Shown here in pieces: positions 1 to 64,000 of a DNA stretch of 64,000 nucleotides. Origin of the DNA: Cytophagaceae bacterium (GTDB lineage Bacteria; Bacteroidota; Bacteroidia; Cytophagales; Flexibacteraceae); assembly GCA_027490155.1 (NCBI GenBank), contig JAIXYP010000037.1, positions 1 through 64,000 on the forward strand. The letters run 5' to 3'. The notes under the pieces were generated by a model, which had not been told where the DNA came from, did not search any database, and saw nothing but the letters and a program-made list of their open reading frames with translations. The position numbers and the translations under genes are program-made. Position 1 is the first letter of the stretch. The number at the start of each line of letters is the position of its first letter.

Positions 1-3000
1 AATGTTGTTGGTACTGAGGCTAGCTATCAGTTAAAACAAAGCGAAAACCAGTTCTATTGGTCTGACCCAGGTACTGCTCGCAGCATCAACACAACTGCCA
101 ATACCTTCTCGATCACCTTGTTTAGCCCAACTACAAGTTTCTTGTATGACCTAGCCCTTGGTCAGCCAGATGCATTTATCCAGAACCTGTTTAGCTCTAT
201 CGCCACAGGCAACTGGAACGATGCGAGTACTTGGGATATTAACGGTGTCCCTGATCCTGCTGTTCCAGCGGTTGTTTTGATCAACTCTGGCCATATCGTC
301 ACCCTGACTACCAACGTAGTGTTGGCTCCAGCTACTGGTGCTTACCTTGTAAGTGTTCAGCCAGGAGGTACCATCGGGTTTGCTGGTAGCAGCGTTTTGA
401 GTGGTGGTGCAAATACCCGCCTCTTGATTAATTCAGATGCAGGCCTCACGACGCAACACCCATCAGGTTTTGAGCAAAGTGCAGCATCTGGTTGTGTGCA
501 AACAGCCATCCGTAACTTCTCTTTCGGTGGTATCTATGAGTTTAACGGTACTGCTGCCCAGACAACGGGTACCTTTACTTCGACGCTCAATGGTAATGGT
601 AAGCTCATCATTAACAATGGGGCGATGACCACCAACAACTTCACGACCAACTCTTTCCATCGCGAGACTGGCTTTACTGGTGGTGTATCCCTCGGCCGTC
701 CTAACCTTGCACTTAATGGCAACGCAACAATAGAGATTCGGTCAGGTGTCTTCACGCTTACCAATGTTACTCCATTCACTAACACGATTACGGGTACCAG
801 TACCAATCCGATTACAGTAGGCCCTAATGCCTTGCTTCGTGTCGATTGTGGTGGTTCGAGGACATTGCAAAGTGTTATCGGTAACGCTGGTGGTATCAGC
901 TGGACAACCACAGCACCTTATGGAAGCCTACACTTGTTTAATGTCGGAGCTGGGGCAACCTATACTGGCACTAATGCGGCTGGTGGTAATATGTATGGTG
1001 CCAACATGCAGAACTTTGTTGTGCATAGTACCTCGGCGACTGTTTTTACTACAGTCTTTAGTCCAACTAATCCTATCACGATCAGTGGAAACCTAACCAT
1101 AGCTGGGGTATTTACTACAACTACCAATCCAAGCGACTTCAACTTGGCTGATGGTGCCACCATTTATAAAGTTTTTCTTTCTGGTAATGGTAACGGAGCT
1201 AGTCGATTCAATTCAACTATTGGGTTCCCTTCAGGTGCCACTGCTGGTATTAACCTAGTTGGAGAAAACAACCATGCAACTGGTCTGATATTTACCAATT
1301 CAGAGTTGCCTAATGCATCCGCTGGTCAGAACATTACCCGTATGATCTTTATGGGTTCTGGTAGCCTGAACATGATCATGCCTAGTAACAAGGTATTCAA
1401 CGTAACGGGCCTATTTAAAAACAGCTACGCTTCAGGTGGTTTCGCCATGGATGGCGGTGGCATTGGCAACCAGATGACTTTGAGTGGTCCTATCCAATTG
1501 GACTTTGACTTAAGGTTTACCGGTAATGCTTCTACAACCGGCAACTTGACCATCGAAGGTACGGGTTCTGTCACTGGTACTGGGTTCTTCCACAACACAT
1601 TTAGTGGTACAACCCAAGGTTTTAGACGCATCACCGTCAACAGACCTGGTCAAATTGTGAATCTCAGAGGTATTATCCCGAATGGCTCAACTGCTAATGA
1701 TAATGGCACACTCGAGTTGCTCAACGGCTCAACTGTCAACCTCGGCTCCAATAACCTCGAAGTCCAAGGTGATCTCTTGATGTCAGGTAGCTCGACGATC
1801 ACTGCCTCAACAGGTATCTTGTCCTTAACCACCAAAGCTGGTGGTACTCTTATCACCGCTACACCAACTGGTGCTGTGCCTAACCTAGCCATTAACAATG
1901 CCGCTGGTGCTAGCTTACCAACTGCAGGTGGTAGCAGCCTAACTGTAAGTACTAGCCTAGCTCTGACATCAGGTACGTTCAATATTGGGTCTGCGTCTTC
2001 TGGCCTCAATACCTTCATCTATAATGGTGCAGCGCCAACTGGTACCACTGCTAACTTGGTAGCTTCGACACCTGCAGGTACTCGCCTAGTTCTGGGTGGT
2101 ACAGCTGCTAGCTATGCACTGAATAGTAGCATTACCTCTGTCAAATATCTCGAAAGCAACAACACCAACGGTACACCAGCTACCTACAGCCAAACCGGTA
2201 ACATGACGGTTCTGGATTCATTGGTGCTTCGTTCTGGGGGCTTTAGCTTCGGTGGCAACTTTAACCTTAGCGCAAGCAAAAATGTCCTTAGGTATGCCAA
2301 TGCCAACACGACGATCGCTGCTGGCGGCACCTTGACTATCCCGAGTTCAACAACGGTATCATATCTTGCAGGAAACCAAGCTAGCATCAATACAGGTAAT
2401 GAATTGCCTAGTAATGTGGCTAATATTTTCATGAATGCCCCAGCTAGCACCGTTAACCAGACGCCAAGCACCGTCACAACGGCTAGCTTGACCCTAACAA
2501 ACGGTATCTACAACCTAAGCACTAATAAGACTTTGGTTTATACGGGCAACACGATGCCAACCTCTGAGAGCTACAGTTATGTCTCGACACTTGGTGGCGC
2601 TACTGCTGGCTTTAACTGGACACCATCATCCGCTCCTATTGGTACTTATGTGATCCCTGTTGGTCCGAATGGTACTGTTAACGGCTACAGGCCGTTGACC
2701 TTGACCACGACTGCTGCCTTGTCATCTCCTACGCTAATCTCGTTTGCTAATCATGCAGGTGGTGGTACAAGTGACTATACCAATGTCCCTACCACAGGTA
2801 ACATCCGTTCCAATTATGTGGCCTATGTAACTAACAATGGCGCAACGTTTAACTCAGGCCTTACCTTAGAGGCTATCCCTGATGCTTCTGACTTCAACAC
2901 CTCGCCGACAGTTTTAGCCAACTGGGCCATCTTCGAAGGTGTAAATCCAGGTCCAGGTAGCTGGGTACGTCGTGGCCAAAATGCCAACGGTAGCCGACCT

Positions 3001-6000
3001 AGTACTAGTGCTTACACGGTAACCCGTGGTGGTATCAACTTCAATGCTGGTGCTACACAGACCTTCGTCGTCGGTATCAACGGCGGAACTGATATGCCTG
3101 CTATAGCTACCACCTACAACTGGCCTGCAACCTCTGGTAACGATAGCTGGAACACGCCAAGCAAATGGTATGTTGGTATGTCTGTGGCCAACTATGTACC
3201 TAATGACGTACTTGATAACGTTGAGGTTCTTGGCGGTACTGTCAATATTGACAATGCAAGTGCCACAACCTACACTGTTAATGACGTAACTATAGCCTCA
3301 GGTGCTACCCTAGGTATCACTAGCAGTAACGGTCTCAACATCAGTGGTGCTTCCGTCAACAATGGCACTTTCTCAGCTGCTTCTACAACAACTGTTGCTT
3401 ACATTGGCGGCAACCAAACAGCTCTCCAAGGTACTTATGGCAACCTTGATCTCCGTAGCCCTGCGCCGGTGACCAAGACAATTGTAAATTCACCTTCTTC
3501 GACCACCGTCAATGGCACCTTGTTTGTTTCTACAGGATCTAGCATTGCCAACGAAGGCAGCCTTGCTTTCGGCGCAACTGCTACTATCCAGAAAGAGGTC
3601 TCAGCAGCTGGTACTGCCGATTGTTTTGACAACTTCCTCGATGTTCCTTCTACCATAAATCTTACGATGATTGGTGGCCCTAGCACATTGCCAATTGCCT
3701 ACGAAACCCCTGTTGGTGGCAACATCAACAACCTGACTTTGCTTACTGGCAATGGTTATTCCTTCACAACCACATCGTCTGACGTAATTGTTAACGGAAC
3801 CCTAACCCTAGAAGGTACTGGCAATATGTTCGTCGGTGATTTTGCAGGCTCTCCGGCTCAGTTTACAGTCAATGGACCAATCGTCCATACTGGTACTGCC
3901 AAGCTAGAGAGTTTCCATAGCACAACTAGCCGCTTGGTTATCAACGGAAGTGCGGCCTTGCCTACCACTAATTTTGTGGGTAACGCCAATACCTGGAACC
4001 GTATTACGCTCAATAACAGCCACGCCACCGACAATCAACTGGTGATTGGGTCTAACAACTTAACTGTTAGCAACCAACTCAACATCTTGGATGGTCGCTT
4101 AAGCCTAGATGCTGGTACCTTGACTACATCAGGTCCGTTGGTCGCTACATCGCCTGATGGTGCTTTCAACTTCACGAGCCTCAGCAACTTGGTTACTGGT
4201 TCAAATTCTACCTTACCAACCATCTCCATTGTCAACAACCTCACCATCGGTGGCGGTGGTGCTACAATGAGTGGTGACGTAACTGTAGGTGGAACGTTAA
4301 CACGCACTGGTGCCTTAACTGTGGGTAGCAATACTTTGACACTAAACGGTACCACTAGCGGTGCTGGTAACATTGTAACTACATCGAGCTCTAACCTGGT
4401 CTTCGGTGGTAGCACCTTAACAGTTACCTTGCCTGCTAGCATCAGCGCAGTAAATAACCTAACAGTTAATAACAGCAATGCCGGCCTAACACATGGCATT
4501 AGCCTCGGTGGTCCGTTGACAATTTCAGGTACACTTGCCTTAACCGATGGTACACTCGCCGTGGGCTCTAATACCCTCAATATTGATGGGCCAGTTACTG
4601 CTGCCACAGGCATGATCAATGCCAATGGCTCTACGATTGTTGTTGGCGGATCTGGTTCATTGCCTGTTTCCGTGCCATTCGGACCGACAACCAGTGCTGC
4701 TTCGTTAGGTACCTTGACAATGAACCGTTCTGGTGCGACATTCTATCCTTTAGGTACTGTATCACCAAATACCGTTACCATAGTTAGTGCCCTAAACCTT
4801 CAGGCTGGTACAGTAGAAGCCAGCTTCATGCAGATGGCAGACAACAGCACAATTACGCCATTGGCGGGTGCCTCGATTTCTAACTTTAGTAACTCTAATG
4901 TCCCTTCTCCAAACCGTGTCAACTATGTATATGGCACTGGTGCACCAGCCGTAATGGGGTCTGAAATGGCGAATAATAAGGTCAAGAACCTTACCGTTAC
5001 TCGTTCAACCTTCACCCAAGCTATTGGTGGTATCGATGCATCTGGTGACATAACGCTCGGTACTGGCACAACCTTTAACCTAAGCAACGGAGGTACACAC
5101 CATACCTATACTTTCCGCGGAAATCTATATGGTGCAGGTACAATCACTACTGACGGATCTAACTACCTTGTGTTTGGTAGCACCAGCGGGCAGACCATCA
5201 ATAACTCGGTCACCTTGCCGCGTGTAAATATCTTCAATGCTAGTACGATCGTAACTGCAGCCACAGGCATTACTACCACCATTACTGGGGACTTCCTCAA
5301 CGCTGGTCGTTATGTAGCTGGTAACTCTAGCCTTGTCCTAGAGGGTACTTATACCTCTGGTACTGGCACTATTAGCACCTCAAGCTCAACTAACCTGACT
5401 TTAGGTGGTACATCTGCAGCCACTTTGCCTAACACGTTCTTCTTTACAGGTCCTGCCTTGCTTAACAACCTGACCATTGGTAACACCGCTGGTATCCAGA
5501 TGGGAAGCCAAAGCTTGACTGTTTCTGGTACCTTGTTGTTCAGCCCTGGTGCTGGTTCCATCAGCACAGTTGCTGCTACTAGCTCTAACCGTATTGATCT
5601 CGGACTAACCGGCACAGTGTCTGGCGAGGCTGCAGGTCGTTATGTAATCGGTCGTCTTCGTGGCCGCCGTGTGATAGCCGCCGGTGTCAGCAATAATTTG
5701 GCAGGTATGGGTGTTATCATGAATGGCATTACTGCCCCAACCGCTGCCTTGATGAATAGCCTTGGCGGATCGTTCCAACTTGACCGTATCACTGGTATTG
5801 CTGCTAGTACTAGCACTGGTAATGCTGCTCAATCACTATCTGCCAATCAGTCAATCAGGCGCAACTGGGTATTCTCTGCTGTTGGTAACTTGCCTTCACC
5901 GCTCAACCTGAACCTGTTCTGGGTTAGTGATGACGATAACGAGAACAACGGTGGTACAATCGCCAGCATGGCCATGTTTACCCGCCCTGATGCTGGTTCC

Positions 6001-6699
6001 CTCTGGACACGAGTCGTTACACCTGGACCAACACGTTTCATCAATGCAGATCTTGGTAGTGGTAATCGTCAGCTATACGGTCAAGCTACTAGCTTCACTG
6101 ACTTCACTGGTGGTTTCGAAGGCGCTCCGCTTCCTGTAGAGATTAGCTCACTGACCGCTCGTCGTGTTCAGAAAGATGTACGTGTCATGTGGCAAACTGT
6201 CACCGAGAAAAATGCCAACCGTTTCGAGGTTCAACGTAGCCTAGACGGAACCAACTTTACTACCGTTGGTGTGGTTGAGGCAGCAGGTAACAGTTCTACC
6301 TTGCTTAGCTACAACTTCATTGACAAAGGTGTGGCCAACATAGTCTCAGGTTATGCTTACTATCGCCTGCATACCATTGACAACGATGCTACTTCAGAGT
6401 TTAGCTCAGTCGTTTCGGTTGATCTCAGTAAGGATGGACCTAGTAAACTACAGCTTGCAGTTAAGCCAATGCCATTTGGTAGCTATCTGGACCTCACCTT
6501 CGAGGCCGATGACAAAGCCACCACAGTGGTAACCTTGCAAGACGTAACTGGCAAACTGATCACAACGCGTGAGCATGCAACTTCAGCTGGTATCAATAGC
6601 ATCCACCTTGGTGAGCTAGACAATATCCCTGCTGGTGTCTATACACTCCGTATTGTCTCAGGTTTCCAAGTTGATGTCATCAAAGTGGTAAAACAATAG
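1..6699 (+). CDS. Giant repetitive surface protein with C-terminal T9SS-type sorting domain (5' end missing)
   Basis: The reading frame is open from base 1, so the start lies outside the window and at least 2,232 residues are present here. The protein is extremely rich in Thr, Asn, Gly, Ser and Ala and consists mostly of short imperfect beta-strand units of the form LTVSGTL...GTLxVGSNTLxxxG, as in beta-helix or adhesin-like surface proteins. Two places (about bases 200-290 and 3115-3180) carry a GNWNDASTW/NDSWNTPSKW type motif seen in Bacteroidota surface proteins. After the repeats there is a segment beginning LPVEISSLTARR (about 6133), then a sorting-domain-like C terminus of about 85 residues ending VDVIKVVKQ. 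This predicts outer-membrane export by type IX secretion and surface attachment. A strong terminator follows. Function beyond surface protein or adhesin is inference; no catalytic domain was recognised. Confidence 0.85.
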   Translation, partial: NVVGTEASYQLKQSENQFYWSDPGTARSINTTANTFSITLFSPTTSFLYDLALGQPDAFIQNLFSSIATGNWNDASTWDINGVPDPAVPAVVLINSGHIVTLTTNVVLAPATGAYLVSVQPGGTIGFAGSSVLSGGANTRLLINSDAGLTTQHPSGFEQSAASGCVQTAIRNFSFGGIYEFNGTAAQTTGTFTSTLNGNGKLIINNGAMTTNNFTTNSFHRETGFTGGVSLGRPNLALNGNATIEIRSGVFTLTNVTPFTNTITGTSTNPITVGPNALLRVDCGGSRTLQSVIGNAGGISWTTTAPYGSLHLFNVGAGATYTGTNAAGGNMYGANMQNFVVHSTSATVFTTVFSPTNPITISGNLTIAGVFTTTTNPSDFNLADGATIYKVFLSGNGNGASRFNSTIGFPSGATAGINLVGENNHATGLIFTNSELPNASAGQNITRMIFMGSGSLNMIMPSNKVFNVTGLFKNSYASGGFAMDGGGIGNQMTLSGPIQLDFDLRFTGNASTTGNLTIEGTGSVTGTGFFHNTFSGTTQGFRRITVNRPGQIVNLRGIIPNGSTANDNGTLELLNGSTVNLGSNNLEVQGDLLMSGSSTITASTGILSLTTKAGGTLITATPTGAVPNLAINNAAGASLPTAGGSSLTVSTSLALTSGTFNIGSASSGLNTFIYNGAAPTGTTANLVASTPAGTRLVLGGTAASYALNSSITSVKYLESNNTNGTPATYSQTGNMTVLDSLVLRSGGFSFGGNFNLSASKNVLRYANANTTIAAGGTLTIPSSTTVSYLAGNQASINTGNELPSNVANIFMNAPASTVNQTPSTVTTASLTLTNGIYNLSTNKTLVYTGNTMPTSESYSYVSTLGGATAGFNWTPSSAPIGTYVIPVGPNGTVNGYRPLTLTTTAALSSPTLISFANHAGGGTSDYTNVPTTGNIRSNYVAYVTNNGATFNSGLTLEAIPDASDFNTSPTVLANWAIFEGVNPGPGSWVRRGQNANGSRPSTSAYTVTRGGINFNAGATQTFVVGINGGTDMPAIATTYNWPATSGNDSWNTPSKWYVGMSVANYVPNDVLDNVEVLGGTVNIDNASATTYTVNDVTIASGATLGITSSNGLNISGASVNNGTFSAASTTTVAYIGGNQTALQGTYGNLDLRSPAPVTKTIVNSPSSTTVNGTLFVSTGSSIANEGSLAFGATATIQKEVSAAGTADCFDNFLDVPSTINLTMIGGPSTLPIAYETPVGGNINNLTLLTGNGYSFTTTSSDVIVNGTLTLEGTGNMFVGDFAGSPAQFTVNGPIVHTGTAKLESFHSTTSRLVINGSAALPTTNFVGNANTWNRITLNNSHATDNQLVIGSNNLTVSNQLNILDGRLSLDAGTLTTSGPLVATSPDGAFNFTSLSNLVTGSNSTLPTISIVNNLTIGGGGATMSGDVTVGGTLTRTGALTVGSNTLTLNGTTSGAGNIVTTSSSNLVFGGSTLTVTLPASISAVNNLTVNNSNAGLTHGISLGGPLTISGTLALTDGTLAVGSNTLNIDGPVTAATGMINANGSTIVVGGSGSLPVSVPFGPTTSAASLGTLTMNRSGATFYPLGTVSPNTVTIVSALNLQAGTVEASFMQMADNSTITPLAGASISNFSNSNVPSPNRVNYVYGTGAPAVMGSEMANNKVKNLTVTRSTFTQAIGGIDASGDITLGTGTTFNLSNGGTHHTYTFRGNLYGAGTITTDGSNYLVFGSTSGQTINNSVTLPRVNIFNASTIVTAATGITTTITGDFLNAGRYVAGNSSLVLEGTYTSGTGTISTSSSTNLTLGGTSAATLPNTFFFTGPALLNNLTIGNTAGIQMGSQSLTVSGTLLFSPGAGSISTVAATSSNRIDLGLTGTVSGEAAGRYVIGRLRGRRVIAAGVSNNLAGMGVIMNGITAPTAALMNSLGGSFQLDRITGIAASTSTGNAAQSLSANQSIRRNWVFSAVGNLPSPLNLNLFWVSDDDNENNGGTIASMAMFTRPDAGSLWTRVVTPGPTRFINADLGSGNRQLYGQATSFTDFTGGFEGAPLPVEISSLTARRVQKDVRVMWQTVTEKNANRFEVQRSLDGTNFTTVGVVEAAGNSSTLLSYNFIDKGVANIVSGYAYYRLHTIDNDATSEFSSVVSVDLSKDGPSKLQLAVKPMPFGSYLDLTFEADDKATTVVTLQDVTGKLITTREHATSAGINSIHLGELDNIPAGVYTLRIVSGFQVDVIKVVKQ

Positions 6700-6726
6700 T
6701 CTAGGGAGGTTATACTCCTAAATCAG

Positions 6727-6764
6727 GAAGCCACCCCAGCGTAAGTTGGGGTGGCTTCTTTTTT
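6727..6764 (+). terminator. Rho-independent terminator of the giant surface protein gene
   Basis: GAAGCCACCCCA pairs perfectly with TGGGGTGGCTTC across an 8-nt loop and is followed by a run of six T. It lies 27 nt after the stop codon. Confidence 0.9.
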
Positions 6765-6842
6765 GATGCTGAATTGCATGTTAGGCTTAAGCCTTGTTAT
6801 GGTTTTGGGCTTAAAATGTTGCCATTGAGATCAGTAGCTTTT

Positions 6843-7490
6843 TTACTCGATCCCAATCCATTTATGGGTTTGGAGGCTGACCCGCCACTCTGGGTTTTGC
6901 TGGACAAAGTCGATGATCAGAGGCAGCATTTCGTCTCGTTTGCTCCACTCAGGTTGTAGTAGTAGCACTGCATTAGGTTTTAGTTTCGGTATAAAGGTTG
7001 TTGCCCAGGCCAAGTCTGATTTGTGATATACCACCACTTTGAGCTCGTCGGCCGCTGTCAAGACCTCATCCTGCGCTGGTTTGAATTTCTTTGGCGAGCA
7101 AGTTACCCAGGACCATGTCCCAGACATAGCACCTGCACCACTAGTCTCTATATGTGTGCGGATGCCGACTGCCAACAAGGCATCTGTGAGGGCGCCAAGG
7201 GGATGCATTAGTGGTTCGCCACCCGTTACGACAACAATTTTGGCTTTAGTTGTCAGGACGGTTGCTACGATTTCGGCAATACTAAATACGGGGTGGGTGT
7301 CGATTGGCCAACTGTCCTTGACGTCACACCACACACAACCCACATCACATCCTCCTAACCGAATAAAGTAGGCCGCAGCACCTGTATACACCCCTTCTCC
7401 TTGTAGGGTATAGAAGTGCTCCATGACGGGCAAAAGTTGCCCTGTTGGATCGGCTGTTTTTAGTGATGGGCGTTTTTCTAGCGTGATCAT
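6843..7490 (-). CDS. queE: 7-carboxy-7-deazaguanine synthase (QueE), radical SAM
   Basis: QueE converts 6-carboxytetrahydropterin to 7-carboxy-7-deazaguanine in queuosine (7-deazaguanine) biosynthesis. The protein shows FYTLQGEG near the N terminus and the radical-SAM cluster motif GGCDVGCVWC (CxxxCxxC), then VVTGGEP and THIETSGAG. The open frame extends to an ATG at 7571, but the extra 27 residues have no family character, and a promoter box sits inside that extension at 7495-7502. I therefore take the ATG at 7490, giving 215 residues with about 22 before MEHFYTLQGEG, which fits the family. No other que gene is in the window. The gene is convergent with the giant surface protein gene. The function is secure; the start is inferred from the promoter and family length. 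Confidence 0.9.
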   Translation of the reverse strand: MITLEKRPSLKTADPTGQLLPVMEHFYTLQGEGVYTGAAAYFIRLGGCDVGCVWCDVKDSWPIDTHPVFSIAEIVATVLTTKAKIVVVTGGEPLMHPLGALTDALLAVGIRTHIETSGAGAMSGTWSWVTCSPKKFKPAQDEVLTAADELKVVVYHKSDLAWATTFIPKLKPNAVLLLQPEWSKRDEMLPLIIDFVQQNPEWRVSLQTHKWIGIE

Positions 7491-7494
7491 GTTG

Positions 7495-7523
7495 CAAAGG
7501 TACGATGCTGGCTTTGAGGACAA
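7495..7523 (-). promoter_or_regulatory. Bacteroidota-type promoter of queE
   Basis: On the minus strand TTG (7521-7523), an 18-nt spacer and TACCTTTG (7495-7502) match the -33/-7 consensus of Bacteroidota. The -7 box ends only 4 nt before the ATG at 7490, so transcription should begin at or next to the start codon. Confidence 0.65.
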
Positions 7524-7645
7524 GGTCTGGTAGTCGACACTAATTCTGGCAGCTCGTGTATACCCTGACATCTAGCAATGAGCTTTTTAGATGGCGTATA
7601 AGGTTGAGTTGATAAGGCAAGGCCTCAAAAAAATAGAAGTACTCG

Positions 7646-8551
7646 ATGCTTGGGTCCAAAATGATGCGACTAAAATTTAGCAAGTGTCCTCTAGTGGGGT
7701 GTAACTTGCATTTCCGATTTCGAAATTTACTACACTTGTTCACTGCTACTCCCCTCGTTTCTGTTGTTACCGTTGTCTACAACGGCGCTGCGTATCTCGA
7801 GCGTGCTATGCTCTCTGTTTGGGCACAGGACTATCCTGAGGTGGAGTATATCATCATCGATGGGGGCAGTACCGATGGGACCTTGGATATCATCAGGAGG
7901 CATGAGGACAAGTTAGCGGCTTGGGTCAGTGAGCCGGACCGTGGTATTTCGGATGCATTTAATAAAGGCATAGCCAAATCAACTGGCCACTTGGTCGGTA
8001 TCCTGAATGCTGATGATTGGTATGAGCCTCAGGCCATCAGCCGAGCAGTGCAGGCCTTTTTGGATGGGGCAGAGGTTATCCATGGTAACCAGCAGTATTG
8101 GCTTCCTGACGGCCAAGGTGGTGTCACCAAGGATTTTACCTTCACTGCCGACCAGTCTAAATTGCCCCTAGAGATGACCATCAATCACCCGACAGTCTTC
8201 GTTGCAAGAGACGTTTATCAGGATTTGGGCTTGTTTCGGCTGGACATGCGCTATGCTATGGACTATGAGCTGATGCTCAGGTTTTGGCTTGGGCACAAAC
8301 GTTTTGTTCATATCCCAGTCATTCAAGCCAATATGCAGCTTGACGGCGCCAGTGACCAGAATTGGCCCAAGGCCTACTACGAGTCCTACCTTGCCAAACG
8401 CATTAACGGGATCGGGTGGGGGAGCGCTTACCCATATTACCTCAAGATGATGATCCGTACCACTGTCGCTAGGTTGCTCCCCAGTTTGGGTCTCGGTGCG
8501 GTTCTGATCTGGTTTCGGAGTAAGTTTGCACTGACCGCCAAAACTAAATAG
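7646..8551 (+). CDS. Family 2 glycosyltransferase
   Basis: This is a GT-A fold glycosyltransferase. The N-terminal nucleotide-sugar binding core reads LVSVVTVVYNGAAYLERA, followed by IIIDGGSTDGT, SEPDRGISDAFNKGI and the metal-binding ILNADDWY. It is similar to colanic-acid and O-antigen type GT2 enzymes that build surface polysaccharide at the cytoplasmic face. The start is uncertain: the first 30 residues (basic, two Cys) precede the conserved core and may be untranslated; a TTG at 7736 would give a conventional N terminus (LFTATPLVSVVT). The Wzy-like gene begins 23 nt downstream, so the two are probably co-transcribed and act on the same glycan. Donor and acceptor cannot be told from sequence. 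Confidence 0.85.
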   Translation: MLGSKMMRLKFSKCPLVGCNLHFRFRNLLHLFTATPLVSVVTVVYNGAAYLERAMLSVWAQDYPEVEYIIIDGGSTDGTLDIIRRHEDKLAAWVSEPDRGISDAFNKGIAKSTGHLVGILNADDWYEPQAISRAVQAFLDGAEVIHGNQQYWLPDGQGGVTKDFTFTADQSKLPLEMTINHPTVFVARDVYQDLGLFRLDMRYAMDYELMLRFWLGHKRFVHIPVIQANMQLDGASDQNWPKAYYESYLAKRINGIGWGSAYPYYLKMMIRTTVARLLPSLGLGAVLIWFRSKFALTAKTK

Positions 8552-8574
8552 CGACAACAAGCCTTTAGCAAAGT

Positions 8575-9870
8575 ATGCGCCTAACCATTCCAGACATCAG
8601 ACCTCAATTGCGTCAGCTTGCGGTGGTTCGGCGTCCTGTTATTGGCTGGCCTCTTCGGCTCTCGGTCACTAAGATTCAGGCCCTTTTGTTACTCCTGATG
8701 CCCCTTACAGGTTTTCTGGGCTCCTCTGTTCTGCCTACATGGCGTATTTCCAATATTTTTTACGTTGGTCTTGGACTCGCTTTTCTCAAGATCCGCCCCG
8801 GCCAGTCCATTGCCCAGAACCTGCTGTGGTTTCAGTTGCTGTTCCTGGCCGCAGTATTCGGGCAATACCTAGGTATGGGTACTTCCTATACATGGTCCTT
8901 TTACGACATCTCCTGGATTATCTCTGTAGTGTTGTTGTTTGGGATGAGTCAGCTGTTTTTTCTCCAGATCCAGAACGGAGTCGACCGGATCATGCAGTTG
9001 TTCTACTATGTTGCTGCTGCCAATGTAGCTTATCAGCTCTATCAACAGGTGATGGTCCAGTTGCACCTATATGGCCTAGCCACCATCCTGAACGAACAGC
9101 TTGTTACGTACGGTAATACATTTTTTAAGATCATTGGTGGGATACTGGGCTCACCTGGTTTTATGGCAGAGGCAGGGCACTTGGCCCTTTTTCTAGCCCC
9201 TCTGATCGGTTTTCAGCTTGTGGCAGACTATTATGGCATCTTGCCCCTCAACCGCAAACGGGTGGTTGTTATGGGTGTTTCCCTAGCCCTCACCATCTCG
9301 AGTGGTGCCTTCCTGCAGTTTATCTTCTTGGCGATTTTATTACTCCTGATTATTAGACGTCGGCTCAATAAGTCCAACCTAGCAGTAATAGTAGGCCTTT
9401 TGCTCGGCATTATCCTGATTTTCAGCCTGTTCGAAAGTTATCGCGAGGCCATACTCTATCGGTTTGACTCTGTTTTTGAGCAAGACTCCGCCCGCTTTAT
9501 GGGGGCTAAAGTATTTTGGCAGGCATTCCTAGAGCATCTGTGGTTGGGGCTTGGGCCCAAGTCTGCACGGTTTATCGGTGCTGACCCTAATTTTTTCTTT
9601 ACAACCATTTTAGCTGATCATGGCTTGATTGCCGGGATCCCGATGTTCCTGCTTTATTTTTGCCCTGTCCTCCTTGCCTTTCACAGGTCAAGCCGCAAAC
9701 TGTTCATCGTTCCTTACATCGCGATGACGGTGCATCTGTTTTTGGCATATGGCACGTTCACCTGGGCTTTTATCTGGATGCACATCTGCCTCACAATCTG
9801 GGGGCTGGCCTATGCAAAACCAATGAAAATAGTGCAAACTTCAGCCCAAGTGGATGGGGCATTAGCTTAA
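8575..9870 (+). CDS. O-antigen polymerase/ligase-like membrane protein (Wzy/WaaL type)
   Basis: A 431-residue polytopic membrane protein with about ten hydrophobic segments and a larger hydrophilic loop near residues 290-340 (SYREAILYRFDSVFEQDSAR, then LWLGLGPKSARFIG). That architecture, with a short GxG-type motif after the loop, is typical of O-antigen ligase/polymerase family proteins. It lies 23 nt after the GT2 gene and 12 nt before purM, in a plus-strand cluster. Inferred role: polymerising or ligating a surface glycan assembled with the neighbouring glycosyltransferase. The family is poorly conserved in sequence, so polymerase and ligase cannot be separated. Confidence 0.75.
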   Translation: MRLTIPDIRPQLRQLAVVRRPVIGWPLRLSVTKIQALLLLLMPLTGFLGSSVLPTWRISNIFYVGLGLAFLKIRPGQSIAQNLLWFQLLFLAAVFGQYLGMGTSYTWSFYDISWIISVVLLFGMSQLFFLQIQNGVDRIMQLFYYVAAANVAYQLYQQVMVQLHLYGLATILNEQLVTYGNTFFKIIGGILGSPGFMAEAGHLALFLAPLIGFQLVADYYGILPLNRKRVVVMGVSLALTISSGAFLQFIFLAILLLLIIRRRLNKSNLAVIVGLLLGIILIFSLFESYREAILYRFDSVFEQDSARFMGAKVFWQAFLEHLWLGLGPKSARFIGADPNFFFTTILADHGLIAGIPMFLLYFCPVLLAFHRSSRKLFIVPYIAMTVHLFLAYGTFTWAFIWMHICLTIWGLAYAKPMKIVQTSAQVDGALA

Positions 9871-9882
9871 ATTACTTTTCCT

Positions 9883-11079
9883 ATGGACTCAAACTTTGCA
9901 GGTCAATCCACTACAAAAAGCAGGTATGCTCAGCTAGGCGTCTCCGCCCAAAAGGAGGATATCCATGCAGCCTTAGTAGGGATAGATAAGGGATTATACC
10001 CACACGCATTTTGTAAAGTGATACCGGATATTCTGGGGAATGACCCTGAATATTGCAACATTATGCACGCAGATGGCGCAGGCACCAAAAGTAGCCTAGC
10101 CTACCTCTATTGGCGCGAAACCGGGGATATGTCGGTCTGGAAAGGCATCGCACAAGACGCATTGGTCATGAATCTGGATGACTTGCTATGTGTCGGTGTT
10201 ACCGAGGGTATATTGGTCAGTAGTACCATCGGACGTAATAAACACTTGATTCCGGGTGAAGTTATTGCCGCGCTCATCAATGGTACCGAGGAGCTTTTGG
10301 CCACCTGGCGTGACCTTGGTATCGGCATCTACAGCACTGGTGGTGAGACTGCCGACGTTGGCGACTTGGTCCGGACGTTGATTGTAGATAGTACCTTTAC
10401 GGCTCGGCTCAGAAGGGATGACGTCATTGATAATGGAAGGATATGTGCAGGTGATTTGATTGTTGGATTCTCTTCAACAGGCAAGGCGACCTACGAAACC
10501 GAGTTCAATATGGGCATGGGTAGTAATGGGCTGACTGCTGCTCGACATAATATGGTGGCCCACCAATACGCAGCCCAATACCCCGAATCTTTTGATACTG
10601 GTCTGCCAGAGGACATCGTTTACGCGGGCAACTTTGATCTTACTGAAGTACCTAGCGGGTGGCCACTGAATGTAGGCAAAGCGGTACTAAGCCCCACGCG
10701 GACTTATGCCCCTTTGGTCAAACAAATTTTTGAGGAGCTCCGGCCAAAAGTTCATGGCATGGTGCACTGTAGCGGTGGTGGCCAGACCAAGGTCCTACAT
10801 TTCGTCAAGGGATATAAAATCGTCAAGGACAATTTGTTCCCGACACCTCCGCTGTTTGCGGCCATCCAGAAAGCCACCAACATGGCTTGGCAAGAAATGT
10901 ATCAGGTTTTCAACATGGGGCACCGACTAGAGATATTTGTGCCAGACCAAATAACCGCTAATCGCTTGATCAAGCTCGCAAAAGGATTCAATATCGAGGC
11001 ACAAGTGGTTGGTAGAGTTACTGATACGGCAGGACCTGCGCTTGAGATTCGGAGCGAGCATGGTGTTTTTGAGTATTAA
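9883..11079 (+). CDS. purM: Phosphoribosylformylglycinamidine cyclo-ligase (AIR synthetase)
   Basis: PurM closes the imidazole ring of purines, converting FGAM to AIR with ATP. Visible family features are SRYAQLGV at the N terminus, HADGAGTKSSLAY (nucleotide/substrate loop), a VMNLDDLLCVG segment, YSTGGETADVGDLV, and near the C terminus VHCSGGGQTKVL and VFNMGHRLEIFV. At 398 residues it is longer than the roughly 345-residue proteobacterial enzyme and matches the longer Bacteroidota form. The gene starts 12 nt after the Wzy-like gene, so it may be read through from upstream. A near-consensus box (TACTTTTC) sits just before the ATG but lacks the -33 TTG. Confidence 0.93.
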   Translation: MDSNFAGQSTTKSRYAQLGVSAQKEDIHAALVGIDKGLYPHAFCKVIPDILGNDPEYCNIMHADGAGTKSSLAYLYWRETGDMSVWKGIAQDALVMNLDDLLCVGVTEGILVSSTIGRNKHLIPGEVIAALINGTEELLATWRDLGIGIYSTGGETADVGDLVRTLIVDSTFTARLRRDDVIDNGRICAGDLIVGFSSTGKATYETEFNMGMGSNGLTAARHNMVAHQYAAQYPESFDTGLPEDIVYAGNFDLTEVPSGWPLNVGKAVLSPTRTYAPLVKQIFEELRPKVHGMVHCSGGGQTKVLHFVKGYKIVKDNLFPTPPLFAAIQKATNMAWQEMYQVFNMGHRLEIFVPDQITANRLIKLAKGFNIEAQVVGRVTDTAGPALEIRSEHGVFEY

Positions 11080-11104
11080 AGGTATATAGGTAGATCATTT
11101 CTAT

Positions 11105-11911
11105 ATGGTGATTTTTAGCGGTGCCAAAATCAATCTTGGCTTGCAAATTCTGCGCAAGAGGTCTGATGGTTATCATGACTTAAGCACCTGCTTCTTCCCC
11201 ATAAAATGGTCTGATGTGGTCGAGGTTTTGCCATCCGCAGGTCCAACAAGTTTGCATGGATCAGGTATTATTGTCCCTGGGCCTCCAGAACAGAACTTGG
11301 TATATAAGGCATGGCAGTTGCTATCTGACCTATACAAGGTCCCACCTGTCGATATCTACTGCCACAAAGTGGTACCCATGGGTGCTGGCCTTGGTGGTGG
11401 CAGTGCAGATGCAGTAGCAGTCCTGAAGGCCTGCAACGAATTGTTCGGTATTGGCCTAGACACCGAGCAACTATGCACCTTAGCCTTGCGGCTAGGGAGT
11501 GATTGTCCTTTTTTCGTTGAAGGCCAGCCAACATTGGCTGGTGGTCGTGGGGAGGTTTTTGAACTAATCAACCTTGATCTGTCTGGTCATCAACTTGTGG
11601 TAGTACACCCTGGATTAAGTGTTAGCACAGCACAGGCTTTTAGCCAGGTGAGACCAAATGCTGAGGTCCCGGACATTGCACAGATCATCCGACAACCGGT
11701 TGGCAACTGGCAATCGGCAGGTTTGAGAAACGATTTTGAGGCCAGCGTCTTTCCTCAGTTGCCAGCGGTAGCAGCCCTCAAACAGCAATTACTTGATCTC
11801 GGTGCCGTTTATGCCGCCATGAGTGGCAGTGGCAGTGCTGTCTATGGGTTATTTGACCAACCAATCGATCCTGCTGTTCATTTCGATGGTTTGACTTGGC
11901 ATCAAGAGTAG
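11105..11911 (+). CDS. ispE: 4-diphosphocytidyl-2-C-methyl-D-erythritol kinase
   Basis: IspE phosphorylates CDP-methylerythritol in the MEP isoprenoid pathway. It is a GHMP kinase: GAKINLGLQI at the N terminus with K8, the glycine-rich ATP loop VPMGAGLGGGSADA at residues 90-103, the LRLGSDCPFFVEG segment carrying the catalytic Asp, and AAMSGSGSAVYGLF as the third GHMP motif near the C terminus. The length of 268 aa is normal. The gene follows purM by 25 nt and is closed by a terminator. Its presence shows the organism makes IPP/DMAPP through the MEP route. Confidence 0.95.
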   Translation: MVIFSGAKINLGLQILRKRSDGYHDLSTCFFPIKWSDVVEVLPSAGPTSLHGSGIIVPGPPEQNLVYKAWQLLSDLYKVPPVDIYCHKVVPMGAGLGGGSADAVAVLKACNELFGIGLDTEQLCTLALRLGSDCPFFVEGQPTLAGGRGEVFELINLDLSGHQLVVVHPGLSVSTAQAFSQVRPNAEVPDIAQIIRQPVGNWQSAGLRNDFEASVFPQLPAVAALKQQLLDLGAVYAAMSGSGSAVYGLFDQPIDPAVHFDGLTWHQE

Positions 11912-11950
11912 GGATTAGGTGGAACTAGTATTGTTTATCCAAAAGCAGAA

Positions 11951-11994
11951 AGGAGGCAAATGGACCCTTACCTTGGACCATTGCCTCCTTTTTT
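11951..11994. terminator. Bidirectional terminator between ispE and the convergent dehydrogenase gene
   Basis: AGGAGGCAAATGG pairs with CCATTGCCTCCT (one bulged A). A T-run follows on the plus strand and U-rich sequence on the minus strand, so it can serve both convergent genes. Confidence 0.8.
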
Positions 11995-12020
11995 GGATTG
12001 CCGTATTGGGTTACTGGACC

Positions 12021-12911
12021 CTACCGAACAAACTCGGCAGCCACTACAAGTTCTTTGCCTCCGTGGCTATAGTCATAAAAACCTTTGCCTGATTTGACTC
12101 CCTTATGACCCGCGCGTACCATATTGGTTAGCAATGGGCATGGATAATATTTCGGGTTGCCAAAGCCGTCATGCAGGACATGCAGGATGCTATGGCAAAC
12201 GTCAAGGCCGATAAAGTCAGCTAGCTGTAGCGGACCCATAGGGTGCGCCATACCAAGCTTCATGACTGTGTCAATCTCTGCTACACCGGCAACGCCTTCA
12301 AACAAGGTCTGGATCGCTTCATTGATCATAGGCATCAGGATGCGGTTGCTTACAAACCCAGGATAGTCATTGACCTCAACAGGGGTCTTACCGAGCATTT
12401 TGCTTAGGTCCATGATGGTATCTGTGACGGCCTGGCTAGTAGCATACCCGCGGATAACCTCCACGAGTTTCATCACTGGTACTGGGTTCATGAAGTGCAT
12501 CCCGATCACCTGTGCTGGGCGTTTGGTGGCAGCTGCTAATAGCGTTATCGAGATACTACTGGTGTTGGTTGCTAGCACGCAATGGGCAGGCGCTGCAGCA
12601 TCGAGGTCAGCAAATAGTTGTGTTTTAATCGCAACTTGTTCGGTTGCTGCCTCTACAACGAGGTCCGCATTGGCAACAGCAGCCTTTAGGTCGGTGCTAG
12701 TGCTGAGGCGGCCAAGGGTTTCAGTCTTTTCAGTTTCGGTCAGTGTACCCTTGCTCACTTGGCGGTCCAGGTTTTTGCCTATCGTGACGATGGCTTTTTC
12801 GAGGGCAGCCTGGTTGATGTCCAGCAGGGTCGTGATAAATCCATTCTGGGCGAAAACATGGGCAATACCGTTGCCCATTGTTCCTGATCCTATGACGGTT
12901 ATGTTACGCAT
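12021..12911 (-). CDS. 3-hydroxybutyryl-CoA dehydrogenase (3-hydroxyacyl-CoA dehydrogenase family)
   Basis: This NAD-dependent dehydrogenase interconverts 3-hydroxyacyl-CoA and 3-oxoacyl-CoA. The N terminus starts with the Rossmann motif ITVIGSGTMGNGIA, followed by LLDINQ as the end of the second strand. The catalytic segment is IGMHFMNPVPVMKLVEVI with the active-site His, and GFVSNRILMPMINEA begins the C-terminal helical domain, which ends with GKGFYDYS. The 296 aa are the stand-alone short form (Hbd/PaaH type) rather than a FadB fusion. No other beta-oxidation or butyrate gene is nearby, so the pathway (fatty acid degradation or C4 metabolism) is open. Confidence 0.92.
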   Translation of the reverse strand: MRNITVIGSGTMGNGIAHVFAQNGFITTLLDINQAALEKAIVTIGKNLDRQVSKGTLTETEKTETLGRLSTSTDLKAAVANADLVVEAATEQVAIKTQLFADLDAAAPAHCVLATNTSSISITLLAAATKRPAQVIGMHFMNPVPVMKLVEVIRGYATSQAVTDTIMDLSKMLGKTPVEVNDYPGFVSNRILMPMINEAIQTLFEGVAGVAEIDTVMKLGMAHPMGPLQLADFIGLDVCHSILHVLHDGFGNPKYYPCPLLTNMVRAGHKGVKSGKGFYDYSHGGKELVVAAEFVR

Positions 12912-13161
12912 ATTGAGGGCCTGAGGTGGCCAATTCTAGTTTTGGTGTATTGGAAAACGCAGGATCCAGTAAAATTCTGTGCTGTGCCCTATGATGTTGC
13001 AAGTTGGTAAGGGATGGCAGGAGTACCAAATGTTTTGCTAACCTGCCTGCTTTGGAATAAGAGGGTGGTCTGGCCTACATAATCCATCCAATAATGTGGC
13101 CAAGTATCGAGGTAATTGGTGATTTTTTTAGAGGTAAAAAGTGACTATTGGGACATTTAAA

Positions 13162-14373
13162 CTAGGGTTTAGCCTTCTCCAGTACGAAATCCTTGATCTT
13201 GCTCATTGCCTCACGCAGAACATCAGAAGGTGGCAAGAAAACCACCCTAAAGTGATCCGGACTTGCCCAATTGAAGCCAGTGCCTTGGACGAGCAGTACA
13301 TGCTTTTCTTTCAGCAAGCCCATAATAAGTTCTAGGTCCGAACGTAGGGTAGATTTACTGAGGTCGATCTTGGGGAAAAGATAGAAGGCACCTTCTGGCT
13401 TAACGCATGTGATGCCGGGGATATCGGTGATTAGGTTGTAGGCTAGCTCACGTTGTTGGTACAAGCGCCCACCCGGCGAGACTAGATAATCGATGCTTTG
13501 TTTGCCACCTAGGGCTGTCTGGATCGTGAGTTGGGCAGCGACGTTGGCACATAACCGCATACTTGCCAGTGCATTGACACCTTCCATATAGCTTGTAGCC
13601 TTATGCCTAGCCCCCGTGAAGACTGCCCATCCTGCACGTAGGCCCGCAGCACGGTGGTTTTTGCTCAGTCCGCTAAGTGTGATACAGAGTGTGTCATTGA
13701 CATAGGATGCCGCATGGTGGTGTTTGGCCCCGTCATATAAAATTCTGTCATAGATCTCATCCGAAAACAAGACCAAATTGTTAGCCTCTGCAATCTGGGC
13801 GATTTGCTTGAGGATCTCTGGCGGATAGACCGCACCTGTCGGGTTGTTGGGGTTGATCAGGACGATTGCCTTGGTTTTGCCCGTAATTTTGGACTTAAGG
13901 TCAGCCACATCAGGGTACCAATTACTTGCCTCGTCACAAAGGTAATGGACCGATTTGCCAATGCAGAGGTGTACTGCAGAGGTCCAGAGTGGATAATCTG
14001 GGCTAGGTACTAGTACCTCATCCCCAGGGTTCAGCAGTGCCTGTAGACAAAGCAAAATAAGCTCAGAGACGCCATTGCCCAGATAGATAGAGTCTGTGTG
14101 TACGCCAGCAATACCACGCGAATGGTATAGCTGTTGCACTGCAATACGCGCCGAATACAACCCTTGTGAGTCCGAATAACCTTGGGCATCACGGATGTTG
14201 ACGATCATGTCGTGCACCATCTCGTCTGGCGTGTCAAAGCCGTATGGTGCAGGGTTGCCAATATTGAGCCTAGTAATGCGATACCCTTGGCGCTCAAGCT
14301 CTTTGGCTTGATCATAAACAGGACCACGGATCTCGTACCGAGCACCACGTAGCCGATCACTCTTTACAAACAT
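13162..14373 (-). CDS. alaA: PLP-dependent alanine aminotransferase (AlaA-like)
   Basis: A class I/II aminotransferase that closely follows the AlaA pattern: EIRGPVYDQAKELE at the N terminus, LNIGNPAPYGFDTPDE, YSDSQGLYSAR, the PLP-contacting LINPNNPTGAVY (about 172-183), SDEIYDR (Asp/Tyr pair, about 204-210) and the Schiff-base lysine K238 in LSGLSKNHRAAGLRAGW, with the carboxylate-binding Arg in FRVVFLP near the end. It probably makes alanine from pyruvate and glutamate. The residues after the lysine are NH rather than the TY common in E. coli AlaA. The gene lies 49 nt downstream of lepB and is probably co-transcribed with it. Confidence 0.9.
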   Translation of the reverse strand: MFVKSDRLRGARYEIRGPVYDQAKELERQGYRITRLNIGNPAPYGFDTPDEMVHDMIVNIRDAQGYSDSQGLYSARIAVQQLYHSRGIAGVHTDSIYLGNGVSELILLCLQALLNPGDEVLVPSPDYPLWTSAVHLCIGKSVHYLCDEASNWYPDVADLKSKITGKTKAIVLINPNNPTGAVYPPEILKQIAQIAEANNLVLFSDEIYDRILYDGAKHHHAASYVNDTLCITLSGLSKNHRAAGLRAGWAVFTGARHKATSYMEGVNALASMRLCANVAAQLTIQTALGGKQSIDYLVSPGGRLYQQRELAYNLITDIPGITCVKPEGAFYLFPKIDLSKSTLRSDLELIMGLLKEKHVLLVQGTGFNWASPDHFRVVFLPPSDVLREAMSKIKDFVLEKAKP

Positions 14374-14422
14374 AGTAGGGTATAGCTACTTGTTCTGTAA
14401 GTCCACTGACGACAAGAAATAT

Positions 14423-15526
14423 CTAGTCAATGAACCTGAACATCCGACGCCACCTGATCTTGTCAAGAAAACCAGCATGGCTATCCAGCGACATCCACAC
14501 GAGCCATGCCTTGCCGACCACGTGGTCTGCAGGGACAAAGCCCCAGAAGCGCGAGTCCTCTGAGTCGTGACGGTTGTCACCCATCATAAAATAATAGTCT
14601 TGCGTAAAGGTGTATTCCGTTTGGGCTTTTCCGTCTAAGTACAGGACACTATCCCTGATCTCTACGTTACTGAGATGTTCATAGTCCTTTATGGTGCTGC
14701 CATAGACCAAAACTTGCTCCTTCGTTAGTTTGATTTTTGCCCCAGCCTTCGGTATCCAAAGGGGGCCAAAATTATCCACATTCCATGGCAAGTCAGGCTT
14801 GTCTGTCGGGAAGCAATTTTTGTAAGCTATGTATCCCGGAGGGGTAATGATTTTGATCGTTCCTTTCACGAAAGGGAAGGCCTTTAGCTTTTCGACAGCT
14901 TCGCTTGTGGCCTTAATATGGTAGCCGTTTTGATTGGGTTTGTCGATGCGCTCGTAGTCGGTGATGTCTATCTCGGCAAAGACTTTGTCGTTGATGAACT
15001 CAGGCGAGAATACAAAATACTCCTCCTGCATCTTTGGCGGATTACTGATGGCCTTTCCATTGAGGTGCACTTGTCCATCAACGACGCTGAGTGTATCGCC
15101 AGATATACCAATACATCGCTTAATGTAGTTCGTCTTTTGGTCAGCAGGATGGCCTTTTTCGGCAGGGTAGTTAAAGACGACAACGTCGTTACGTTGGATA
15201 TTGGTAAAGCCAGGTAAACGGTAGCTAGGTATCTGGACAGCCCCGATATAGGATCGGACATTTGTACCCCATATTGTCTGGTGGTTCAGCGGCAATTGCA
15301 GAGGGGTGTTAGGCGTCCGTGGGCCATAATGTAGCTTGGACACGAACAGAAAGTCCCCAACCAACAAGGATTTTTCCATGCTACCAGTCGGGATCGTGTA
15401 GGCCTCGAGGAAAATCCACCGAACAAAGGTGGCCACAATCACGGCAAACAAAATGGCGTCTAGCCACTCACGACCGGCTGATTTGACTGGTCTAGTAGGT
15501 TTGGATGAAGATGTAGGTAGACTCAT
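14423..15526 (-). CDS. lepB: Signal peptidase I
   Basis: LepB cleaves signal peptides of Sec-exported proteins at the outer face of the inner membrane. A single N-terminal membrane helix (about residues 22-40) is followed by the catalytic serine S49 in IPTGSMEKSL. The general base is K136 in NYIKRCIGISGDTL. The C-terminal conserved block is MMGDNRHDSEDSRFWG. At 367 aa it has the large insertion between the catalytic residues and the MGDN block usual for Bacteroidota. A promoter box lies 41 nt upstream and alaA follows, so lepB is the first gene of the unit. Confidence 0.95.
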   Translation of the reverse strand: MSLPTSSSKPTRPVKSAGREWLDAILFAVIVATFVRWIFLEAYTIPTGSMEKSLLVGDFLFVSKLHYGPRTPNTPLQLPLNHQTIWGTNVRSYIGAVQIPSYRLPGFTNIQRNDVVVFNYPAEKGHPADQKTNYIKRCIGISGDTLSVVDGQVHLNGKAISNPPKMQEEYFVFSPEFINDKVFAEIDITDYERIDKPNQNGYHIKATSEAVEKLKAFPFVKGTIKIITPPGYIAYKNCFPTDKPDLPWNVDNFGPLWIPKAGAKIKLTKEQVLVYGSTIKDYEHLSNVEIRDSVLYLDGKAQTEYTFTQDYYFMMGDNRHDSEDSRFWGFVPADHVVGKAWLVWMSLDSHAGFLDKIRWRRMFRFID

Positions 15527-15566
15527 TGAGTGGGAAAGGCCGTAGGTAAGGGCAGAGAGTAATGTG

Positions 15567-15574
15567 CAAAAGTA
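15567..15574 (-). promoter_or_regulatory. Promoter -7 box (TAnnTTTG) upstream of lepB
   Basis: TACTTTTG on the minus strand, about 41 nt before the lepB start. No TTG is seen at the expected -33 distance, so the assignment rests on the -7 box alone. Confidence 0.45.
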
Positions 15575-15679
15575 AGAAGCCCTGGCCTAGCGCTAGGTTC
15601 TGGATACACCTAAGGACAAAAGTAGGTATAAACAGCTGTTTTAGTGGTTTGTTTTTGGCTTTACGGGTTCACTAGCTAA

Positions 15680-18379
15680 CTAGAAACTGATTTCGGTATC
15701 TAGTTTAAAGACCATGTTGTCCCATTGCCCGGGTAGCTGCAGCGGTCCATAGCGGTAGAAAGCACCAACCCCGAAGCCAAGATAATAGGTGTTAAGGTAC
15801 TTGATCCGGTACATATCCTTGACCAGGATACCGGTTTCGTAAAGTCCCTTATTCATCGATTGGTTATTGATGCCTAGCTGAAGCTCTGGCCGACGCAGAT
15901 CACCCCATCCCATGGCATGAACAAGGGCTGGCTTGGGTGCAAAGTTCTCATACTTGCTGCGCCATAGTAAGGACCCAAAGTCGTGATAGAAGAAAAGGGC
16001 CGCAAATTGGTCCTGGGTGAACTCATACGTGCCCACCGTCTGGAAGTAATTGCGCATGGCGACTGGGATATCCCTGTCTTTAGCACCCATTCCGTTGAAC
16101 AATAAGCCATATGGTAATGGGCGATCGGTATAACCGCCAGCAAGGGTGATATAGGTATTGCCAATAAAGATCGACTTGATGTGGTGCTCAACCCTAGCAT
16201 TGAGCCTGACGTAATCTAGGTCTCCCCAGATATTGTTCCGGATTCCACGGCTTGCCTGTAGGTAGATTGCAGGGTAGCCCCGATCCAGCATAATCCTGCG
16301 ACCTTTGAACAATTCGTATCGCTCACCATACACAATACTTAAGGATGCTTGGGCCTCCAAGGTTCGGAAGCCTGAAAACTGCGCTGACAGGTTAGCGTCT
16401 GTCCCTTGCGTGTCATCGACACCAAACTGGTAGTCGTATCCAGCGCCTACGAGACGGCGGTCAATACCAAACTCTAGGCCCGTGAACTTGAAAGGTCTGA
16501 GCCTAGTACTAAGTCGCCAGCTTTCGAAATAGTCCATGCGGCTGGTGATGAAGGTCCTGTAACCTTCGGTGCTTAGCAGGTTTTTGAAGTTGAGAAATGA
16601 TTGCTGACCAGGCTCGGATACGTCGTTGGTGTAGGCAAGGTTGATGTGCCAGTCAAAAAAGCGGCTAAACTTGTAGTCTGCAAAGAGGTTGTATTTGAAC
16701 CTGCCATCCTTTGTGCCATAGGCGCCATAACCGCCAAAGACCCAGTGTTTAGATAGGCGCTGGTTAGTCCTGATACCAGACCCAAAGCGAAAGCCTTCAA
16801 ACTTATTGACCGTAAAAAACTGGTCCAAAGGCAACTCGAATTTTCCAATCGGGATGGCGCCAAGGGCTAGATACTCCATAGCCATTACGATCTTCTCGGC
16901 CTTGCTGGCGCTATCTTTGATGATTTTGTCCATGAACTTATACGTGTTGGCTTCCTTCAAGGAGGCCGTATCGATTCGGAGCTTGTTCATTTCGGCAATT
17001 GGCAGGTTGGTCGAAATCTCCGGGATCTCCAGCTCCTCCTCAATGAAATCCATCCGACGTAGGCCAGCATCAGTTTTGATGCCCCCGATATAGGTCCTAG
17101 CTATGCCAACCACCCCTTCGTCATTGGCCTTAGCTGCACCACCGAAGTTAAAGTCCGTATGGAGCTGGGTCGGAAACCAATATTTGCCGTCCACGATTTC
17201 GTACATCTGTTTGATGCTAAAGTCAATCAGCGGTACGTCGTCAGCGCTGCGGGCCGTGATGTTCTGGATTGCGTAGCCCTTGCTATTGATGCTGACCTGC
17301 CCTTTTAGGCCATTAATGTTGGCATCGTCATATGGGACATAGTTGATCACAAATGTGGTATCCCCTTCGGCATTGACCCTAGTCTGCACCAGCGTAAAGT
17401 CATACCGCCTTGTGCTTCCTGCCGAAATAGGGCTAATATAGTCGCGGTTGAAAAGCGTGATAGCATCCTTATACATCCCGAATGGCTGAAGCCTCGTGCC
17501 AATTGCAGCCAGGGCTAGTTTCGGGAATCCGCTGGTGCGGGTCGAAATGACTGTCTCGTTGGACTGATTGGGGTACCGGTACTTTCTCTCGGTAAAGGTT
17601 TCGTTCAGAAAGAGGTAGCTGGTATCCAGATGTTTTGAAAACTCTTCCCGGTCAATACTATCACGGATTTCGCGTTTCCGAGCTTTGGCATAATAGGTCG
17701 AGTCCCTGATGAGCTTTGCCCCTGGCGACTTGATGGCTAATAAGGAGTCCTCACGCCTTTCAATTGTGGCCCGGTCCTCCTTGGGGCGATTACGAGGGCT
17801 GATCGAGACGGGATTAACTATAAACTTATTATGAGATCGGTAAGTAAAGCTGGTGATATTCTCGGGGTTATTCTTTGGTTTGTTCTTGACCGCAAGCTTG
17901 ATAATGCGGTGGGCCGGGTTGGCATTTTTGAGGACAACAATCGCGACTTTCTCGATCACGGATGGTACCAGTTTGATCTTGAGTATATCTGTTACAGAGT
18001 TGACTTCTATCGTTTTAGGATAGTATCCTACGTAGCTTAGTTTGATCCTGGCAGGAAGCTGACTTAGGCTAAGTACAAAGGCCCCATTGAGGTCTGTGGA
18101 GGTGCCTTTTTGTGAGCCTTCGAGGATGATGTTGACGAAGGGCATCGCCTCATAAGTTACGCTGTCTTTTACGACACCCTTAATAATTATGTTGCCACCA
18201 ATTTGTTGGGCCCAAGTTTGATTACTGACCCCAATACTGACCAACAACAAAAATAAAGGCATCAATATCCAACCAAAGCGCCTAGTGGTTGGGCCAATAT
18301 CATTGCACGCCCCTAAGTTTTCTGGCCGAGCAAGGCACAATTGTGCTGGCAAAAGCTGTGGATCAAGAGTGGGCGGCAT
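15680..18379 (-). CDS. DUF5686 family outer-membrane protein with N-terminal CarboxypepD_reg-like domain
   Basis: A secretion signal ends near WAQQ (about residue 59). A carboxypeptidase-regulatory-like beta domain (VVKDSVTYEAMPFVNI ... GTSTDLNGAFVLSL ... LSYVGYYPKTI, about 65-125) follows, and then about 750 residues typical of DUF5686: a periplasmic region and many amphipathic strands suggesting a C-terminal barrel ending in KLDTEISF. The first 35 residues are not signal-like, so translation may begin at M40 (base 18262), directly before the hydrophobic stretch. Proteins of this kind are common in Bacteroidota and of unknown role. It is not obviously co-transcribed with lepB, which lies 154 nt downstream. 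Confidence 0.8.
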   Translation of the reverse strand: MPPTLDPQLLPAQLCLARPENLGACNDIGPTTRRFGWILMPLFLLLVSIGVSNQTWAQQIGGNIIIKGVVKDSVTYEAMPFVNIILEGSQKGTSTDLNGAFVLSLSQLPARIKLSYVGYYPKTIEVNSVTDILKIKLVPSVIEKVAIVVLKNANPAHRIIKLAVKNKPKNNPENITSFTYRSHNKFIVNPVSISPRNRPKEDRATIERREDSLLAIKSPGAKLIRDSTYYAKARKREIRDSIDREEFSKHLDTSYLFLNETFTERKYRYPNQSNETVISTRTSGFPKLALAAIGTRLQPFGMYKDAITLFNRDYISPISAGSTRRYDFTLVQTRVNAEGDTTFVINYVPYDDANINGLKGQVSINSKGYAIQNITARSADDVPLIDFSIKQMYEIVDGKYWFPTQLHTDFNFGGAAKANDEGVVGIARTYIGGIKTDAGLRRMDFIEEELEIPEISTNLPIAEMNKLRIDTASLKEANTYKFMDKIIKDSASKAEKIVMAMEYLALGAIPIGKFELPLDQFFTVNKFEGFRFGSGIRTNQRLSKHWVFGGYGAYGTKDGRFKYNLFADYKFSRFFDWHINLAYTNDVSEPGQQSFLNFKNLLSTEGYRTFITSRMDYFESWRLSTRLRPFKFTGLEFGIDRRLVGAGYDYQFGVDDTQGTDANLSAQFSGFRTLEAQASLSIVYGERYELFKGRRIMLDRGYPAIYLQASRGIRNNIWGDLDYVRLNARVEHHIKSIFIGNTYITLAGGYTDRPLPYGLLFNGMGAKDRDIPVAMRNYFQTVGTYEFTQDQFAALFFYHDFGSLLWRSKYENFAPKPALVHAMGWGDLRRPELQLGINNQSMNKGLYETGILVKDMYRIKYLNTYYLGFGVGAFYRYGPLQLPGQWDNMVFKLDTEISF

Positions 18380-18481
18380 AGGCTTAGCAGCAGGTTAATG
18401 ACGTTATGGTCAGATCTGAAATCTTTAAGTTATAAGCAATACTATCACCTAACATAAACAACTAGACAACACTAGCTTAGC

Positions 18482-19729
18482 TTATGGTCTGTGCACAAAA
18501 CTCAAACGGAAACTACCCTTTGGTCCATTGCCCAACAAAAAATATGTGGCAGGCGGTAGCTGGACGGTATCAATGTCATATACGGTAGTGCCAGCGACTG
18601 GTGTTATCCGCTGCCAAAGTTGGCCTTTGGCATCTGCAAGGTCGATGTCACCAGATACAATCCAGTCTTTAGGCAAGACTAGTTGGAGCCGCCCTGCCAC
18701 AGTGTTGGCATATATCAGAGGTTGTTCTTCGGCCTTCCTGATGGTGCGAGCAACGTTCGTCACAACGTTAGAAAAACGAGCTACATCGAAAGTATAGAGC
18801 CTAGCGCTAACAGGGCTCCGCTCTTCATTGCTGATGAAAATGCGGTTGAAGTCCCGATAGGCAATGGCCTCTACCTGTCCCACAAAGATCACCGATGGTA
18901 GGTCGATCCTGCGCTTGTTACCTTGCCAACAACGACCTAGGTGCTGGAAATCCCAAACCGCCCATGTGCAAGCAGAAAATAGATCTTTATCATAGCCAAT
19001 CAAAATTAGCTGGGTTCCAGCGTTTGGATCCTCGATGATGTCAGCGCCAGATATAGTACAACGCACGTTGAACGAGTCGATTAACCTTGCATTATAGCTC
19101 CCAGGCACCGTTGGCAGGACATAGTGTTTGGTCTGTTTGTTAGCCCAGTTTTTGGTAAATAGGTGCAGTGTGTCTTGGTGACATACAAATGCCTCGCAGT
19201 CAAAATTGTGCACCGAGCGACGCGCCCATGACGTTTGGTCAGGATACCGGAAAGCAATAGACTGAACCGAAACCGATACTCGAGCTCCTGTGCCAAAATT
19301 AGCTTTATTAAGCACCAAAATCCTTAGGTCGGTCCTGTTACCATCATTGTTGCCAAAATCGCCGATGTAGATATGCTGCGCATCTTGGGCAAGGTCTTCC
19401 CAGTCGATGTTGCTGGCATTAGCAATGGTCACCTCTTGCACAATCTGGCCTGTTGTAGTATCCAGTTTGTAGAGTTTGGGGCTATTCCCGCTATCGTTAT
19501 GGGTCCAGAGGTAACCGTTGTCATAAAGCAACCCGCTGGTCTCCTTAATGGTAGTGGGAAGGGTTGCCCTCACTACTGGGCTGACTGTCGTGTTGGCATA
19601 GGTACAGCTACCATTGTTGGTAGTGGCGTTTGGGCTATAGTTCGTGGCTCGGCTATCCGTACAACCTGGTTGGCCCTGGCTCAGGAGGGGGATGAGCAAT
19701 ATCAAAAACAAAAAAAATGTGTATCGCAT
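18482..19729 (-). CDS. Secreted protein with a Cys-containing GCTDxxATNY module and propeller-like body
   Basis: The start is taken at the ATG at 19729, directly before a signal peptide (MRYTFFLFLILLIPLLSQG), rather than the longer open frame from 19780. Immediately after cleavage comes the short module GCTDSRATNYSPNAT...GSCTY, recurrent in secreted Bacteroidota proteins. The rest (about 350 aa) contains repeated strand motifs such as WTHNDSGNSPKLYKLD, IYIGDFGNNDGNR and VEAIAYRDFNRIFISNEE, suggestive of a beta-propeller. The C-terminal 80 residues (GRLQLVLPKDWIVSGDIDLA...) resemble a T9SS-type sorting domain but lack a clean match. Function is unknown. Confidence 0.75.
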   Translation of the reverse strand: MRYTFFLFLILLIPLLSQGQPGCTDSRATNYSPNATTNNGSCTYANTTVSPVVRATLPTTIKETSGLLYDNGYLWTHNDSGNSPKLYKLDTTTGQIVQEVTIANASNIDWEDLAQDAQHIYIGDFGNNDGNRTDLRILVLNKANFGTGARVSVSVQSIAFRYPDQTSWARRSVHNFDCEAFVCHQDTLHLFTKNWANKQTKHYVLPTVPGSYNARLIDSFNVRCTISGADIIEDPNAGTQLILIGYDKDLFSACTWAVWDFQHLGRCWQGNKRRIDLPSVIFVGQVEAIAYRDFNRIFISNEERSPVSARLYTFDVARFSNVVTNVARTIRKAEEQPLIYANTVAGRLQLVLPKDWIVSGDIDLADAKGQLWQRITPVAGTTVYDIDTVQLPPATYFLLGNGPKGSFRLSFVHRP

Positions 19730-20049
19730 AGTTAGTTGTGTAGGTTGACCGAAAAATCGCTTTGTACTAATGATGTGCAATTTGAAGTCTCGACCAGATA
19801 AAGGTTGATATCAACGGTTTGGAAACCCAGAGGATTCATTGCCTTGTTTTTGAAGGTTGTGCTGTATGGGTGTAAAGGTAGATTTGCTCGGTCAGCGTTT
19901 TATCGATAGACAAAAAATAAGAACCAAGTAGTCTTTCAGTAAACATGTATGCTTAAAGGTAAGCTTTGAGCAATGCCGAGGCATACACAATACAAAAATT
20001 TAGGGTAGTTTTTGTCAATCCCAACCCCCTCCCTTATATTGATAAAAAT
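19730..20049. other. Intergenic stretch without recognised gene
   Basis: About 320 nt upstream of the secreted protein gene and downstream of pnp. I see no ORF with family character. A near-consensus TACCTTTA on the minus strand around 19875 could be a promoter for the secreted protein, but it lacks the final G. Confidence 0.4.
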
Positions 20050-20085
20050 ACCCAAAAAAGCCCCAAAGAACAAGTCCTTGGGGCT
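20050..20085 (-). terminator. Terminator of pnp
   Basis: AGCCCCAA and TTGGGGCT form an 8-bp stem. On the minus strand it is followed by TTTTTTGGG. It lies 24 nt after the pnp stop. Confidence 0.85.
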
Positions 20086-20108
20086 CCATATATGTTTGTT
20101 GGTTAAGT

Positions 20109-22361
20109 CTAGCGACGGAATCCGCCACCGCCACCGCCACCACGGCGGTCACGGTCTCCACCACCACGGCGGTCATCATCACGTCGTGGGCGATCGCCGT
20201 CATCACGACGTGGGCGAGGTGGCTCCTCAACGTATCCTTCTGGCTTCTCAAGGAGGGCTTTGCGGCTCAGGCGATACTTGCCTGTGCGCTTGTCTACCTC
20301 GACAAGTTGTACCTCAACTTCTTCGCCGATCTCGAATACACCTTCCATGTCGTTTACACGCTCCCACTTGATGTCGGAGATGTGTAGAAGGCCGTCTTTA
20401 CCAGGCATGAACTCGATAAAGGCACCAAATGGTTGCAGGTTTTTGACCTTACCACGGTAGGTTGCGCCAATCTCAGGTATAGCAACGATGCTCTTGATCC
20501 AGTCAACAGCGGCTTGCATGCTGTCGCCGTTGTTGCTGAAGATACTGACTTTGCCGCCTTGTGGGTCTTCCTCGATGTTGATCGTTGCACCAGTCGTGCG
20601 CTGGATCTCTTGGATGATTTTACCACCAGGTCCGATGATAGCGCCGATGAACTCACGCTCAACACGTAGCAAGGTCACCCTTGGTGCATGTGGCTTGAGG
20701 TCAGGACGTGGAGCAGCAAGGGTTTTGCTCATTTCGCCCAAGATGTGCTCACGGCCACGTTTGGCTTGGTGAAGCGCTTCGCGCATGACTTCGAAAGGCA
20801 AACCATCTACTTTGAGGTCCATCTGGCAGGCAGTGATGCCTTTGGAAGTACCTGTTACTTTGAAGTCCATATCACCAAGGTGATCTTCATCCCCAAGGAT
20901 GTCGCTCAGGATCGCATATTTGGCGCCACCAGCTTCAGTGATTAGCCCCATAGCGATACCGCTGACAGGAGCTGAAATGTTGATACCAGCATCCATTAGG
21001 GCAAGGGTACCAGCACAAACTGTAGCCATTGATGACGATCCGTTTGATTCTAGGATGTCAGATACAATCCGGATGGTGTACGGGTTCTGATCATCTTTTG
21101 GCAATACCTTCTTGAGGGCACGTTGTGCAAGGTTGCCATGGCCTACTTCGCGACGTGCAGGTGCACGGTTTGGTTTCACTTCGCCAGTGCTAAAGCCAGG
21201 GAAGTTGTAGTGCAGCATGAACTTTTGATAGCCTTGCCACATGGCGCTATCGATAATTTGCTCGTCCATTTTGGTGCCAATCGTGACAGTGGTCAAGGAT
21301 TGAGTCTCACCACGGGTGAAAACTGAGCTACCATGCGCACCTGGTAAGTAGTCGACCTCGCTCCAGATAGGGCGAATTTGGTCAAGTTTGCGACCGTCAA
21401 GACGGACACGTTCGTTCAGGATGGCATCACGCATGGCTTTTTTCTCCACATCGTGATAGTATTTGCCAGCTAACTTGGTGTCTTGGTCAGACAGTGGCGT
21501 TGCTTGATCGGCAAGCCAAGTTTTGAGGATGGCCCCAAAAGCTACTTTGCGCTCCGTTTTGTTCGGGTTGCCAAGTAGTGAACATTTGTAGGCGGCATCA
21601 TAAAGGTCAGCATGGATACGAGCACGGAGCTCTTCGTTGTTGACCTCGTGGCTGTAGGTACGCTTGGTGGTATTACCAACTTTAGCTTCAAGCTCCTTGA
21701 TGGCGGCACATTGGACTTTAATGGCTTCGTGTGCAAGGGCGATTGCTTCGAGCATCGTATCTTCACTCACTTCACTCATTTCGCCTTCTACCATCAGGAT
21801 GTCCTTGGCAGTGGCGGCAACAATGAGTTCTAGGGTGGCAATTTCGAGCTGGGCTGTGGTTGGATTGATGATAAACTGACCATCAACTTGGGCCACACGC
21901 ACTTCGCTAATCGGGCCGTTGAATGGCAGATCCGAAACGGCGATGGCAGAAGCAGCTGCAAGGCCTGCAAGGGCTTCTGGCAGTGCATCATGGTCAGCGC
22001 TGATTAGGCTGATCATGATCTGGATGTCAGCATGGAAATCATCCGGGAACATCGGACGGCAAGCCCTATCAACCAGCCGTGAGATCAGGACCTCACGATC
22101 AGAAAGACGGCTTTCGCGACGCAAGAAACCGCCAGGTATGCGGCCTGATGAGGCAAATTTCTCTTGGTAGTCAACTGACAATGGCAAAAAGTCGATGCCT
22201 TCGCGGGCATTGGCTGTTGCTACTACAGTGGCCAAGAGCATTGTGTTACCCATGCGGACGACTACTGAGCCATCTGCTTGTTTTGCCAGCTTACCTGTCT
22301 CGATGGTAATGAGCCGGCCGTCAGGAAGTTGAATTTCCTGCACTATCGGATTTGGGTGCAT
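20109..22361 (-). CDS. pnp: Polynucleotide phosphorylase
   Basis: PNPase is the 3'-5' phosphorolytic exoribonuclease that degrades and can tail RNA. The two RNase PH domains are visible (first about 1-230; second with [18 protein letters not shown] and [16 protein letters not shown], about 310-545), followed by the KH domain [16 protein letters not shown] (about 567-582) and the S1 domain ([17 protein letters not shown], about 635-700). The protein ends in a low-complexity tail rich in Arg, Asp and Gly ([12 protein letters not shown], then a glycine run and FRR), like RGG-type RNA-binding tails. It has its own promoter at 22457-22485 and lies downstream of rpsO, the classical order. Confidence 0.97.
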
Positions 22362-22456
22362 GTGGTTGCGAATTAGAGCCCTTCCTGGATGCTTGCCGAC
22401 CTCGTTTGGTCAGGAGGCCTTCGCTTGGCTCTTGATGATTGATAATTATTTGTGCA

Positions 22457-22485
22457 CAAAGTTAGTAGCATTGTCCGGATTGCAA
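22457..22485 (-). promoter_or_regulatory. Bacteroidota-type promoter of pnp
   Basis: TTG (22483-22485), an 18-nt spacer and TAACTTTG (22457-22464) on the minus strand. Transcription would begin about 22450, leaving a leader of roughly 90 nt before the pnp ATG. A second TTG gives a 21-nt spacer. Confidence 0.65.
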
Positions 22486-22610
22486 CAATCATAGCCTGCC
22501 GATTGGCCGATAATGTTGCCGACTGTTAGCACCTCTGTTTCGGAGTAGCCTAGGGCGACGAGCTCTGCAAATACTAGCGTTTTTGTTAATTTCCTAAACG
22601 GTACAAACGC

Positions 22611-22639
22611 CAAGAGCCCAACATATAGTCGGGCTCTTG
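22611..22639. other. Perfect 9-bp inverted repeat in the rpsO-pnp spacer
   Basis: CAAGAGCCC and GGGCTCTTG flank an 11-nt loop. No T-run follows on the minus strand, so it is not a standard terminator. It may terminate or protect rpsO mRNA or be a processing hairpin between rpsO and pnp, comparable in position to the RNase III hairpin of the E. coli pnp leader. Confidence 0.55.
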
Positions 22640-22722
22640 CACATTGGCAATTTTTCGAAATGCAATTTTCTTGTGCCTCGGACATTTGAGGCTAGTAGCG
22701 ATGTCTATAGATCCCCAATCGA

Positions 22723-22998
22723 CTACTTACGTAGACCAAGGTCTGCTATGATGCTACGGTAGCGAGCAATATCGTTTTTCTGGAGGTAGTCCAGCAAGCT
22801 ACGACGCTTGCCGACTAGTTTAAGAAGACCAAGACGTGTAGCATGGTCTTTTTTATGATCCTTAAGGTGGCCTGTCAGGTGGTTGATGCGGTATGTGAAC
22901 AGCGCAATCTGTGACTCAGGCGAACCAGTGTCGGTGGTGGATTTGTTAGCACCGTGGCTAGCAAATAAATTTGTCTTGGTATCTGTAGTAAGGTACAT
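22723..22998 (-). CDS. rpsO: 30S ribosomal protein S15
   Basis: S15 binds 16S rRNA early in small-subunit assembly. Family features are [35 protein letters not shown], the core [12 protein letters not shown] and [13 protein letters not shown] at the C terminus. The ATG at 22998 ([12 protein letters not shown]) gives 91 residues, close to the usual 89; the open frame extends ten residues further upstream without support. It has its own promoter at 23040-23070. pnp follows 361 nt downstream. Confidence 0.96.
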
Positions 22999-23039
22999 GT
23001 GAGGTATCCTATGTGAGGTGCTCTTCAAAAATCAGGACG

Positions 23040-23070
23040 CAAAAGTAACCAGATCTTTGCGGCTTTGCAA
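23040..23070 (-). promoter_or_regulatory. Bacteroidota-type promoter of rpsO
   Basis: TTG (23068-23070), a 20-nt spacer and TACTTTTG (23040-23047) on the minus strand. The leader would be about 35-40 nt to the ATG at 22998. Confidence 0.7.
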
Positions 23071-23470
23071 TAGTTAACAACAAATATAGGCGTTTTTTTG
23101 GCTGCCTATTTTCCAAATGCGGAAGTTTAAGGCCTAATCCTCTAAGCCAGAGGCCTAAAAGACGATCTTGACCAACAACAATCAGTTAGCACATCCTACA
23201 GGAAAGTGACTGACGAAAATCATTTTTTGTCAGTAGATGGATCAGGAGCTTAGCCGATTTGGAACTGGTACTAATGACCTCTTGGGGCCAAAAAAAGACC
23301 GCTGGACCCATATAAATGTTAAAGCCCAGACTGCCTAAAACTTGTTCTCAGGATTGTTTGGTAGATTGCCGACCTAGATACCGATATATGTTCCTGCTCG
23401 GCTAGTACATTTAAATAGTCACCAATCACTTTTTACTTTGCTGTGCCAAGCCTAGGGCCAGTTGTTTTTT
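23071..23470. other. Intergenic stretch without recognised gene
   Basis: About 400 nt between divergent rpsO and the T9SS-type secreted protein gene. No ORF or RNA gene was recognised. A short TTTTTACTTTG near 23430 could be part of a promoter for the plus-strand gene, but it is one base short of the TAnnTTTG consensus. Confidence 0.4.
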
Positions 23471-24937
23471 ATGAATAAGTTTTTTTCAGGTGCAATCCTC
23501 AGTGCTGCCATTGGGATCCTGCCGTTTTTGGCTATTTCGCAACATACAAAGCTTCAGTCAAGCAGCCCAGTGACAAGTATGCCAACCGAAGGCTATTCGG
23601 TTTTGCCGTGGTCGGCACCGACAACCCCTGTCACCCTTGTCAGCAAATATGGTAGCAGCAAAGAGTATGATTGGAACGATACAACCAGTACCTGGACCTA
23701 TGCTGAAGAGGGCCGTTTCAAATATGACAGCCGTGGCAACTTAGTTGCGCGGTATTACCTAGCCCCCACAAGTCTTGACTCACTCGGCAGGGTACTCTAT
23801 AGCTATGATGCTGCCGGCAACCAAACCTGGCGTGGATCCTACAACTATGACCCCGGCAATGGTACTTGGGTTTATGTCAGCTATGACAGTAGCTATTATG
23901 ATACCCGCCGCAACAACCTCTTAACGATCACTAGATACTATAGCTCAGTCGCAGGCACCTTCGTCAACAGTCTGCAGGTGGTTAATGTCTATGATAGCTT
24001 TGGCAACCGGACCGAAACCCGTACCGATTCATGGAGCGCCACTGCTATTGGCTGGGAGACTGTTACCGGGCGTAAAACCGCCTATACCTACACTCCGCAG
24101 GGCTACCCAAATACGATCCTTACAAGCGCTTGGAACAGCAACAACCAAGTATATGATGACCGCGAGCGCGACACCATTTTAGTCAACGCTGCTGGTGTTC
24201 CGACAGGCTATTATGCCTATCTTATGACAGCAAATGGCTTTAGGCTGAGGCTCAAGTACGACAGCTTGCAATGGTACGAATATACAAGCCCATTACTTGC
24301 CACTAGCAAACCATCACGCTATATCATCCAAGGGCGTGGTTTGGGTGTCTGGACAGATAGTCTAAGAAGCATTAGTACCTATGGCTCGACAGGCTCTTAT
24401 ACCATCCTGACCCAGAACAGGACATTGGCAGGTTGGCAGCCGCTCCGCCGGCAGTATTCAAACTATGATCAAAATGGACTCTATACAGGTTTTAGGATCG
24501 AGACCTATTCGGCCTCAGCAGGTAGTTTTAGAGGATTAGTTGGCTTCAACCGTGTACCTACCTATGCAACTAACGGTATTGATTTGTTGGAGATCATCAA
24601 CCAGAACTGGGATGGGACTAACCAAAGTTGGAAAAACAGTACTCGCGCCGTCTACACTGACTTCACCCAGCTCACCTCTTTAGCTTCGACATCTGAACAT
24701 GGTAACCTGAAGGTGTATCCTAACCCGGCCTCTTGCTGGGTGAATGTCAAAACTACTGCAGGGCTTGAGGGTAGCATGAGGTTGACGAATGCCTTAGGCC
24801 AGCTAGTCTATGCTGCTAATATTAACGGGGAGAGTGTCCAGATGATTGACTTAGATGGCCTACCAAAGGGCATTTATTACCTAGAGGTGCAACAAAGCGG
24901 ACAGGCGAATCGCTCTGCAAAACTGATCGTCCACTAA
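23471..24937 (+). CDS. Secreted T9SS-sorted protein with YD-repeat-like tyrosine-rich strands
   Basis: The ATG at 23471 starts a signal peptide (MNKFFSGAILSAAIGILPF ... AISQ). The body (about residues 50-400) is built from irregular repeats rich in Tyr, Asp and Trp, for example FKYDSRGNLVARYYL, YSYDAAGNQTWRGSY and YDSFGNRTETRTDS, resembling RHS/YD-type beta repeats. The last 75 residues form a T9SS type A sorting domain: LKVYPNPASCWVNV, MRLTNALGQLVY, GLPKGIYYLEV. It should be exported by Sec and T9SS to the surface. It stands alone and is closed by a terminator. Function is not recognised. Confidence 0.85.
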   Translation: MNKFFSGAILSAAIGILPFLAISQHTKLQSSSPVTSMPTEGYSVLPWSAPTTPVTLVSKYGSSKEYDWNDTTSTWTYAEEGRFKYDSRGNLVARYYLAPTSLDSLGRVLYSYDAAGNQTWRGSYNYDPGNGTWVYVSYDSSYYDTRRNNLLTITRYYSSVAGTFVNSLQVVNVYDSFGNRTETRTDSWSATAIGWETVTGRKTAYTYTPQGYPNTILTSAWNSNNQVYDDRERDTILVNAAGVPTGYYAYLMTANGFRLRLKYDSLQWYEYTSPLLATSKPSRYIIQGRGLGVWTDSLRSISTYGSTGSYTILTQNRTLAGWQPLRRQYSNYDQNGLYTGFRIETYSASAGSFRGLVGFNRVPTYATNGIDLLEIINQNWDGTNQSWKNSTRAVYTDFTQLTSLASTSEHGNLKVYPNPASCWVNVKTTAGLEGSMRLTNALGQLVYAANINGESVQMIDLDGLPKGIYYLEVQQSGQANRSAKLIVH

Positions 24938-24971
24938 GGTTCTATCAAGATTTTACTGCTAATATTGCAAG

Positions 24972-25003
24972 GGCACCAAGGGATACTTTGGTGCCTTTCT
25001 TTT
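24972..25003 (+). terminator. Terminator of the T9SS-sorted protein gene
   Basis: GGCACCAA pairs with TTGGTGCC (further pairing at the base of the loop), followed by TTTCTTTT. Confidence 0.85.
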
Positions 25004-25032
25004 CGTGACGACACCAAATCCTCCAAAAAAAT

Positions 25033-26313
25033 ATGTCTAGTAATACACTCCCCAATATCCTGATCACCAACCTAAAAGGCATTATTGGGGCATACGGAGG
25101 GTCAGTGCCGAGGTTGCTAAAGGGCGCGGATCAGGACCAGATCCCTATCCTTACTGATGCTTGGTTGCATATTAAGGACGGCAAAGTCGCCGAAATGGGC
25201 AAAATGCAAGACGGGCTGCCGACTGAAACCAGCCTCAACCGAGAAGTCCATGATGGTACTGGCCGTTGGGCATTCCCTGGTTTTGTTGATAGCCATACGC
25301 ATCTGGTATTTGCTGGCAGTCGGGAAGCTGAGTTCGAGGATCGCATTCGTGGGTTGACCTATCAAGAAATCGCTGCTCGAGGTGGTGGTATACTAAATTC
25401 TGCAGCAAAGCTGCAAGCAACACCAGAGGATGATCTTTATTTGGCTGCATGCGCTCGGCTGGATCAAGTTATCAGGATGGGTACAACTGCCATCGAGATC
25501 AAAAGTGGCTATGGGCTTACCTTAGCCGATGAGCTCAAAATGCTCAGGGTCATTAGGCGATTGGCTGATAATTTTCCCATCCGGATCAAGGCTACTTTTC
25601 TTGGGGCACATGCCGTTCCGCGTTCTTTCCCAGATAGGGCTACTTACCTAAAGGATGTGCTTTCTTGGATACCAATTGTAGCAGCCGAAGGACTTGCAGA
25701 CTATGTGGACATCTTCTGTGAGGCCAACTATTTCACGATACAGGACGCTGCAGCTGTCATCGAGACAGGCGCCAAACATGGCCTGCGTGCCAAGATCCAT
25801 GGCAACCAGCTGGCCATAAGTGGCGGAGTGCAAGTAGCAGTCAATCATGGTGCTCTTTCTGTTGATCACCTTGAGCAAATCGGTGAAGAGGAGATCGAAT
25901 CCTTGAAGCTAGGACACACCCTACCGGTTCTGTTGCCAGGTTGTTCATTCTTCATAGGCATTCCGTATGCGCCAGCCCGGAAGCTGCTCAATGCTGGTCT
26001 ACCCGTAGTGATTGCTAGTGACTACAATCCGGGCAGTTGCCCTAGTGGTAATATGCCCTTGTTGTGGTCCTTGGCTTGCACCCAGCTCAGGATGACACCC
26101 GCTGAGGCCATCAATGCCATGACCCTTAATGCCGCCGCCGCCCTTGAGCTAGAGGATAGCCATGGTAGTATTACTTTAGGGCGACCTGCCAATCTCTGGC
26201 TAAGCGCACCTATACCTAGTTGGCAGTTCTTGCCATATCACTATGGCACAGGAGCGCAAATGGTTGAAAGGGTGATGGTCGATGGGGCTTGGTATAATGG
26301 CCCTAGAGGTTAG
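25033..26313 (+). CDS. hutI: Imidazolonepropionase
   Basis: HutI hydrolyses 4-imidazolone-5-propionate to N-formimino-glutamate, the third step of histidine degradation. It is an amidohydrolase-fold metalloenzyme: FPGFVDSHTHLVFAGSRE carries the HxH metal ligands (about residue 84), followed by RGGGILNSA, IEIKSGYGL, the third metal histidine in KIHGNQL, the DHLEQIG histidine, and the Asp in VIASDYNPGSCPSGN. At 426 aa the length is normal. No hutH, hutU or hutG gene is in the window, so the pathway genes are scattered. A tRNA-Cys gene follows downstream with its own promoter. Confidence 0.95.
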   Translation: MSSNTLPNILITNLKGIIGAYGGSVPRLLKGADQDQIPILTDAWLHIKDGKVAEMGKMQDGLPTETSLNREVHDGTGRWAFPGFVDSHTHLVFAGSREAEFEDRIRGLTYQEIAARGGGILNSAAKLQATPEDDLYLAACARLDQVIRMGTTAIEIKSGYGLTLADELKMLRVIRRLADNFPIRIKATFLGAHAVPRSFPDRATYLKDVLSWIPIVAAEGLADYVDIFCEANYFTIQDAAAVIETGAKHGLRAKIHGNQLAISGGVQVAVNHGALSVDHLEQIGEEEIESLKLGHTLPVLLPGCSFFIGIPYAPARKLLNAGLPVVIASDYNPGSCPSGNMPLLWSLACTQLRMTPAEAINAMTLNAAAALELEDSHGSITLGRPANLWLSAPIPSWQFLPYHYGTGAQMVERVMVDGAWYNGPRG

Positions 26314-26339
26314 ATTTTTATCTTTTTTGCCCCATTTAT

Positions 26340-26369
26340 TTGGATTAGCGGTGCCTTTGACTACTTTTG
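26340..26369 (+). promoter_or_regulatory. Bacteroidota-type promoter of the tRNA-Cys gene
   Basis: TTG (26340-26342), a 19-nt spacer and TACTTTTG (26362-26369), an exact consensus arrangement. It lies 58 nt before the mature 5' end of the tRNA. Confidence 0.75.
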
Positions 26370-26426
26370 CATCCCTTACAAATCTGGGAGGTGTCAAATG
26401 AGATACCAAGATATGGAAGTAGCCAA

Positions 26427-26497
26427 GGTTCCGTGGCCGAGTGGCTAGGCAGAGCTCTGCAAAAGCTCGTACAGCAGTTCGAATCTGCTCGGAACCT
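26427..26497 (+). tRNA. tRNA-Cys (GCA anticodon)
   Basis: A complete 71-nt cloverleaf can be folded by hand: acceptor GGTTCCG with CGGAACC, 3-bp D stem GCC/GGC, anticodon stem GAGCT/AGCTC with loop CTGCAAA (anticodon GCA), and T arm AGCAG-TTCGAAT-CTGCT. The discriminator base is T (U73), as required for Cys identity. CCA is not encoded; CTC follows the discriminator. Confidence 0.95.
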
Positions 26498-26504
26498 CAA
26501 CAAA

Positions 26505-26540
26505 AAACGCCTCTGCAAACTGATATTTGCAGAGGCGTTT
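26505..26540 (+). terminator. Terminator of the tRNA-Cys gene
   Basis: A perfect 15-bp inverted repeat AAACGCCTCTGCAAA / TTTGCAGAGGCGTTT with a 6-nt loop, 7 nt after the tRNA. Confidence 0.85.
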
Positions 26541-26730
26541 GGCGTTTATATCGGTGCTAGATGATTAATCAAGCTAGTCTGAATTGTCTGTGCCACCACA
26601 AGTTAAGTGGTCAATCGGACTGGGTACTATAATCGATCCGTGAGGTCCAATGTAAGCTAACACACACTTCCAAAAAAAATAATGTCACTGGTATCAACTT
26701 TAACATTCTGGACCATACCCCATGATACAT

Positions 26731-27588
26731 TTATTTGGCCTTTTTACGGGAAATGTTGACTCTTTTTGTCGTTTCGGCTACCCACTCGTTTACCAATATT
26801 TGGCAGTCAACTTGCAATAGGGTAGGGTAACACCACATAATGTATTGCGTCAGCCGTTGCTTTTGAGTTGCTGGTGGCAGTTGTCCAAATAGGCCCTTAA
26901 GTGGTTCAAGGCTAGATTTGACAAAGGGTTTGTCCAGCAGCACCACATTTCCGAGCAGCTTATAAAACGTATTCTCCTTCGTGAAATAAAATAGCTGTCC
27001 TGGCCCGCCGTAGGCCCCAAAGCTAGGTAGGGCCATCGCCGACCGGTCAATCACGACACTATCTCCCCAAGTGCTGCAACGTTTTTTGATGTTGTTTTTG
27101 CCCCCGTATTTAACCGATAAGTTGAGCATAAACCCATTGATGCTATCCAGAGGATAGTTCGAGATGCTGTATTGCAAAGCCAACCTATCCTTGATACTGT
27201 AGATAGGGCTTTCATTTCGGTTAGCCAAGTACTTTATTGTTGGCTCAGCCAGAAATACTGGAGATGGTAGGTTACTCGTTATGGGTAGAGAATTAAGTGC
27301 TTGACCATCATGGTTGGACGTGACCTCTTGCAGGTTGTTATCAGACCAGACCAAAACTGAACCAGATGAACCGATCCTTAGTTTGGCTGTTTTTGGCAGG
27401 ACATCTCCTAAACCAAGCTCCATTACCGATTTGCCGTCGGGCTTGAGTAAGTTTGCCTCCCCACGCACGGCCAAAACGGTATATTGCGCTATCGCTTGTT
27501 GCCAACTTAGGCAGGTAATTAAGGCCAAAATCAATACCCGATGATAGGCTAGTTTGCTGGTCAAGGTGTGGTGTAGGTTTCGTTTCAT
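26731..27588 (-). CDS. Secreted protein of unknown function, FecR-like N-terminal region
   Basis: A signal peptide (residues 1 to about 34, ending QQAIAQ) precedes YTVLAVRGEANLLKPDGKSV, then LGLGDVLPKTAKLRIGSSGS and VLVWSDNN. This arrangement resembles the beta-stranded FecR-type domain of periplasmic regulators. The C-terminal half has a few basic and Tyr-rich helices, ending NEWVAETTKRVNISRKKAK, and is not recognised. It is divergent from the membrane-protein gene at 27666 and is monocistronic. I call it a periplasmic or outer-membrane-associated protein and assign no function. Confidence 0.6.
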   Translation of the reverse strand: MKRNLHHTLTSKLAYHRVLILALITCLSWQQAIAQYTVLAVRGEANLLKPDGKSVMELGLGDVLPKTAKLRIGSSGSVLVWSDNNLQEVTSNHDGQALNSLPITSNLPSPVFLAEPTIKYLANRNESPIYSIKDRLALQYSISNYPLDSINGFMLNLSVKYGGKNNIKKRCSTWGDSVVIDRSAMALPSFGAYGGPGQLFYFTKENTFYKLLGNVVLLDKPFVKSSLEPLKGLFGQLPPATQKQRLTQYIMWCYPTLLQVDCQILVNEWVAETTKRVNISRKKAK

Positions 27589-27665
27589 GGCATTATGATC
27601 TTGATGAAGGTAGGTAATGGTGTGTTGGGCGTGGTGCTTTAGATCACGATAAGGATTGTAAAAAT

Positions 27666-28223
27666 ATGGAAAGAACTGCCACTACCTTTCGTTTTGATCG
27701 CCAATTGGCCCTCGTTGCCTTTGCAATCTTAGGGATTGGAGGGCTGTTTTACGTTTCCTACAGGTTCGAAGCCGTCCTTAACTACCATTGGATAGGGGCT
27801 CTTGGCCTAACCGTGTTGGTGCGGCAGTGTGCTCCCTTATTTGGCCTTTCTCAATACTTGCCCTTGCCTGAGTCTGTTTTGGGAAGCGTCCCTACCTTTT
27901 TGCTTTCTGCTTCAATGATCGTGATGGGCCAGTCATTCGGCATCCTATCCAAAATGATGACATTGGCCTCCATCAGCCGATGGTTGATAACAGTAGGTGG
28001 CTTTGCCATCGTGTTTGAGGTAGCACAGACTCTCGGCTTGCTAAAAGGTTATGGTAGTGTGGTAGATGTTGTGGCTGCAATAGCTGCAGTATTGATTGTA
28101 GCTCTGACCTACCTCCTGATTAGCCCAAGAAACACCCAAACTATAGTACGCCATAGCCAAGCCAGTTGGGCTCAGCTGAGCCTTTGGTGGGCTGGCTATA
28201 TCGGGATTGCTTTGCTGAGTTAG
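27666..28223 (+). CDS. Small polytopic membrane protein, possibly VanZ-like
   Basis: This 185-aa protein has about five hydrophobic segments (about 13-31, 40-52, 70-88, 104-120 and 133-152, with another near the C terminus). The segment VFEVAQTLGLLKGYGSVVDVVAAIAAVL has the E-x-x-Q ... G-x-x-x-D spacing seen in VanZ-like membrane proteins. That similarity is weak and is the only clue to the family. It is divergent from the FecR-like gene and convergent with the propeller/azurin gene, with a shared terminator between. Confidence 0.6.
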   Translation: MERTATTFRFDRQLALVAFAILGIGGLFYVSYRFEAVLNYHWIGALGLTVLVRQCAPLFGLSQYLPLPESVLGSVPTFLLSASMIVMGQSFGILSKMMTLASISRWLITVGGFAIVFEVAQTLGLLKGYGSVVDVVAAIAAVLIVALTYLLISPRNTQTIVRHSQASWAQLSLWWAGYIGIALLS

Positions 28224-28338
28224 GAGCCTGTTAATAGCTATAACTATGTTCTGGATGGGGTCTTGTATAGGTTATTGTCTGACTGGTGCCCAGATCTACG
28301 GTCTTTCGGCATCCACCTAAATGATGGCGGCTTACAGT

Positions 28339-28380
28339 AAACCCCAAAAAGCAGACCCTTGGGCCTGCTTTTTGGGGTTT
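28339..28380. terminator. Bidirectional terminator between convergent genes
   Basis: A perfect 16-bp inverted repeat AAACCCCAAAAAGCAG / CTGCTTTTTGGGGTTT with a 10-nt loop. It lies between the VanZ-like gene (plus) and the propeller/azurin gene (minus). Confidence 0.85.
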
Positions 28381-28467
28381 AGGGATTTATGTTTTTGAGG
28401 CTGCATAAACCTCAAGATGTTAAATAGGACAACTTTATGCCGATCCTTTTGGATCGTACAGCCTAGC

Positions 28468-30597
28468 CTACGGATTCACCTTAAGCGTACCGTTCATGCT
28501 GGCGGCGTGGCCCGGCAAAGTGCAGACAAAGGTATAGTTGCCTGGCTTGGTCGGTGCGTTGAAGTAAATGATATCAGTCTCCTGAGGCTGAAGCACCCGT
28601 GTATGGAACAGGACCATCGGTGTTTCGGGCACGTAGTTCTTCTTGAGGCCATCAAGCCCTAGTTTCATCGCTAGTTTGGCAACGTCCATGTGTTGGCCAC
28701 CACCGACCACAAGCAGATTATGGATCATGTCGTCATAGTTGGTGAATACCCACTTGAGTTTTGACCCTGCCTTGACTTCTACATAGTTCATGTCGAACTT
28801 CATGCCTGCCGTTGTGCCAACGTTTACTACTTGATCAACTTTACCACCCCATGAGGCTGGCATTTTGGTAGGGCGTTTCCCTTGTGCGACTTCTTTGGGC
28901 TTTGCAGGAGCTGGTTTGGCTGCTGGTTTTGCACTTGCCTTGGCTGTTGTTGCTGGTTTGGTTTCCTGCTTTTTGACATCCGCCATCATTTTGCTGTGGT
29001 CATGCCCCATTGCTCCGTGGTCGTGCGTGGCTGTTGCACTAGCAGGGATGGTTAGCTTTTCGCCATCAGGGATGTTGTTGAGGGTGTAGTAACCCACCTC
29101 ATGCAAAAGATTCTGTCCGATTCGGTTCAGTACCCCTTCGGCCTTGATTTCATGGATGTAGTTTTCGCGCAGACCATCGACTACCAGGCGTGCACTCATA
29201 CCATCTTCAGACACCTTTATGTATTTAATGGTCAGGTCCTGCTGGTTGATGATAGGGCTTCCGTAGGTGCTATGGTGTTTGTATGTGAACGACTGGAGGT
29301 GCCAGCTAGCTGGGTCTTGTGCCGTTTTGATGTCAGCAGGCTCAGTGAAGTTGACCAAGAAACCATCGGGCTGTGCCTTAATTTCCTTGAGCTCAAACGG
29401 TATTTTTCCGGTCCAGACTAGGCGCTGAAGGGCCCATGCATCTGGCCCAGACGATTTCCAACCACGGTCTGTACAGCCAACAAATAGGTTGCCCTTTTTG
29501 CTCCATGCTAGACGAAGAACACCACTTGCGAATCCTTCGCGAAACCCAAATGCCGCACCTTGGTATTTGCCTTTGACCTTCTCGAGGAAGACCCGGGTGA
29601 TTTTGGCCTGTCCTTGGTCGCCAATGAATACCTGGCCGGCAAAGGGGCCAAACTTGCCACCTGTGCTATCTGGCAAAACCTCTGAGCTACTGATGCCTAG
29701 TACTGAGTGAGGCAACCATACGGCAGGTAGTTTGATCGATGGTACTGCCTTTTTGTGCTCAAACAATGGGGCACCATCATTGATGACCTCTTCGGCCTTT
29801 ACCTTGACAGGTGAGTTTGGATCCGAAGACCATGCCAAACTAGCTGGGTGACCTACAAAATCTCCTTTTTCGAGGTGGACTAAGCTGCCACTACCTACCC
29901 AATCACCTTGGTTATCAGTGTACATAAAGTCAGATCCATTGAGCATGCCTAGCCCTGCAGGTGAGCGCACACCTGCAGCCCATGGCTCTAGTTTTCCATC
30001 AGGGTGTATCCTTGCAGTCCATCCACGCCAAGGCACTAAGCTTTTGCCGTTCCACCAGTCAGTTTGACCAAAGGCAACGTTGAAGCTAACATAGGCATAG
30101 CCTTCCTTGTCATATACTGGTCCGAAACCATACTCATGATAGTGCCCACTGATCGGGAAGGTGCAGAGGTTTTCGTATAGATCAGCCTTGCCATCCCCAT
30201 CATGGTCCACCAAACGCGTCAGACCACCACGTTGGGCTGTTACAAAGTGACCGTTGTGATAGGCTAGTCCTAAAGGCTCATGAAGACCAGAGGCAAATAG
30301 TTGAAAGTAGGGACGTTGGTTGCCTTCCAGCTCCGGATTTGTGACAATGTAGATGTCTCCTTTTCGGGTAGCTACACCAAGACGTCCATCAGGCATAAGG
30401 GCCATCCCGCCGACCTCTAATTCCATCCCTTTCACAACCGGAGTTGACAGGATACGGTAGAAATCTTCCTCCTTCTGTTGGTTGACAGTTTGGGCTTGGG
30501 CCACTACGCCAACTAAAACGGCCAATGCAACCACCGATAGGCAGGTGACACGCCTTAAAAGTCCTGCGAAAATGCCAGGGTTGGAGGCAGGGCACAT
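28468..30597 (-). CDS. Secreted beta-propeller (sorbosone/glucose dehydrogenase-like) fused to a C-terminal azurin-type copper domain
   Basis: Residue numbers below count from the upstream ATG at 30738. The first 47 residues of that frame are not signal-like, while M48 (base 30597) directly precedes a signal peptide (RRVTCLSVVALAVLVGVVAQAQ), so I start there. The propeller (about 100-480) has MALMPDGRLGVATRKGDIYI, EPLGLAYHNG, a calcium-loop-like DHDGDGKADLYE and a GVRSPAGLGM motif, as in sorbosone/glucose dehydrogenase-like proteins of PVC and Bacteroidota bacteria. A histidine/methionine patch HDHGAMGHDHSKM (572-584) and an Ala/Lys/Pro linker lead to an azurin/auracyanin-like domain whose type 1 copper ligands are H673, C739, H744 and M748 (MIHNLLV, FVCTLPGHAASM). 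The protein should act outside the inner membrane as an oxidoreductase with its own electron acceptor; substrate and cofactor are not shown. It follows the DUF1080/PA14 gene on the same strand; the upstream ATG would overlap that gene by 7 nt. Confidence 0.8.
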   Translation of the reverse strand: MCPASNPGIFAGLLRRVTCLSVVALAVLVGVVAQAQTVNQQKEEDFYRILSTPVVKGMELEVGGMALMPDGRLGVATRKGDIYIVTNPELEGNQRPYFQLFASGLHEPLGLAYHNGHFVTAQRGGLTRLVDHDGDGKADLYENLCTFPISGHYHEYGFGPVYDKEGYAYVSFNVAFGQTDWWNGKSLVPWRGWTARIHPDGKLEPWAAGVRSPAGLGMLNGSDFMYTDNQGDWVGSGSLVHLEKGDFVGHPASLAWSSDPNSPVKVKAEEVINDGAPLFEHKKAVPSIKLPAVWLPHSVLGISSSEVLPDSTGGKFGPFAGQVFIGDQGQAKITRVFLEKVKGKYQGAAFGFREGFASGVLRLAWSKKGNLFVGCTDRGWKSSGPDAWALQRLVWTGKIPFELKEIKAQPDGFLVNFTEPADIKTAQDPASWHLQSFTYKHHSTYGSPIINQQDLTIKYIKVSEDGMSARLVVDGLRENYIHEIKAEGVLNRIGQNLLHEVGYYTLNNIPDGEKLTIPASATATHDHGAMGHDHSKMMADVKKQETKPATTAKASAKPAAKPAPAKPKEVAQGKRPTKMPASWGGKVDQVVNVGTTAGMKFDMNYVEVKAGSKLKWVFTNYDDMIHNLLVVGGGQHMDVAKLAMKLGLDGLKKNYVPETPMVLFHTRVLQPQETDIIYFNAPTKPGNYTFVCTLPGHAASMNGTLKVNP

Positions 30598-30731
30598 GTG
30601 TAGCTGGATTGCAAGGGTATTAGTAATATCGTCAGAGCCAGCTAAAGCGAAACGCATGGCAGTTGTTGTTTTGGGATTGGCGGATTGTATTTCGAAGCTC
30701 ATCAGAGCATGTTGCGGACGTGATGGCGACC

Positions 30732-32597
30732 CTACCATACCAGCTGATAGCTAATGTTGGAAGACTTACCTGCATTGCTAGCCGATGCCGGAATGTTGTA
30801 AACCAATTCTTTCTGACCACCGACTGTCCGGATGATTGGCTTGAGTCCATCTAGTGGGACGATATAGAACCTGCCTTTATCTATTAGGTAGCTACCATCA
30901 GCCAGCTGGTCGATAGAGGTGCCAGCCGCCAAACGAACCCAGAGGCCTGTTGGTACGTTTTCTGCCTTGATTTTATGTGTCAAGACCTGGTTGTTTTCGC
31001 TAGGTTCCCAACGGTCGAGGATTGTAGCACCCTCGATACCATAACTAACCACAGGTGTTCCATCAGCCCTGCCATAACTATAGCCATTGAATTTATAGCG
31101 CTCAGTGAGTGTGTCAGGCCAAGCAGCATTGCTGTTAGCCAGTGGCGCAACGATCGGGTCATCCGCAAAATCGATGGAGGAGCCACGGTACCAAAGTTGT
31201 TGATTACCACCACGACTTTCCCACATGCCGGCCACATCGGCAAAATTGCCACGCCAAGCTCTTATCAGGCTGTTGTTCATTAGGTTTAACTCATAATGAG
31301 GGCCATGGGGGTTACTAATAGCAGCTGCGTAAGGCAAAGTATGGCCTCGATGTTTTACAAAACAACGCATCAATTCGGGGGCAGTGCCTGCTTCTTTAAA
31401 ATAGCCATCAGCTGGTTTTTCTTCGTTCAGACTAGACTCCTCGTTTAGGTACGTAAACCGCAGATTTGGCCCTGTGTAACCTAGGCCTAGGCCAGCTTTG
31501 TTTTTGACATTGCTCTTGAAAATAATGATCTCGAATGGCACTTTGCCACTAGCCAGAGTAGTTCCAACATCACGTCTTTTGTACCAACGTTGGTAGCCAG
31601 AGGTGTCGAACAAAGTATTACCACCGATCACTAATTTACAATAGCCATCTGCCTGAAATGTAAAGTTGTAGGTACCTGGCTCGGACACTACTAGGTTCCC
31701 TGTTATCCGTATGGCGTAATCATCGTAGAATTTGGAGAGCCGCCATGTTAACTCGTCGGTTGGTTTGGCTTCGTCTGGCTTCTTCGTCATAAAGTCACTC
31801 AGGGACCTGAACTTGCCGTACCAGGTTTGGTAATTCATGTCAGCTAGCTTGAGCGGTGTTTTGTCATAAACACTATACTTGATGTTGCGAAGGGCAACAG
31901 GCCCATGGTCTCCCTGGATCATCAGCGGTGCGCTGGCTACCTCTTGGTCCGAAACGGCACCTCTAGTAGGCCCAGTGCACTCCACATTTTCATGGATTGG
32001 ATAGTCATTGAGCATGACTTTCAGGAACTTGGCATTGCTGACTTTTCGGCCAAAGGCATCAAACCTCGGTCCACGGAACGAAATCCGGAGGGTTTGCCAT
32101 AGGCCAGGAGCCCGGCAGGCATTGACACGTGGTGCTTTGCCCTCATACCCTTCTTGCCTTTTTTCGGCTTTGGAGTTCCAGCGTTGATAGATGCCGCCGA
32201 TGTCCGAAAATGCTGGGCTGTTGTTGCCCCAGCTGTCGAAGAGCTGCACCTCGTATCTGCCCATCAGGTAGATGCCACTATTGCTACCTTTCGGCATCAT
32301 GACCTCTAACTCTAGGTCAAGGTCTCCATGGCTGAAGGTGGATGTTAAATGACCCTTTTTGTCAGCAGTCATTTTGTTGGCGAGCACACCAGTACCACTT
32401 GTGGTCACCAAGTCCTGCACGACGTTACGGTTGCTGCTAACACCCCCTACAATTTGCCAATTGGCAGTCGGGGATTGCCACTGGCTGAGATCAGTAAGTG
32501 GCATCGATACTTGACTTTGAGCATCCGCAGAGGTTGTCAAAGCTACCATTCCTAGGAGGCAAAAGCCTACCAAGATTGGTATGATTTTCTTAGTCAT
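30732..32597 (-). CDS. Secreted DUF1080 (3-keto-disaccharide hydrolase-like) protein with PA14-like domain
   Basis: A signal peptide (1 to about 26, ending TSADAQ) is followed by a DUF1080 jelly-roll domain (about 30-250). It shows LELEVMMPKGSNSGIYLMGRYE, LFDSWG, GGIYQRW, a RAPGLWQTLRI motif and VALRNIKY. Next, about 255-410, is a PA14/GLEYA-like domain (FQADGYCKLVIGGNTLFD ... KSNVKNKAGLGLGY). The C-terminal 200 residues have no recognised domain but contain Trp/Gly-rich motifs such as AWRGNFADVAGMWESRG. DUF1080 proteins bind or cleave glucoside and 3-keto-glycoside substrates. The gene lies just upstream of the propeller/azurin gene and is probably transcribed with it. Domain calls are by eye; the enzymatic activity is inferred from the family. 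Confidence 0.8.
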   Translation of the reverse strand: MTKKIIPILVGFCLLGMVALTTSADAQSQVSMPLTDLSQWQSPTANWQIVGGVSSNRNVVQDLVTTSGTGVLANKMTADKKGHLTSTFSHGDLDLELEVMMPKGSNSGIYLMGRYEVQLFDSWGNNSPAFSDIGGIYQRWNSKAEKRQEGYEGKAPRVNACRAPGLWQTLRISFRGPRFDAFGRKVSNAKFLKVMLNDYPIHENVECTGPTRGAVSDQEVASAPLMIQGDHGPVALRNIKYSVYDKTPLKLADMNYQTWYGKFRSLSDFMTKKPDEAKPTDELTWRLSKFYDDYAIRITGNLVVSEPGTYNFTFQADGYCKLVIGGNTLFDTSGYQRWYKRRDVGTTLASGKVPFEIIIFKSNVKNKAGLGLGYTGPNLRFTYLNEESSLNEEKPADGYFKEAGTAPELMRCFVKHRGHTLPYAAAISNPHGPHYELNLMNNSLIRAWRGNFADVAGMWESRGGNQQLWYRGSSIDFADDPIVAPLANSNAAWPDTLTERYKFNGYSYGRADGTPVVSYGIEGATILDRWEPSENNQVLTHKIKAENVPTGLWVRLAAGTSIDQLADGSYLIDKGRFYIVPLDGLKPIIRTVGGQKELVYNIPASASNAGKSSNISYQLVW

Positions 32598-32843
32598 GAG
32601 GTTATATCAGTTTATGCTGACAGATATTACTAAAGCGTTCGGCGCAAGATACAAATCAAATCTCGATTCTGTGTTTGAGGGTTGTAGCGCTTTCATTACG
32701 ATTGCAGATCAGGTAGAGAACCAAAATACGGCACACTGATTGTTGGTAAGCAGGTGGCTTTGATGATGATTGGCTGCCTACTCCTAACTATTTTTGTCAG
32801 CCTATCTTGTTGTGTCCATACTCTCGAGCAGATCCAATATCCT

Positions 32844-33485
32844 ATGACTGACCTCAAACAAAAGCTCAAAAAAGCTGCAAGTGCTTTGTTGCAGAATGCG
32901 CAAAGCCTCTTGCCCAAGTTTACGTTTGACTGGGAGGTGCTTACTGACAGTCTCGAAGGCTATATCGATGCCAGATTTACACTGATCAAGATTGAGCTAC
33001 GCGAATTGCTATCCCAAATGGCGGAAAAGATGGCCATTGGCTTGGTTATCATTCTGCTCGGGGGCATTGCGCTAATGTTGTTTAGCATTGGTTTGTCACT
33101 GATGCTTAATCACTTTACTGATAGCCAATATGCTGGGTTCTTGATTGTTGCTTTTATGTACACCTTAGGTGCTGCTGCTGTCGGGTACTATGCCAAGCAG
33201 AAGTTTTTTCCTGATAACGAAGATACCAAGGACAAAAAGTATAAGAAGAAACAGAGCAATGGTACCCAGTCTTCAGTAAACATGGCCACCGCTACTGGGG
33301 CAGCTGTTGTGGCATCGTCCGATATCGACAACCCAGACTGGCATGACAAATGGGACCTAATGCCCGAACAACCAGAGCCAAGTCATGAGCAAAGTATCAG
33401 TAGTCCAGATCATGGCCACGCTGATCAGACACAAGGCCACATAGATAACACCACCCACCATACGGACGATTCCCATCATCATTAG
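32844..33485 (+). CDS. Phage-holin-family (YqjE-like) membrane protein with His-rich tail
   Basis: The frame opens with a GTG at 32754, but the ATG at 32844 (MTDLKQKLKKAASALL) gives the expected N terminus and I use it. A helical region (YIDARFTLIKIELRELLSQM) precedes two membrane helices (GLVIILLGGIALMLFSIGL and GFLIVAFMYTLGAAAVGYY). This matches the small 'phage holin family'/YqjE type, which is chromosomal and not evidence of a prophage. The C-terminal 70 residues are hydrophilic and end in a histidine-rich stretch (HGHADQTQGHID, then THHTDDSHHH) that may bind metal. It is followed by another small membrane protein gene and GGGP synthase, all on the plus strand. Confidence 0.75.
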   Translation: MTDLKQKLKKAASALLQNAQSLLPKFTFDWEVLTDSLEGYIDARFTLIKIELRELLSQMAEKMAIGLVIILLGGIALMLFSIGLSLMLNHFTDSQYAGFLIVAFMYTLGAAAVGYYAKQKFFPDNEDTKDKKYKKKQSNGTQSSVNMATATGAAVVASSDIDNPDWHDKWDLMPEQPEPSHEQSISSPDHGHADQTQGHIDNTTHHTDDSHHH

Positions 33486-33531
33486 GGTTAGGTTGGATTT
33501 TAGGTCGCAATCCTGCAACTACGCTTAAACA

Positions 33532-33539
33532 TATATTTG
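33532..33539 (+). promoter_or_regulatory. Candidate -7 box (TAnnTTTG) upstream of the small membrane protein gene
   Basis: TATATTTG in the spacer after the holin-family gene, about 120 nt before the next ATG. No TTG is found at -33, so it is a weak candidate. Confidence 0.35.
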
Positions 33540-33658
33540 TTGTCTAGTCCTCTCAATTTGGCCCGATTTTGGTATTAAGACCCTTAATCATGCAGGCCTC
33601 AACCCCTAAGGCACTTAGCAGATAGCAAATATCTCTCTCATCTCGAAATCTTAAAATC

Positions 33659-34084
33659 ATGGACGATAACATCAAAACCATCAAGTCTAGCTACGACAAC
33701 GAAGTGGACAAGCTCAAATCCAAAACCCGTGACCTCAAGCAGAGCTTTACGGACCAGCTATACAACCTGACTATGGACAGCAACCAAGCCATCAAGGTTG
33801 GTGCGGCTGCCCTTGGTGTGGCTATTGGCGGTTTCTTGATCTATAAACTGGTCAGCAACGCAAAGGCTAAGAAGCAAAAGCATACCTTTGCCGAAAATGG
33901 CGCCATCGCTCTGACCAAAATGCAGAGTGCGGGCCTCGGCATCGTCGAGATGATCAAAGGTGCTATGGCGTCCTTCATCTTGAGTATCGCCCGTGATAAG
34001 ATCATCAGTTTCATTGAGCGAGTAAACCAAAAGGGTAATGACGCAGTCGAAGGTCTTGAGAACGCTGCAGCAGCGAAAAAATGA
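33659..34084 (+). CDS. Small membrane protein with N-terminal coiled coil, upstream of GGGP synthase
   Basis: A 141-aa protein. The first 35 residues are charged and likely coiled coil (YDNEVDKLKSKTRDLKQSF). One membrane helix follows (VGAAALGVAIGGFLIYKLV, about 47-65), then an amphipathic region with a second hydrophobic stretch (GIVEMIKGAMASFILSIA). This layout recalls YqjD/YqjK-type small envelope proteins encoded next to YqjE-like holin-family proteins, as here. No family was recognised with certainty. The 3' end overlaps the GGGP synthase start by 47 nt in another frame. Confidence 0.7.
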   Translation: MDDNIKTIKSSYDNEVDKLKSKTRDLKQSFTDQLYNLTMDSNQAIKVGAAALGVAIGGFLIYKLVSNAKAKKQKHTFAENGAIALTKMQSAGLGIVEMIKGAMASFILSIARDKIISFIERVNQKGNDAVEGLENAAAAKK

Positions 34085-34805
34085 GGGGCGTAAGCTCTTT
34101 GCACTCCTGATTGACCCTGACAAAGTCAGTACACAACAAGCACACCAACTACGCGACGACTGTGTCGCCCTAGCCGTTGACCTTATTTTTGTAGGTGGTA
34201 GCCTGATGACAGGCTACCAGCTACATGAGGTGGTTGCTGTCATGAAGCAGCAATCCTCCATCCCTGTTATTCTTTTTCCGGGCTCTAACCTTCACATCGA
34301 CTATGACGCCGATGCGATTTTGCTTTTAAGCCTTATCTCAGGCCGGAATGCGGACCTGCTCATCGGTCAACACGTTGTGGCTGCCCCATTGCTCAAGAAG
34401 AGTCCTCTCGAGATCCTGCCAACAGGCTATATGTTGGTCGATAGTGGCATCCAGACCACCGTTAGTTATATCAGCAACACCACTCCTATCCCGCATGACA
34501 AACCTGCGATTGCGGCCTGTACCGCCATGGCTGGTGAAATGCTGGGCCTTGGTCTGATCTACCTCGATGCTGGCAGTGGTGCTGCCAAACCCATTAGCCC
34601 GAGGATGATCGGAGCTGTGCGTCAGGCAATCGATACGCCCCTTATTGTTGGTGGTGGTCTACAGACACCCGAAATGATCCAGGATGCTCTTACGGCTGGT
34701 GCAGATGTCGTAGTCGTGGGTAACACCATCGAGAAACACCCTGAGCTATTGCCTGTGATGGTCCAGAAAGTTAAGCAGTACAACAGCCTCTTGGCCAAGG
34801 CCTAG
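34038..34805 (+). CDS. Geranylgeranylglyceryl phosphate synthase family protein (PcrB/GGGPS-like, group II)
   Basis: This TIM-barrel prenyltransferase joins a polyprenyl diphosphate to sn-glycerol-1-phosphate, the first committed step of archaeal-type ether lipids; homologues are found in Bacteroidota. The motifs are LLIDPDKVS (about 24-32), IFVGGSLMTGY, ILFPGSNLHID, YLDAGSGAAKPIS, LIVGGGLQTPEM and AGADVVVVGNTIEK, covering the phosphate- and substrate-binding loops. At 255 aa with about 24 residues before the IDPD motif, the ATG at 34038 matches the family, so the 47-nt overlap with the preceding small membrane protein gene is probably real. That overlap suggests translational coupling. A group II assignment is by pattern only; the in vivo lipid product is unknown. 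Confidence 0.88.
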   Translation: MTQSKVLRTLQQRKNEGRKLFALLIDPDKVSTQQAHQLRDDCVALAVDLIFVGGSLMTGYQLHEVVAVMKQQSSIPVILFPGSNLHIDYDADAILLLSLISGRNADLLIGQHVVAAPLLKKSPLEILPTGYMLVDSGIQTTVSYISNTTPIPHDKPAIAACTAMAGEMLGLGLIYLDAGSGAAKPISPRMIGAVRQAIDTPLIVGGGLQTPEMIQDALTAGADVVVVGNTIEKHPELLPVMVQKVKQYNSLLAKA

Positions 34806-34911
34806 ATTGGGTATTCCACTAACGGGGTTAATCTCCGACGACTTGATATTGGCCCACGGTTTTGCTAATTTTATGGTCGCTTTAGACCAAAAAGGAGGCA
34901 TTTGCCACATC

Positions 34912-36342
34912 ATGACCTACAAACCCACATCGACTTTTGCGCAAATAATTATTGTGCTTTTGCTGGTTTGCTTACCAAGTTTTTACACTAGGGCACAGAC
35001 TGATAGCTCTGCAGGTAAGGGGCTAAATTTTAATGGTTCAACTCAATTTGTTGACACTAGATTCCGGACACACCTGCGCAAGTTTACTGCTGAGTGCTGG
35101 GTCAAGAGCCCCAATGCACCAACTTTTAACCAAGGCAAAGGCCCAGTCCACTACGAGGAGAATTTTCAGTTCAATTGGGACCATGTTGCCCCTGCCGCTC
35201 AGGCTGCTGTCGTCATTCGTGATAGCACAGGTTCTTGGCAAGCGGCATCCTTTGGCACTTTGTTAGGTTCAACATGGTATCATTTGGCAGCAACTTACGA
35301 TGGCGACACGCTCAAGGCCTACGTCAACGGTAGGCTTATTACTGCCAATGGAGCGCCAACTGGACCTCCTAAACAAGAGTTTAACTCGCTCAAGATTGGT
35401 AAACACGCCAAGCTCAGTAATCCGCAATATGAGTTCTTTGAGGGTGTTGTAGACGAGGTTAGGGTTTGGAATGTAGCCCTGCCAGCTGACTCCATTCGCT
35501 TGCATATCCATCACCCGCTTCGTGGAAACGAGCCTGGTTTGGTGCTTTACTATCAACTAAACGAACTGCAAGGAGACAGCACCCTAAACTTAGTCAGTGG
35601 CCGGATGGCACCACTTATTTCCCGCCCACAGCGACAAGCGGTTGACATCCCGGTTGCCATTGGTTATAGCACCTTGGTCAACGCAGCTGATACAAGTCAG
35701 ACATACACCTTTTTTGGTGGAGAGCTTAAGGCTAAAGTCGATGCGCCAACCTCTTTGCTGATGGCCACACGCTTCGATCGTGTTTTGCAGAACTTTATAC
35801 CACCAGCAGGTTCACGTCCTCGGCCTTATATCATCAACTACTATGATGGCCAAAATGTCAACCTAACCTCCATGACTATTACCGAGCCACAACCCCGACT
35901 GGCCAACTTTGGTTCGTTGCGGACAGGATATTGGGTGGTTGGCCATAGAAGGCAGGCCTTCGAAAACATGCAGAATCTAGCTTCTGACTCTGTTCTATCT
36001 TATGATTCGACAGCAGGCATCTATCAGTTCCGTAATCCGAAGTGGGGGCAGTTGATTCTAGGCTTATCCACGGCATCACCTGTCCGCCTACCAAGTATGA
36101 GCGCAAGGCAGAACAATACCATCGACCTGCGTTATGATCATCAAGATTGGGTTGTTGCGGGCAACTATGGAAAGCTTGTGGTCTTGGACCAACTTGGAAG
36201 GGTAATGATGACTTTCAAATCATCGGACCCTGCTGCAGGGATTATGCGGATGTCATCGGACCATTTGCCAATTGGTCTCTATCATCTGATTGCCACCGAT
36301 CTCGATGGGCAAGTCCGAACTGCTCAAATGGCAAAATGGTAG
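34912..36342 (+). CDS. Secreted LamG-domain protein with T9SS-type C terminus
   Basis: The ATG at 34912 is preceded by an AGGAGG box at about 13 nt and directly begins a signal peptide (MTYKPTSTFAQIIIVLLLVC ... SFYTRAQ). The open frame upstream (to 34807) has no signal and is not used. After cleavage comes a LamG/concanavalin-A-like sandwich (LNFNGSTQFVDT ... FTAECWVKSP ... WYHLAATYDGDTLKAYVNGR ... VVDEVRVWN, to about residue 210), typical of carbohydrate or ligand binding. The last 75 residues (LVVLDQLGRVMMTFK, GLYHLIATDLDG) form a T9SS-type sorting domain. It may share the transcript of the GGGP synthase gene, which ends 107 nt before this start, but functionally they look unrelated. Confidence 0.8.
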   Translation: MTYKPTSTFAQIIIVLLLVCLPSFYTRAQTDSSAGKGLNFNGSTQFVDTRFRTHLRKFTAECWVKSPNAPTFNQGKGPVHYEENFQFNWDHVAPAAQAAVVIRDSTGSWQAASFGTLLGSTWYHLAATYDGDTLKAYVNGRLITANGAPTGPPKQEFNSLKIGKHAKLSNPQYEFFEGVVDEVRVWNVALPADSIRLHIHHPLRGNEPGLVLYYQLNELQGDSTLNLVSGRMAPLISRPQRQAVDIPVAIGYSTLVNAADTSQTYTFFGGELKAKVDAPTSLLMATRFDRVLQNFIPPAGSRPRPYIINYYDGQNVNLTSMTITEPQPRLANFGSLRTGYWVVGHRRQAFENMQNLASDSVLSYDSTAGIYQFRNPKWGQLILGLSTASPVRLPSMSARQNNTIDLRYDHQDWVVAGNYGKLVVLDQLGRVMMTFKSSDPAAGIMRMSSDHLPIGLYHLIATDLDGQVRTAQMAKW

Positions 36343-36404
36343 TCCGGGCTAGATCCTTGGTACAGCCTTGGCCTTAAAAGCCATGTCAAAGCATCATTAA
36401 AACG

Positions 36405-36440
36405 AAACACCCAAGGACCTTGATAGATGCTTGGGTGTTT
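36405..36440. terminator. Bidirectional terminator between the LamG gene and frr
   Basis: AAACACCCAAG / CTTGGGTGTTT, 11 bp and 14-nt loop, with T-rich flank on both sides. It lies between convergent genes. Confidence 0.8.
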
Positions 36441-36467
36441 TGTTTGGACTAAAAGCAGTGATTGAGA

Positions 36468-37028
36468 TCAAACAGTCATGATCTCTGCATCCTTAGCAGT
36501 AATCATGGTCTCAATCTTAACCATGCTTTCGTCGGTAAGCTTCTGGACTTTGTCCTCGGCACGTTTGACATCGTCTTCGCTAGCACCTTCTTTTAGGAGT
36601 TTGCGGAGGCTTTCGTTGGTTTCCTTACGGACATTACGGATACGTACCTTGCCAGCCTCGCCTTCGTTCTTGACCATTTTGACAAGGTCGCGACGACGTT
36701 CTTCGGTTAGGGGCGGGATGTTGATCCGGACCTGCTCGCCATCGTTTTGTGGATTGTAACCAAGGTCGCTATTCTTGATTGCCTTCTCGATCTCGTTGAT
36801 GAGTTTCTTCTCAAAGGGACGGATTAGGAGGGTCCGAGCATCTGGGGTGCTGACAGTTGCTGCCTGAGCGATTGGTGTCGGGACGCCATAATAGTCCACA
36901 ACGAGGCCATCAAGCATATTGGGCATGGCTTTGCCGGCCTTGATGCGTGCGAATTCTACACTAGTGTGTTTCAGACTCCGCTCCATTTGGTCTTTGGCGT
37001 CGTCTAGGAATAACTGGATCTCTTCCAT
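36468..37028 (-). CDS. frr: Ribosome recycling factor
   Basis: RRF releases ribosomes from mRNA after termination together with EF-G. The protein shows the helical domain I and the conserved VVDYYGVPTPIAQAATVSTPDARTLLI-type region (domain II), then the C-terminal helix with LTEERRRDLVKMVK and RIRNVRKE. At 186 aa it is standard. It lies 82 nt downstream of pyrH, the common bacterial pairing, so it is probably in one operon with it. Confidence 0.97.
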   Translation of the reverse strand: MEEIQLFLDDAKDQMERSLKHTSVEFARIKAGKAMPNMLDGLVVDYYGVPTPIAQAATVSTPDARTLLIRPFEKKLINEIEKAIKNSDLGYNPQNDGEQVRINIPPLTEERRRDLVKMVKNEGEAGKVRIRNVRKETNESLRKLLKEGASEDDVKRAEDKVQKLTDESMVKIETMITAKDAEIMTV

Positions 37029-37110
37029 ATCAATGGTGTGTAAATGAGGTGCTGTGGGGTAGTGGGTTCTATATTTAAGTAAAGTAAACCTTTGGTTGGT
37101 TGGGTAGAGC

Positions 37111-37821
37111 CTAGCCCATGGTCACGAGTGTGCCGATTTGCTCGCCCTTGACAACATTGACCAAGTTACCTGGCTTATTCATGTCGAATACAATGATCGG
37201 CAATTTGTTCTCTTTGCAGAGGGTAAAGGCGGTCATATCCATTACATTTAGTTTTTTGGCGAACACCTCCTCAAAGCCGATGGTGGCGTAGCGAGTCGCT
37301 GTTGGGTCTTTCTCAGGGTCTGCGGTATAGATACCATCAACCCTAGTTCCCTTCAGGACAACGTCTGCCTTGATCTCGATCGCCCGGAGGCTAGCAGCTG
37401 AGTCTGTCGTGAAATAAGGATTGCCAGTGCCTGCGCCAAAGATCACAACACGGCCTTTTTCGAGGTGGCGCATTGCCCTACGTCTGATGAATCGTTCGCA
37501 GACTTGGTCTACCTGAATGGCACTCATGACGCGGGTATGTAGCCCTGCATTTTCTAGAGCACCCTGGATAGCCATGCTGTTGATAAGCGTTGCCATCATG
37601 CCCATATAGTCGCCTTGTGCCTTGTCGATGCCAGCTTCTTGGGCATCCTCGCCCCTAAAGATGTTGCCGCCACCCACAACGATGGCCACTTGCACGCCTA
37701 GGCCTACGACTTTGGCAATCTCTTCGGCGTAGCTTTTAATCATCTCGGCATCGAAGCCAAATTTTTTACTGCCTGCAAGGGCTTCGCCACTCAGTTTCAG
37801 GAGGATGCGGTTATACTTCAT
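37111..37821 (-). CDS. pyrH: UMP kinase
   Basis: PyrH phosphorylates UMP to UDP. The amino-acid kinase fold is shown by [14 protein letters not shown] at the N terminus, [27 protein letters not shown], a [19 protein letters not shown] loop and [17 protein letters not shown]. At 236 aa it is typical. It is the first gene of the pyrH-frr unit and has a promoter box at 37869-37876. Confidence 0.97.
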
Positions 37822-37868
37822 GTGCGGGGGATAAGTACATTGTGCCAGCTGGCGCCTTTGGACCTAAG

Positions 37869-37876
37869 CAAAAGTA
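37869..37876 (-). promoter_or_regulatory. Promoter -7 box (TAnnTTTG) of pyrH
   Basis: TACTTTTG on the minus strand, 48 nt before the pyrH start. No TTG was found at the -33 position. Confidence 0.5.
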
Positions 37877-38181
37877 TAGCAGGTAGTTGTTTTGGTCGAG
37901 ACTTTAGCTGACCTCGCTTTTCATATCAAGCACCAGTGTTGGATGTTTGTTATGGTTGCGATAGTCATGTCAGGGAGCCTATCAAGGCATCAATCAAACC
38001 GTCTGGTAAGATATGATGTTATTGACCAACAGCTACTGCTTAGATTTGGCTTAAGGTATTCGGTTTGCCGTCTGAAGCGCCGCAAAGATATATTTTTTGG
38101 CGGATGTCTTATGGCCCAATACCAGAATCTCCCACCTTTGTGCCCACAACATTTAGCCCAATGTGGCCCTAGAAACCAACC
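37877..38181. other. Intergenic stretch between divergent pyrH and hemL
   Basis: About 300 nt without a recognised gene. A plus-strand ORF at 37892-38233 runs into hemL but has no family character and a Pro/Cys-rich tail from hemL's other frame. The hemL promoter should be here but no consensus was found. A second minus-strand TATCTTTG lies at 38083-38090. Confidence 0.4.
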
Positions 38182-39501
38182 ATGCGCACCACCACCACCA
38201 GCGAAAGTCTATTTGCCAAAGCCAAAACCCTGATCCCAGGAGGTGTCAACAGCCCTGTACGTGCCTTTAAGGCAGTGGGCGGCAACCCCGTTTTTATGGC
38301 TAGGGGGCAAGGAGCATATCTTTATGACGTCGACGGCAATGCCTATCTGGAGCTTATCAATAGTTGGGGGCCTATGCTGTTTGGCCATGCGCACCCGGCA
38401 ATTGCAGAGGCAGTTGTGTCTGCTATCCAGGACTCTCCATCGTTTGGTGCGCCGACAGCAAGGGAAGTCCGAATGGCCGAAACTTTGGTCCAGATGGTCC
38501 CTAGCCTTGAAAAGGTCCGGATGGTCAATAGTGGTACTGAGGCCACAATGGCAGCTATTCGTGTTGCACGTGGCTACACTGGACGGGACAAAATCATCAA
38601 GTTCGAAGGATGTTATCATGGACATGGCGATTCGTTCCTGATTGCAGCAGGTAGTGGTGCCATTACGCTTGGTGTTCCAGATAGTCCTGGTGTCACCAAA
38701 GGTGTTGCCAATGATACCCTTACAGCACCGTATAACGACCTAGAGGCAGTTGACCGTTTGGTGGATGCCAACCGAGGTCAGATCGCGGCCCTGATTCTAG
38801 AGCCTGTTGTCGGCAACATGGGTTTGGTTCCACCTGCTCCTGGGTTTCTTCAGGGCTTACGAGACCGTTGTACTGCCGAAGGAGTCGTCCTCATTTTTGA
38901 TGAAGTCATGACTGGTTTCAGACTGGCCAAAGGTGGTGCACAAGAGCTTTATGGCATCACACCCGATATGACAACCCTAGGCAAGATCATCGGTGGCGGG
39001 CTACCTGTAGGTGCCTATGGTGGGAAAGCAGAGATTATGGACTGCGTAGCTCCAGCCGGACCAGTCTATCAAGCAGGTACCCTGTCTGGCAATCCTGTTG
39101 CGATGGCAGCTGGCCTAGCGATGCTCCACCTTATCAAAACTACTGACGGGCTCTATGAACAGCTAGAAGCCAAAGGTGCCGCCCTCGAAACCACTTTACG
39201 TGCTAGCCTAGATAATGTTGGCCTTCCGATGACCATCAACCGCGTTGGTAGCATGATTACTCTGTTTTTTACTACCAATCAGGTCCGGAACTTTACTGAT
39301 GCCAAAACCAGTAACTTGACTGCTTTCGCAACCTACTTTCAGCAAATGTTGCATCAGGGGATTTACCTTGCTCCATCCCAATACGAGGCATTGTTTTTGA
39401 GCATGGCATTAGGGGATGAGCACATTGCCAAAATTGGAGCAGCTAGCCAAATTGCGATGGAGGCCGTCGTAAAAGCCCATCCGGAGTTACTAAAAGCATA
39501 G
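38182..39501 (+). CDS. hemL: Glutamate-1-semialdehyde 2,1-aminomutase
   Basis: HemL makes 5-aminolevulinate from glutamate-1-semialdehyde in the C5 pathway of heme synthesis. It has AKTLIPGGVNSPVRAFKAVGG at the N terminus (two overlapping short motifs), VRMVNSGTEATMAAIRVARG, the PLP-phosphate segment, IFDEVMTGFR and TLGKIIGGGLPVGAYGG with the Schiff-base lysine, then YQAGTLSGNPVAMAAGL. The 439-aa length is typical. No hemA, hemB or other heme gene is in the window. It is followed by a DedA gene 156 nt downstream. Confidence 0.96.
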   Translation: MRTTTTSESLFAKAKTLIPGGVNSPVRAFKAVGGNPVFMARGQGAYLYDVDGNAYLELINSWGPMLFGHAHPAIAEAVVSAIQDSPSFGAPTAREVRMAETLVQMVPSLEKVRMVNSGTEATMAAIRVARGYTGRDKIIKFEGCYHGHGDSFLIAAGSGAITLGVPDSPGVTKGVANDTLTAPYNDLEAVDRLVDANRGQIAALILEPVVGNMGLVPPAPGFLQGLRDRCTAEGVVLIFDEVMTGFRLAKGGAQELYGITPDMTTLGKIIGGGLPVGAYGGKAEIMDCVAPAGPVYQAGTLSGNPVAMAAGLAMLHLIKTTDGLYEQLEAKGAALETTLRASLDNVGLPMTINRVGSMITLFFTTNQVRNFTDAKTSNLTAFATYFQQMLHQGIYLAPSQYEALFLSMALGDEHIAKIGAASQIAMEAVVKAHPELLKA

Positions 39502-39657
39502 CAGGCCGTATTAACAAAAGATGACTTAGGTTCCGGATTGGCAATTGCCAATCTATCTTTGACCTTCTCGAGTCGCTTAGTCTGCCACCCTGTTCTGACC
39601 ATTCAGCACACCTGGCCCACCGAACTCATTTTATGGCAGCATTAAGCTGCCCCCTCT

Positions 39658-40320
39658 ATGACCCTATTATTGGATATTTTCGAATACATCAATCCATCAC
39701 CCGAAACCATCACAAATGGTGGCCTTGCGCTGATTACCATCATTGTGTTTGCGGAGACAGGGCTCTTTTTCTGTTTTTGGTTGCCTGGCGACTATTTGCT
39801 CTTTACAGCAGGTCTGTTGGTAGGGGTGGGGCAGATTCAGGTACCGATCTGGGTTATGCTTGCAGCCTTGTTCGGGGCTGCGGTGTCGGGCAATTATACA
39901 GGCTTTCTGATTGGGCGATACGCGGGCCAATCCCTTGAGAACCGACCAGACTCCTTTTTCTTTAAGCGACGGTACATCCAGAACACCCGTGATGTTTTCG
40001 AGAAATATGGTGGCCTAGCCCTGATCATCGGGCGCTTTTTGCCAATTGTGCGGTCTTTTGCACCCCTCTTAGCTGGAATCGTTAGGATGGGATACCGTCA
40101 ATTTTTCTTTTTTAATGTCGTAGGCGCATTGCTTTGGGTAGGTGTTTTGGCTGGCTTAGGCTTTTGGCTAGGCGACATGTATGGCGATACGATCCTGAAA
40201 TACCTGCATTACATTATTATGGGCTTCATAGCCTTCACCAGTATCACCGTCATCAACACCTACCTTAAGCTCAATAAAGAACGCAAACAGAAGCAGCTGC
40301 TAAACAAGCTGGGAGACTAG
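39658..40320 (+). CDS. DedA family membrane protein
   Basis: A polytopic membrane protein (220 aa) of the DedA/SNARE-associated family. It shows FAETGLFFCFWLPGDYLLF (the FxE(T)G...PG(D) motif), GAAVSGNYTGFLIGRYAG with the N/Y-G region, FGRFLPIVRSFAPLLAGI as the second conserved half-motif (GRF-P-R-F-x-AG), and several membrane helices. DedA proteins are lipid flippase/transporter-like and are linked to undecaprenyl-phosphate or phospholipid recycling. The start is the ATG at 39658. The gene is convergent with the DUF4421 gene, with only about 40 nt between their ends. Confidence 0.9.
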   Translation: MTLLLDIFEYINPSPETITNGGLALITIIVFAETGLFFCFWLPGDYLLFTAGLLVGVGQIQVPIWVMLAALFGAAVSGNYTGFLIGRYAGQSLENRPDSFFFKRRYIQNTRDVFEKYGGLALIIGRFLPIVRSFAPLLAGIVRMGYRQFFFFNVVGALLWVGVLAGLGFWLGDMYGDTILKYLHYIIMGFIAFTSITVINTYLKLNKERKQKQLLNKLGD

Positions 40321-40357
40321 GTCTATCTGGGTTAATTACAGCATAAGAACTGGGCGT

Positions 40358-41449
40358 CTATACAAAAGCACGTAGTACTGGCAGCTGACGCATCAGGTAG
40401 CCAAGCCTAGGTGTCCAGAACCGAAACCCTAGGGTGTAATACACTTGGCTGTAGGTTGTGTAAGCCATGAAATCGGCAGTGGTCGTTGCAAACGTCTGGG
40501 CTTCTGCATCCATCGTCAGATACCACCTAGGCCGATTATAGCCAATACAGATTCTGGTTCCCGCATCGGGGTCAAAGGTCATAACTTGGTTCCGATTCTG
40601 GACGTAGATTGCCTCTATTACATTGGCACGGATACCAAGGTTGAACTTGCCCATCACGAACCAGTGTTGACCAGCCCAGATGCCAGCCCAGCCAGGTGCT
40701 AATACAAAACTATTGACGACATACCCGCGTGCATCCTCGATGCTACTGTTATACTTGTCTCGTTTTTCCTTAGGAACCCAGCTGCTACCAACTGAAAGCG
40801 CATAGTGGTCATATCCGCCTTCTAGGTTAAAGCTATTGGCTGATTTGAGGTGTTGGCCTGCACCATTAACGATTGTGTTGTAGTCAAACTTCTGGTGATT
40901 GAAGAAGTACCCAGACTTGAGATGATATTGCCTGTAGGCCATTTCTTCACGGAAGGGTAAAGGCGTATTGCTACTGATCGCCTTTTGCAGATCGGATGCT
41001 TCTAGCAGACCTTGGTAGTCACGGTAGGATAGTCGGGTTACATACCCACCACTGATTAAGGATAGCGAAAGGTCCTGGTACTTGCTTTGGGGGGCAATGG
41101 TTGTGCTATAGTTGGTCATGCTGGTCCCCATCCCCACAAATACGGCTAAGTCATTGTAGGACAGCCCGATGCCAACACGATAGTTGTTGTTACTGCTGTA
41201 TTGAGCCGATTGTTGTTGGTCTCCAGCATTAGGCCTAAAGTCTAGGTTGAGGTTGCCTAGGCCTAAATAAGGGCTGACCATTATATAGTCCTTATAGAGT
41301 TTGTAATAGGCATTTTTAGCCTTCAAGCTGTCCTGCTTTACCTGCTTCGTACCAGATAAATCAGGGTCCTGTGCCAAGGTCGGGGGAATAGTCAGTACAA
41401 AAAAGGTGAAGGCAAGTAGGCCAACCCAAGGACCACAACTATGGGGCAT
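40358..41449 (-). CDS. DUF4421-like outer-membrane barrel protein
   Basis: The frame opens at 41569, but the ATG at 41449 (MPHSCGPWVGLLAFTFFVL ... PPTLAQ) directly begins a signal peptide and is used. The mature protein has an N-terminal Lys/Tyr-rich strand, NNNYRVGIGLSYNDLAVFVG, and many amphipathic strands ending QVYYTLGFRFW, consistent with an outer-membrane beta-barrel. The pattern suggests DUF4421, whose function is unknown. It is convergent with the DedA gene and divergent from the polyprenyl synthase gene. Confidence 0.7.
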   Translation of the reverse strand: MPHSCGPWVGLLAFTFFVLTIPPTLAQDPDLSGTKQVKQDSLKAKNAYYKLYKDYIMVSPYLGLGNLNLDFRPNAGDQQQSAQYSSNNNYRVGIGLSYNDLAVFVGMGTSMTNYSTTIAPQSKYQDLSLSLISGGYVTRLSYRDYQGLLEASDLQKAISSNTPLPFREEMAYRQYHLKSGYFFNHQKFDYNTIVNGAGQHLKSANSFNLEGGYDHYALSVGSSWVPKEKRDKYNSSIEDARGYVVNSFVLAPGWAGIWAGQHWFVMGKFNLGIRANVIEAIYVQNRNQVMTFDPDAGTRICIGYNRPRWYLTMDAEAQTFATTTADFMAYTTYSQVYYTLGFRFWTPRLGYLMRQLPVLRAFV

Positions 41450-41656
41450 GTGCGCAGGGGGACAAGACAAAAGGAATGAGCTCCACAAACTTAGTGGTTG
41501 TTTTTGGGTTATTTTGTCTGGCCATCTGACGATGTTGCTCAATATCTTGCAGCCTTTATGTAAGAGCAAGAAAAATGGAGGTTAATCATTGTCGACTTCC
41601 TGTTACCATGGTCAGCTTGTCCGAACTTGTTCCTAAAGATCATCCCGATACCAATT

Positions 41657-42679
41657 ATGTCTGCCGAGCACTTAAGTACGAAATCGCCAAAGGCTGCACC
41701 CTTGTCTGCCCTCCAATTGCTTGATAAGCTAGAAGGTACCCTCATTACCATTCAGTATGGCGAGACACCACTAGAGCTGTACGAACCAATCAGCTACCTA
41801 ATGGGCCTTGGTGGTAAACGTTTGCGGCCGGCCCTTGTGCTGCTGGCTGGACAGTTGTTTGGCCATGTGCAGGAGGATTGGCTCAGGCCTGCCCTTGCCA
41901 TAGAGGTTTTCCACAACTTCACACTGATGCATGACGACATTATGGACAAGGCACCCTTACGGCGTGGTAAACCGACCGTGCACCATCAATGGAACGATAA
42001 TGTGGCCATCCTAAGCGGAGATGTGATGTTAGTGGCAGCCTACAACTTGTTGTTGACTGTACCTGATGCCAAACTGAGGCCTGCTTTGCTTGGGTTCAAC
42101 AAGGTTGCCTCTGAGGTCTGCGAAGGCCAACAATGGGATATGAATTTTGAGCACTTAACGACCGTTACTGACCAGCAATACCTCGATATGATTAAGCTTA
42201 AGACGGCTGTCTTGCTTGGTTATAGCTGTCGCCTTGGGGCTTTATTGGCCGATGCGACATCCGAGGAGGCTGACTTGCTGGATCAGTTTGGCACTACCAT
42301 CGGCATAGGTTTTCAGCTGATGGATGACATTCTGGACGTGTACGGAGAGCAGGCCTCCTTTGGTAAACAAGTCGGTGGGGATATCGTGGCCAATAAAAAG
42401 ACCTATCTACTAATCAAAGCGTTAGAACTAGCTGAGGAGCAGGGTGGAACCAAACGGGCGCTCAATCGTGCCCTGACGACGGATATGCCCGCTGCCGAAA
42501 AGGTAGCTTTAGTCACCTCTATTTATAACGAGCTTGGTATCAAACAACTGGCAGAGGCCAAGATGCGGCAATATTATGACGAAGGGCTAGCTATGCTCGA
42601 TCAGCTCCCAACCATCAACCAAGTTGCTAAGGACCAATTAGTTGACTTCGCACTAACACTCATGCGCAGACAGCGTTAG
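41657..42679 (+). CDS. Polyprenyl diphosphate synthase
   Basis: A trans-prenyltransferase that condenses IPP with allylic diphosphates. The first aspartate-rich motif is HDDIMD (D93-D97 from the ATG at 41657), and the second is QLMDDILDVYG. Other conserved parts are GGKRLRPALVLL, LRRGKPTVHHQW and KKTYLLIKALEL. The frame starts ten residues earlier at 41627, but the ATG at 41657 (MSAEHLSTKSPK) is more usual. An aromatic residue (F) five positions before the first Asp can limit chain length, but the product (C15, C20 or longer) cannot be fixed by eye. The product could feed quinones, carotenoids or the GGGP synthase encoded 7 kb away. Confidence 0.9.
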   Translation: MSAEHLSTKSPKAAPLSALQLLDKLEGTLITIQYGETPLELYEPISYLMGLGGKRLRPALVLLAGQLFGHVQEDWLRPALAIEVFHNFTLMHDDIMDKAPLRRGKPTVHHQWNDNVAILSGDVMLVAAYNLLLTVPDAKLRPALLGFNKVASEVCEGQQWDMNFEHLTTVTDQQYLDMIKLKTAVLLGYSCRLGALLADATSEEADLLDQFGTTIGIGFQLMDDILDVYGEQASFGKQVGGDIVANKKTYLLIKALELAEEQGGTKRALNRALTTDMPAAEKVALVTSIYNELGIKQLAEAKMRQYYDEGLAMLDQLPTINQVAKDQLVDFALTLMRRQR

Positions 42680-42781
42680 TTACCAAGACATCAAGAAGAT
42701 TAGGGTCAATCACCTCTGTTAAGGAGGCGCTGCTTTAGATAAGCCCCATCGAACTGGCGATAAATGCTGATATTGCGGACC

Positions 42782-43178
42782 AAATCGTAGGGTTGGGCTG
42801 CCGCGATGGCCAATGTTGCCAGCGAGGAAAGTCCGGACAACGTAGCGCGCCCTACTACCTAACGGGTAGGCAGCTGGTGCCAAAGTGCCAGCTGACAGCA
42901 AGTGCCACAGAGAATATACCGCCGTGCCTTAAGTACGGTAAGGGTGAAAAGGCGGGGTAAGAGCCCACCGCTCGTCTGGTGACAGCGAGGCATGGTAAAC
43001 CTTAGGGGTTGCAAGATTAAACAGTTGGCGTGTACGTACCTTCGGGTGCGTCGTGAGGGTTGCGCGCCCAAGCCAACGGGTAAATCGCTAGAGCCACGGC
43101 GTGAGCCTTGGCCCAGATAAATGGTAGCCGTCACGACTAACGTGAACACAGGATCCGGCTTATAGACCCTACGATTTT
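42782..43178 (+). ncRNA. rnpB: RNase P RNA (rnpB), bacterial class A type
   Basis: The catalytic RNA of RNase P, which trims tRNA 5' leaders. Conserved elements are GAGGAAAGTCCGGAC (about 42828), ACAGAGAATATACCG, AAAGGCGGGGTAAGAGCCC and the 3' part ACAGGATCCGGCTTATAGACCC. The termini pair as P1: AAATCGTAGGGTT near 42782 with ACCCTACGATTT near 43166. A T-run at 43174-43182 follows P1 and probably ends transcription. Exact 5' end within a few nt is uncertain. Confidence 0.95.
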
Positions 43179-43182
43179 TTTT

Positions 43183-43527
43183 AATGCCGACTTCCCGTTA
43201 TCCCGATTGACCAAGAAACACCTGTTTTTTTGATCGATAGAGCTTAATGTGGTTCTATCAGGTATCCTTAAACACACAGTTTACAGGTTGGCTACTCTAG
43301 TTACCTAACAGAGGTTGCCCTGACACAAGATCTTTCGGACATTGGGTTGATTCGATTTAGGGGGGGTAATTGTTGCATATTGGGGTCAGGCGGCCCATCA
43401 CTGCTTAACAAGCCGATAACATAATGCCTTGTCATCACGTTAAGTCCGCCTTGCTGCCTGCACAAAAGCAGACTGTTTGGAATTTAGGCAGTAAATTGCC
43501 CGCCTATTAAAGCTGAATACTAACCTA
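43183..43527. other. Intergenic stretch without recognised gene
   Basis: About 345 nt between rnpB and the DUF2723 gene. A short GATAGA...TCTATC inverted repeat lies near 43235 but no gene, RNA or clean promoter was found. Confidence 0.4.
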
Positions 43528-46500
43528 ATGTCCAATTACAAACTAATTAACAACGTCGTCGGCTGGCTGGTTTTTGCCATTGCCACCTTTGCCTACGTGA
43601 CGACCATGGAGCCGACCGCCAGTTTTTGGGACTGCGGCGAGTTTATTGCTGTTTCATACAAACTCATGGTGCCGCACCCCCCTGGTGCCCCTTTGTTTTT
43701 GCTGATTGGCCGACTCTTTAGCATGGTCGCTGGTAGTGATACCACCCAGGTAGCCTATTGGGTCAATATGGTTTCGGCCCTTAGCAGCAGCTTTACGGTC
43801 TTATTCCTTTTCTGGACAATCACAATGCTGGCCCGTAAGATGGTCCAGAACAAAGAAGGCGAACCCCTCAGTGCTACCCAGACCCTTGCAGTAATGTCAG
43901 CTGGTATTGTTGGTGGGCTGTCTTATACCTTCAGTGACAGTGCTTGGTTCTCAGCTGTGGAGGCCGAGGTTTATGCCATGTCATCCTTGTTCACGGCCTT
44001 GGTCGTCTGGGCAATGTTGCGCTGGGAAACCATTGCTGATAAACCACATGCGGATCGTTGGTTGGTCCTGATCGCCTATTTCACTGGTCTGTCCATTGGG
44101 GTTCACTTGCTGAACTTGGTCACTTTGCCCGCCCTGGCCCTTATCTATTACTTTAAACGATATCCTAGCACTACTTTCAAAGGTGCAGCGATTGCCTTTG
44201 GCGTTGGTGTAGTGATGCTCGTGACGATCATGTCAGGCGTGATCACTGGTTTGCCATCTGTGGCATCCAGCTTCGAGATCTTGTTTGTCAAAACCTTCCA
44301 TTTGGGTTACAATACTGGTGTCATCTTTTTCGCTATTGTCATCGTGGTTGGCTTGATCTACGGTATCGTCCGGACTCAGCAAGTTGGCCAAGTGATCCCT
44401 AACTTGGTGCTGGTATCATTTGCCTTTATCTTGATCGGGTACGCATCATACGGCATCATATTGGTCCGGAGCAATTTTGACCCGCCCATTAACGAAAACA
44501 CGCCCAAGGATGCAATGAGCTTCGTTTCATACCTCAAGCGTGAGCAATATGGCGATCGTCCTTTGCTCTTTGGGCCACAGTATAACGCTCAACCAAAAGG
44601 TGTAAAGAAGGGTGATCCTGTTTACTACAAGAAGAACGGCAGTTACGAAATCGTGACCTATAAACAGGATTACGAATATGAAAGCCGTGATAAAGTCTTT
44701 TTGCCTCGCCTTTACAGCACACAAGCTAACCACAAGGCTGCCTACAAACGCTGGGTCAAGCTACCAACTGACCCAACCCGCAAGCCCAGTTTTGGCTCCA
44801 ATTTGGCTTACTTGTTTAAGTACCAGATAGGACACATGTACTGGCGCTATTTCATGTGGAATTTTGCTGGGCGTGAGTCTGACATCCAAGACGCTGATTG
44901 GGTATCGCCTTTCAGTTCAACGGCCGACTTGCCGTCCACCCTCGCCACCAATAAGGGGCGCAACAACTTCTACTTCCTACCGTTGATTTTGGGTTTTGCA
45001 GGTCTTTTCTTCCAGATCATGCGCAACGGACGTAATGCCCTAGTGGTTGGTATGTTGTTTTTCTTCACTGGTATCGCCATCGTGCTATACCTCAACCAAC
45101 CACCCATCGAGCCACGAGAGCGTGACTATACTTTTGCTGGGTCGTTTTATGCCTTCAGCATCTGGATTGGTTTGGGTGTTTTGCTGATCATTGATTTGCT
45201 ACGCAAGTTTGTAGGTTATGGCCCTGCGACTGCCATTGCGTTGTTGCTGAGCCTATCAGCACCAGCTATTCAGGCAGCCCAAGGTTGGGATGACCATGAT
45301 AGGTCGCAACGCTACCACTCTGTTGACTCGGCCAAAAACCTATTGAACTCATGTGCCAAAAACGCTGTTCTATTCACCGGTGGCGACAATGATACCTTCC
45401 CACTTTGGTACGTCCAAGAGGTTGAAGGATTCAGGACTGACGTGCGGGTTTGTAACCTCAGCCTCTTAGGCACTGATTGGTATATCGGCCAGATGAAACG
45501 CAAGGCTTATGATAGCGAGCCCTTACCTATCAAGTTCGACTACGAACACTTTGTGCAGGGCCGTAACGACTACCTACCTTACTACGAAGATCCGAACTTC
45601 CGCACAGGTATCGACCTCAATGCCTACATGAACTATGTACGTACTAGCTCGCCTGTTGTCATCCAGCAAACCGAAGGTGGAGATAACGTATCCGTCCTGC
45701 CAACTAAGGTTTTCAGCCTCCGGGTTGATACCAATGCAGTTCGGTCCTTGCCTGACTTTGACAAGTATATGCGCCCAGGTGGTGTCCTGACTCCTAATAT
45801 CGTCTGGAACATTAATAAAGGCGCCTTGCTCAAGAGTGACCTTATGATGCTCGAGATCATTGCCGAAAACAACTGGAAACGACCTATCTACTTTAGCTCA
45901 ACTCTCAGCGGCAGCAATTACCTGAACCTGAAGGAGTATATGCAGCAAGAGGGCTTAGCCTATCGCCTGTTGCCAATCTACTATAAAGGTGCTACTCAGT
46001 CCATCGTCAACACAACTGTGATGTACGATCGGTTGATGAAGGACATGGCTTGGCGTAACCTTAACAAGGCTGGGCTCTATCTGGACGAAAATTACCGTCG
46101 CTTCCCACTCAATGCACGCTCTGCCTTTTACCGTTTGGCTGAGCAACTCATAGCTGAAGGAGACAACAAACGTGCCCTTGAGGTCATCAATCACTGCCTC
46201 AAGATCATGCCAGATGATCCGGTGAATTATGACTTCTACTCGCCAATGTTCGTAAGTATGTTGCTCAAGCTCGGCGAAACCAAAAAGGCTGACGAAATGG
46301 CTAAAGTCATGGCTGATCGTGCCAAAGAAGAGTTGGCCTACTACACCAAAGATGCCAACATCAAGTTTCACCAAATGGACATCCAAGGTAACCTCTACCT
46401 GATCCAGAACCTTGCGGTAGCTTATGGCCAAAATAACCGCTCTAAGGAGGCAGAGGCTTACGATGCCATTATGCGACAGTACTACCCATTTGCTCAGCAA

Positions 46501-46530
46501 GATGATGCTGGGATGATGGAGGACGAATAG
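43528..46530 (+). CDS. DUF2723 family membrane protein (protein O-mannosyltransferase-like) with C-terminal TPR-like region
   Basis: A 1000-aa protein. The N-terminal half carries about a dozen membrane helices and the DUF2723 signature: TMEPTASFWDCGEFIAVSYK near the N terminus, PHPPGAPLF, and SDSAWFSAVEAEVYAMSSL (about 144-162). The acidic residues near WDCGEF resemble the catalytic region of GT-C glycosyltransferases. After the membrane part comes a soluble domain with FTGGDNDTFPLWYVQEVEG and, near the C terminus, TPR-like helices (NKRALEVINHCLKIMPDDP). Members are common in Bacteroidota and thought to transfer sugars from lipid donors, though the substrate is unknown. The gene ends in a very strong hairpin. 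A shorter relative is at 61148. Confidence 0.9.
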   Translation: MSNYKLINNVVGWLVFAIATFAYVTTMEPTASFWDCGEFIAVSYKLMVPHPPGAPLFLLIGRLFSMVAGSDTTQVAYWVNMVSALSSSFTVLFLFWTITMLARKMVQNKEGEPLSATQTLAVMSAGIVGGLSYTFSDSAWFSAVEAEVYAMSSLFTALVVWAMLRWETIADKPHADRWLVLIAYFTGLSIGVHLLNLVTLPALALIYYFKRYPSTTFKGAAIAFGVGVVMLVTIMSGVITGLPSVASSFEILFVKTFHLGYNTGVIFFAIVIVVGLIYGIVRTQQVGQVIPNLVLVSFAFILIGYASYGIILVRSNFDPPINENTPKDAMSFVSYLKREQYGDRPLLFGPQYNAQPKGVKKGDPVYYKKNGSYEIVTYKQDYEYESRDKVFLPRLYSTQANHKAAYKRWVKLPTDPTRKPSFGSNLAYLFKYQIGHMYWRYFMWNFAGRESDIQDADWVSPFSSTADLPSTLATNKGRNNFYFLPLILGFAGLFFQIMRNGRNALVVGMLFFFTGIAIVLYLNQPPIEPRERDYTFAGSFYAFSIWIGLGVLLIIDLLRKFVGYGPATAIALLLSLSAPAIQAAQGWDDHDRSQRYHSVDSAKNLLNSCAKNAVLFTGGDNDTFPLWYVQEVEGFRTDVRVCNLSLLGTDWYIGQMKRKAYDSEPLPIKFDYEHFVQGRNDYLPYYEDPNFRTGIDLNAYMNYVRTSSPVVIQQTEGGDNVSVLPTKVFSLRVDTNAVRSLPDFDKYMRPGGVLTPNIVWNINKGALLKSDLMMLEIIAENNWKRPIYFSSTLSGSNYLNLKEYMQQEGLAYRLLPIYYKGATQSIVNTTVMYDRLMKDMAWRNLNKAGLYLDENYRRFPLNARSAFYRLAEQLIAEGDNKRALEVINHCLKIMPDDPVNYDFYSPMFVSMLLKLGETKKADEMAKVMADRAKEELAYYTKDANIKFHQMDIQGNLYLIQNLAVAYGQNNRSKEAEAYDAIMRQYYPFAQQDDAGMMEDE

Positions 46531-46551
46531 TTCAGCCGTTTACAGTAACTA

Positions 46552-46593
46552 AACAAGCCAAAGGGCCCGCATTTGCGGGCCCTTTGGCTTGTT
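46552..46593. terminator. Very long perfect hairpin terminator, DUF2723 gene
   Basis: Arms of 20 bp, AACAAGCCAAAGGGCCCGCA at 46552-46571 and its complement at 46574-46593, are separated by 2 nt (so the closing pairs open). It lies 21 nt after the stop and can also stop the convergent FemAB-like gene. Confidence 0.85.
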
Positions 46594-46636
46594 GATCGGC
46601 TAGTACAAACATGATGGCTTTACCTCAACAGAACCA

Positions 46637-47698
46637 CTATTTCCGAACTACCAAATAGGGCTGCTCCGTCGGTCCAAAGGTCTTGAAAAGTTGCTGTACA
46701 CCGGGCAAGCGGCTCCCTTCGAAATCATAAGTGCCTCCATCATTAGCAGACCAATTCTGGATGTTGGCATCCATCAAGGCCACTTGGCTGTCTTGTTGTT
46801 TTCCTTGGCTAGTTGCCCCGCCCATGAATGCTACATACCTATTGGGTTGTGCAGGTCCTCCATGCACGATGGGCTGATGGCATAAGTAGATAATGCCAGC
46901 TAGTAACTCCCCACAGGAGGATCTTAGTAGGCTGACTATAAGTTGTTCTTGTAGGGACCAACAGGTGCATACCCTAGCTAAGCGTTCCAGTTGCCACCCT
47001 GACAGGATTTTGTGTTGCTGGTTTATCTGCTGTTTAAATAGCTCGATCACTAATTTCCAACTTGCATTGTCTTGGTGGTAGCTAACCAACTGACCCGCTG
47101 GTTGCCGTTTCAGTTTCCTGATCAAGTTGGCCGAATAACCTTCCAAAATTACCTGATAAGGCCTATTTAGGTCCAGGACAAAGTTTGGGGCCCACTCTAG
47201 TTGTAGGGTTGGAAACTGTGCTTGTAAGTCATTAGCCGGTGGAAGGGCGATGGTATTAACATGGCTGAATGCCAGTGCGAGGGGTGATTTTTCTGCTGAT
47301 AAGCGCCCTAAGACAGCAATCAATACTGCTGACTTGCTTGTTGTTGGTAATCCAGTCCGGAATAATACGCCGAGTTGCTGTGTGAACAAGGGCTGCGTTA
47401 TTTGTTTGATCCAGCCACCAGCACGGTAGGGGACAGGCATGGCCCAATCCCAGCTCTTGGGGTCTGCAGAGGTATCTTTCATTGCGATGCTTCCTACCCA
47501 GATCACCCAGCCATTGCGTCCCCAACCTTTGCATACCGCTGATAGATGTTGCCACTGAGCGAATGGATTGGGAAATTCTGCCTCAGACACAAAGGCATCC
47601 CATTTCTCCTGACCAATCTGGCTGGCACTGAGTACTTGAATAGGGCCTAGTTCGTTAAGCATTGCAGGGGTTACTGGACTGGAAACCAAAGATGCCAT
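46637..47698 (-). CDS. FemAB/GNAT-like acyltransferase family protein
   Basis: A Bacteroidota-type member of the FemAB-like acetyltransferase superfamily (two GNAT-like folds). The C-terminal part is typical: GIIYLCHQPIVHGG, YDFEGSRLPGVQQLFKTFGP and YLVVRK. The N-terminal part has WDAFVSEAEFPNPFAQW. FemAB-type enzymes add amino acids to peptidoglycan or modify envelope lipids. The frame opens with a TTG at 47719; I use the ATG at 47698, and M20 (base 47662) is also possible. No substrate can be inferred. It is convergent with the DUF2723 gene. Confidence 0.75.
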   Translation of the reverse strand: MASLVSSPVTPAMLNELGPIQVLSASQIGQEKWDAFVSEAEFPNPFAQWQHLSAVCKGWGRNGWVIWVGSIAMKDTSADPKSWDWAMPVPYRAGGWIKQITQPLFTQQLGVLFRTGLPTTSKSAVLIAVLGRLSAEKSPLALAFSHVNTIALPPANDLQAQFPTLQLEWAPNFVLDLNRPYQVILEGYSANLIRKLKRQPAGQLVSYHQDNASWKLVIELFKQQINQQHKILSGWQLERLARVCTCWSLQEQLIVSLLRSSCGELLAGIIYLCHQPIVHGGPAQPNRYVAFMGGATSQGKQQDSQVALMDANIQNWSANDGGTYDFEGSRLPGVQQLFKTFGPTEQPYLVVRK

Positions 47699-47802
47699 GA
47701 AATTTGGTTGAATACCCAACCAATCAAACCCAGTCTACCTGAGCCAAAGATAATGCTTTGGGTCGGCACACAAGCCCCATAGGCCCAAAGCAAAAGCCAC
47801 CT

Positions 47803-47829
47803 TTGTACTAGGTGGCTTTCTGATTCATC
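47803..47829 (-). terminator. Terminator of the greA-HIT operon
   Basis: AAAGCCACCT / AGGTGGCTTT, 10 bp with 7-nt loop. On the minus strand it continues into TTTTGCTTT. Confidence 0.8.
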
Positions 47830-47944
47830 AGGAGTAGTGTAATTAGGTCTAGTATTTTGGTTTGGCCACGCCATCCAGTAGCAGCGTCTGAAAGAAAAGG
47901 CAACGCTAATTTCTTGGCATTGATCTGCGCTGGTAATTAGATCT

Positions 47945-48343
47945 TTAGGCTATAAATGCCGCAGCAATGCGTTGTTGCAAATCTTCCATATGGGCCTGAG
48001 GCAGGGACAATTTTGCATTGCCAAAGTTCATGTCGCTAACGGCTTGCAGAGGTATCAAGTGGATATGCGCATGCGGAACTTCAAGGCCAATAACGGCCAT
48101 ACCCACCTTACGGCAAGGCACGGTAGCCTTAATAGCATGCGCTACTCGTTTCGCTAGCTGATGAAGCTCGGCCAGAAGGTCATCCTCGAGGTCAAAGATG
48201 TTGTCAACCTCTTGCTTTGGCACAACAAGCACATGGCCAGGTACCAAGGGCATTACATCCAGAAAGGCCAAGCAGGTTTCCGTCTCTGCAATTTTGTAGC
48301 ATGGGATTTCTCCCGAAATGATCTTAGAAAAAATGGATGCCAT
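47945..48343 (-). CDS. HIT family protein
   Basis: A histidine-triad nucleotide hydrolase (132 aa). The triad HAHIH lies at residues 91-95 (H91, H93, H95) in VPHAHIHLIPL. Family features include FSKIISGEIPCYKI, FLDVMPLVPGHVLVVPK and the conserved core. HIT proteins hydrolyse nucleotide phosphoramidates or adenylated compounds; the physiological substrate here is unknown. It starts 45 nt downstream of greA and is probably in the same operon. Confidence 0.93.
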   Translation of the reverse strand: MASIFSKIISGEIPCYKIAETETCLAFLDVMPLVPGHVLVVPKQEVDNIFDLEDDLLAELHQLAKRVAHAIKATVPCRKVGMAVIGLEVPHAHIHLIPLQAVSDMNFGNAKLSLPQAHMEDLQQRIAAAFIA

Positions 48344-48388
48344 GGGCTTTCAGAAGGTTCGTTCGGTTGATTAGGAATGGTTGATGGC

Positions 48389-48859
48389 CTACAGGCCTAC
48401 TTCCAACACTTCGAATTCGATCTCGCCAGCAGGCACCTGTACTTTGGCCTTTTCGCCTGCTTTAAGACCTAGCAGACCCTTTGCGATCGGGCTCTTGATA
48501 CTCATTTTGTTGAGCTTAAGGTCTGCCTCTTCCTCAGCCACGATGAGGTAGTCATTCGTTTTGCCACTCTTGAGGTTTTTAATTTTGATTTTGCTCAGGA
48601 TACCAATCTTGGTAGCATCTAGGGTGCTTTCGTCAATGATACGGGCATTGCCAACTAGCTCCTCTAGCTTCGAGATCTTGAGCTCGTGCAGGCCTTGGGC
48701 ATCCTTGGCTGCGTCATATTCCGCATTTTCACTGAGGTCGCCTTTATCGCGTGCTTCAGCGATGGCAGCAGCAATCATTGAGCGTCCAGTGGTCTTGAGT
48801 TGATTCAGTTCGTCCTTCATGCGCTGAAGGCCCTCGGCGGTGTAGTATGATACTGCCAT
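48389..48859 (-). CDS. greA: Transcription elongation factor GreA
   Basis: GreA rescues backtracked RNA polymerase by stimulating transcript cleavage. The N-terminal coiled coil (YTAEGLQRMKDELNQLKTTG...AIAEARDKGDLSENAEYDAAK) has the acidic D/E tip residues of the family. The C-terminal domain has INEE-like KINKMSIKSPIAKGLLGLKAG and ends IEFEVLEVGL. At 156 aa it is standard. It is the first gene of the greA-HIT pair. Confidence 0.96.
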   Translation of the reverse strand: MAVSYYTAEGLQRMKDELNQLKTTGRSMIAAAIAEARDKGDLSENAEYDAAKDAQGLHELKISKLEELVGNARIIDESTLDATKIGILSKIKIKNLKSGKTNDYLIVAEEEADLKLNKMSIKSPIAKGLLGLKAGEKAKVQVPAGEIEFEVLEVGL

Positions 48860-49097
48860 AGTCTTTGTAGTAGGTAGGAGAAAACTATTGCCAAAGTCAG
48901 TTGCTAGGCAATTGTTAACTCGAAATTCAGAATCTGGTTAAACAATACGGTAAAATCTCCAATAGGGGGATTAGGAATAAGCTAATGGAGTCCCCTTTTT
49001 TCAATTGTACCCTTGGTCTTGACTAGGTCTAGAAATCAAGATGCTTGGTGCTGATTAGTTCCCTTTGGAAATGCTGTTGGGTTCTATAAGCACCAAA
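48860..49097. other. Intergenic region upstream of greA
   Basis: No gene recognised. An imperfect hairpin near 48963-49000 (AGGGGGATTAG ... TCCCC, then TTTTTT) looks terminator-like on the plus strand, but there is no plus-strand gene to terminate. Confidence 0.35.
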
Positions 49098-49132
49098 ACA
49101 AAGAGAACGGCACCGTTAGCCGTTCTCTTTGT
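49098..49132 (-). terminator. Terminator of the TonB receptor/secreted protein/PorV operon
   Basis: Perfect 14-bp inverted repeat ACAAAGAGAACGGC / GCCGTTCTCTTTGT with 7-nt loop. On the minus strand it runs into TTTGTTTTGG. It lies 117 nt after the PorV-like gene. Confidence 0.8.
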
Positions 49133-49248
49133 CTGTATTGTGATACAAAGGTAATGCCTTTGTGGTACTAATGCTAGTAGCTAGTTGTTAAATCCAGCAG
49201 CAAGCGATATGGCGTTGGTGCCATAAAATCCTTGCTTATGGCTTTAAC

Positions 49249-50391
49249 CTAGAGCTTGAAGACCAAACCAAGGCTATGGGTGCCGCCATAGGTGCGCGAT
49301 GCACGGTAGCTGTAGTCAATGCCAATTGACTTTTTGTTTTTGGAATTGCCACCAGTGATATCGTCTGTAGACTCAACTTGGTTGTTCTGGCCAAAAAGCC
49401 AATCAAACGGTGGGTCAAAACTCACGCCAGCAGACGGGCCGTAGTGAATATCGGTCTCTGTAAGGCCGCTTATGACGTTTTGTGAAAGTGCGTATCCACC
49501 ACGTACAGCAAAGATGCCACGCCAGTTGTACTCTAGTCCGATTAGGTGCTGATCAGCAGTGAAAGAGTTGGAAACGAACGTATAGCTAGGGGTCAACTTA
49601 TGGTCACCATTTGCAGCAGAGTCTCCCATCAGGTCTATTTCGTAGGCAAAACCTAGGTTATAAAGAGCTGGAAGGTCAAACGGATGAGCAATGTTCTGGA
49701 TACTAAGCAAGTACCCAGCGTTACGGCTTGGGTTGTTGTCGATCGTGGCAGAGCGATTAAGACCATCACCTGAGTAGTTGAGTTTTGGTCCGATGTTACG
49801 TAAAGCAACACCAATCTTAATCTGCTTACGTTTACCCCCGAAGTATTGCACACCTGCATCCACACAAGCACCAGTGGCACTAGCGTTTGGCACAGCTTGG
49901 CTGACGATCCTGACTGTCAGACCAGCATTCAGAATGTCCGAAAAATTACGGCCATAGCTTGCTGCTAGGTTGAAGTACGATGGCGAAAATGTGTTACCTG
50001 TTCCATCTGGCAAGAAGTAGGTAGTCTCAAAAAACTCACCCAAGTTCATGCTCATGACACTAGCCCCAAGGACACCATCACCTACACGTTGGCCAAAGGC
50101 CGCAGTGTTAACCGACACACCAGAGCCCGTTAGGTACTGCGTGTTGGCAAAGGCAAACTCAAAGTTCTGGATGCCGGCGAATCCTGCTGGGTTGACGTTC
50201 AGTGCTTCAACTCCCCTGATCCAGGCAGAGTTGGCACCTGACATCCCCGTTGTGCGGGCCCACGGGTTGATGAGCAGCTCCGTAGCACCTGCTTGTCCGC
50301 GTTTGGTGTCGTTGCCTGCCAATGCCACCTGGCCGAAAAGCACAACCGCTAATCCTGCTAAAATAAAGTTCTTAACCATACGTGAAGTCAT
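49249..50391 (-). CDS. PorV/PorQ family outer-membrane protein
   Basis: A FadL-like barrel of the PorV/PorQ (UPF0164) family. The signal peptide ends VALAG; then GQAGATELLINPWARTTGMSGANSAWIRGVEALNVNPAG is characteristic, here read in overlapping parts (INPWARTTGMSGAN, ALNVNPAGFAG). The rest contains alternating amphipathic strands ending GTHSLGLVFKL. PorV is the T9SS outer-membrane shuttle for cargo with C-terminal signals; paralogues may serve single cargo proteins. It is the last gene of the operon with the large secreted protein and the TonB receptor, preceded by a hairpin in the spacer. Confidence 0.85.
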   Translation of the reverse strand: MTSRMVKNFILAGLAVVLFGQVALAGNDTKRGQAGATELLINPWARTTGMSGANSAWIRGVEALNVNPAGFAGIQNFEFAFANTQYLTGSGVSVNTAAFGQRVGDGVLGASVMSMNLGEFFETTYFLPDGTGNTFSPSYFNLAASYGRNFSDILNAGLTVRIVSQAVPNASATGACVDAGVQYFGGKRKQIKIGVALRNIGPKLNYSGDGLNRSATIDNNPSRNAGYLLSIQNIAHPFDLPALYNLGFAYEIDLMGDSAANGDHKLTPSYTFVSNSFTADQHLIGLEYNWRGIFAVRGGYALSQNVISGLTETDIHYGPSAGVSFDPPFDWLFGQNNQVESTDDITGGNSKNKKSIGIDYSYRASRTYGGTHSLGLVFKL

Positions 50392-50400
50392 TTAGCGAAT

Positions 50401-50431
50401 GCAGGGGAGTTGGTTCTGGCCAGTCCCCTGC
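50401..50431 (-). other. Intercistronic hairpin before the PorV-like gene
   Basis: GCAGGGGA and TCCCCTGC form an 8-bp GC-rich stem, with inner TGG/CCA pairing possible. It lies 10 nt before the start codon of the PorV-like gene and after the stop of the 1477-aa gene, with no U-run on the minus strand. Confidence 0.6.
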
Positions 50432-50453
50432 GCGCTTTTGGTGGTTACTACTG

Positions 50454-53400
50454 TTAGTTTTGGTTGATCCCTTCCACGTCTAGCGGACGTGTGACACCAA
50501 ACCACTTGATTGTTTTGGAACCTAGCTCTTTCGCATCAATATGGATGAGGTAAGAGCCGCTGCCGATCGGCAGACCTTGTTGGTTGGTCAGGTTCCAGTC
50601 GATGCTGTTGACGACGTTTGTGCCTTTGACCGACTGTAAGTCAACACTAAAGGTCCTGATGAGCGTGCCATTGATGGTGAAGATGCTGATGTCACAACGG
50701 TTCGGCAAGTTGATGATCTTGACGCGGTTGTCTGTCTGCGATACTTCGTAGGATGAGTAGGCATAGTACGGATTTGGCGTTACCCTGATCTGTCCTAGTG
50801 CGCTAGAAGCCTGTGTCCTGACAACTTCTACGGCCTCAAGACCGGTGGAGTTAAACAGGTAGGTTGGTCCACCTTTGTAGTTTGCAAACGAGCGGTTGAC
50901 GCGGATGCTCACTTTGGCAGTGTTGTTAAACGGATACCGCTTGTCGTTCAAGATGGTCTCAGTGGCAGGGATGCCAATCGGATCCTGGAGTTGTTTTGGT
51001 ATTGTAGCCAAGCGGACACCTGGATAACCGATATACATAACGTCACCATAGATCCGGTTAGCGATTGCAAACGATAGCTCGGTACCGCGGTTACGGTTGC
51101 GGCCTAGAGCGTAATCGATACTATCGAACCTAGTTTCCATCGTCACGCCAGCATCATATGGTTGGTCCATGACGTAAACCCAGTTTTGGTTGGCTAGGTT
51201 GCCTTGGCCATCAACGATCGGGAATTCGTACCGAAGGTCATTGCCACGAGCGCCAGCTATACGATGGTTCTCGCTGAACATCATGTTCAGGCGAATACCA
51301 CGGTCAAGGTCAATTGCATAACCAGGGAACCATGACATACCCCTAGTAGGGTAGGTGGTTGCGCCGTTGACATATGGAGAGTTTCCACCAGTAGGTACAA
51401 AGTTTTTGTCAACAGAAGCGGTCCGGCTTTTCATCATCTGACGACGAGTCGAGATGTAAGGGCGTCCGTCTAGTGCAGTTACCGTATCATTGATGGTTTG
51501 CACCACAGGAACCCTAGTCCATTTAGACTTGTCGCTCGTGAAGACAACATCAATATTGCGCAGGTTACGGATATTCTTTTTCTGATCCGTAGCTGGCACT
51601 GTATAGACTGGGCTCGGGAACTGAGTCGATGTAGGGCGTGCAAGCGAACCTGGTACCCATGTTCTGTTTAGCATCTCTAGGTATTGCGAAGCAGGATCGA
51701 GTTGCTCGGCAATGGCCGAAAAGTCATCAACATCAGCAACTGTCCAGCTAGTGGCGGCCCTAGATGATATACCAGATAACCATGGTTTTGCAACGTCATT
51801 ATACGATACGTCACCTGCAACAAAACCATTACCACGGTTGACCTTGATGCGGTAAAGCGGGTTCTCAACATTTACTACTGAGAGGCTGATACCGTAGGCA
51901 GTGATAAGCTGCTCAGGACTTTGAGAAACTGGTTTCTTGTTGAAGATTGGTGCGTTAGGCTTGGCCAAATCGGTCAGTTTCCAATAGTCATAGTTGTATA
52001 TTGACTTCGGAACATTGTGGAATGGGGCATTACCTGCAGGAACTGGTACAAATGGAGTTGACTTTTTCCGGAACGAACGATAGAACGTTTTGTAGTCTGC
52101 AAAGTCAAATTTCGCACGGTCATCAGGGTTTACGTAATAGATATCGGCAAGCCAAGAGAAACGACCACCTTGGTCATCGTTCAGTACTGAGATATCAAGC
52201 GCAACCGAGTCAGAATTAGGGTATGGCAAAATTCGATTAATGACAGCTTCTGCTGGCAGATGGGTTACAGTCAATGACCTTTCGGATGGTGAAACGATAT
52301 CATTTGTTCCGATAGGTGTGTTTGCAGCACCGATCTTGAATGGCTCATTGAAAAGGTTGGACACAATTGTGTCGCCGACCCTGAACGTTTCGCTTCCGTT
52401 AGGACGGAAAACCAGACGAGAAGACAGCTCAATTTTTAGCTCTGCCTGACGTACCAATGTAGGATCATAGACTTTGATCTCGATTGGTGCACCCACACCG
52501 CCTATTTTGAGTGGAACTGCAGGCGAAGTCAATGTTGCGTTGAATGCGTTATTCTCATCGTCACCCGTCAAAGAGGTCATCCTACGGCCACCTGTTCCAG
52601 AACCTGTGATTCGGGTCAGGTCAAAGCGTTGACCAAACTTGCTGTTCAGGACCAAGCCATTAAAGGTTGACTCTGTTTTGTGCGGCACACCAAAGAACGT
52701 ACCCGTTCCGCGACTCGGGATTGGAAATCCTTGCAAGAATGGTTCAATGTTTTTGGTGTTGGCATTGTACGCATACGTGATTACACGGAAGTAATACCGT
52801 TGATGGTTGATGATGGCGTTCTGGGTGAAAGCATCGTTTGTGACACGGATTACGTTTTGTAAACCCTTATCTGCACCTTCAACTTTTACCCTAGGGATAA
52901 CCTCGCTTGTTACAGGATCAAATTCGCGGTTGATGATACGACCTACTCCGTTCCGAACATCACTTTGGGCAATGAGGACAGCACGGTTCGGATCATCAAG
53001 CTCGCCCGTGCTGACTTTGTCGTCGGCCAGTTGATAGATTTTGTATCCTTCGAACTTATACTCTTGAGGACCATCAATTGGGTTGAGGCTATTGTCAACG
53101 ATAGAATAGTCTTCAGTGCCAACACCTTGGAAAGTATCTGGGATGATGGTGAAAATCAACTCACGGTCCAACTCTGTGATCCTTACTTTAGGCTCTTGTG
53201 GCCCAAGGAGGATTTTGAAGTTTCGGTCGAACAGGCGCTGTGCCATATCATCTGCCAAAAGCAGTTTGTTTACAGATCCTGTTGCACCACCGCTAGATGC
53301 ACGTGCCCAAACAACACCAATGGTAAGCTGGTTGACAGCACCAGGCATTAGGGTGAAAGGACCAGCAGAAGATAAGAATCGACGGTCTCCTGGGGGGTTA

Positions 53401-54887
53401 CCAGCTACACGTTCGTTCCAGCTAGGTAATGAACCTGTTGGGCAAGGACGAGCAACAGTACCACCGCTACCCCAACAAATGTCCCTATCTGATGCATCTG
53501 GGAAAATGAATACTGCAGCAGGAATTGGGATATTAGAGCCTGGAACGGTTCCCTGACCAACGGTCGTGCGACCAATTTTTAGGTCATAACTAACCCGCTG
53601 ACCATTTTTCCAGATGTTACGCAGGTAGTTGTAATAATCGTTAGGAGCATCTGGGTCACCATTAACAGGATCACCACCAATGACGTAGTACAGGAAGTTA
53701 GACATGATGATTTTCTCACCTGGCTCGTCAATTGACCCGTTTTTGTTGTTATCAATTCCATCACCTGGGTCAGCCTCAGGTCCGATGAAGAAGTCAACTG
53801 CAACAGTTGGTGGGTTAGCACCATAGCCTAATAAGGTAGGGTCATTGTCAGTACCGTTGTAGCAGATACCAAGACCACGAGCAACGTCGCAACCAACATA
53901 GTCATCAGCCGAGTAACCTAGGTCAGGGTCAACCCACTGACCAAAATAACAATCCTTGATGATGCGGTTGCCTTTGTTGATCAGTTTGTTGCGGTAGAAC
54001 GTCATGTCGTTCCGTGGGTCACTAGTGACATAGGCAAATGCCTCGGTCTGGACTTCCATACCGATACCGCCACTTGGTTGGCCGTCGAACAGCTTGGTAA
54101 AGCCCATGTCATTCATCACAAAGAAGAATGTCTGGTCTGCCGAGTTGATTACGTCGCGTTGGCTAGTGCCATCGTCACCAGGAAGCTGTGGATAGTCACC
54201 CAAGAGTGGGTTGTAGATACCATCGCGGTCCACATCGTTAAACCGTGCAAGCGAAAAGTCAAGATCACCTGACTGAATCGGTTTGTCTGCCTTTGTAGGC
54301 AGGAATGGGTTTAAACGTCCTGGCCAGTACTTGATTTCGTCCGGGATTTGGTTAGGACCCGTGATCAAACCATTGTTGTAGTCCGTCAGGTACTGCAAAA
54401 CAGTGGTCTTTAGACACTGGAAATGTTGATCCCAAGCATCACAACGACCTTTGGAGGTAGCGGTGGTCAGCTCGTCGATTGGGCCAGGCCAATAGCTACG
54501 CCTTGAGGCAGCGCTGCTATAAGTTTGGGCTGTTACCAATAGTTCTTTGGACAAGGAGTCTTTTCCTGCGATCCAGATAGCACCTGCAAAAAGGGAGGTA
54601 CGGCGTACCTGTGTTACGTCGGTAACTTTTGGCACTTCGTAACGTGCAATATTGCGGTCCCACCACATATCACCTGAGATCAGGATCAGGGCACGGACGT
54701 TGTTGATGTTGAGCTCAGCACGGCTGTTATACAACGGTGAGCAACCAAAATTGGTTGTGCTGGCTTCACGACGGTTGCTTGGTGGCGGTGTGCCGGGCTT
54801 GTCGCGCGAGCGGTCGTAGTCGGCGTAGGTATTGATGGCGGGGGCCAACAATGCCATACAGGCTAGTAGTTTAAGTAAATTTTTCAT
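50454..54887 (-). CDS. Large (1477 aa) secreted protein, middle gene of the TonB/PorV operon
   Basis: A signal peptide (1 to about 22, ending NTYA) precedes a very large mature domain. Features include a calcium-binding-like loop DGIDNNKNGSIDEPGE, repeated W/Y/D motifs, a long strand-rich middle, and a C-terminal domain (SALGQIRVTPNPYYAYSSYE ... LPNRCDISIFTINGTLIRTF) resembling the FlgD-like/T9SS sorting type, ending GINQN. It is a likely surface or periplasmic partner of the neighbouring receptor and a T9SS cargo. No known enzymatic domain was recognised. It begins 36 nt after the TonB receptor and is followed by the PorV-like gene after 62 nt, an arrangement typical of an operon. Confidence 0.8.
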   Translation of the reverse strand: MKNLLKLLACMALLAPAINTYADYDRSRDKPGTPPPSNRREASTTNFGCSPLYNSRAELNINNVRALILISGDMWWDRNIARYEVPKVTDVTQVRRTSLFAGAIWIAGKDSLSKELLVTAQTYSSAASRRSYWPGPIDELTTATSKGRCDAWDQHFQCLKTTVLQYLTDYNNGLITGPNQIPDEIKYWPGRLNPFLPTKADKPIQSGDLDFSLARFNDVDRDGIYNPLLGDYPQLPGDDGTSQRDVINSADQTFFFVMNDMGFTKLFDGQPSGGIGMEVQTEAFAYVTSDPRNDMTFYRNKLINKGNRIIKDCYFGQWVDPDLGYSADDYVGCDVARGLGICYNGTDNDPTLLGYGANPPTVAVDFFIGPEADPGDGIDNNKNGSIDEPGEKIIMSNFLYYVIGGDPVNGDPDAPNDYYNYLRNIWKNGQRVSYDLKIGRTTVGQGTVPGSNIPIPAAVFIFPDASDRDICWGSGGTVARPCPTGSLPSWNERVAGNPPGDRRFLSSAGPFTLMPGAVNQLTIGVVWARASSGGATGSVNKLLLADDMAQRLFDRNFKILLGPQEPKVRITELDRELIFTIIPDTFQGVGTEDYSIVDNSLNPIDGPQEYKFEGYKIYQLADDKVSTGELDDPNRAVLIAQSDVRNGVGRIINREFDPVTSEVIPRVKVEGADKGLQNVIRVTNDAFTQNAIINHQRYYFRVITYAYNANTKNIEPFLQGFPIPSRGTGTFFGVPHKTESTFNGLVLNSKFGQRFDLTRITGSGTGGRRMTSLTGDDENNAFNATLTSPAVPLKIGGVGAPIEIKVYDPTLVRQAELKIELSSRLVFRPNGSETFRVGDTIVSNLFNEPFKIGAANTPIGTNDIVSPSERSLTVTHLPAEAVINRILPYPNSDSVALDISVLNDDQGGRFSWLADIYYVNPDDRAKFDFADYKTFYRSFRKKSTPFVPVPAGNAPFHNVPKSIYNYDYWKLTDLAKPNAPIFNKKPVSQSPEQLITAYGISLSVVNVENPLYRIKVNRGNGFVAGDVSYNDVAKPWLSGISSRAATSWTVADVDDFSAIAEQLDPASQYLEMLNRTWVPGSLARPTSTQFPSPVYTVPATDQKKNIRNLRNIDVVFTSDKSKWTRVPVVQTINDTVTALDGRPYISTRRQMMKSRTASVDKNFVPTGGNSPYVNGATTYPTRGMSWFPGYAIDLDRGIRLNMMFSENHRIAGARGNDLRYEFPIVDGQGNLANQNWVYVMDQPYDAGVTMETRFDSIDYALGRNRNRGTELSFAIANRIYGDVMYIGYPGVRLATIPKQLQDPIGIPATETILNDKRYPFNNTAKVSIRVNRSFANYKGGPTYLFNSTGLEAVEVVRTQASSALGQIRVTPNPYYAYSSYEVSQTDNRVKIINLPNRCDISIFTINGTLIRTFSVDLQSVKGTNVVNSIDWNLTNQQGLPIGSGSYLIHIDAKELGSKTIKWFGVTRPLDVEGINQN

Positions 54888-54923
54888 GGTCTTCAGCTCC
54901 TTACTTAGCGGGTTGATTAATCA

Positions 54924-57900
54924 TTAGAAACTGTAGTTCACACCAACTCGTACCCAACGCGGCAAGGTTACTAGCCCTGGGGATAGTACCAGCATGTTGT
55001 AATAGTTGTTGTAGGCTGCAGCACTAAGTCCAGCACCTTGCTGGATTTCAGCTTGCTGACGGGCTAGGTCAGAGTTCAGGTAGCCATCGTCGGTTTCTGT
55101 CCCAGACTTAGGGAATACGCCAATCACGTTACGGATATCAAACAAGTTTGTGATGTAGATATACGTATTGATCCGATGTTTGATGGCCCTTTCGGAGCTG
55201 CCCTTGAACTCAAAGAATTTCTCGATACGGAAATCAGCTCTGAAGTTCCATGGCAGGCGAGAGCCATTGATGCTACCAGTCACCTGGTTGGTGAAATAGT
55301 TCGGAACGAATCTGGTATACGGGTTGCCACTCAATGCTACCCACTGCATATTGATACCCATGTTCTGGAACGGCTTAAACCCAGCAATAGTAGGGCCGTC
55401 ACCTTTGACGATGCGATAGTCAATGTTTAGTTTGAAGGCATGACGTGGGTCAACACCACTCGGCACAGTAGTCCTCAAGTTGGGGTTTGAGGTGTTCTGC
55501 AGCTGCGCAGCTGCAAAGTTACTGGCCGAGGTTTCGGCAAATTGAAGTGTGTAACTAGCGTCAAACTCTAGACCGCTCTTTTCGTCATCCGGGTTACGGT
55601 AGTCGAATTCGATGCTGGTGCCGCGCATGACACTAAAGTCCTGATTGCCATCTGTCAGGTAGCTGTTGGGGTAACCACCATTAATCCGGACGATCTGGAT
55701 GAGGTCTTTCACCTCAGTGTAATAGGCATTAAACTTCAAGGCCATATTGCTGGCTAGCTTTTGCTGGAAACCAGCTGCGTAGTCAATCTTGGTTTGTGGC
55801 TGTAGGTTCGGGTTGCTGATGTATTGACCAGCATTGCCGAAAGTTGGGTTTACGCCATTACCTTGGAGGGCTGCTGCATAATAGTTGAGGGCGGTGGTGT
55901 TGTTAAATCCGCCACCTTGGTTCAGTGGGCGTTGGGCCAGCTGATCATAATAGGCATAGAAGTTTGAGTTCTCGTTGATCGGGAAGGTCAAGGAAATACG
56001 TGGCAGTGCTAACCACTTGGCCTGATATGGCGAGAATGCATCTAGGGTGACTTTACGCTCGCGGGCTAATGGACCAAGAATTGGATCATTTGCTAGGTTC
56101 GAGATGTTGTACCAAGGGTTGAGTTGTCCGCTGACAGATACATCATTGAAGTTATTGGTCTCGATACCATTTGCAGTGAAGAACCTGTCACCACTCCGGA
56201 AACCACGGACACGATAACCTTGTTGCGAAGCTTCGGTGCCGTCATAACCAGAGGCATCATTGTCCACATAGATTGCATAGTCGTCACCAATGTTGGCTGG
56301 CTTGGTATAGTTGCCACCAAATTTGCTGAAGTTGACATCTTTAACTTGCAGTAGGTTAGTGAAGCTGTATTTGTCTTTCAGTACTGGTTGGTTGACATCA
56401 TAACGCTCGAAGCGTACACCCAGACGAACGGTTAGGTTCTGGATTTCGTATTTATCCTCGATGTAGCCTGCTATATAGGTAGGGCGGAATGCAACGATCG
56501 GACGGTTGACGGTATCGGTGAAGAAGGAGTTCCAATCCGTTTTGGTATTGAATAGTTCGCCTGTTGAGTTGCCATAGGGGTCATAACCGATCCAGTTGGA
56601 GATGGGGGCGCCTGCTTGGTCCAGAATGTTGGATACCGAAAACAATTTAAGGTTCAGCTGGTCAGGGTTTAACTCGTCGATGTTGATGCGGTTGTTGCCG
56701 AGGGTATTCATGCCCAAGGAGCGACGGAGATTGTAGTCAAAGTCTGTCTGCCCAACAGCACGGTCTGTATTGCCGTTGCGGTTAACATGGTCTGTGAAAA
56801 ACACTTCAAGCAAACGACGTGATGGATCGTTAGGATTTATCCTAGATATGGTATCGATGATGGTGTTGCCGTCAAACTGCCGATTGGAAAGGATCCTTGC
56901 ACGGTTCCAAATACCTTGACCTGGACCACCATAGCTTGCAATAAAGCGTTGCTGGAACTCAAGACCAACCCGGAACGTATGGTTACCAAGGTCAGCACCA
57001 GCTTGCAAGGTTAAAGCCAATTGATCTGAGATGTTTTTGCCAAAACCAGCTTGATTTTGCCCAACAGGACTCATGAAACCACCGACAGCTGTATTTCCTG
57101 GGTATGAGTAGCCATATGGAAGGGCACCAGAGCCGTTAATACCGACACCACGTGACAACAAGAAGCCATTGGTAATGTCAGCTGTTGTAGCATTCTGCAG
57201 GAATAGGGGGCGTTGACCAAAAATAAACGTGTTGTAGTTACTCAGATCGCGGTTGATGTCAGAACCATTGAAGATTAGACCCAATTGTTGGTTTTTGAGC
57301 ACAACAGTTGTATTGCTATTGCTTGCAAGGGTAAAGTTGCTGTCCACACGACCAGTTGAAGGATCGTAACGCGGGAATGTGCGGTTGCCACCAGGTAAAA
57401 GGGTGACGTCTCCAAGGCTATCGCGGAATGCACCTACATAATTATAGCGGCTTTGGTTGGTGCCGTGTACGACATCTTCTGACCAGCTTCCGGTGCGGTT
57501 GATGTCCGCTTGCAATTGGTAGAAGAAGTTTTTGAATGAACCCTTAGCATCCTGTGCGAAGGTTTGACGGAAACGCAAGAAGGCGTTCCAAGTGTAGTTG
57601 TAGCCAACAGGTGCAGATGGATAGTTGAAGAGGTTGTCTTCGCCATTAAACCTTGCACGGCTCCAGTTGATGTTGCCACCCGCAGTTAGCAAAATGTTTT
57701 TGCTTGGCTGAAAATCAATATTAGCATTGCCCTGGATAGACGAACGATAGGTATTTGGATTGGCAGATACCTTCTGGAACGCATCTTGTGTCAAGAAGTT
57801 GGCGTTTGAGATATAGCCTGTACCAGCTTGGTTACTACGAACAGGGTTTGCACGTAGGCTATTGATTGTTGCATCTGTTGCACGCCAGTATCCTAAAGCC

Positions 57901-58802
57901 GAAGGGCTACCATCAGCAACATCACTGTACTGGAAGTTGGTATAGAAACCAAACAGTGAGCGTTTACGTGGATTGCCGTTTTTGGCTTCTTCGGACGAGT
58001 CAGTTTTATCGACTACCTTATATAATGGTCCGGATAGGGATCCAGCCAAAAGGTTATATCCGTATTTGTCAAACGGTGCGCTGGTCTCGAGTTGTAGGCT
58101 ACCTCTAAACTTAGATGGTGCAGACTTGGTCGTGATCGTGACGACGCCACCGAGTGCATCGCCATATTGGGCCGGAACACCACCAACGATCGTGCTGATC
58201 TCTTCGATTGCCTCGACAGGTGGTAGCGAGCCATTTGGCACCCTAATACCGTTGACATAGTAGGCATTATCGCCACTACGTGCACCACGGACGTTAAGAT
58301 CACCTCCGACATCGCTGGAAACCACGTTAGCACCTTGCGCAATAATGGCGGCAATGCTACGCGTAGGCTTGCGCTCGAGCTCCTTGGCTGTGATGTTGTT
58401 CCTGATACCACCAGCGGGGTTGTCCACAAGAGGCTTTTTGTAGGCAGTGACAACAATCTTTTCCTTTTCGATACCTACTTCACTCATTTTGATATCGATG
58501 CGGGTAGTTGCGTCAACGCTGACAGACACACCACTAATGACTTGTGGTTGGTAGCCAGTGCTCACGACCTTGACATCATAGTTGCCAGGGGTCAGCGGGG
58601 CGGATCTAAATTCGCCGTTAATGTCTGTCTGGGCGCCACCGCGCTCAGCCCCTCCGGAAGAGATCTTGACACCTGCGAAGGGAATAGGTTCCTTTGTTTT
58701 GGCGTCAAAGACCTTACCAATAATCCTACCATTCTGTGCCAGGGCTGCTGTACTAACCACAAGGGCGAACAGGGTAAGAACCTGTCGTAAGAAGTTTCTC
58801 AT
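54924..58802 (-). CDS. TonB-dependent outer-membrane receptor with CarboxypepD_reg-like domain
   Basis: The frame opens at 58952, but M51 (ATG 58802) gives a signal peptide (MRNFLRQVLTLFALVVSTAA ... LAQ) and is used; a strong promoter lies directly upstream. A CarboxypepD_reg-like domain (IIGKVFDAKTKEPIPFAGVK, TDINGEFRSAPLTPG) is followed by a plug domain (NVVSSDVGGDLNVRGARSGD, VNGIRVPNGSLPPVEAIEEI, QYGDALGGVVTITTKS) and then a large TonB-type beta-barrel ending in VNYSF. It is a Bacteroidota receptor for a large or unusual ligand, predicted to be paired with the secreted protein downstream. Substrate unknown. Confidence 0.93.
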   Translation of the reverse strand: MRNFLRQVLTLFALVVSTAALAQNGRIIGKVFDAKTKEPIPFAGVKISSGGAERGGAQTDINGEFRSAPLTPGNYDVKVVSTGYQPQVISGVSVSVDATTRIDIKMSEVGIEKEKIVVTAYKKPLVDNPAGGIRNNITAKELERKPTRSIAAIIAQGANVVSSDVGGDLNVRGARSGDNAYYVNGIRVPNGSLPPVEAIEEISTIVGGVPAQYGDALGGVVTITTKSAPSKFRGSLQLETSAPFDKYGYNLLAGSLSGPLYKVVDKTDSSEEAKNGNPRKRSLFGFYTNFQYSDVADGSPSALGYWRATDATINSLRANPVRSNQAGTGYISNANFLTQDAFQKVSANPNTYRSSIQGNANIDFQPSKNILLTAGGNINWSRARFNGEDNLFNYPSAPVGYNYTWNAFLRFRQTFAQDAKGSFKNFFYQLQADINRTGSWSEDVVHGTNQSRYNYVGAFRDSLGDVTLLPGGNRTFPRYDPSTGRVDSNFTLASNSNTTVVLKNQQLGLIFNGSDINRDLSNYNTFIFGQRPLFLQNATTADITNGFLLSRGVGINGSGALPYGYSYPGNTAVGGFMSPVGQNQAGFGKNISDQLALTLQAGADLGNHTFRVGLEFQQRFIASYGGPGQGIWNRARILSNRQFDGNTIIDTISRINPNDPSRRLLEVFFTDHVNRNGNTDRAVGQTDFDYNLRRSLGMNTLGNNRINIDELNPDQLNLKLFSVSNILDQAGAPISNWIGYDPYGNSTGELFNTKTDWNSFFTDTVNRPIVAFRPTYIAGYIEDKYEIQNLTVRLGVRFERYDVNQPVLKDKYSFTNLLQVKDVNFSKFGGNYTKPANIGDDYAIYVDNDASGYDGTEASQQGYRVRGFRSGDRFFTANGIETNNFNDVSVSGQLNPWYNISNLANDPILGPLARERKVTLDAFSPYQAKWLALPRISLTFPINENSNFYAYYDQLAQRPLNQGGGFNNTTALNYYAAALQGNGVNPTFGNAGQYISNPNLQPQTKIDYAAGFQQKLASNMALKFNAYYTEVKDLIQIVRINGGYPNSYLTDGNQDFSVMRGTSIEFDYRNPDDEKSGLEFDASYTLQFAETSASNFAAAQLQNTSNPNLRTTVPSGVDPRHAFKLNIDYRIVKGDGPTIAGFKPFQNMGINMQWVALSGNPYTRFVPNYFTNQVTGSINGSRLPWNFRADFRIEKFFEFKGSSERAIKHRINTYIYITNLFDIRNVIGVFPKSGTETDDGYLNSDLARQQAEIQQGAGLSAAAYNNYYNMLVLSPGLVTLPRWVRVGVNYSF

Positions 58803-58849
58803 AATGTTAACCGAACGTGAACTAAATGCTAAACATTTAGCACAAGGTA

Positions 58850-58879
58850 CAAATTTAGACTTGGTATAATACCAGACAA
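58850..58879 (-). promoter_or_regulatory. Bacteroidota-type promoter of the TonB receptor operon
   Basis: TTG (58877-58879), a 19-nt spacer and TAAATTTG (58850-58857) on the minus strand, an exact consensus. The leader to the ATG at 58802 is about 45 nt. The box supports the internal start chosen for the receptor. Confidence 0.75.
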
Positions 58880-58929
58880 GACTGGCGCTCTTTTTTTTTG
58901 AAAATAGATAAATAAGGTACCTGAAACAC

Positions 58930-59901
58930 TCATCTAACCTCGTTAAAGGCAATGTTTGGGTGTGTTTTTTGCCAATTTGCTATTCGCAAAACAACGATCT
59001 CGTTTAGCCGTCTGTAGCTTTCGTGGGTCCAGCCAGCAACATGAGGTGTTAAAATCACGTTCTGTCTCTGGGCAAGTTGGTATATTTCGTCCCTTTGTGT
59101 TGGGCTTAGGCTCTCGAACTTTTCATTTTCGAGTACGTCCAGAGCGGCACCTAGTACCAAGCCAGCCTCGAGTGCCAATAGCAGCTCTCCTTGGTTGATG
59201 ATAGGTCCTCGTCCTGTATTCAGGACCCAAATGGGTTTGCGGAACCTTTTCCAGAACGTAAGGTCGCACATCCCTTTTGTTTCGGGCGTCAATGGTAGGT
59301 GTATCAGCAGGATATCAGTTTGATCATAAACCTCGTCCAGTGTGGCTTGCTGTGCCCCATAGGTCGGCCATTGGTCTTTGTATTTGTCAAATGCCAATAA
59401 TCGGCAGCCAAACCCGGCAAGACGCTGGGCGGTTGCCTGCCCCATATTGCCGTATCCTAATAAGGAGACAGTTTTGCCGAGGATTTCGTTGCCTCGGTGT
59501 TGCTCTCTTTCCCAAAAAAAATCTTTGGTCCTGTTGTTGGCTGACGGAATTTTGTTCAGGAGGGCAAGCAAAAGACCTACAGTATGTTCGGCTACGGAGT
59601 CCCGATTTCCTTCTGGCGCATTCAGGACTGTTATCTGTTGTTGGGAGGCGGCTTCTAGATCAATATCATCTAGCCCTGCACCGGCCCGCACAATCAGCCT
59701 AAGTCCTGGACACTGCCTGAAAATATCTACACCTATATATATACGTGTGCGGCAGATCAGGATAGTGTATTGTGGCAGAAGCCTGAGCAACTCGTCCTTG
59801 TCGATCCCGGGCCTATATGTCATGCTGAGACCTATGGCCTCGAGCCGGCCCCTAAGGTCGGGGTGCATATCATCGATAACTAGGCAGTAGTTGTCTAGCA
59901 C
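58930..59901 (-). CDS. D-isomer-specific 2-hydroxyacid dehydrogenase (SerA-like)
   Basis: An NAD-dependent dehydrogenase of the phosphoglycerate/hydroxypyruvate family (323 aa). The Rossmann domain is visible in LGKTVSLLGYGNMGQATAQRLAGFG; the catalytic residues are the Arg in LNTGRGPIIN, the Glu in ALDVLENE and the His in LTPHVAGWTHES. The N-terminal part has LIVRAGAGLDDIDLEAA. It uses a GTG start. There is no C-terminal ACT domain, so it resembles short SerA or related 2-hydroxyacid dehydrogenases; the actual substrate is uncertain. It lies upstream of the TonB receptor operon on the same strand. Confidence 0.88.
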   Translation of the reverse strand: MLDNYCLVIDDMHPDLRGRLEAIGLSMTYRPGIDKDELLRLLPQYTILICRTRIYIGVDIFRQCPGLRLIVRAGAGLDDIDLEAASQQQITVLNAPEGNRDSVAEHTVGLLLALLNKIPSANNRTKDFFWEREQHRGNEILGKTVSLLGYGNMGQATAQRLAGFGCRLLAFDKYKDQWPTYGAQQATLDEVYDQTDILLIHLPLTPETKGMCDLTFWKRFRKPIWVLNTGRGPIINQGELLLALEAGLVLGAALDVLENEKFESLSPTQRDEIYQLAQRQNVILTPHVAGWTHESYRRLNEIVVLRIANWQKTHPNIAFNEVR

Positions 59902-60079
59902 AGGGGCGGTGTGGATGGGTGGACTTTGTCTGAAACTCTGCTATGTTAGCAAGGTGCTACATAGGCTACGAGGCAATATGGATATTTTTTGGTCTTGCGC
60001 AAAATATTGCCGATTAAAGTACACCATTTGCCGCTAGTCCAGATTTTTTGACCACAACGAGGCCATCCTTACAGCCTAC

Positions 60080-60988
60080 TTAGTATTGTTTGCCGACCAA
60101 TAGCATACAACCTGGCTGAATATTGAAACTTAGGTGAGGAGGCATCAGGTGGGGCTCGCCATCAAAGTGCAACCAGCCCTGCTTGGTACGTTTGATACTG
60201 ACCTCTTTTGCCCGCACCCTATGGTATAGCGGACTTTGCTCTAGCTGACCACCAAATAGCCTAAAGGTCATTTCCGCACCCTTTAGCCAAGGAAAGGGTT
60301 TGATAATACAGACATCTAGCAGGCCATCGGTCAGGCTTGCTGTCCGGCTGATGATGGCATCGTTGCCAAATTGGCTGGCATTAGCCACGGTGATGCTAAA
60401 GGCGTCTAGCTCCATCTGTTGCCCGTCTATGGTGACAAGGTAATGCTCAGGACGGAAGCGGTTGTATGCTTTCCAGCCAGCCAAAAGATAGTTCAGGAAG
60501 CCACGGCCATGTTCGGCGGCGATCTGTGCAAAGGTTTGCGCTACCTCGGCATCATAGCCTACACCGGCAGTGCAGAGGTATGGAGTCCCGTTCAGCATCG
60601 CCACATCTACTGCTGTGCTTGGGCTATTAAGTGCAAGGTGTAATGCCTCTGTCGGGTTGAGCGGAATCCTGAGATGGCGTGCCAGTCCGTTCCCCGAACC
60701 GAGTGGGATGATCCCGAGGGCCACATTAGTACCCATCAAGGCTTGGGCTACTTCGTTAATGGTGCCGTCCCCACCAGCAGCAATGATCAGGGTTGACCCT
60801 TTGGCCATGGCCTCTTGTGCTAGCTCTGTCGCATGGTTGGGCATTGTGGTCGGCACGATCTCGATCTCAAGACCAGAGATATTAGCAGCTCGGACCATTG
60901 CCGGCAGATTGACCTTTTTGCGCTGACCTGCAATAGGATTAAAGATAATGGTGATGCGGCCCTGCGTGCGTTTGATGGGGATATCCAT
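60080..60988 (-). CDS. Diacylglycerol kinase family lipid kinase
   Basis: A DagK/YegS-type cytosolic lipid kinase. ITIIFNPIAGQRKK near the N terminus, LIIAAGGDGTINEVAQAL (the GGDGT motif), IIPLGSGNGLARHLRI, and VDVAMLNGTPYLCTAGVGYDAE are clear. The C terminus has HFDGEPHLMPPHLSF, also conserved. The ATG at 61021 is possible, but the ATG at 60988 (MDIPIKRTQGRIT) sits better before the first conserved strand. The enzyme probably phosphorylates diacylglycerol or a related lipid. The third Gly-rich motif has a Ser (GSGNGLA) where some members have Thr. Confidence 0.92.
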   Translation of the reverse strand: MDIPIKRTQGRITIIFNPIAGQRKKVNLPAMVRAANISGLEIEIVPTTMPNHATELAQEAMAKGSTLIIAAGGDGTINEVAQALMGTNVALGIIPLGSGNGLARHLRIPLNPTEALHLALNSPSTAVDVAMLNGTPYLCTAGVGYDAEVAQTFAQIAAEHGRGFLNYLLAGWKAYNRFRPEHYLVTIDGQQMELDAFSITVANASQFGNDAIISRTASLTDGLLDVCIIKPFPWLKGAEMTFRLFGGQLEQSPLYHRVRAKEVSIKRTKQGWLHFDGEPHLMPPHLSFNIQPGCMLLVGKQY

Positions 60989-61147
60989 TGACAGGTTGTT
61001 CGGATGGAATCTTTGACTCATTGGTTTCTAAACCTGATTCCTTTTCAGGAGGGCTCCAATGGCCTTACTAGTGGTTAGGCCTGCAATATCGGCAACAATT
61101 TACCAAACAGCAGCTATATCAAGATTGGCATCATAATCTGGCTGGGG

Positions 61148-62695
61148 TTGCATCGTCTGCATGATCTTGGGTTGTTTGTTGTGTCGATCCTTCTGTTTTG
61201 GATGATATTTGCCTCGATGACCCACACAGACTCCCATACTAGCAATGCTATCATACCAAAATGGCCTATCAGCGTTGCCCTTTTGGTTCTGGGTGTTGTC
61301 TATTGGTTTGGTCGGGGTGTGTACATTCCTTTCGGAGATGGACTTGGGTTTGCGCTTGCGGCAACTGATCCTGTGATAGATCTTAGTACCAATGCCACAA
61401 GCCATTTACTTTATCAACTACTCCTATATATAGGTGTCAGGGTATTGCCCTTTGGGTTGCCGACATCGTTATGGTTTTTCAGTGCTGTATTTGCGCTTCT
61501 GACCCTTTGGCAGCTGGACTGTTTCTATCAACAGAGTCAACTCAGGCTCAAGACCAGAGTCGGGTTAACGTTGGTTTTGGGACTTAGCTTTACGTTCTGG
61601 CGCCATGCCGAGATCCCCGAGGTCTACACGCTCTATTGGTTTTGCTTGGTGGTCCAATGGAGGCTATTGTTTTGGATGCTTGAAGGCCAACCTAGACAAG
61701 GCCAATTGCCCAGGAGCCGGATCTTGGCAACGGTTGTTTGGACGGGCTTAACTCTGATGGTCCATATTGGCCATGTGTTGCTGATACCGACCATTTTGCT
61801 CAGCATCTGGATACGAGGCCGAAAATCAGGCCTAGGATTGGGACCTAATCTGGTTGCTTTAATAAGTGGATTTAGCATCATGGTCTTAGTTGCTAGCCCA
61901 TTGGTTTTGCTCCCGATGTGGAGGCTATCTATGCCTGTTTCGGAGGCCTTATTGGATGTTTTATTCGACCGGATGCATCAAGAAACGATCCTTATTGCAG
62001 ATCCCTTAAGTCTGGTGAAGGGTGTATTAGTTGGTACGGGCCTGTTTGCCTATAATTTTGGCCTAGCAGGTTTAGCCGTTGTCGTTACTGTTATCAGTCT
62101 GACGATCAGGTATGTTCGATCTGCCGTATCACAAAAGTTGTTTCTGGCTGACAGCCTACTTTTGTTACTTGGTAGCTCCTTGGCCCTACACTTGGCCTAT
62201 GTTTGCCGTTTTTGGAATCTACAAGTCCAGCCATTCTACGGACCTGCCTATATCACGATCTTTATTTTATTGGCCCGTCTGCTGTCGCGTCCTCAAAGGC
62301 CCAGCACTATGGTCGGTGGTTTAGGACAGGCCCTGACAAGTGGCAGTCTGTCTATATTAAACTGGAGGGTCTGGATCTGGGGACTGGTGATTTTGGGCCA
62401 ACCAATGATGTATGGCTTGGTTTTTGGTGTATCGTCTTGGTTGATTAGCCAGCCTAAGGAAATACCAGCTTTGTTGCCATTGAAACAGTTTGCGCAACAA
62501 AAGGCTTATAAAGGTGGGTTAGCCTACTACCTATTGCCTTGGCAGTCTGACAAGTCGGATGCGTTAAGGATAGTGCGAATGATTAGTGAAAAGGATAGGC
62601 TTACTGCCGCTGACAGCATGATCATCAAGGATACAGGTTACAACTGGGATCAGGGGATGATATTGGCCAAACGTTTGCCACCTGATCAAGACTAG
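61148..62695 (+). CDS. Polytopic membrane protein related to DUF2723 (GT-C like)
   Basis: A 515-aa protein with about eleven hydrophobic segments. The N-terminal region has IPFGDGLGFALAATDP, similar in position to WDCGEF of the DUF2723 protein at 43528. Further on, FTFWRHAEIPEVYTLYWFCL matches the SAWFSAVEAEVYAMSSL region of that protein. This suggests a divergent GT-C glycosyltransferase. The frame begins with TTG at 61148; later starts (ATG at 61202) are possible because no ATG lies before. The C-terminal ~70 residues are soluble and not recognised. It is on the opposite strand to the lipid kinase, divergent from it. Confidence 0.7.
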   Translation: MHRLHDLGLFVVSILLFWMIFASMTHTDSHTSNAIIPKWPISVALLVLGVVYWFGRGVYIPFGDGLGFALAATDPVIDLSTNATSHLLYQLLLYIGVRVLPFGLPTSLWFFSAVFALLTLWQLDCFYQQSQLRLKTRVGLTLVLGLSFTFWRHAEIPEVYTLYWFCLVVQWRLLFWMLEGQPRQGQLPRSRILATVVWTGLTLMVHIGHVLLIPTILLSIWIRGRKSGLGLGPNLVALISGFSIMVLVASPLVLLPMWRLSMPVSEALLDVLFDRMHQETILIADPLSLVKGVLVGTGLFAYNFGLAGLAVVVTVISLTIRYVRSAVSQKLFLADSLLLLLGSSLALHLAYVCRFWNLQVQPFYGPAYITIFILLARLLSRPQRPSTMVGGLGQALTSGSLSILNWRVWIWGLVILGQPMMYGLVFGVSSWLISQPKEIPALLPLKQFAQQKAYKGGLAYYLLPWQSDKSDALRIVRMISEKDRLTAADSMIIKDTGYNWDQGMILAKRLPPDQD

Positions 62696-62749
62696 TTCTT
62701 TGCAGCAGGATCCGACCTCATCAAATCATGAAAAACTGACTACATATTA

Positions 62750-62758
62750 CCCCCCCCC
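62750..62758. repeat. Homopolymeric C9 tract upstream of cinA
   Basis: Nine consecutive C (ATTACCCCCCCCCAACCC) 28 nt before the cinA ATG, in the 90-nt spacer after the membrane-protein gene. Such a tract is prone to slipped-strand length change. Confidence 0.8.
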
Positions 62759-62786
62759 AACCCAAAGTCGCGACCACCAACCTTAT

Positions 62787-64000
62787 ATGAGTAGCCAACT
62801 AAAAGTCGCTGATAGCACCCACGACCCCAATGTATATGCCGAGCTCATCACGATTGGGGATGAGATATTGTTCGGTCAGATTGTCAACACCAATGCCCAG
62901 TGGATGGGCGTGGAGCTGAGCAACGTCGGGATTCGTGTTAGGAGGCATACCTCCGTAGGTGATAAGGAATCAGAGATCATTGCTGCCTTGACCGAGGCTG
63001 CGCAACGTGCCCATATTGTGCTTATCACTGGTGGGCTAGGACCTACTAAGGATGACATTACAAAGTACACCCTTGCCGCATGGTTTGATAGCCCAATGGC
63101 TGAAAACCCAGATGCCCTCGCGCATCTAGAGGCCTTACTCGCTAGGCGGGGCCGCACCCTTAATGACCTGAATAGGCAACAGGCCAACCAACCCACCAAG
63201 GCAACCTATATACATAATGCCATCGGTACGGCACCTGGGATGTGGTTTGACCTGCCCAAAGGGGATAAAGCCGCCCACGATATGGTGTTTGTCTCGATGC
63301 CTGGCGTGCCAGCGGAGATGAAAAAGATGATGCGGGACATCATTATACCAAAGCTGGTTGCACGATTTGATCCACCTATCATCATCCATAAAATTATCAG
63401 GACGATCGGGATGGCAGAATCCAACCTTGCCGAGCTGATCGAAAGTTGGGAGAACGCCCTGCCTGCCAATGTGTCTTTGGCCTATTTACCAAGTTTCGGA
63501 CAGGTCAAACTGCGTCTTACCGGCACCGGTACCAATGCTACTGAACTCTTGGCAATCCTTAACGAGCAAGCCGAATTGGTCTTACCCTTGATTAGGGATT
63601 ATGTCTATGGATTCGATCAGGACGAACTCGAGAAAGTAATCGGCCGTCTGTTGCAAGAGCGCAATGCCACGCTTGCTACCGCCGAAAGTTTCACTGGTGG
63701 ATCTATTTCACAGCTGATCACCGCAATTCCAGGCAGTAGCGGCTACTTCCTAGGTGGGGTAGTGGCCTATGATAATGAGGTCAAGATCAATACCCTGGGG
63801 GTGGACCGTCAGCTAATTATTAATCATGGTGCTGTTTCTCCGGAGGTTGCAGAGGCAATGGCTGTCGGGGTCCAGCGCGCTACTGGGGCTACTTATGCCA
63901 TCTCTACTACTGGTATTGCTGGCCCTGGTGGAGGTACAGAGGCCAAACCTGTTGGGTTGGTGTATTCGGCAGTAGCTTATCCTGGTGGTGTCTTTAGTGT
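62787..64000 (+). CDS. cinA: CinA family protein (competence/damage-inducible, NMN deamidase domain), 3' end beyond window
   Basis: The frame is open from the ATG at 62787 to the right edge, so at least 404 residues are present and only the C terminus is missing. The N-terminal MoCF-like domain shows ELITIGDEILFGQIVNTNAQ and LITGGLGPTKDDIT. The C-terminal CinA domain shows LATAESFTGGSISQLI, PGSSGYFLGGVVAYDNEVK and STTGIAGPGGGTEAKPVG, the site of nicotinamide mononucleotide deamidation in PncC-type members. Family length is about 415-420, so roughly ten to fifteen residues are lost. A C9 tract lies just before the start. Confidence 0.93.
   Translation, partial: MSSQLKVADSTHDPNVYAELITIGDEILFGQIVNTNAQWMGVELSNVGIRVRRHTSVGDKESEIIAALTEAAQRAHIVLITGGLGPTKDDITKYTLAAWFDSPMAENPDALAHLEALLARRGRTLNDLNRQQANQPTKATYIHNAIGTAPGMWFDLPKGDKAAHDMVFVSMPGVPAEMKKMMRDIIIPKLVARFDPPIIIHKIIRTIGMAESNLAELIESWENALPANVSLAYLPSFGQVKLRLTGTGTNATELLAILNEQAELVLPLIRDYVYGFDQDELEKVIGRLLQERNATLATAESFTGGSISQLITAIPGSSGYFLGGVVAYDNEVKINTLGVDRQLIINHGAVSPEVAEAMAVGVQRATGATYAISTTGIAGPGGGTEAKPVGLVYSAVAYPGGVFS

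Follow-up and report, generated by a model that had tools for sequence, protein, structure and literature searches.

The locus described here raises the question of why the gene for a GGGPS-family prenyltransferase, a lipid enzyme of archaeal type, begins inside the gene that precedes it, and whether this arrangement ties ether-type lipids to the small membrane proteins encoded next to it, as the initial annotation had proposed. The window, the whole stretch of 64,000 nucleotides that was analyzed, is part of a 126-kb contig in a 3.99-Mb genome from the order Cytophagales, and the locus contains the following features.

32754..33485, + strand: gene for a holin-like (PF07332, YqjE-like) membrane protein; 34.8 bits against PF07332 (cut-off 28.4)
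33659..34084, + strand: gene for a small coiled-coil/membrane protein (hereafter the coil protein), 141 aa, ATG start; an ORF with homologues upstream of GGGPS at 86 of 125 loci
34038..34084, + strand: 47-nt out-of-frame overlap, in which the coil protein's C-terminal tail and the N-terminal helix of GGGPS are both encoded
34038..34805, + strand: gene for a GGGPS-family (PcrB) prenyltransferase, 255 aa, ATG start; 287 bits against NF003198

The holin-family gene that had been placed in front of the other two was borne out by its PF07332 score, and the same cut-off was passed by all ten holin-like proteins of relatives that were tested. Its listed GTG start at 32754 represents a 30-codon extension (32754-32843), and ATG 32844, giving a protein of 213 aa, appears to be the likelier start because the corresponding ORF in a genome of the same genus (G001) is also 213 aa long. 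The three genes, all on the same strand, would form one likely transcription unit. No terminator-like site was found on the + strand in the gap at 33486-33658; across 32500-36600 such sites were somewhat above chance (8 versus 3.9 expected, sd 2.1). A Bacteroidota-type promoter pattern had no match near the holin-like, coil or GGGPS genes of the window, in which it matched 5 times against 1.77 expected (3 of 100 shuffles reached 5), and sigma-70-like sites numbered 4 against 5.5 expected. Directly after GGGPS, at 34807-36342 on the + strand, lies a gene for a LamG-domain (PF13385) protein. The listed TTG start of this gene is likely to be too early, and by eye its protein ends in what resembles a type IX secretion signal. 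On the - strand at 36468-37821, running towards the GGGPS unit, are two genes that look by eye like frr (ribosome recycling factor) and pyrH (UMP kinase).

We examined the start of the GGGPS gene in the window and in its relatives. The coil and GGGPS ORFs share positions 34038-34084 (47 nt) in different frames, confirming the claim that a GGGPS start giving family length lies 47 nt inside the upstream gene. Within the window, the GGGPS frame contains no ATG, GTG or TTG from the upstream stop to the conserved LIDPD motif, which includes the Mg-binding Asp, and the latest possible start, TTG 34056, still leaves an overlap of 29 nt. The prospect that the true start lies downstream and that the overlap is an annotation artefact thus fails in the window. 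Among the 72 loci with an overlap of at least 8 nt, 24, the window included, have no in-frame ATG, GTG or TTG between the upstream stop and the DPD codon and so offer no later start. The other 48 do contain such a codon, as an artefact would require, but in 44 of them it occurs only within 15 nt before the DPD codon, and initiation there would cost the protein its N-terminal helix and the greater part of strand 1. The remaining 4 (L100, L118, L137 and L141) have an in-frame start codon 30-57 nt before the DPD codon, and here the overlap could be shorter. Since at 68 of the 72 loci the GGGPS frame has no start codon after the upstream stop until the last 15 nt ahead of DPD, the overlap is forced; a downstream GGGPS start was rejected, and we regard an artefact as extremely improbable. 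An ATG start was available for GGGPS at 70 of the 72 loci. In a review of the family (PMC9385802), helix alpha0 at the N-terminus is listed among the elements that GGGPS has beyond the TIM barrel, and the helix encoded by the shared stretch probably corresponds to it.

Conservation was assessed at 125 distinct GGGPS loci, comprising those of 49 relatives with GGGPS (of 59 relatives searched) and 80 named loci, less 4 duplicates. A coil homologue lay directly upstream of GGGPS at 86 loci and was absent from that place in 39. By set, the count was 30 of 45 among the relatives, whose loci were in part scored with a coil profile built from them, and 56 of 80 in the named set, which lies outside the profile except for the exact duplicates L066 and L100 and may include other close relatives. 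Protein alignments comprised 47 of the 49 GGGPS rows (L021 and L061, with a stop within the match, were excluded), 32 of 35 upstream ORFs (L011, L057 and L059 were excluded by eye as a holin-like protein, a triose-phosphate isomerase and an unrelated protein, respectively) and, in a further alignment, 33 of the 56 coil proteins of the named set (at most 200 aa, ATG start). Four upstream-ORF rows were begun after the listed TTG, by 2 codons in L009 and L010, by 23 in L024 and by 8 in L064. Of the 86 junctions, 72 were overlaps of 8-89 nt, 10 were overlaps of 1 or 4 nt, and 4 were gaps of 3-40 nt. In all 72 long overlaps the length was 2 mod 3, that is, a single phase. The overlap is beyond chance, judging from the recurrence of both pair and phase through Cytophagales.

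The arrangement is largely confined to this order. All 10 Chitinophagaceae/Saprospiraceae loci were without a coil gene upstream of GGGPS. A class-wide sample of 159 genomes contained GGGPS in 142 (E <= 1e-30) and a coil match in 11 (E <= 0.001), and the two genes were adjacent in 6 of 6 Cytophagales versus 2 of 136 genomes with GGGPS outside the order. The two exceptions were G203, with a 29-nt overlap in the same phase, and G083, with a 189-nt gap; 40 class loci were taken in list order from the 136, and these two were added for their coil matches. Gene order, proposed as something to be sought across Bacteroidota, is therefore conserved in much of Cytophagales, but its conservation across the phylum is not supported. 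Elsewhere in Bacteroidia, GGGPS is often preceded directly by a gene for a 4'-phosphopantetheinyl transferase, as in 10 of 10 neighbours picked by length (~200 aa; L159, L160, L162, L168, L173, L179, L182, L185, L188 and L189).

How such an overlap could arise and persist is suggested by the survey of 2.66 million gene pairs by Huber et al. 2023 (PMC10666635). Overlaps of 4, 1 and 8 nt are reported there as the commonest, and those of ~10-60 nt as having about a fourfold lower frequency than short ones; length alone does not make an overlap rare. According to the survey, long overlaps originate when the first gene loses its stop codon, and in the present phase they are retained because overlaps of 2 or 5 nt are impossible. 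The present overlap is of this known kind, the long phase-1 unidirectional overlap of prokaryotes: both genes lie on the same strand, the length is 2 mod 3, and the upstream stop falls inside the downstream ORF. What goes beyond the overlaps of that survey, as far as it describes them, is that one overlap can here be traced through an order: its length drifts, in one Dyadobacter clade it has become 4 nt, and in Hymenobacteraceae the stop is fixed. The single phase, the drifting length and the Dyadobacter switch together fit the route given in PMC10666635. A survey of the open-licence literature, judged by titles and the beginnings of abstracts, found no paper on this overlap.

A quick tree of the 125 GGGPS sequences, from which the overlap columns were excluded and in which 47 of 122 inner branches were left open, required 19 changes of junction type versus 45.7 with shuffled labels. 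The 4-nt junctions were found at seven Dyadobacter loci and in one Cyclobacteriaceae metagenome-assembled genome, and their phase differs from that of the long overlaps; the clade of the seven Dyadobacter rows sits among long-overlap rows, together with one row without a coil gene.

The constant phase of the long overlaps also fits a +1 shift, by which programmed frameshifting at the coil stop would yield a membrane-anchored coil-GGGPS fusion, and the window has an A-rich AAA AAA TGA at that stop. The context is not conserved, however: the nine bases ending in the stop vary widely over the 72 loci, the commonest being shared by 5, and all three stops occur (33 TAA, 29 TGA, 10 TAG). Further evidence against a fusion comes from the ATG starts of GGGPS mentioned above and from the other phase of the Dyadobacter junctions. 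Frameshifting was rejected as there is no conserved slippery site or stop context, and we consider it very improbable.

We investigated potential constraint on the coil stop codon in GGGPS genes from 15 Hymenobacteraceae (nucleotide identity 62-87%), the family to which this test applies, the window's own genus being represented by one near-identical relative (98%). The upstream TGA was at one fixed place in these genes. Its T was fixed inside GGGPS in 15 of 15 rows while the GGGPS codon containing it varied among TAT, CAT and CTT, and the same loci prefer TAC over TAT (692 versus 230, counted in all ORFs of at least 200 codons on both strands, unfiltered). Among 252 ungapped codon columns, only two were all T at the third base in the 15 rows, namely that of the stop's T and an ATT column, and of the 22 columns in which all rows have a two-fold NNY codon, none was all T. 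Fixation of the stop's T despite a varying GGGPS codon indicates that both frames are read and that selection acts on the upstream stop in Hymenobacteraceae. We read this as the upstream stop being held by selection inside GGGPS, which could benefit translational coupling just as it could keep the tail from lengthening.

Tight translational coupling had been proposed on the strength of the overlap, by which ribosomes ending the coil gene would re-initiate at, or unwind, the GGGPS start and so fix the ratio of the two proteins. Retention of the overlap through much of the order and the constrained stop in Hymenobacteraceae agree with such a selected function, as do the 1-nt or 4-nt junctions in 10 of 86 loci; those in the seven Dyadobacter loci and the Cyclobacteriaceae genome suggest that coupling may be mildly favoured. 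Overlapping pairs are also reported often to encode partners in a complex (PMC10666635). In the same source, however, the architecture for termination-reinitiation spans -8 to +6 nt, reinitiation fades within ~20 nt of spacing, and long overlaps typically come without coupling. The window junction, at -47 nt, is outside this range and unlike known reinitiation architecture, nearly all of the 8-89-nt overlaps are outside it as well, and 4 of 86 loci have gaps. Tight coupling is not supported, and we consider selected coupling unlikely, though not negligible. As for the start context, A was present at -6 of the GGGPS ATG in 67% of the 70 long-overlap starts, and at the same codon position nearby in 47-57% (several places); because these nearby places also run high in A, a Kozak-like signal of the kind described in PMC6847099 is inseparable from the upstream frame. 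The window start has A at -6, -12 and -13 and G at -3.

The coil gene was also followed away from GGGPS. Profile search detected it in 41 of 59 relatives, of which 32 have it next to GGGPS, 7 have it away from GGGPS and 2 have no detected GGGPS (G005 and G009, the match in G009 being at a contig end). Thus the genes adjoin in 32 of the 39 relatives with both, and no coil gene was detected in 10 of the 49 that have GGGPS. A holin-like ORF preceded the coil gene by at most 400 nt in 76 of 86 coil-GGGPS loci, as detected with a holin profile built from ten Pfam-confirmed members that are themselves among the 76. Where the coil gene lies away from GGGPS, a holin-like ORF was directly before it in 8 of 8 genomes examined (the 7 plus G005). 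This pairing without an adjacent GGGPS indicates that the steady unit is the holin-like gene plus the coil gene; GGGPS so appears to be a common third gene, and either side can apparently do without it. The holin-like protein would then be the primary partner of the coil protein, with GGGPS as a frequent passenger.

These counts bear on two further proposals. One, the claimed link between ether-type lipids and the membrane proteins, is weakened by the holin-like/coil pairs that stand away from GGGPS, one of them in a genome without detected GGGPS, and by the GGGPS relatives without a detected coil gene, but the frequent adjacency where both genes occur is to be set against this. The other is recruitment of GGGPS by the coil protein into a functional complex at the membrane, which would explain the conserved neighbourhood. 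The product of GGGPS is a lipid, and the coil protein has a hydrophobic helix, judged by eye, which together with the adjacency speak for recruitment. The separate genes, the GGGPS genomes without a detected coil gene and the two coil genomes without a detected GGGPS speak against it, and GGGPS enzymes are reported to purify as soluble proteins (PMC9385802). Recruitment is, in our estimate, improbable.

The coil protein itself matched no known family closely. The window protein had no Pfam match up to E 1 and no NCBIfam match under E 0.02; across 32 coil members, no Pfam family matched more than one, and two NCBIfam families matched 2 each (best TIGR04211, E 2.3e-5). Its predicted structure consists of three helices (2-38, 43-73 and 93-139) at low confidence (mean pLDDT 72.1, pTM 0.30), and the model had no Foldseek match with E under 0.001. 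Membership of the YqjD/DUF883 family was rejected, since the coil protein had no DUF883 match in these Pfam searches. There is a likeness to the YqjD-YqjE operon of Proteobacteria (E. coli; PA3040-3042, as presented in PMC11302039), which likewise joins a holin-like YqjE-type gene to one for a small membrane protein. In that report, however, the YqjD-like PA3040 is numbered before the YqjE-like PA3041, whereas the Cytophagales coil gene follows the holin-like gene, and its product differs further in lacking a DUF883 match and in being followed by GGGPS. Judged by these searches, the coil protein is an undescribed family conserved in Cytophagales.

The identity of the enzyme proved solid. The window GGGPS exceeded the cut-offs of NF003198 (287 versus 247 bits) and PF01884 (129.9 versus 23.9), was the single match in the genome (E <= 0.001), and had as its best solved relative 4jej (E 1.3e-57), which we take to be the group IIb GGGPS of Flavobacterium johnsoniae. 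It resembles that enzyme in profile score, in the Mg-binding Asp and in two active-site Tyr residues. The Mg-binding Asp is D26, invariant in 47 of 47 rows and corresponding to D13 of AfGGGPS and D25 of MtGGGPS (PMC9385802). The active-site residues Y131 and Y175 are present, and D177 replaces the Glu of the Tyr/Tyr/Glu triad, which is Y134/Y178/E180 in MtGGGPS and the Glu of which is termed strictly conserved in the same review. This Asp was found at 120 of 125 loci and at 32 of 43 class loci, indicating that the Glu is not strictly conserved in Bacteroidia. The enzyme also differs from group IIb in the phosphate loop (beta8), where the window has VVVGN, with Asn at the site of Thr in group II (4jej and 4mm1 have GT; Asn216 occurs in group I); by text pattern, this Asn was present at 109 of 125 loci. 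Having Asp for the triad Glu, the protein is placed in the GGGPS family, close to group IIb but as an Asp variant and not as a strict group IIb enzyme.

Bacteroidetes GGGPS homologues are reported to be active with G1P in vitro (PMC7852524). In the window's genome, PF13685 (G1P dehydrogenase-type) had no match over the cut-off and three below it, two of which are 3-dehydroquinate synthases and the third L146; the test is blunt, as 29 of 59 relatives pass the cut-off and genomes such as that of E. coli also match. A UbiA-family prenyltransferase is encoded on another contig than GGGPS (L149:1396-2328; G000 contig C56). Nearest to the PRK12872 model (269.7 bits, cut-off 288), it could be DGGGP synthase, the second ether-forming enzyme. 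It is conceivable, and we think quite improbable, that the three genes are an envelope operon in which the coil protein would bring the Asp-variant GGGPS to the membrane, where the enzyme would build an ether lipid from a different glycerol phosphate, perhaps G3P, there being no recognisable G1P dehydrogenase, with the overlap setting the ratio.

The explanation that we hold to be probable is an overlap that arose once by stop loss and persisted by virtue of its phase, with plausible co-transcription and weak coupling at most. We infer that loss of the coil stop codon, in the common ancestor of Cytophagales or close to it, extended the coil reading frame into the start of GGGPS, in the other frame. 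Shortening an overlap of 2 mod 3 to an efficient junction of 4 or 1 nt would require a change of frame, and hence such overlaps would have persisted. The hydrophilic coil tail would drift and its stop move, except where selection holds the stop, as in Hymenobacteraceae, and the N-terminal helix of GGGPS would tolerate dual coding. Translation of GGGPS would begin at a start of its own among the final codons of the coil gene, at ATG 34038 or, with lower probability, at TTG 34056. Tight reinitiation is unlikely at 47 nt, and passing ribosomes may help to keep the GGGPS start open.

The overlap is real, old and conserved, and it looks more like an inherited quirk of gene packing than proof of a partnership between a lipid and membrane proteins; the holin-like, coil and GGGPS order should not be taken as a link to an ether-lipid pathway. 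It offers a single long out-of-frame overlap that can be traced through many families, with codon-level evidence from one of them that the stop is under selection, and the locus marks an undescribed membrane protein family. For the enzyme, the Glu-to-Asp change in most of the sampled Bacteroidia GGGPS homologues raises the question of whether they use G1P or G3P.
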